Shown here: piece by piece, positions 1 to 15,648 of the stretch
Position numbering within the stretch: position 1 is the stretch's first letter
How the letters are laid out: each line of letters opens with the position of its first letter
Source of the DNA: Aquificota bacterium
GTDB taxonomy: Bacteria; Aquificota; Aquificia; Aquificales; Hydrogenothermaceae
Reading direction: 5' to 3'
Assembly (NCBI GenBank): GCA_013153295.1
Contig: JAADEV010000101.1
Coordinates: 1-15,648, forward strand
Length of the DNA: 15,648 nt
Position numbers and translations under genes: made by a program
The notes under the pieces: generated by a model
Database searches by the model: none
Seen by the model: the letters and a program-made list of their open reading frames with translations, nothing else
Told to the model about the DNA's origin: nothing

Positions 1-43
1 ACGGTTATGAGCCGTCTGCTCTAACCAACTGAGCTACGGGCCC
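1..43 (-). tRNA. tRNA-Met (CAU anticodon), 5' part only
   Basis: Read on the minus strand, this gives the acceptor 5' half GGGCCCG, then T8-A9, a D arm GCTC...GAGC with loop AGTTGGTTA, and an anticodon stem GACGG with loop CTCATAA. The anticodon CAT is at window positions 9-7. The rest of the anticodon stem, the T arm and the 3' end lie beyond the left edge. A CAU anticodon fits elongator Met or, after lysidine modification, Ile2. The initiator is less likely, because its acceptor stem normally has an unpaired first base, but pairing cannot be checked without the 3' half. The gene has its own promoter just upstream. Confidence 0.93.
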
Positions 44-61
44 CTATCAATTAGGATAATA

Positions 62-90
62 ATATTATCCCAAATCAAGAAAAATATCAA
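62..90 (-). promoter_or_regulatory. Sigma70-type promoter of the tRNA-Met gene
   Basis: On the minus strand a -35 box TTGATA (90-85) is followed by a 17-nt spacer and a -10 box TAATAT (67-62). This places the start site near 55, about 12 nt before the mature tRNA 5' end. The -10 lies inside a perfect 17-nt palindrome, GGATAATA-A-TATTATCC (54-70). Spacing, box quality and position agree well with a stable-RNA promoter. Confidence 0.6.
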
Positions 91-127
91 GCTTTTGTAT
101 CGGTTCAATCTTTCTAAACTTGTACAT

Positions 128-631
128 TTAAAAGATAGTCCATCTAAAGTGGACAAAGCCCATAATCTTTTCTATATCCCTTACAACCTTTTCCATTATC
201 TCGCCTTCGTAGGTTCCTGCATACATTCTGGACATTAGGTAGCCGTTCATAAGAGCAACAACAACCCTTCCATCACTTTTTTCAACAACAGCTATACTTA
301 AAGGCATCTTTACAGCCATATACTTTGTGTCATCATTTTTTAACATCTGTGAGGCATACTTTGCGTTGCAGAACTTTATGATTTTTACATTACCAACATC
401 TTCACCGCCGTATTTCAGTATCTCCTCCCTTTGGTCTATAACAGAGACAACGTGCCACCCCGGTTGGTTGTTTATTCTGTTCACTATTATAGATACCGTT
501 TTTTCAAAGTCGTAGGGACTTACAACCTCTTTAAAGAATGCCGTTTTAAAGGACAGCTTAAAAAACAATGGTGTTATAAAAACACCAATTACTAAGCCTA
601 TAATTACCCCTATTCCTAAAGCCCTTTTCAT
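128..631 (-). CDS. Membrane-anchored DUF302 protein
   Basis: This 167-aa protein has an N-terminal hydrophobic segment (about residues 5-26) after MKR, which looks like an uncleaved signal anchor. Residues 40-160 form a DUF302 domain. Recognisable pieces are the GW motif after the first helix, the block around IIKFCNAKYA, the block MPLSIAVVE, and the following strand ending VVVALMNGYLM. The biochemical function of DUF302 is not known to me; its fold is a small alpha/beta domain often found near redox or sulfur-oxidation genes. The domain is inferred to sit outside the cytoplasmic membrane. The start is supported by GAGGAG (643-638), 6 nt upstream and built into the final codons of the SLAC1-like gene, which ends only 3 nt earlier. 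The two are therefore co-transcribed and probably translationally linked. No clear terminator follows before the tRNA promoter. Confidence 0.85.
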   Translation of the reverse strand: MKRALGIGVIIGLVIGVFITPLFFKLSFKTAFFKEVVSPYDFEKTVSIIVNRINNQPGWHVVSVIDQREEILKYGGEDVGNVKIIKFCNAKYASQMLKNDDTKYMAVKMPLSIAVVEKSDGRVVVALMNGYLMSRMYAGTYEGEIMEKVVRDIEKIMGFVHFRWTIF

Positions 632-634
632 CTT

Positions 635-1594
635 TTACTCCTCTACAACACAGATTTTTCCTTTTTTTGCCGCTATTAATGTTTTGTAAGCCACTGTGCC
701 TACAATAACTGTTGTTATTAGTAAAAACACAATGGAGGAAGCATAGGTAATACTGTTCCTGTAAGCCATATACATAAGCATTGTTGCTATTGTTAACGCC
801 GCCATTGGGAATGTGTAAGCCCACCACGATATAAAGAACTCAAGTCTAAGGAAAACCTTTGCCATTATAACCATTAAAAAGAATGTAAACAGGGCAACAA
901 AGTAAAGTATTAAACTGAAAAAGTCTATACTTCCAAATGTTAGTCGCATATAGCTTATAAAACCTACCGCAGGTGGGGCTATTAGTATAAAGAATGTGGG
1001 AAGTAGTCTTTTAGCCATCGGATTATGAAAAATCATTCTGTATATAATTATTGTGAACAACACAACCCAGAAAAACAGCCCAAGGGCAAAGTAGAAGATA
1101 GATAACTCCTCAGGCATAACATCAACCCCAACAACAGGGACTAAAACATTACCTACAACAGGGATAAACCAAGCAGGTGATATATGGTTAATCTCAAACT
1201 CGTGTAGTATCCAGAACTTCATAGTTTTGTATGTAAAATACAGATGTAAAGGGGCACCTAAATACCAGTATGTTATTGCCACTGTAGGGGCAAAATCGTA
1301 ATATGCAATGGATATTAAAAGGAAACTTATAGAGATTGCCGCACCAAAGGAACTTTTTACAGGGTGTTTAAACTCCTTTGCTACAGCGTGGGGATACTTA
1401 AGCCATTTGACCATATATGTGATAAATATAAGGAAAAATACCACCGTATCTAATACAAGTAGTGTATGGTAAAAGAAAGCTGGGATTTCAAGGAAGTGGT
1501 AAGCCTTTGCATAGGCTATAGTTAAACCTGAAAGCCCCATTACAACAGCAAAAAGCTGAACAGGGAAACCTTCTAAACTTCTGCCCTTATCCAT
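635..1594 (-). CDS. SLAC1/TehA (TDT) family anion channel or transporter
   Basis: A 319-aa polytopic membrane protein with about ten hydrophobic segments and short loops. Its sequence style matches the tellurite-resistance/dicarboxylate transporter (TDT) family, which includes plant SLAC1 and bacterial TehA. Supporting blocks are FPVQLFAVVMGLSGL in the first helix, HPVKSSFGAAISIS before the third, and SPAWFIPVVGNVLVPVVG near the middle. Family members pass small anions (chloride, nitrate) or export sulfite or dicarboxylates; the substrate cannot be read from this sequence. ATG at 1594 has AGAGG (1605-1601) 6 nt upstream and a good promoter (1663-1635). It is the first gene of a two-gene unit with the DUF302 protein. 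tehA is a weaker name than the family label, because tellurite resistance is not implied. Confidence 0.85.
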   Translation of the reverse strand: MDKGRSLEGFPVQLFAVVMGLSGLTIAYAKAYHFLEIPAFFYHTLLVLDTVVFFLIFITYMVKWLKYPHAVAKEFKHPVKSSFGAAISISFLLISIAYYDFAPTVAITYWYLGAPLHLYFTYKTMKFWILHEFEINHISPAWFIPVVGNVLVPVVGVDVMPEELSIFYFALGLFFWVVLFTIIIYRMIFHNPMAKRLLPTFFILIAPPAVGFISYMRLTFGSIDFFSLILYFVALFTFFLMVIMAKVFLRLEFFISWWAYTFPMAALTIATMLMYMAYRNSITYASSIVFLLITTVIVGTVAYKTLIAAKKGKICVVEE

Positions 1595-1608
1595 TTGAAA
1601 CCTCTGCG

Positions 1609-1624
1609 GTTAGTATTCGCTAAC
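1609..1624. repeat. Small inverted repeat in the leader of the SLAC1-like gene
   Basis: GTTAG-TATTCG-CTAAC is a perfect 5-bp inverted repeat with a 6-nt spacer. It lies just downstream of the predicted minus-strand start site (about 1628) and upstream of the Shine-Dalgarno. It could be a 5'-end hairpin or a repressor site, but it is short enough to be chance. Confidence 0.25.
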
Positions 1625-1634
1625 TCCAATATCT

Positions 1635-1663
1635 ATAATATTAATATTTTTGCATACTTTCAA
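1635..1663 (-). promoter_or_regulatory. Sigma70-type promoter of the SLAC1-DUF302 unit
   Basis: On the minus strand TTGAAA (1663-1658), a 17-nt spacer and TATTAT (1640-1635) form a near-consensus promoter. The predicted start is near 1628, giving a leader of about 33 nt. It overlaps a candidate promoter for mrp on the other strand. Confidence 0.6.
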
Positions 1664-1678
1664 TAGTGTTAAGATAAA
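1650..1678 (+). promoter_or_regulatory. Candidate promoter of mrp and the IscS-like gene
   Basis: TTGCAT (1650-1655) and GATAAA (1673-1678) are separated by 17 nt. The start site would be near 1685, leaving a leader of about 93 nt. The boxes overlap those of the opposite-strand promoter, so the two may compete for polymerase. It is a weaker match to consensus than the opposite-strand promoter. Confidence 0.35.
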
Positions 1679-1703
1679 TTGAAAAAACAGAGCTTTTTTT
1701 GAC

Positions 1704-1721
1704 CTATGACTGGTATCATAG
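1704..1721. repeat. Inverted repeat in the mrp leader, possible operator
   Basis: CTATGA-CTGGTA-TCATAG is a perfect 6-bp inverted repeat with a 6-nt spacer, inside the predicted mrp leader. The geometry suits a dimeric regulator, possibly one controlling Fe-S genes, but no known consensus is recognised. As RNA it would be a weak AT-rich hairpin. Confidence 0.3.
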
Positions 1722-1778
1722 TTAGAGGCTATCCACAAATTATTCTATTATTACTAAAATGCAAAAAGGAGGGGTTTA

Positions 1779-2846
1779 ATGGCACTTCAAGGAGTTATGG
1801 ACGCACTGAAGAACACAAACTTACAGGAGATTGGGGTTAGCTTTTCCCTTGCAGACCTGATGCGGGATTTAAAAATAGATGGAAACAATGTTTACATAAA
1901 ACTTTTTTCCCCAAGTGAAAAATACCACGATTACCTAAAGGAGAAAGCTGAAACAGTCCTAAAATCCCTTGGGGCTGAAAGGGTTGAAGTTGAGTTTACA
2001 TCTGAACCACCTAAACAGCAACAACCACCACAACCTCCCCCAACTGCACAGCAGAACCCTTTTGAAAGTAGAAGGAGAATACCAAATGTTAAAAAGGTTA
2101 TAGCTGTAGCCAGTGGTAAAGGTGGTGTAGGAAAGTCCACTGTAGCTGTAAATTTAGCGGCGGCTTTAAAAAAGAAAGGATACAATGTTGGATATTTAGA
2201 CGCTGATATGTATGGACCGTCTGGTCCCACAATGTTAGGGGCTAAGGATAAGCAGGTTGTAGCCACACCTGATAACAAACTAATACCACCTGAAGCCCAC
2301 GGTATAAAAATGATGTCCATAGGGTTGCTACTTCCATCTGAGGATACACCTGTTATATGGAGAGGTCCAGTCCTGTTTAAAGCCCTATCCCAGTTTTTGT
2401 TTGATATAGATTGGGGTGATGGGTTGGATTTCCTTATTATAGACCTGCCACCGGGAACTGGAGATGTTCAGATTACACTTGGGCAGACAGCGGAAATAGA
2501 CGGGGCAGTAATTGTTACAACTCCCCAAGATGTGGCTTTAATAGATGTTAAAAAGGGGATACAGATGTTTAACGAGGTTCAAATACCTGTTTTAGGTATA
2601 GTAGAGAATATGAGCTACTTCGTATGCCCAGATAACGGTAAAAAGTATGAGATTTTTGGAAAATCTAAAACAGAAGAGGTAGCCAAACAGTATAATACTG
2701 AGATTTTAGGAAAGGTTCCAATAGAGCCTAAGGTTGCAGAGTTTGGGGATTTAGGTATACCTATTGTGCTGGCAAAGGAGGACAGCACATCTGCAAAGGC
2801 TTTTATGGATATTGCAGACAACCTTATAAGGAGGATTAGCCAATGA
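1779..2846 (+). CDS. mrp: Mrp/ApbC/NBP35-family Fe-S cluster carrier P-loop ATPase
   Basis: This 355-aa protein belongs to the cytoplasmic P-loop ATPases that hold a [4Fe-4S] cluster at a dimer interface and deliver it to apoproteins. Residues 1-75 form a degenerate MIP18/DUF59-like domain without that domain's usual cysteine. A Pro/Gln-rich linker follows (about 78-95), then the ATPase domain. The deviant Walker A GKGGVGKST is at 113-121; DADMYGPSGPTM and FLIIDLPPGTGD also fit the family. The family CxxC that binds the cluster normally lies after the ENMSYF block. Here it reads C283-P-D-N286, so the second cysteine is missing. AGGAGG (1767-1772) sits 6 nt before ATG. Its stop overlaps the next start as ATGA. 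The family assignment is firm. Whether it still carries a cluster is uncertain; cyanobacterial and alphaproteobacterial relatives are also known without this CxxC. Confidence 0.93.
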   Translation: MALQGVMDALKNTNLQEIGVSFSLADLMRDLKIDGNNVYIKLFSPSEKYHDYLKEKAETVLKSLGAERVEVEFTSEPPKQQQPPQPPPTAQQNPFESRRRIPNVKKVIAVASGKGGVGKSTVAVNLAAALKKKGYNVGYLDADMYGPSGPTMLGAKDKQVVATPDNKLIPPEAHGIKMMSIGLLLPSEDTPVIWRGPVLFKALSQFLFDIDWGDGLDFLIIDLPPGTGDVQITLGQTAEIDGAVIVTTPQDVALIDVKKGIQMFNEVQIPVLGIVENMSYFVCPDNGKKYEIFGKSKTEEVAKQYNTEILGKVPIEPKVAEFGDLGIPIVLAKEDSTSAKAFMDIADNLIRRISQ

Positions 2847-4078
2847 TTGAAACAAGGGGTATCGTTTATGTAGACCATCTGGCTACAACACCTGTGCCAG
2901 AAGAGATTGTGGAGGTTATGAAACCTTACTTTACAGAGAAGTTTGGAAACCCTACATCTTTACATAGATTGGGAGTGGAGGCTAAAAAGGCTATAAACAG
3001 AGCAAGGGAGCAGGTAGCCCAGCTTTTAAATGTAAGCAAACCTGAGGAAATTGTTTACACATCAGGGGCTATAGAGGCAAACAATCTGGCTATAAAAGGC
3101 TACGCCAAAGCCCCCGGTATAACCAGAAGGGGAAAACATATAGTAGTCTCCGCAATAGAGCATCACTCTGTTTTACACTCCTGTAAAACACTTGAAAAAG
3201 AAGGTTTTGAGATAACATACCTAAAACCGGATAAGTATGGAATAATCTCCCCTGAACAGGTATCCGAAGCGGTAAGGGAGGACACAATACTGGTATCAAT
3301 AGGATACGCCAACAGGGAAATAGGAACTATACAGGATATACAGGCTTTAGTAAAAGCGGCAAAGGAAAAAAACCCAAGGGTTGTATTCCACTCTGATATA
3401 GCCCCTGCAGTTGGACATACACCTGTTGATGTGGAAGGCTGGGGTCTAGATATGGCTTCTTTTACAGGACATTACTTCTATGCCCCTAAAGGTGTTGGAG
3501 GTCTTTATGTTAAAAAGGGTGTAAGACTGAAGCCACTTATAGAAGGAGGAATACAGGAAGGTGGCAGAAGGGCTGGAACTGAGCCTGTTCCAGCTATAGT
3601 AGGAATGGGAGCGGCGGCTGAGCTGTCAATAAAAGAGATGGATGACAGGGTAAACAGGCTAAAGGCTTTAAGGGATAGACTAAAGAAAGGTATAGAGGAA
3701 AAAATCCCCTATATCCAGTTTACAGGACACCCTGAGAAAAGGTTGCCTAACCACCTTTCACTTATTGTTATGTATATAGAAGGGGAGGCTATGTTGCTAA
3801 TGCTTGATTACCACAAGATATACACAGCCTCCGGGTCTGCGTGTGTATCCTACGCATTAAAACAATCCCATGTTTTAGAGGCAATAGGAGTTGAAAAGGA
3901 AGCCTCAAACGGTTCTATTGTTTTCTCCCTTGGAAGGGAAAACACAGATAAGGATATAGACTACATACTTGAAAAGTATCCAGCGGCAGTCCAAAGACTT
4001 AGGGAAATATCCCCATTTAGCCCAGAAAACTGGGACGAGTTTACCAAAAAGGCAAACAAATACAAAAATGTCCAGTAA
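2843..4078 (+). CDS. IscS/NifS-fold protein lacking the PLP lysine (probable pseudo-cysteine desulfurase)
   Basis: The 411-aa sequence aligns along its length with group I cysteine desulfurases: LATTPVP at the N-terminus, EHHSVL (active-site His at 107), QE-GRRAGTE, and the loop SGSAC with the persulfide cysteine at C334. The PLP site has changed. The family motif HK-x-YGPKG reads H210-Y211-F-Y-A-P-K-G, so the Schiff-base lysine (E. coli IscS K206) is Tyr. The Gln beside it (Q183) is P188, while the PLP-pyridine aspartate is kept (D185). The substrate-carboxylate Arg (E. coli R354 by my alignment) is V360. Y211 to C334 is 123 residues against 122 in E. coli, so the alignment holds. It probably cannot perform PLP-dependent desulfuration; a scaffold, cluster-ligand or sulfur-relay role is inferred. 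Archaeoglobus IscS, as I recall, also lacks this lysine yet binds IscU. Its start overlaps mrp by 4 nt. Automatic annotation would probably call it cysteine desulfurase. Confidence 0.88.
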   Translation: MIETRGIVYVDHLATTPVPEEIVEVMKPYFTEKFGNPTSLHRLGVEAKKAINRAREQVAQLLNVSKPEEIVYTSGAIEANNLAIKGYAKAPGITRRGKHIVVSAIEHHSVLHSCKTLEKEGFEITYLKPDKYGIISPEQVSEAVREDTILVSIGYANREIGTIQDIQALVKAAKEKNPRVVFHSDIAPAVGHTPVDVEGWGLDMASFTGHYFYAPKGVGGLYVKKGVRLKPLIEGGIQEGGRRAGTEPVPAIVGMGAAAELSIKEMDDRVNRLKALRDRLKKGIEEKIPYIQFTGHPEKRLPNHLSLIVMYIEGEAMLLMLDYHKIYTASGSACVSYALKQSHVLEAIGVEKEASNGSIVFSLGRENTDKDIDYILEKYPAAVQRLREISPFSPENWDEFTKKANKYKNVQ

Positions 4079-4082
4079 AGTT

Positions 4083-4102
4083 AGCCCCTACTGGGGGCTT
4101 TT
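4083..4102 (+). terminator. Intrinsic terminator after the IscS-like gene
   Basis: AGCCCC (4083-4088), loop TACTG and GGGGCT (4094-4099) form a 6-bp GC-rich stem followed by TTT. It sits in the 22-nt gap between the convergent IscS-like and ClC genes and overlaps the ClC stop codon. On the minus strand the sequence after the stem is less T-rich, so it mainly serves the plus strand. Confidence 0.7.
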
Positions 4103-5855
4103 ATACCTTTGTTAAAACCTTACCTATATCGTAATCTGACACTATTCCAATAAGGATATTCTCCTGTAGGTTGTTAACCACAGGGGCGGCACCGATATTA
4201 TTTTCAATAAATATACTTATTGTTTCAAACAGTGTTAAATCCTGAGTTATTCTTATCGGGTTAGGGTTCATAATTTCCTTTACAGTGGTGTCTCCCATAT
4301 CCATCTCACAGGCTTTTATCACATCTGTGCTTGTTATTAAACCAATTAGTATATTTCCCTCTTCAACCACAGGTAGAACAGATATATTGTTTTCCTGCAT
4401 ATACTTACTTGCTGTTATAACAGTTGTATCCGGTGAAACGGTAATAACATTCCTCTCCATAACATCTCTAACGGTGTATCTATTCAGTATCAGGTATTTA
4501 AACTCCTCCCTGTGGACAGGACTGTCTAATTTTGTGTTAACCTGACTTTTAAATATACTTTTTTCTCCTGAAAAGAAATGGGAAACAGCAACAGAGATTG
4601 TTGCAGGAACAAGGAGCTGGTATCCACCTGTTATTTCAGCCACCAGTATTATCGTTGAAAGGGGAGCTTTAGCCGCCGCGGCAAATGTGGAAACCATACC
4701 GACCACAGTAAAGGCAGTTAGGTTAAATGTGGAGCTTTCCGGGAAGCCAGCAAAATCCCTTAAAAAGAAGTAAACAGAAGCCCCTGTAAGACCACCTATA
4801 ACAAGTGAAGGACCAAAAACCCCACCTGACCCACCGGAACCAAGTGTAAAGGCAAAAGCCAAGATAACCAAAGCCACACTTATAACAATCTTCCACGGGG
4901 GAAAATCCCCTAAGTTGTTCATCATAATCATTTGTAGCCAGCCGTAGCCGGTGCCTATAGCCACAGGGACAGTCATACCTATAATACCTACCAAGAAACC
5001 ACCTATAGCCGGTTTAAAAACAGGGTGAACCTCAAGCCTGTCAAACAGTCCCCTTGCCCAATCAAGGGCAAAAATCATTACCCTTGCTATAACAGATGTT
5101 ATAAACCCTAAGATAATATACCCTACTGCATCGTAAACAGAAAAACCTGAAAACGGAGGTAGTTGGACGAAAAACAAAGGGGAAAAACCAAAAACAGAAG
5201 CAACAATAATAAAAGCAACAAAAGAGGCAATAAAAGCAGGTATTAATGTTTCTGTTTCAAAATCCCTTTTGTAAAAAACCTCAGAGCTGATAATAGCCCC
5301 TGCAAAAGGGGCTTTAAAAACCCCACCTATCCCCGCCCCAAGCCCAACAGCCATAGCAATATTCCTCTCCTTTTCAGAAAGGGAAAATAGCTTTCCAACA
5401 AAGGAGCCAATAGAAGCCCCAATTAACGCTATAGGTCCCTCTTTACCTGAAGTTTGCCCACTACCTATAGTTATGGCAGAGGTTATTAACTTCCAAAAGG
5501 CAGTTTTTAGCCCCAACTCCTTCCTTTCGTGGAATGCCTTAATAGCCGCATCTGTCCCAACCCCTGCAGACTCAGGGGAGAAAAAATGTGTAAGGATACC
5601 AACAATCAACCCACCTAAAGCGGTGGCAACAGGGAGGAGGTAAGGGTGTTCCATCACAAAGTTGTAATCTAAGCTACCACCTTCACCTAAGGGTTTAGGG
5701 GGAATATAACCAACAAACTTAACAAGGAAAATATCTGTAAAGAGATGTATAGCCTCTAAAAAAAGAACACCAAAAATCCCTGCTACAGCCCCAATAACAA
5801 TAGGAACAAACGCAGTGCGGTAATCAAACTTGTATCCCAGTATGTTTTTAAACAA
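4101..5855 (-). CDS. ClC-family chloride channel/transporter with C-terminal CBS pair
   Basis: This 584-aa protein has the full ClC membrane domain (about residues 12-430) and a cytoplasmic CBS pair (about 461-516 and 525-581). Signature pieces are GSGQTSGKEGP (131-141) with the gating glutamate E139, GSGGSGGVFGP (339-349), and the anion-coordinating Tyr in GYQLLVP (Y412). At the site of the ClC-ec1 proton glutamate E203 the sequence is SEVF with V193. The GSGIP serine loop reads GVGTD (98-102). Loss of the proton glutamate is typical of channel-type ClCs, but some transporters also lack it, so the transport mode is open. CBS pairs usually sense adenine nucleotides. The start is TTG at 5855; I found no in-frame ATG or GTG upstream, and the ribosome site is weak (GGG, about 10 nt away). 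It is convergent with the Fe-S pair and divergent from murD. Confidence 0.92.
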   Translation of the reverse strand: MFKNILGYKFDYRTAFVPIVIGAVAGIFGVLFLEAIHLFTDIFLVKFVGYIPPKPLGEGGSLDYNFVMEHPYLLPVATALGGLIVGILTHFFSPESAGVGTDAAIKAFHERKELGLKTAFWKLITSAITIGSGQTSGKEGPIALIGASIGSFVGKLFSLSEKERNIAMAVGLGAGIGGVFKAPFAGAIISSEVFYKRDFETETLIPAFIASFVAFIIVASVFGFSPLFFVQLPPFSGFSVYDAVGYIILGFITSVIARVMIFALDWARGLFDRLEVHPVFKPAIGGFLVGIIGMTVPVAIGTGYGWLQMIMMNNLGDFPPWKIVISVALVILAFAFTLGSGGSGGVFGPSLVIGGLTGASVYFFLRDFAGFPESSTFNLTAFTVVGMVSTFAAAAKAPLSTIILVAEITGGYQLLVPATISVAVSHFFSGEKSIFKSQVNTKLDSPVHREEFKYLILNRYTVRDVMERNVITVSPDTTVITASKYMQENNISVLPVVEEGNILIGLITSTDVIKACEMDMGDTTVKEIMNPNPIRITQDLTLFETISIFIENNIGAAPVVNNLQENILIGIVSDYDIGKVLTKV

Positions 5856-5943
5856 TTTTTGAACCCAGCATACAAGTAGAAATATTTGTTTATAAAACTT
5901 ATATTATTATCACTTTATTTTACACTTTTCGGAGAAACCGATA
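5856..5943. promoter_or_regulatory. Divergent promoter region between clc and the murD operon
   Basis: This 88-nt AT-rich gap must hold the start signals for both clc and the murD operon. On the plus strand the best pair I see is TTGTTT (5886-5891) with TATCAC (5908-5913), spaced 16 nt, and TATTAT also occurs at 5902-5907 and 5905-5910. None is near consensus. No convincing minus-strand pair was found. The murD ribosome site GGAG (5931-5934) lies 9 nt before its ATG. Confidence 0.4.
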
Positions 5944-7200
5944 ATGTTCTTGATTTATGGAAAAGGGAAGACTGGACAGCAGGTTGCACAGTTTTTACAG
6001 AGAAGGGGAGAGGAGTTTATACTTAGAGATGATACAGACTTTACGCCTTCAGATTTAGATAAAGTTAACACTGTTATAGTATCACCGGGTATACCTTTCT
6101 ACCATCAGATATACAAGTTAGCAAAAAAAAGAAGAATACCTGTTGTAGGGGAGGTTGAGTTTGCATACAACCTTTTTAAAGGGGATATTATCGGTATAAC
6201 AGGGACAGATGGAAAAAGCACCACAACAAACATACTTGGAACACTACTTGAAGAAAAAAAGCCTTTTATCGGTGGAAACTTCGGTGAGCCGTTTATAAAC
6301 GCTGTTGATAAAGACTACAGCCTTGCTGTTTTAGAACTTTCCTCATTTCAGCTTTACCCAATAGAAAGGTTTAAACCTAACATTGCAGTTTTTTTAAATA
6401 TACATACAGACCACCTTGACTGGCATAAAAGATACAGCCACTACCTACTTTCAAAATGTAAAATATTCAAAAACCTTACACCACAGGATAAAGCTGTTTT
6501 AAACTACCAGCAAAAGGGTATAAACTGGAACAAAATAAAAGGGGAGAAATACTTTTTTTCACTGGAGAGGCTACCTTCCAACATAGAAGGGGCATACTGG
6601 AACGGAAAGGGTATCACCGTCCAAATAGGCGGAAGGACAGAGTTTATAGATACTTCCCAATATAGGCTAAAAGGGATACATAACATACAAAACCTAATGG
6701 CTTCTGTTGTTGCAGGGATACTTTACGGCTTAACAGCAGACCAAATACAGGGGAAGATACCAGAAATAAAAGGTATGCCCTTTAGATTACAGTATGTAAA
6801 CAGTCTAAACGGAGTAGATTTTTACAACGATGCGAAGGCAACCACCCCAAACGCCGTTGAAACAGCTGTTAACAGCTTTAAAAACAGAGGTGTAATCCTG
6901 ATAGTAGGGGGAATATACAAAGGTGGGGATTTTTCCTTTTTAGACAGATACAAAAATATAAAGAAGGTTATCCTCTTTGGTAGGGATAGGGACAAAATAA
7001 AAAAGTTTATAAAATCCACAGATTACTCAGTTGGGGAAACCCTTGAAGACTGTATAAAGGAGGCTTACAAGGTTGCCGAAAAAGGTGATGTAATCCTCTT
7101 TTCCCCCGGTTGTGCCAGCTTTGATATGTTCAAAAACTACATAGACAGGGGAAACAGATTTAACAAATTGGTGGAGAGTTTAGTTAATGCTAAGAAATAG
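5944..7200 (+). CDS. murD: UDP-N-acetylmuramoyl-L-alanine:D-glutamate ligase MurD
   Basis: MurD adds D-glutamate to UDP-MurNAc-L-Ala in the cytoplasm with ATP hydrolysis. The 418-aa protein has a Rossmann-like N-terminal domain beginning FLIYGKGKTG, with VIVSPGIP. The central Mur ligase ATPase domain has its P-loop GTDGKST at 87-93, where Asp stands at the position often Asn. Then come LELSSFQL, the NIHTDHLDWH block, and the carbamylated-lysine region LLSKCKIF. The C-terminal domain contains FYNDAKATTP, VGGIYKGGDF and the ending block ILFSPGCASFDMF, which is MurD-specific within the Mur ligases. ATG at 5944 follows GGAG by 9 nt. It is the first gene of the operon and overlaps ftsW by 14 nt. 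Confidence 0.96.
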   Translation: MFLIYGKGKTGQQVAQFLQRRGEEFILRDDTDFTPSDLDKVNTVIVSPGIPFYHQIYKLAKKRRIPVVGEVEFAYNLFKGDIIGITGTDGKSTTTNILGTLLEEKKPFIGGNFGEPFINAVDKDYSLAVLELSSFQLYPIERFKPNIAVFLNIHTDHLDWHKRYSHYLLSKCKIFKNLTPQDKAVLNYQQKGINWNKIKGEKYFFSLERLPSNIEGAYWNGKGITVQIGGRTEFIDTSQYRLKGIHNIQNLMASVVAGILYGLTADQIQGKIPEIKGMPFRLQYVNSLNGVDFYNDAKATTPNAVETAVNSFKNRGVILIVGGIYKGGDFSFLDRYKNIKKVILFGRDRDKIKKFIKSTDYSVGETLEDCIKEAYKVAEKGDVILFSPGCASFDMFKNYIDRGNRFNKLVESLVNAKK

Positions 7201-8350
7201 GTATATTGACGGTTGGCTTGTCCTCAGCTTCCTTTTACTTGTTGGACTTGGGGCAGTTTTTATACTCAGTGCCGCTTCAAGTGGAGGTTTTATAAACAAT
7301 CCGTATAAAAAAAATGAGCTAATAAATATCTTTATAAGAGAACCTATTATACTAACAGTAGGTTTTTTTACAGCCCTTGTGTCCTACCTACTACCTGTTT
7401 CATTTTGGAAAAGGATAGCCTATCCACTTGCAGGAGTTGTGATTTTACTACTTGTTGTGGTTTTGGTAGTTTCTTGGGGGACAGGGAAAAGTGTAGCAAG
7501 GTGGATTAACCTTGGATTTATAAACTTCCAACCTTCAGAACTGGCTAAGCTGTCGGTTATACTCTACCTTGCATACCTGCTTAGTATAAAGGAAAAAAAG
7601 AGGGATTTTGCCTTTTTTAAGGATTACAAAGGGGTACTTGTGGCAGTATCAATCCCTTTGATTATGGCGATTTTAGTTTTTATAGAGCCTCACAAAGGTG
7701 CGGCGGCTTTTATACTTTTACTTACATTTTTTATACTTGCAGTGTCAAAAATCCAGTTTAGGAAGTTGGTTATTGTTTATTTAGGGATAGTTTTATCTGC
7801 CCTTTTACTACTTATTGCATACAAAGGTATTGATGGTTTTTTAAAAAGCTACTTTGTAAAAAGGATTGTTATACTTATAAATCCCACAAAACACAGAGAT
7901 GAAGGTGGTTTCCAGATAGAACAGGCGAGGAACTCATTTATAAGGGGAGGTCTTATTGGAGTAGGTATAGGAAACAGTATGCAGAAAAAAACCTATGTCC
8001 CTGAGATACACACAGATTTTATATTTGCCCTTATCGCTGAAGAAACAGGGTTTTTAGGGGCTTCCCTTGTTTTTTTCCTTTTTGTTGTTATCTTTTACAG
8101 GGGAATGGTTATTACCTTTCGGCTTAGGGAAACCTTTGATAAACTGCTTGCTGTAGGGATAACACTCTTTTTCTCACTACAAGCAATACTACATATGGCT
8201 ATAAACCTTTTACTTTTTCCCCCTACAGGGATTACCCTTCCATTTATCAGCTACGGTGGAAGTTCATTTATTGTATCCTCTATATGTGCAGGTATACTAT
8301 TAAGGCTGTCTAAAGAGATGAGGATAAAATCCCTACAAGAGGTGTTATGA
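7187..8350 (+). CDS. ftsW: SEDS-family septal peptidoglycan glycosyltransferase FtsW
   Basis: FtsW is the membrane glycosyltransferase that polymerises lipid II at the division site with a class B PBP. The 387-aa sequence has about ten membrane helices. SEDS motifs are seen in order: ARWINLG then FQPSELAK (about 114-121), an extracellular loop with INPTKHRDEGGFQ carrying the conserved aspartate D238, GGLIGVGIG (254-261), and TDFIFALIAEETG (276-288). The C-terminal block GITLPFISYGGSS is also typical. FtsW is preferred over RodA because of its place in a division cluster between murD and murG. ATG at 7187 lies inside the end of murD, 10 nt after GGAG. It overlaps murG by ATGA. Confidence 0.94.
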   Translation: MLRNRYIDGWLVLSFLLLVGLGAVFILSAASSGGFINNPYKKNELINIFIREPIILTVGFFTALVSYLLPVSFWKRIAYPLAGVVILLLVVVLVVSWGTGKSVARWINLGFINFQPSELAKLSVILYLAYLLSIKEKKRDFAFFKDYKGVLVAVSIPLIMAILVFIEPHKGAAAFILLLTFFILAVSKIQFRKLVIVYLGIVLSALLLLIAYKGIDGFLKSYFVKRIVILINPTKHRDEGGFQIEQARNSFIRGGLIGVGIGNSMQKKTYVPEIHTDFIFALIAEETGFLGASLVFFLFVVIFYRGMVITFRLRETFDKLLAVGITLFFSLQAILHMAINLLLFPPTGITLPFISYGGSSFIVSSICAGILLRLSKEMRIKSLQEVL

Positions 8351-9408
8351 AAGTATTTATAGCTGGAGGAGGAACAGGGGGACATTTTTATCCCGCTGTA
8401 TCTGTAAGTAAGTATCTAACAGAAAAACTCAACGCTGAAGTTTACTACTTCGGGACTAAGTATGGTATAGAGGCAAAAAAGGATTTCCCTGCAAAACATA
8501 AAAAGCTACTTGATATTAAAGGGGTAAGGGGAAAGAACCCTATCCAATCTTTAAAAAACAGCCTTAAGCTGTTAAAGGCTACTTTACAGCTTGTATCTAC
8601 TATAAAAAAGGAAAAGCCAGACTTTACACTTTGTTTTGGGGGATATACAGCAGTTCCCCTTGGGCTTGCATCTGCAATTACAGGAACACCACTTTTTATA
8701 CACGAGCAGAACTCTATACCGTCATACTCAAACCTACTTTTATCAAAGGTGGCAAAGAAGGTTTTTATAACATTTCCGTTTACAGAAAAATACTTCCCAC
8801 CTGAAAAAACTATCCTGTCTGGAATGCCTGTAAGGGAGGAGTTGAAACAACAGATAAAAACCCCTACTAAAGAAGCAAGGGAAAGGTTGTCCCTTCCACT
8901 GGATAAAAAGGTTGTCCTGTCCTTCGGGGGAAGTCAGGGGGCAAAAAGATTAGCAGAAACAACTATAGCCACAGCGGAAAAGATGGAAGATATACATTTC
9001 CTACTAATTGGGGGGAAACATTTCCCAAAGCCACAGAAACTACCACCTAACATTACATACTACCAGTATATAGACCAGTTTGGATACGCCTATGCCGCAG
9101 CTGACATTGTGGTCTCAAGGGGTGGGGCAAGTTCTGTTTACGAGATACTATTTGCAGAAAGATACCCGATTTTTGTCCCATTTCCCCACGCAGTTTCAAA
9201 CCACCAGTATTACAATGTGAAATGGCTTGAGGATTTAGGGGTAGCCACAGTAATACTTGACAGCCAGTTAACACCTGATACACTTGCCACAGCTATAAGG
9301 GAAGGGTTAGGAAAGGATATGAAAACTGTAAAGGAAACGATGGAAAAAGTTAGAATAGATAATGCCCAACAACTGATTGTAGAAAGGATAATAAATGAAA
9401 TCAGTTGA
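8347..9408 (+). CDS. murG: UDP-GlcNAc:lipid I N-acetylglucosaminyltransferase MurG
   Basis: MurG transfers GlcNAc from UDP-GlcNAc to lipid I on the inner membrane face, giving lipid II. The 353-aa protein is a GT-B glycosyltransferase of normal length. The first glycine loop GGGTGGH is at residues 7-13, followed by FYPAVSVSKYL. LCFGGYTAVPLGLA and the acceptor-site block HEQNSIPS come next. The second glycine loop SFGGSQGAKRL begins the C-terminal domain, and the UDP-GlcNAc region SRGGASSVYEIL leads to FPHAVSNHQYYN. The start overlaps the ftsW stop by 4 nt (ATGA), indicating coupled translation. The 3' end overlaps murB by 14 nt, leaving no room for murC, which commonly follows murG. Confidence 0.97.
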   Translation: MKVFIAGGGTGGHFYPAVSVSKYLTEKLNAEVYYFGTKYGIEAKKDFPAKHKKLLDIKGVRGKNPIQSLKNSLKLLKATLQLVSTIKKEKPDFTLCFGGYTAVPLGLASAITGTPLFIHEQNSIPSYSNLLLSKVAKKVFITFPFTEKYFPPEKTILSGMPVREELKQQIKTPTKEARERLSLPLDKKVVLSFGGSQGAKRLAETTIATAEKMEDIHFLLIGGKHFPKPQKLPPNITYYQYIDQFGYAYAAADIVVSRGGASSVYEILFAERYPIFVPFPHAVSNHQYYNVKWLEDLGVATVILDSQLTPDTLATAIREGLGKDMKTVKETMEKVRIDNAQQLIVERIINEIS

Positions 9409-10267
9409 TTATGAAGAGTATGTAGACCTGTCAAAGCTATGCACAATAAAAATCGGCGGAAAGGCTAAAAAGGTATACTTCCCAAAGAGCCTACAGGAAG
9501 TCCAAGACCTTGTTAAACTATCACTGGACAGTGGGAAAAGGCTTATACCTATAGGGATAGGCAGTAATACAGTATTTAAAGACGGATTACTTGACTACCT
9601 GTTTGTATCCTCACGGGCTTTAAAGAAGGTAGATATAAACCAAGAAGGGGATTATTTCCTTATAACAGCCCAAGCAGGTGTTAGCTTTAAAACCATTGTA
9701 TCTATTGTGAAAAAATACAACCTTGAAGGGTTTGAAAACCTAAGTGGTATACCCTCAACTGTAGGCGGAGCTGTGGTTATGAACGCAGGGGCTTTTGGCA
9801 GTGAGATAGGGGATATTATCCAAAATGTTGTGTGGGTTGATGGTAGAGGGCAGGTTAGGGAGTTAAAAAGGGAGGAGATACAGTTTGGATACAGGAAATC
9901 CCCCTTCCAAAATGGGGGCTTTGTATACAGTGCCACACTAAAACTTAAAAAAAGCAGTAAAAACATACCACAGATAATAAAAAAGCTACTACAGGAAAGG
10001 AACAAAAAACAGCCACTAAACTACCCAACCAGCGGGTCTACATACAAAAACCCAAAGGAAAAGCCAGCTGGATACCTACTTGAAAGTGTAGGACTGAAAG
10101 GATACAGAATAGGAGATGTTGCCTTTTCTGGGAAACACGCAAACTTTTTGGTAAACCTTGGGAACGGCAGATATGCCCATCTAAAGCGGATTTTAGAAGA
10201 AGCCGAAAATAGGGTAAAACAAAACTGGAATATAACACTTGAAAGGGAAGTTAGAATTGTTGAGTGA
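9395..10267 (+). CDS. murB: UDP-N-acetylenolpyruvoylglucosamine reductase MurB
   Basis: MurB is the FAD-dependent, NADPH-using enzyme that reduces UDP-GlcNAc-enolpyruvate to UDP-MurNAc. The 290-aa protein is of the shorter, type II form. FAD-binding blocks are PIGIGSNTVF (52-61) and SGIPSTVGGAVVMNAGAFGSE. The active site shows Y166-R167 in FGYRKSPF and the proton-donor serine S215 in SGSTYKNP (213-220). HANFLVNLG near the C-terminus is also diagnostic. The start lies inside murG with a 14-nt overlap (ATG at 9395). The end overlaps the ddl start by about 11 nt. Confidence 0.96.
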   Translation: MKSVDYEEYVDLSKLCTIKIGGKAKKVYFPKSLQEVQDLVKLSLDSGKRLIPIGIGSNTVFKDGLLDYLFVSSRALKKVDINQEGDYFLITAQAGVSFKTIVSIVKKYNLEGFENLSGIPSTVGGAVVMNAGAFGSEIGDIIQNVVWVDGRGQVRELKREEIQFGYRKSPFQNGGFVYSATLKLKKSSKNIPQIIKKLLQERNKKQPLNYPTSGSTYKNPKEKPAGYLLESVGLKGYRIGDVAFSGKHANFLVNLGNGRYAHLKRILEEAENRVKQNWNITLEREVRIVE

Positions 10268-11168
10268 TATTAAAATAGCGTTAGTATACGGAGGAACCTC
10301 ATCTGAGAGGGAAATCTCAATAAAAAGTGGGGAGGCTGTAAAGGAGGCTTTAGAAAGACTGAAAGCCAACTTTAAAGTATTTGACCCAATAGATAGGGAA
10401 AACTTTATAAAAGGTATACTTAAGTATAAACCTGATGTGGCGTTTAACCTCTTACACGGAAAAGGGGGGGAAGACGGAAAGATACAGGGCTTTTTTGAAA
10501 CAGCAGGTATACCTTACACAGGTTCACCTGTAAAGGCAAGTGCCGTCGCTATGGACAAAGCCCTAACAAAACTAATAGCCAGAGAGGGAGGCGTCCAAAC
10601 ACCAAACTGGACAGTCGTCCAATCTGTAAGGGAAACGGTAAAATGGGAAACATTCCCAGCTGTTGTAAAGCCAAACGAGGAAGGGTCTTCCATAGGGGTC
10701 AGTATAGTAAACAACAGGGAAGAGTTAGAGGAGGCTGTTAAACAAGCCCTAAAGCTGGATAAAAAAGTTCTTATAGAGGAGTTTATACAAGGTAGGGAGC
10801 TTACAGTTGGGATAGTCGGAGACCTACTACTTGAACCTATAGAAATAAAAGTGGAAGAGGGCTTTTACGATTACAAAAATAAATACTTTTCAAACAAAAC
10901 AAAATATATAGTATCCCCACCATTACCCCAACAGGTAAGGGAAAGGCTGTTTTTTTATGCCCTTACTGTATACAACAGCTTAGGGTGTAAAGGTGTAGCA
11001 AGGGTAGATTTTATACTAAAGGATAAAACCCCATACTTTTTAGAGATAAACACAATACCGGGTATGACAGACCACAGCCTTGTCCCAAAGGCGGCAAAGT
11101 TTATGGGAATAGATTTTGACCAGCTGGTAGTTAAGATTATTAAAGGTGCTTTAGATGAAAAACAGTAA
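10257..11168 (+). CDS. ddl: D-alanine:D-alanine ligase Ddl
   Basis: Ddl joins two D-alanines with ATP to make the dipeptide that MurF adds to the wall precursor. About 303 aa, ATP-grasp fold. It begins KIALVYGGTSSEREIS, where the Glu of SERE contacts the first D-Ala. LLHGKGGEDGKIQG and the ATP-binding EEGSSIGVS follow. The metal-binding C-terminal block is RVDFIL then YFLEINTIPGMTDHS, with the Glu and Asn that bind magnesium. There is no ATG or GTG near the N-terminus. TTG at 10257 is chosen because AGGGA (10244-10248) lies 8 nt upstream. TTG at 10260 would also work and would give MSDIKIALV; TTG at 10239 would add six residues unlike the family and lies upstream of the SD. Overlaps ftsQ by 14 nt. 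Confidence 0.94.
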   Translation: MLSDIKIALVYGGTSSEREISIKSGEAVKEALERLKANFKVFDPIDRENFIKGILKYKPDVAFNLLHGKGGEDGKIQGFFETAGIPYTGSPVKASAVAMDKALTKLIAREGGVQTPNWTVVQSVRETVKWETFPAVVKPNEEGSSIGVSIVNNREELEEAVKQALKLDKKVLIEEFIQGRELTVGIVGDLLLEPIEIKVEEGFYDYKNKYFSNKTKYIVSPPLPQQVRERLFFYALTVYNSLGCKGVARVDFILKDKTPYFLEINTIPGMTDHSLVPKAAKFMGIDFDQLVVKIIKGALDEKQ

Positions 11169-11877
11169 AAGGAAAAAAAGATACTTTGTAGCAGGGCTTG
11201 TTTTTGTATCCTGTGCAGTAGTATGTGTATCAATCTTTGTCCTACCGGAGCTGAAAAGACACCTGAAAGTAAAAAGGGTTGTTCTCGGCGGAACAGGGTT
11301 TGAAAAAAAAATCCCAAAAAGCTATGTGGAAAAGCTGTTTACTGGACAGAACTGGCTTTTACTTGAGGAACAGAAAATAAAAAAAGAGCTGAAAAAAAGG
11401 TTTCCCTTTGTAAAAGAAGTGGTAATAAAAAGGAGGGGAATAGGGGAGATTTACCTCTATATCAAAGAGAGAAAACCTATCTTAATAGTATTTTACAAAG
11501 GTCGTAAATATCTGGTAGACAGTGAAGGGGTAGTTTTACCTAAAAAGTATTACAATACTCAACATAGATTACCTATATTGATATATAATGATAGGGTAGT
11601 AGCAGACAGACTATCCATAAATGGGCTGTTTGCAGATAAAATAAGGAAGGTATACAAGCTAAATAAAGAACTGGGACAGGTAGCTTTCTGTGTAAAGTAT
11701 ATTGGGAACAGGGACAAATTAACCTGCAAAACAAAGAAAAAACAGCAGTTTATATTTAGCTTTTCAAATTTAGATGAAGAGATAGGAAAAGCAAAACTGT
11801 TCTTTTCAAAGGTGGACACCAGTAAATATAGTATTCTGGATTTTCGTTTTAAACCAATGGTAGTTGCAGGGAGATAA
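11155..11877 (+). CDS. ftsQ: Cell division protein FtsQ (POTRA domain)
   Basis: FtsQ is a bitopic membrane protein that links early and late divisome proteins through FtsB/FtsL. The 240-aa sequence starts with a very basic tail (KNSKRKKR), then a membrane segment at about residues 11-31. A POTRA-like region follows (about 38-105), with LFTGQNWLLLEE and KKELKKRFPFVKEVVIKRR in the usual positions. A beta-domain runs from KERKPILIVFYKGRKYLVD onward. FtsQ is poorly conserved, so the call rests on topology, the POTRA pattern and position between ddl and ftsA. The start overlaps ddl by 14 nt, and ftsA begins 3 nt after its stop. Confidence 0.9.
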   Translation: MKNSKRKKRYFVAGLVFVSCAVVCVSIFVLPELKRHLKVKRVVLGGTGFEKKIPKSYVEKLFTGQNWLLLEEQKIKKELKKRFPFVKEVVIKRRGIGEIYLYIKERKPILIVFYKGRKYLVDSEGVVLPKKYYNTQHRLPILIYNDRVVADRLSINGLFADKIRKVYKLNKELGQVAFCVKYIGNRDKLTCKTKKKQQFIFSFSNLDEEIGKAKLFFSKVDTSKYSILDFRFKPMVVAGR

Positions 11878-11880
11878 CAG

Positions 11881-13140
11881 ATGGGCGATAGGAGGACGGT
11901 AATAGTCCTTGACATAGGGACTTCAAAAATAATCACACTGGTAGCTGAGGTAGATGATAATGATATTACCATCATAGGTTATGGGGAGGAAAAATCACAG
12001 GGCATAGAGAAAGGAACTATAGCCCACAGGGATAAACTTAAAAAAGCAATAGTAAACTCTATAAAGAAAGCAGAGGAATATATAGGGGGCAACTTTCCAG
12101 CTATAAAATCTGTTTACACAAATATATTCGGGGTAGGGTTAGAAAGTAAAAAAGCCTCAGAAAGTATAGAATTTGAAGAGGAAGACAGAAAAATTACCAA
12201 AGAAGATGTGGACGAGCTATACAAAAGGGTGGAAGAAAAACTAAAAACCCCCAGAAGTAATTTTGAGATAATCCATATATTAGACCAAAACTTTATCCTT
12301 GATGACGGTTCAGAGGTTGAATATCCAATAAACTCAATAGCCTCAAGGATAGAGGGACACTTTATAGTTATCACAATACCCAGAAATGTTTACAGAAACC
12401 TTGAGGATTTAATTAGAGACGCTGGATATGAGATTGAAGGTATGGTTGCCAACCCTATTGCATCTGCAGAAGCGGTATTAGACCAAGATGAAAAGGATAT
12501 GGGGGTTGTTGTTATAGATATGGGAGCAGGCTTTACAGATGTGGCTGTATACAAAAATGGAAGCCTTGACTATATAACATCGTTTCCATTTGGAGGTAGT
12601 CTTATAACATTTGATATAGCTTATGTATTTAAGTTGCCTAAAAGTGATGCAGAAGAGTTAAAAAAAGAACACGGCGTAGCCTCAGTTGAAAGGATAAGGG
12701 AAAATAACTATATAATAGATGTGGAAACAAGGGAAGAGGAAATAAAAGAAATAACAGTGGTGGAGTTGGCAGAAGTTATAGAGAGCCGTTTAGAGGATTT
12801 ATTCAGTAGGGTTAAGAAAAAACTTGAAGAGGACGGCTACAAAGAGTTGCCAAAGGGAGGTATAGTCTTAACAGGAGGGGAGGCAAATCTACCTTATATA
12901 AGGGAGATTGCCTCAAGGATATTTAAAGCAGATGTTAGGATAGGTAAACCTAATAGGGGATACTTTGGGTTTGGGGATATACTAAACAACCCTAAATACT
13001 CCACCGCTATAGGTATGCTTTTATTTAAAAAAGATGAATATAAAAAATACACAGATATATCAAACCCTTTACCTGATTTTGGAGGCTTAAAAAACAAAGC
13101 TACAAGTTGGCTACAAAAATTAAAAAATCTTTTCCATTAA
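11881..13140 (+). CDS. ftsA: Cell division protein FtsA, actin-like membrane tether of FtsZ
   Basis: FtsA is an actin-fold ATPase that tethers FtsZ to the membrane and recruits later divisome proteins. The 419-aa protein opens with the phosphate-1 loop VLDIGTSKI (about 9-17) and has the SHS2/1C insertion after GTIAHRDKLKKA. The phosphate-2 region is VVVIDMGAGFTDVAVY, and the adenosine motif is IVLTGGEANLPYI. The C-terminus, ATSWLQKLKNLFH, looks like the amphipathic membrane-targeting helix, after a linker. GGGAG (11869-11873) lies 7 nt before ATG. ftsZ follows after 18 nt. Confidence 0.96.
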   Translation: MGDRRTVIVLDIGTSKIITLVAEVDDNDITIIGYGEEKSQGIEKGTIAHRDKLKKAIVNSIKKAEEYIGGNFPAIKSVYTNIFGVGLESKKASESIEFEEEDRKITKEDVDELYKRVEEKLKTPRSNFEIIHILDQNFILDDGSEVEYPINSIASRIEGHFIVITIPRNVYRNLEDLIRDAGYEIEGMVANPIASAEAVLDQDEKDMGVVVIDMGAGFTDVAVYKNGSLDYITSFPFGGSLITFDIAYVFKLPKSDAEELKKEHGVASVERIRENNYIIDVETREEEIKEITVVELAEVIESRLEDLFSRVKKKLEEDGYKELPKGGIVLTGGEANLPYIREIASRIFKADVRIGKPNRGYFGFGDILNNPKYSTAIGMLLFKKDEYKKYTDISNPLPDFGGLKNKATSWLQKLKNLFH

Positions 13141-13158
13141 ACAGGGAGGATAAAAGTA

Positions 13159-14337
13159 ATGGTTAATAAAATGCCTACCGGTTTCAATATGGACGCAAAA
13201 AACCCTACAAAAATAAAAGTGTTCGGTGTAGGTGGCGGTGGAAGTAATGCAGTAGCAAGGATGTTTGAGGAGAACCTTGAAGATGTTGAGCTATACATAG
13301 TAAACACAGACCAGCAACACCTTGACTCACTACCAGTTCCAAACAAGATAAGGATAGGTGAACAGCTTACAAGGGGACTTGGAGCTGGGGCAAGACCTGA
13401 TATAGGTGAAGCGGCGGCACAGGAAAGTATAGACCAGATAAAGGAGGCGTTAAGGGGAGCTGACGCTGTGTTTATAGCCGCAGGACTTGGAGGCGGAACA
13501 GGAACAGGGGCGTCCCCTGTTATTGCACAAGCGGCGAAGGAAATGGGTATATTAACAATAGCAGTTGTTACAAAACCATTTGCCTTTGAAGGGAAAAAGA
13601 GGGCACAGATAGCAGAGGAAGGTCTCAGAAAAATAAGTGAGGTTGTGGATACATACATTGTTATAAACAACCAAAGACTTGTTGATATAGCCCAGAAAAG
13701 GTTCAGCTTTATGGAAGCCTTTAAAATGGTTGATGATATTTTATACACAGCTGTAAAAGCTATCACAGATGTTATCCTAAAACCCGGTATTGTAAATGTG
13801 GACTTTGCTGATGTTAAAACTATTATGGAAAATGGAGGTAAAGCGTTAATCGGTATAGGAGCTGGAAAAGGTAAATCTAAACTGGAAGACGCTGTAGAAA
13901 AAGCCACCAGTTCACCACTACTTGAAGGTGTTTCCATCAGAGGGGCAAAAAGATTACTACTACATATAGAGTGTAGCCCTGACACAACATTTGACGAGGT
14001 AAATGAGGTTGCCACAATGGTCAGGGAAAACGCCCACGAAGACGCCGAGATAATATTCGGTGTGGGGTTTGACCATAACCTTGAAGACCAGTTAAAGATA
14101 GAGATAATAGCAACGGCGTTTGAAGATGAAAAACCAAAGGCTTCCATTCCACAGCAAAATACAGAGAAAACAATCCCAAGGGTAAGATTTAGACCAAACA
14201 GGGAGGTGGAAGAGGAACCTAAGGAAACAGAGCCACCTACATCTTCAGGACTGGTAAACGAGGTTGATTTTGATGAGCTTGAGATACCTGCATACATAAG
14301 AAAGAAAAAGGGACAGGGACAGGCTTGTGAGGAGTGA
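13159..14337 (+). CDS. ftsZ: Cell division GTPase FtsZ
   Basis: FtsZ is the tubulin-like GTPase that forms the Z ring. The 392-aa protein has FGVGGGGSNAV at the start of the nucleotide domain, the GTP-binding tubulin signature GGGTGTG at 111-117, and the T7 catalytic loop NVDFAD at 213-218. A disordered acidic/proline linker follows (about 325-365). The C-terminal FtsA-binding peptide is recognisable as ELEIPAYIR, followed by a basic, polar tail KKKGQGQACEE. GGGAGG (13144-13149) lies 9 nt before ATG 13159. ATG 13171 is a less likely alternative. Its last 11 nt overlap pgsA. Confidence 0.98.
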   Translation: MVNKMPTGFNMDAKNPTKIKVFGVGGGGSNAVARMFEENLEDVELYIVNTDQQHLDSLPVPNKIRIGEQLTRGLGAGARPDIGEAAAQESIDQIKEALRGADAVFIAAGLGGGTGTGASPVIAQAAKEMGILTIAVVTKPFAFEGKKRAQIAEEGLRKISEVVDTYIVINNQRLVDIAQKRFSFMEAFKMVDDILYTAVKAITDVILKPGIVNVDFADVKTIMENGGKALIGIGAGKGKSKLEDAVEKATSSPLLEGVSIRGAKRLLLHIECSPDTTFDEVNEVATMVRENAHEDAEIIFGVGFDHNLEDQLKIEIIATAFEDEKPKASIPQQNTEKTIPRVRFRPNREVEEEPKETEPPTSSGLVNEVDFDELEIPAYIRKKKGQGQACEE

Positions 14338-14893
14338 GACCGGCAACATAAAGTTAGGTCTTATATGGAAAAATATACAAACTATAAATTTAGCCAACCT
14401 GTTTACAATATCACGGCTTGTTATAACCCCTGTGCTTATATACACTATCCTTAATGATTACTACCTTGTATCAGGTGGACTTGTTGCTGTAGCGGTAGCC
14501 TCCGATTGGCTTGATGGTGTAATAGCAAGGAAACAAAACGACACAACTAAACACGGTGAGCTGTTAGACCCTGCTGTGGATAAAATATTTACAATATCTG
14601 TTTTAGTAGCCTTTGTTGAAAAACAGCTAATATCCAGCTTTGTTGTTTTTCTAATAGTATTAAGGGAGATGATGATTACTTGGTTTAGAAGTGTAATGGT
14701 AAACAAGGGGGTTGTTGTCCCTGCATCTTTCCACGGCAAGCTGAAAACCACACTACAGCTTATAGCCATATTTTTACTTTCTATAAAGGTTGTTGATATA
14801 GGGGTGGCGTTTTTATGGTTTTCAATAGCCATTGCATACTACTCTGCCTTTGAGTATATGAAAGAATACATAAAAAACAGGGTTTGGGAGTAA
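14327..14893 (+). CDS. pgsA: CDP-diacylglycerol:glycerol-3-phosphate phosphatidyltransferase PgsA
   Basis: PgsA makes phosphatidylglycerophosphate, the committed step to phosphatidylglycerol and cardiolipin, at the inner membrane. The 188-aa protein contains the full CDP-alcohol phosphotransferase signature: D60-x2-D63-G64-x2-A67-R68-x8-G77-x3-D81-x3-D85. It begins with a typical NLANLFTISR helix entry and has several hydrophobic helices. The start is GTG at 14327, overlapping ftsZ by 11 nt. I saw no other ATG, GTG or TTG before the conserved region, and GGGA lies upstream within ftsZ. The signature alone does not settle the acceptor alcohol; pgsA is the best fit by length and N-terminus. Confidence 0.9.
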   Translation: MRSETGNIKLGLIWKNIQTINLANLFTISRLVITPVLIYTILNDYYLVSGGLVAVAVASDWLDGVIARKQNDTTKHGELLDPAVDKIFTISVLVAFVEKQLISSFVVFLIVLREMMITWFRSVMVNKGVVVPASFHGKLKTTLQLIAIFLLSIKVVDIGVAFLWFSIAIAYYSAFEYMKEYIKNRVWE

Positions 14894-14895
14894 AG

Positions 14896-15489
14896 ATGCC
14901 TATCTTTCCAGTCGCCTACCTGCTGTTTACATACCTGCTTGCTTCTATACCATTTGGGTATATTATTGGCAAACTGTTCGGTAAAGATGTAAGGCAGGAG
15001 GGTAGCGGTAATATAGGGGCTACAAATGTAGCCAGAACAGTGGGCAAAGGGGCAGGTATCTTAGTCCTTATACTTGACGCTTTAAAGGGCTTTATCCCTG
15101 TTTACTTGGCAAAGAATATATGGTTTTTCTTCCCAGAGTTTGTAGGTCTGGTAGGTATAACAGCTGTAATTGGACACTGTTTTTCCATATTTATGGGCTT
15201 TAAAGGGGGTAAAGGTGTAGCCACAGGATTTGGTGTCCTTTTAGCCCTATCCTTTCAAGCAGGTTTTGTGGTTTTCCTATTGTGGCTTGGGGTATTTTTA
15301 ATATCCGGTTATGTTTCCCTTGCTTCTATTGTTGCTTCAATGTTCGCCCCAGCTGTTGTGTTTGCAATTACAGACAACATTCCATACACAATGGCATCTT
15401 TAATATCTTCTATTATTATCATCTACAAACATTCATCAAACATAGACAGACTAATAAAAGGCACAGAAAACAGATTTCTGTATAGGTAG
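14896..15489 (+). CDS. plsY: Acyl-phosphate:glycerol-3-phosphate acyltransferase PlsY
   Basis: PlsY is the integral membrane enzyme that moves an acyl group from acyl-phosphate (made by PlsX) to sn-1 of glycerol 3-phosphate, the first step of phospholipid synthesis. The 197-aa protein has about five membrane helices and the three PlsY motifs: GSGNIGATNVAR, GHCFSIFMGFKGGKGVAT, and the C-terminal HSSNIDRLIKGTENRF. ATG 14896 is chosen because GGGAG (14886-14890) lies 5 nt upstream and pgsA stops 2 nt before. An in-frame TTG at 14884 would overlap pgsA and precede the ribosome site. It is the last gene of the operon and faces tmRNA. Confidence 0.95.
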   Translation: MPIFPVAYLLFTYLLASIPFGYIIGKLFGKDVRQEGSGNIGATNVARTVGKGAGILVLILDALKGFIPVYLAKNIWFFFPEFVGLVGITAVIGHCFSIFMGFKGGKGVATGFGVLLALSFQAGFVVFLLWLGVFLISGYVSLASIVASMFAPAVVFAITDNIPYTMASLISSIIIIYKHSSNIDRLIKGTENRFLYR

Positions 15490-15493
15490 TGTG

Positions 15494-15522
15494 AACTACT
15501 CCTTAATAAATTCGGAGAAGTT
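15494..15522 (+). terminator. Candidate hairpin after plsY
   Basis: AACT-A-CTCC (15494-15502) pairs with GGAG-A-AGTT (15514-15522) around an 11-nt loop, with one A-A mismatch. The tail after it is only moderately T-rich (TCCAGTTTATTTA). It may help end the long operon, but it is not a classic intrinsic terminator. Confidence 0.3.
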
Positions 15523-15544
15523 TCCAGTTTATTTATAGGATAGC

Positions 15545-15568
15545 GAAGATTATTAACAATTTTCTTTT
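15545..15568 (+). terminator. Candidate weak terminator of the murD-plsY operon
   Basis: GAAGATT (15545-15551), loop ATTAAC and AATTTTC (15558-15564) form a 7-bp stem with one G-T pair, followed by TTTT. The stem is very AT-rich, so its strength at high temperature is doubtful. It abuts the 3' end of tmRNA on the other strand. Confidence 0.3.
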
Positions 15569-15648
15569 GGTGGAGGCGGGGGGAATTGAACCCCCGTCCG
15601 AGAACGGCCGTAGCTCGGGCTTTCTACAGGCTTAGCCTGTGTTTTAGG
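15568..15648 (-). ncRNA. ssrA: tmRNA (ssrA), 3' portion only
   Basis: tmRNA rescues stalled ribosomes and tags the nascent peptide. Read on the minus strand, the end shows a T arm GGGGG-TTCAATT-CCCCC, the acceptor 3' half CGCCTCC, the discriminator A and an encoded CCA (15570-15568). Upstream is the conserved tmRNA hairpin ACAGGC-TAA-GCCTGT (15640-15626) followed by AG, then the GAGCTACGGCCGTTCTCGGAC segment leading into the T arm, typical of the 3' domain. The tag reading frame, the resume codon and the 5' tRNA-like half lie beyond the right edge, so whether the molecule is one-piece or permuted cannot be seen. Confidence 0.93.

Follow-up and report, generated by a model that had tools for sequence, protein, structure and literature searches.

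A lysine-less IscS homologue fixed across two families of Aquificota

A cysteine desulfurase is usually regarded as the fixed first step of the ISC and NIF systems. The window analysed here, meaning the whole stretch of 15,648 nucleotides from a heat-loving Aquificota bacterium (contig JAADEV010000101.1 of assembly GCA_013153295.1), encodes a homologue of IscS and NifS in which the position of the Schiff-base lysine is occupied by tyrosine. For what is such a protein kept, and where would the sulfur of the Fe-S clusters come from? The original prediction held that PLP chemistry had been lost and the persulfide cysteine kept in a protein selected as a thiol donor, scaffold or cluster ligand.

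Pseudo-IscS and its PLP site

The features of the locus, with E. coli K-12 IscS as the reference for residue numbering, are as follows.

1779..2846, + strand: Mrp/ApbC, a NUBPL-type Fe-S carrier P-loop NTPase (PF10609, 340.6 bits), overlapping the start of pseudo-iscS
2843..4078, + strand: IscS/NifS homologue lacking the lysine and altered in its PLP site, here called pseudo-IscS (ORF of 411 aa; profile, residue table, fold)
3071..3073, + strand: Ile77, counterpart of E. coli Thr76, which we take to be a PLP phosphate contact; Ile in 90/90 orthologues
3314..3316, + strand: Arg158, counterpart of E. coli Asn155; Arg in 90/90 orthologues, Asn in 40/40 canonical rows
3404..3406, + strand: Pro188, counterpart of E. 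coli Gln183; Pro in 66/90 and Ala in 24/90 orthologues
3473..3475, + strand: Tyr211 (codon tac), counterpart of the Schiff-base Lys206; Tyr in 34/34 of the window's family, Leu in 56/56 of the Aquifex family
3842..3844, + strand: Cys334 (codon tgt), counterpart of the persulfide/cluster Cys328; Cys in 90/90 orthologues
3920..3922, + strand: Val360, counterpart of the substrate-carboxylate Arg354; Val in 89/90 orthologues, one row being truncated
4101..5855, - strand: ClC chloride channel with CBS domains (PF00654)

The four residues originally compared (Tyr211 with K206, Pro188 with Q183, Val360 with R354, Cys334 with C328) are correctly paired on alignment with E. coli IscS. The gene had also been described as intact and coupled to mrp, and so it is: the ATG start of the intact reading frame overlaps the mrp stop as ATGA, and mrp immediately precedes pseudo-iscS in 35/35 contexts read. 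Both the class-V aminotransferase fold and the family profile are present, and identity to E. coli IscS chains among the fold matches is 41-43%. The top NCBIfam profile is TIGR03402 (NifS) with 468.9 bits, less than its cut-off of 530.75; TIGR02006 gives 384 against a cut-off of 643.2, and the protein falls below the cut-off in all 20 NCBIfam families listed. With canonical IscS/NifS the window protein shares fold, length, the core of the Cys loop and part of the IscU face, but it differs in lacking the lysine, Gln183, Asn155, Thr76 and Arg354. E. coli S203 is further replaced by Thr208 (Thr in 90/90 orthologues), and six PLP-site positions are altered across the tabulated orthologues (the R354 row truncated in one). 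Judged by its residues, pseudo-IscS is not a cysteine desulfurase.

Distribution, descent and constraint

An orthologue of pseudo-IscS was found in 97/105 genomes of two families, that of the window and the Aquifex family, and in 0/31 genomes of the other three. The residue table comprises 90 sequences, one per genome, from the 97 genomes with a match; omitted are G003, G017, G022, G093 and G095, which are partial, and G100 and G102. Throughout the table the Lys206 counterpart is replaced and the Cys328 counterpart retained. Close relatives that keep the lysine, which would have marked the window's copy as an isolated case, were thus sought among the orthologues and found in 0/90. Outside the clade, the lysine is present in 54/56 (among the best 80 of 315 loci in the named-genome scan). 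Whether an orthologous clade shares the replacing residues had been left as a check: Val360 is shared in 89/90, but Pro188 is limited to 66/90 and Tyr211 to the window's family, Leu standing in its place in the Aquifex family. In G034, a near-complete genome of the Aquifex family, IscU is present but pseudo-IscS gave no match.

In the tree, the pseudo-IscS clade lies on one side of a 99/99 branch and all canonical rows on the other. Archaeoglobus fulgidus IscS (4eb5, 4hvk and 4r5f, the last used as its D199K sequence) groups with the canonical rows across this 99/99 split; since its branch was flagged as long, its exact place is unsure. This protein had been named as a Lys-less, cluster-ligating precedent, correctly so: an excerpt of PMC7585200 describes it as inactive and as ligating the cluster, and a figure legend in PMC9769115 has 4EB5 drawn with PLP despite the missing lysine. 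Shared with the window clade are the lost lysine, the retained cysteine and an IscU in the genome, but the clade stands apart from it in the tree. Archaeoglobus IscS moreover retains Thr76 and Asn155 and has Asn for His205, the reverse of the window protein. Common descent of the two is not supported, given the separate branches. Methanosarcina acetivorans IscS1, likewise without the lysine and encoded with an IscU (PMC7585200, in excerpt), is archaeal, occurs alongside IscS2 and IscS3, and is likened here by description only.

Constraint on pseudo-IscS is strong, with dN/dS of 0.017-0.027 in four congener pairs, only one of which has unsaturated dS. For a Lys-bearing paralogue in the same genomes the values are 0.116-0.148, its mean dN being about 4.5 times that of pseudo-IscS, and in the sole unsaturated pair the two ratios are 0.019 (pseudo-IscS) and 0.140 (paralogue). 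By these estimates, where both genes exist the Lys-less one is more constrained than the Lys-bearing one.

IscU, its contact face and the gene neighbourhood

The order pseudo-iscS, ClC, iscU was read in six congener contexts of the window's genus. In the window itself ClC is followed by murD, and the iscU of the same genome lies on contig C71 (L249:84-542); in Aquifex-family contexts iscU is not adjacent to pseudo-iscS. The search for IscU that had been proposed was therefore positive in the window's genome, as it was in 97/105 genomes of the two families, against 0/31 of the other three. SufB shows the opposite distribution, present in 29/31 genomes of those three families and found in 0/105 of the two with pseudo-IscS. 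As IscU and pseudo-IscS each occur in 97/105, only this scaffold system of the two was found there, and across the phylum the pseudo-IscS/IscU system and a small SufB substitute for each other. IscU is complete, with C37, D39, C63, H105 and C106 in 47/47 rows (45 genomes). Among 21 genomes searched, frataxin was found in none and HscB gave only one weak match, in G001. An IscS fold and IscU without HscB or frataxin resemble MIS as described in an excerpt of PMC12192291, but MIS is described there with a cysteine desulfurase, and the window protein, by its residues, is not one.

Using a list of E. coli IscS positions that face IscU (from an excerpt of PMC2854127), E309, G310 and E311 are conserved in 90/90 orthologues and E347, R381, S384 and P385 in 89/90, one row being truncated. 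Within the Cys loop, S326, A327 and L333 are conserved in 90/90. Deviations from the canonical residues occur on the face at S312 (Ala), L313 (Met) and A316, and at R379 in the Aquifex family, and beside the cysteine at T329 (Val), S332 (Ala), E334 (Lys) and P335 (Gln); for most of these positions the replacement is invariant within the clade. Loop 333-338, which holds Cys334, has pLDDT below 50 in the predicted model, which suggests that it may be mobile.

PDB 9wfy contains both an Aquifex orthologue and its IscU. The pseudo-IscS chain is identical across 396 residues to the protein of genome G001, and chain D is the IscU of G001, one residue off 2z7e, which is named A. aeolicus IscU in an excerpt of PMC13423590. 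This Aquifex protein resembles that of the window (about 70% identity, equal residue losses, cysteine retained), differing in a Leu at the lysine position where the window protein has Tyr. Like 9wfy, further entries of the orthologue (9wep, 9wer, 9wew, 9wf8, 9wfb, 9wfe) are deposited as 'cysteine desulfurase'; as seen in the alignments, 9wfe, 9wep and 9wer carry canonical residues at lost positions, and are apparently variants in which these were restored. The oddity must be known to someone, since the orthologue is already in the PDB; in titles and abstract openings of the open-licence literature no account was found of a Lys-less IscS in Aquificota, nor of one for nif. Taken together, clade-wide fixation, purifying selection, conservation of the Cys-loop core and of much of the IscU face, co-occurrence with IscU, linkage to mrp and 9wfy make it well supported, at the level of sequence, that desulfurase chemistry was lost under selection with the cysteine retained, as the original prediction had it.

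Source of the sulfur and rival explanations

A bacterial clade has retained an IscS-type protein but discarded its catalytic residues. The data suggest that its Fe-S clusters are built by a route that does not draw cysteine sulfur at pseudo-IscS. The protein is probably, though by no means surely, an IscS-shaped, non-enzymatic component that pairs with IscU, the two forming a minimal ISC system without a desulfurase reaction. A pseudo-IscS dimer would dock IscU, with Cys334 ligating the cluster in the manner of Archaeoglobus Cys321; Fe(II) and sulfide could then form a [2Fe-2S] cluster between the two proteins, to be handed on, perhaps via Nfu or Mrp. Less surely, the sulfur would be inorganic sulfide, which would make persulfide chemistry unnecessary and would liken the system to SMS (PMC12192291, in excerpt). 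In anaerobic E. coli, H2S compensates for missing IscS via IscU, according to an excerpt of PMC13015791. Counting against this reading are the deviations on the IscU face and loop, tusA on the iscU stretches, the retained His/Asp/His residues, genome G034, and the Lys-bearing paralogue of the window's family, which could feed sulfur in trans.

A persulfide relay is less likely, at roughly one chance in a handful. Here rhodanese or DsrE-type proteins would load TusA with sulfane sulfur, which Cys334 would accept and hand to IscU, opposite to the IscS-to-TusA transfer of E. coli; PLP would be unneeded because the sulfur already arrives as persulfide. Consistent with this, tusA lies on 13/13 iscU stretches examined (12 by motif, L310 by reading; gene order next to iscU comes from L246, L313, L310 and L311), including three whose genomes have no Lys-bearing copy, rhodanese is present in 21/21 genomes searched, and the Cys-loop core is conserved. 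TusA gave 4-5 matches in each of 16 genomes without a Lys-bearing copy and one in each of two SufB-type genomes. These numbers nevertheless fail to separate desulfurase-less genomes from others (four matches in G080, which has a Lys-bearing copy, and three in the window's genome) and may reflect sulfur oxidation. The TusA contacts W45, E49 and D52 of E. coli IscS are not conserved in the clade, a comparison that says little, since they vary in canonical proteins too.

Much more doubtful is a partnership with a genuine desulfurase, the Lys-bearing paralogue giving sulfur to pseudo-IscS as acceptor, platform or inactive half of a dimer. Such a paralogue occurs in 20/25 near-complete genomes of the window's family; 19 of the 20 have all ten active-site residues, and that of G083 is a short frame spanning eight. 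The second IscS or SufS for which a search had been proposed exists in most of that family, but it was not found in the other 5/25, nor in 31/34 near-complete Aquifex-family genomes (present in 3/34). In the three contexts that were read, moreover, the paralogue and pseudo-iscS are not neighbours, and the paralogue evolves faster, as given above. That the paralogue-less genomes might conceal a SufS or another IscS was considered and rejected on the following searches. In 16 of the 31 Aquifex-family genomes, searched with PF00266 to E 0.001, the next matches below pseudo-IscS lie at E 4.6e-31 to 7.6e-26; those read, from 13 of the 16 and stronger than E 1e-11, all belong to a single type that lacks the Cys loop, and one of them scanned as BhcA/AEP-transaminase-like. 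For the other 15, covered by match counts at E 1e-15, nothing stronger than 3.4e-35 besides pseudo-IscS and a nif-linked copy in G029 is among the matches listed. In the window's genome, which is 75% complete, the sole other strong PF00266 match (C148) likewise belongs to the transaminase type of these 13.

Equally improbable is an altered enzyme that retains PLP or some other ligand in its pocket for different chemistry. His107, Asp185 and His210 (E. coli H104, D180 and H205) are retained in 90/90 orthologues, so that some PLP binding could persist, and Ile, Arg, Thr and Val are each invariant where they replace the canonical residue, as though a new site had been selected; yet the Schiff-base lysine, Gln183, Asn155 and the substrate arginine are all missing, and in E. 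coli IscS single mutants at K206 (K206A) and Q183 (Q183E) already lose activity, R354K not being inactive (PMC9978102, in excerpt). An artefact or decay, that is, random mutation of a degenerating or misassembled copy in a fragmented assembly, is scarcely credible, because the pattern is fixed over 90 genomes from both families and dN/dS is near 0.02, which rules out a lone mutation, frameshift or decay; the original prediction had likewise argued against decay.

The pseudo-IscS lineage includes oxygen-respiring members. It is about an even question whether most of the Aquifex family and part of the window's family carry out Fe-S assembly, and in some diazotrophs that of the nitrogenase cofactor too, without any PLP cysteine desulfurase, a PLP-less IscS or 'NifS' then providing the scaffold with its thiol half and drawing on sulfide or on sulfur brought by TusA. 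Where pseudo-IscS is the only IscS-type protein found, a role of IscS beyond persulfide-making becomes testable, which bears on how cells can supply Fe-S assembly with sulfide, and the nif-linked copies raise the same question for nitrogenase. A second Lys-less copy was seen in the nif regions of five genomes, this 'NifS' being encoded beside a nifV-like gene, and one nif-linked copy is that of G029.

Active-site losses and the extent of the Lys-less clade

Alignment of the 411-residue IscS/NifS homologue at 2843-4078 (pseudo-IscS) to E. coli IscS, taken from the MG1655 record, bears out the four positions named in the original prediction: Lys206 is Tyr211, Gln183 is Pro188, Arg354 is Val360, and Cys328 is kept as Cys334. 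Further changes are Asn155 to Arg158, Thr76 to Ile77 and Ser203 to Thr208; the counterparts of His104, Asp180 and His205 are retained. In E. coli IscS, according to PMC9978102, single substitutions at Lys206, Gln183, His104, Asp180 and Cys328 reduce activity, and activity is not lost in Arg354Lys. Judged from its residues, internal aldimine formation should be impossible for pseudo-IscS, with cofactor and substrate contacts gone.

Among named records, Tyr, Arg158, Val and Cys are common to all 24 loci (L006-L029, 82-92% identity), some of which belong to genomes also covered by a phylum-wide search of 136 Aquificota genomes. In that search an orthologue at 62-92% identity (fragments counted) was found in 38 of 41 Hydrogenothermaceae genomes, 59 of 64 genomes of the Aquifex family and 0 of 31 genomes of the other three families. 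Membership of Aquifex is evident from genome G001: its IscU matches PDB 9wfy chain D exactly and differs at one position from 2z7e, named A. aeolicus IscU in PMC13423590. Residues were tabulated for 90 sequences from the 97 genomes with an orthologue. The changes mark a clade and are not a lone mutation: the lysine is replaced in 90/90, by Tyr in all 34 Hydrogenothermaceae and Leu in all 56 Aquifex-family sequences, and the cysteine is retained in 90/90. Ile at Thr76, Arg at Asn155 and Thr at Ser203 are each invariant (90/90), Gln183 is Pro (66) or Ala (24), and Arg354 is Val in 89, the remaining row being truncated. Among the best 80 of 315 loci from the named-record scan, lysine is present in 54 of the 56 outside the clade. 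Locus L028 has two stop codons. Contig L010, labelled Flavobacteriales, carries an 89% identical copy and is probably a mis-binned Hydrogenothermaceae contig.

In a maximum-likelihood tree of 84 rows, a branch supported at 99/99 sets apart the 32 rows of pseudo-IscS, along with another five degenerate copies. The other side holds the canonical sequences together with 17 paralogues from Aquificota that keep the lysine, the 4r5f mutant sequence standing for Archaeoglobus IscS, and two other Lys-less loci, L052 and L069. If the root lies among the canonical sequences, the side with pseudo-IscS is one clade with one loss. The exact position of Archaeoglobus is unsure because the program flagged long branches, this one included. 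Two homologues outside Aquificota by their labels sit across the main split from pseudo-IscS and count as further, separate lysine losses:
L052:6001-7152, Lys-less IscS homologue, label Endomicrobiellum, Cys retained
L069:4578-5753, Lys-less IscS homologue, MAG SKW305 labelled Proteobacteria, Cys retained

A second copy, more degenerate than the first, is present in five Aquifex-family genomes (G028, G029, G031, G036 and G051). Its lysine position holds Ser, Ser, Tyr, Ser and Phe, respectively, and its cysteine is retained in an S/T-P-C context. Each lies in a nif region with a nifV-like neighbour:
L304:6239-7432, - strand, second Lys-less IscS/NifS paralogue
L305:6121-7188, - strand, second Lys-less IscS/NifS paralogue
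L306:6527-7648, - strand, second Lys-less IscS/NifS paralogue
L307:1675-2775, - strand, second Lys-less IscS/NifS paralogue
L308:2157-3353, + strand, second Lys-less IscS/NifS paralogue

The homocitrate-synthase-like (nifV-like) gene adjoins the copy in 5/5, as does an aldehyde-ferredoxin-oxidoreductase-like gene, recognised by reading only. Neighbour profiles, run in G029, placed nifB and nifH above cut-offs, with nifV and nifA as best matches below them; nif genes of the other four genomes were recognised by reading. The second copy is a candidate PLP-less NifS.

Constraint, IscU and genomic context

In 16 Hydrogenothermaceae genomes carrying both genes (120 pairs), pseudo-IscS averages 88.2% identity and dN 0.077, against 58.0% and 0.350 for the Lys-bearing paralogue; mean identity is 82.5% for Mrp (15 genomes) and 93.7% for IscU (11 genomes). 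Values of dS are mostly saturated; in the one closely related pair, G088/G092 (dS 0.37-0.44), pseudo-IscS has a dN/dS of 0.019 and its Lys-bearing paralogue one of 0.140. The Lys-less gene is under the stronger constraint.

IscU occurs in 97 of 105 genomes of the two families and in none of the 31 genomes from the remaining families, whereas SufB occurs in 0/105 and 29/31, respectively; the two systems therefore replace each other within the phylum. In 27 of the 29, SufB is encoded once and measures about 306-326 aa (G109 has a fragment, G120 a double match). In these sister families with their small SufB (e.g. L300, L303) PF00266 matches lie mostly at E 1e-27 to 1e-37, G126 being the exception at 2.9e-46, and the set is a candidate bacterial sulfide-type SMS. 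Among 21 genomes examined, frataxin was found in none and HscB as a weak match in one.

The five cluster residues of IscU are retained in 47/47 rows (45 genomes). Of the IscU-facing positions of E. coli IscS given in PMC2854127, E309, G310, E311, E347, R381, S384 and P385 are retained in pseudo-IscS, and S312, L313, A316 and, in the Aquifex family, R379 are changed. The Cys loop keeps S326, A327, Cys328 and L333, with invariant replacements T329 to Val, S332 to Ala, E334 to Lys and P335 to Gln. Selection is tight on the cysteine and on much of the surface facing IscU.

The gene mrp lies immediately upstream of pseudo-iscS in all 35 contexts read. Among the 15 from Hydrogenothermaceae, iscU follows directly in eight, behind a ClC channel gene in six (the window's genus) and elsewhere in L248; it is not on the stretch in any of the 20 from the Aquifex family. 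In the window ClC and then murD follow, and iscU lies on another contig of the same genome:
L249:84-4199 (contig C71), iscU cluster with ThiI/MnmA-like ATP pyrophosphatase, TusA and Nfu

Such a cluster occurs in both families, ordered (L246, L313, L310, L311) iscU, pyrophosphatase, tusA, a 75-81-aa protein, nfu and mostly aroE. The pyrophosphatase, which in L246 has an NFACT-R_2 domain, is possibly a tRNA thiolation enzyme operating without a desulfurase.

Desulfurases elsewhere and the role of the cysteine

Among near-complete genomes (completeness at least 95%), a Lys-bearing paralogue occurs in 20 of 25 Hydrogenothermaceae, with all ten active-site residues in 19 (the short frame of G083 spans eight), and in 3 of 34 from the Aquifex family (G001, G009, G024). 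No Lys-bearing homologue was found in the other 31, of which 30 carry pseudo-IscS; 16 were re-searched to E 0.001, and for the remaining 15 the basis is the match count, the statement holding among the matches listed. Fourteen runner-up proteins were fetched, and all 13 that could be read are of transaminase type without the Cys loop, which disposes of a hidden desulfurase among them. Genome G034 (Aquifex family, 99% complete) has IscU and one PF00266 match at E 1e-15 or better, with neither pseudo-IscS nor a Lys-bearing homologue; the missing pseudo-IscS is either an assembly gap or a true loss. The proposed search of the window's own genome was answered in part: IscU is present, and no Lys-bearing copy was seen in this incomplete genome, although congeners carry one.

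The original prediction cast the protein as a thiol donor, scaffold or cluster ligand. By analogy, the most economical working model would be an Archaeoglobus-like arrangement, in which the IscS cysteine would join three IscU cysteines as ligands of a nascent [2Fe-2S] cluster (PMC7585200 and PMC9769115). The rival taken most seriously is a persulfide relay from TusA to pseudo-IscS, because tusA genes occur on iscU stretches (a TusA motif or protein on 13/13); the number of TusA proteins itself is no guide to whether a genome has a Lys-bearing copy. The role is probably that of a ligand rather than a relay, and the source may be sulfide rather than sulfane sulfur. Sulfide can supply IscU in E. 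coli without IscS (PMC13015791) and feeds SMS (PMC12192291). In addition to the lysine, Archaeoglobus IscS has lost the counterparts of Gln183, His205 and Arg354 but keeps Thr76 and Asn155; the two lineages have therefore arrived at a similar state via partly different residues.

Structural entries and the linked Mrp

Lys-less IscS as a kind is already published, from Archaeoglobus. No description was found of the two-family extent of the clade, its exchange with SufB, the absence of Lys-bearing homologues from most near-complete genomes of the Aquifex family, or the nif-linked copies. In the PDB, the matching entries 9wep, 9wer, 9wew, 9wf8, 9wfb, 9wfe and 9wfy are 406-aa chains of a single family, 9wfy being the Aquifex pseudo-IscS sequence. 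At the lost positions, 9wep and 9wer have Thr, Asn, Gln, Lys and Arg (9wep additionally Ser), and 9wfe has Lys and Asn. Evidently, then, this very loss is under experimental study by some group, together with IscU; no paper on Lys-less IscS in Aquificota was found in the open-licence literature searched.

The CXXC motif is essential in ApbC. Its second cysteine is missing in 36/36 rows of the Mrp/ApbC encoded next to pseudo-iscS, namely the window's own protein (1779-2846), which has CPDN, and its 35 relatives; one row, L248, lacks both cysteines.
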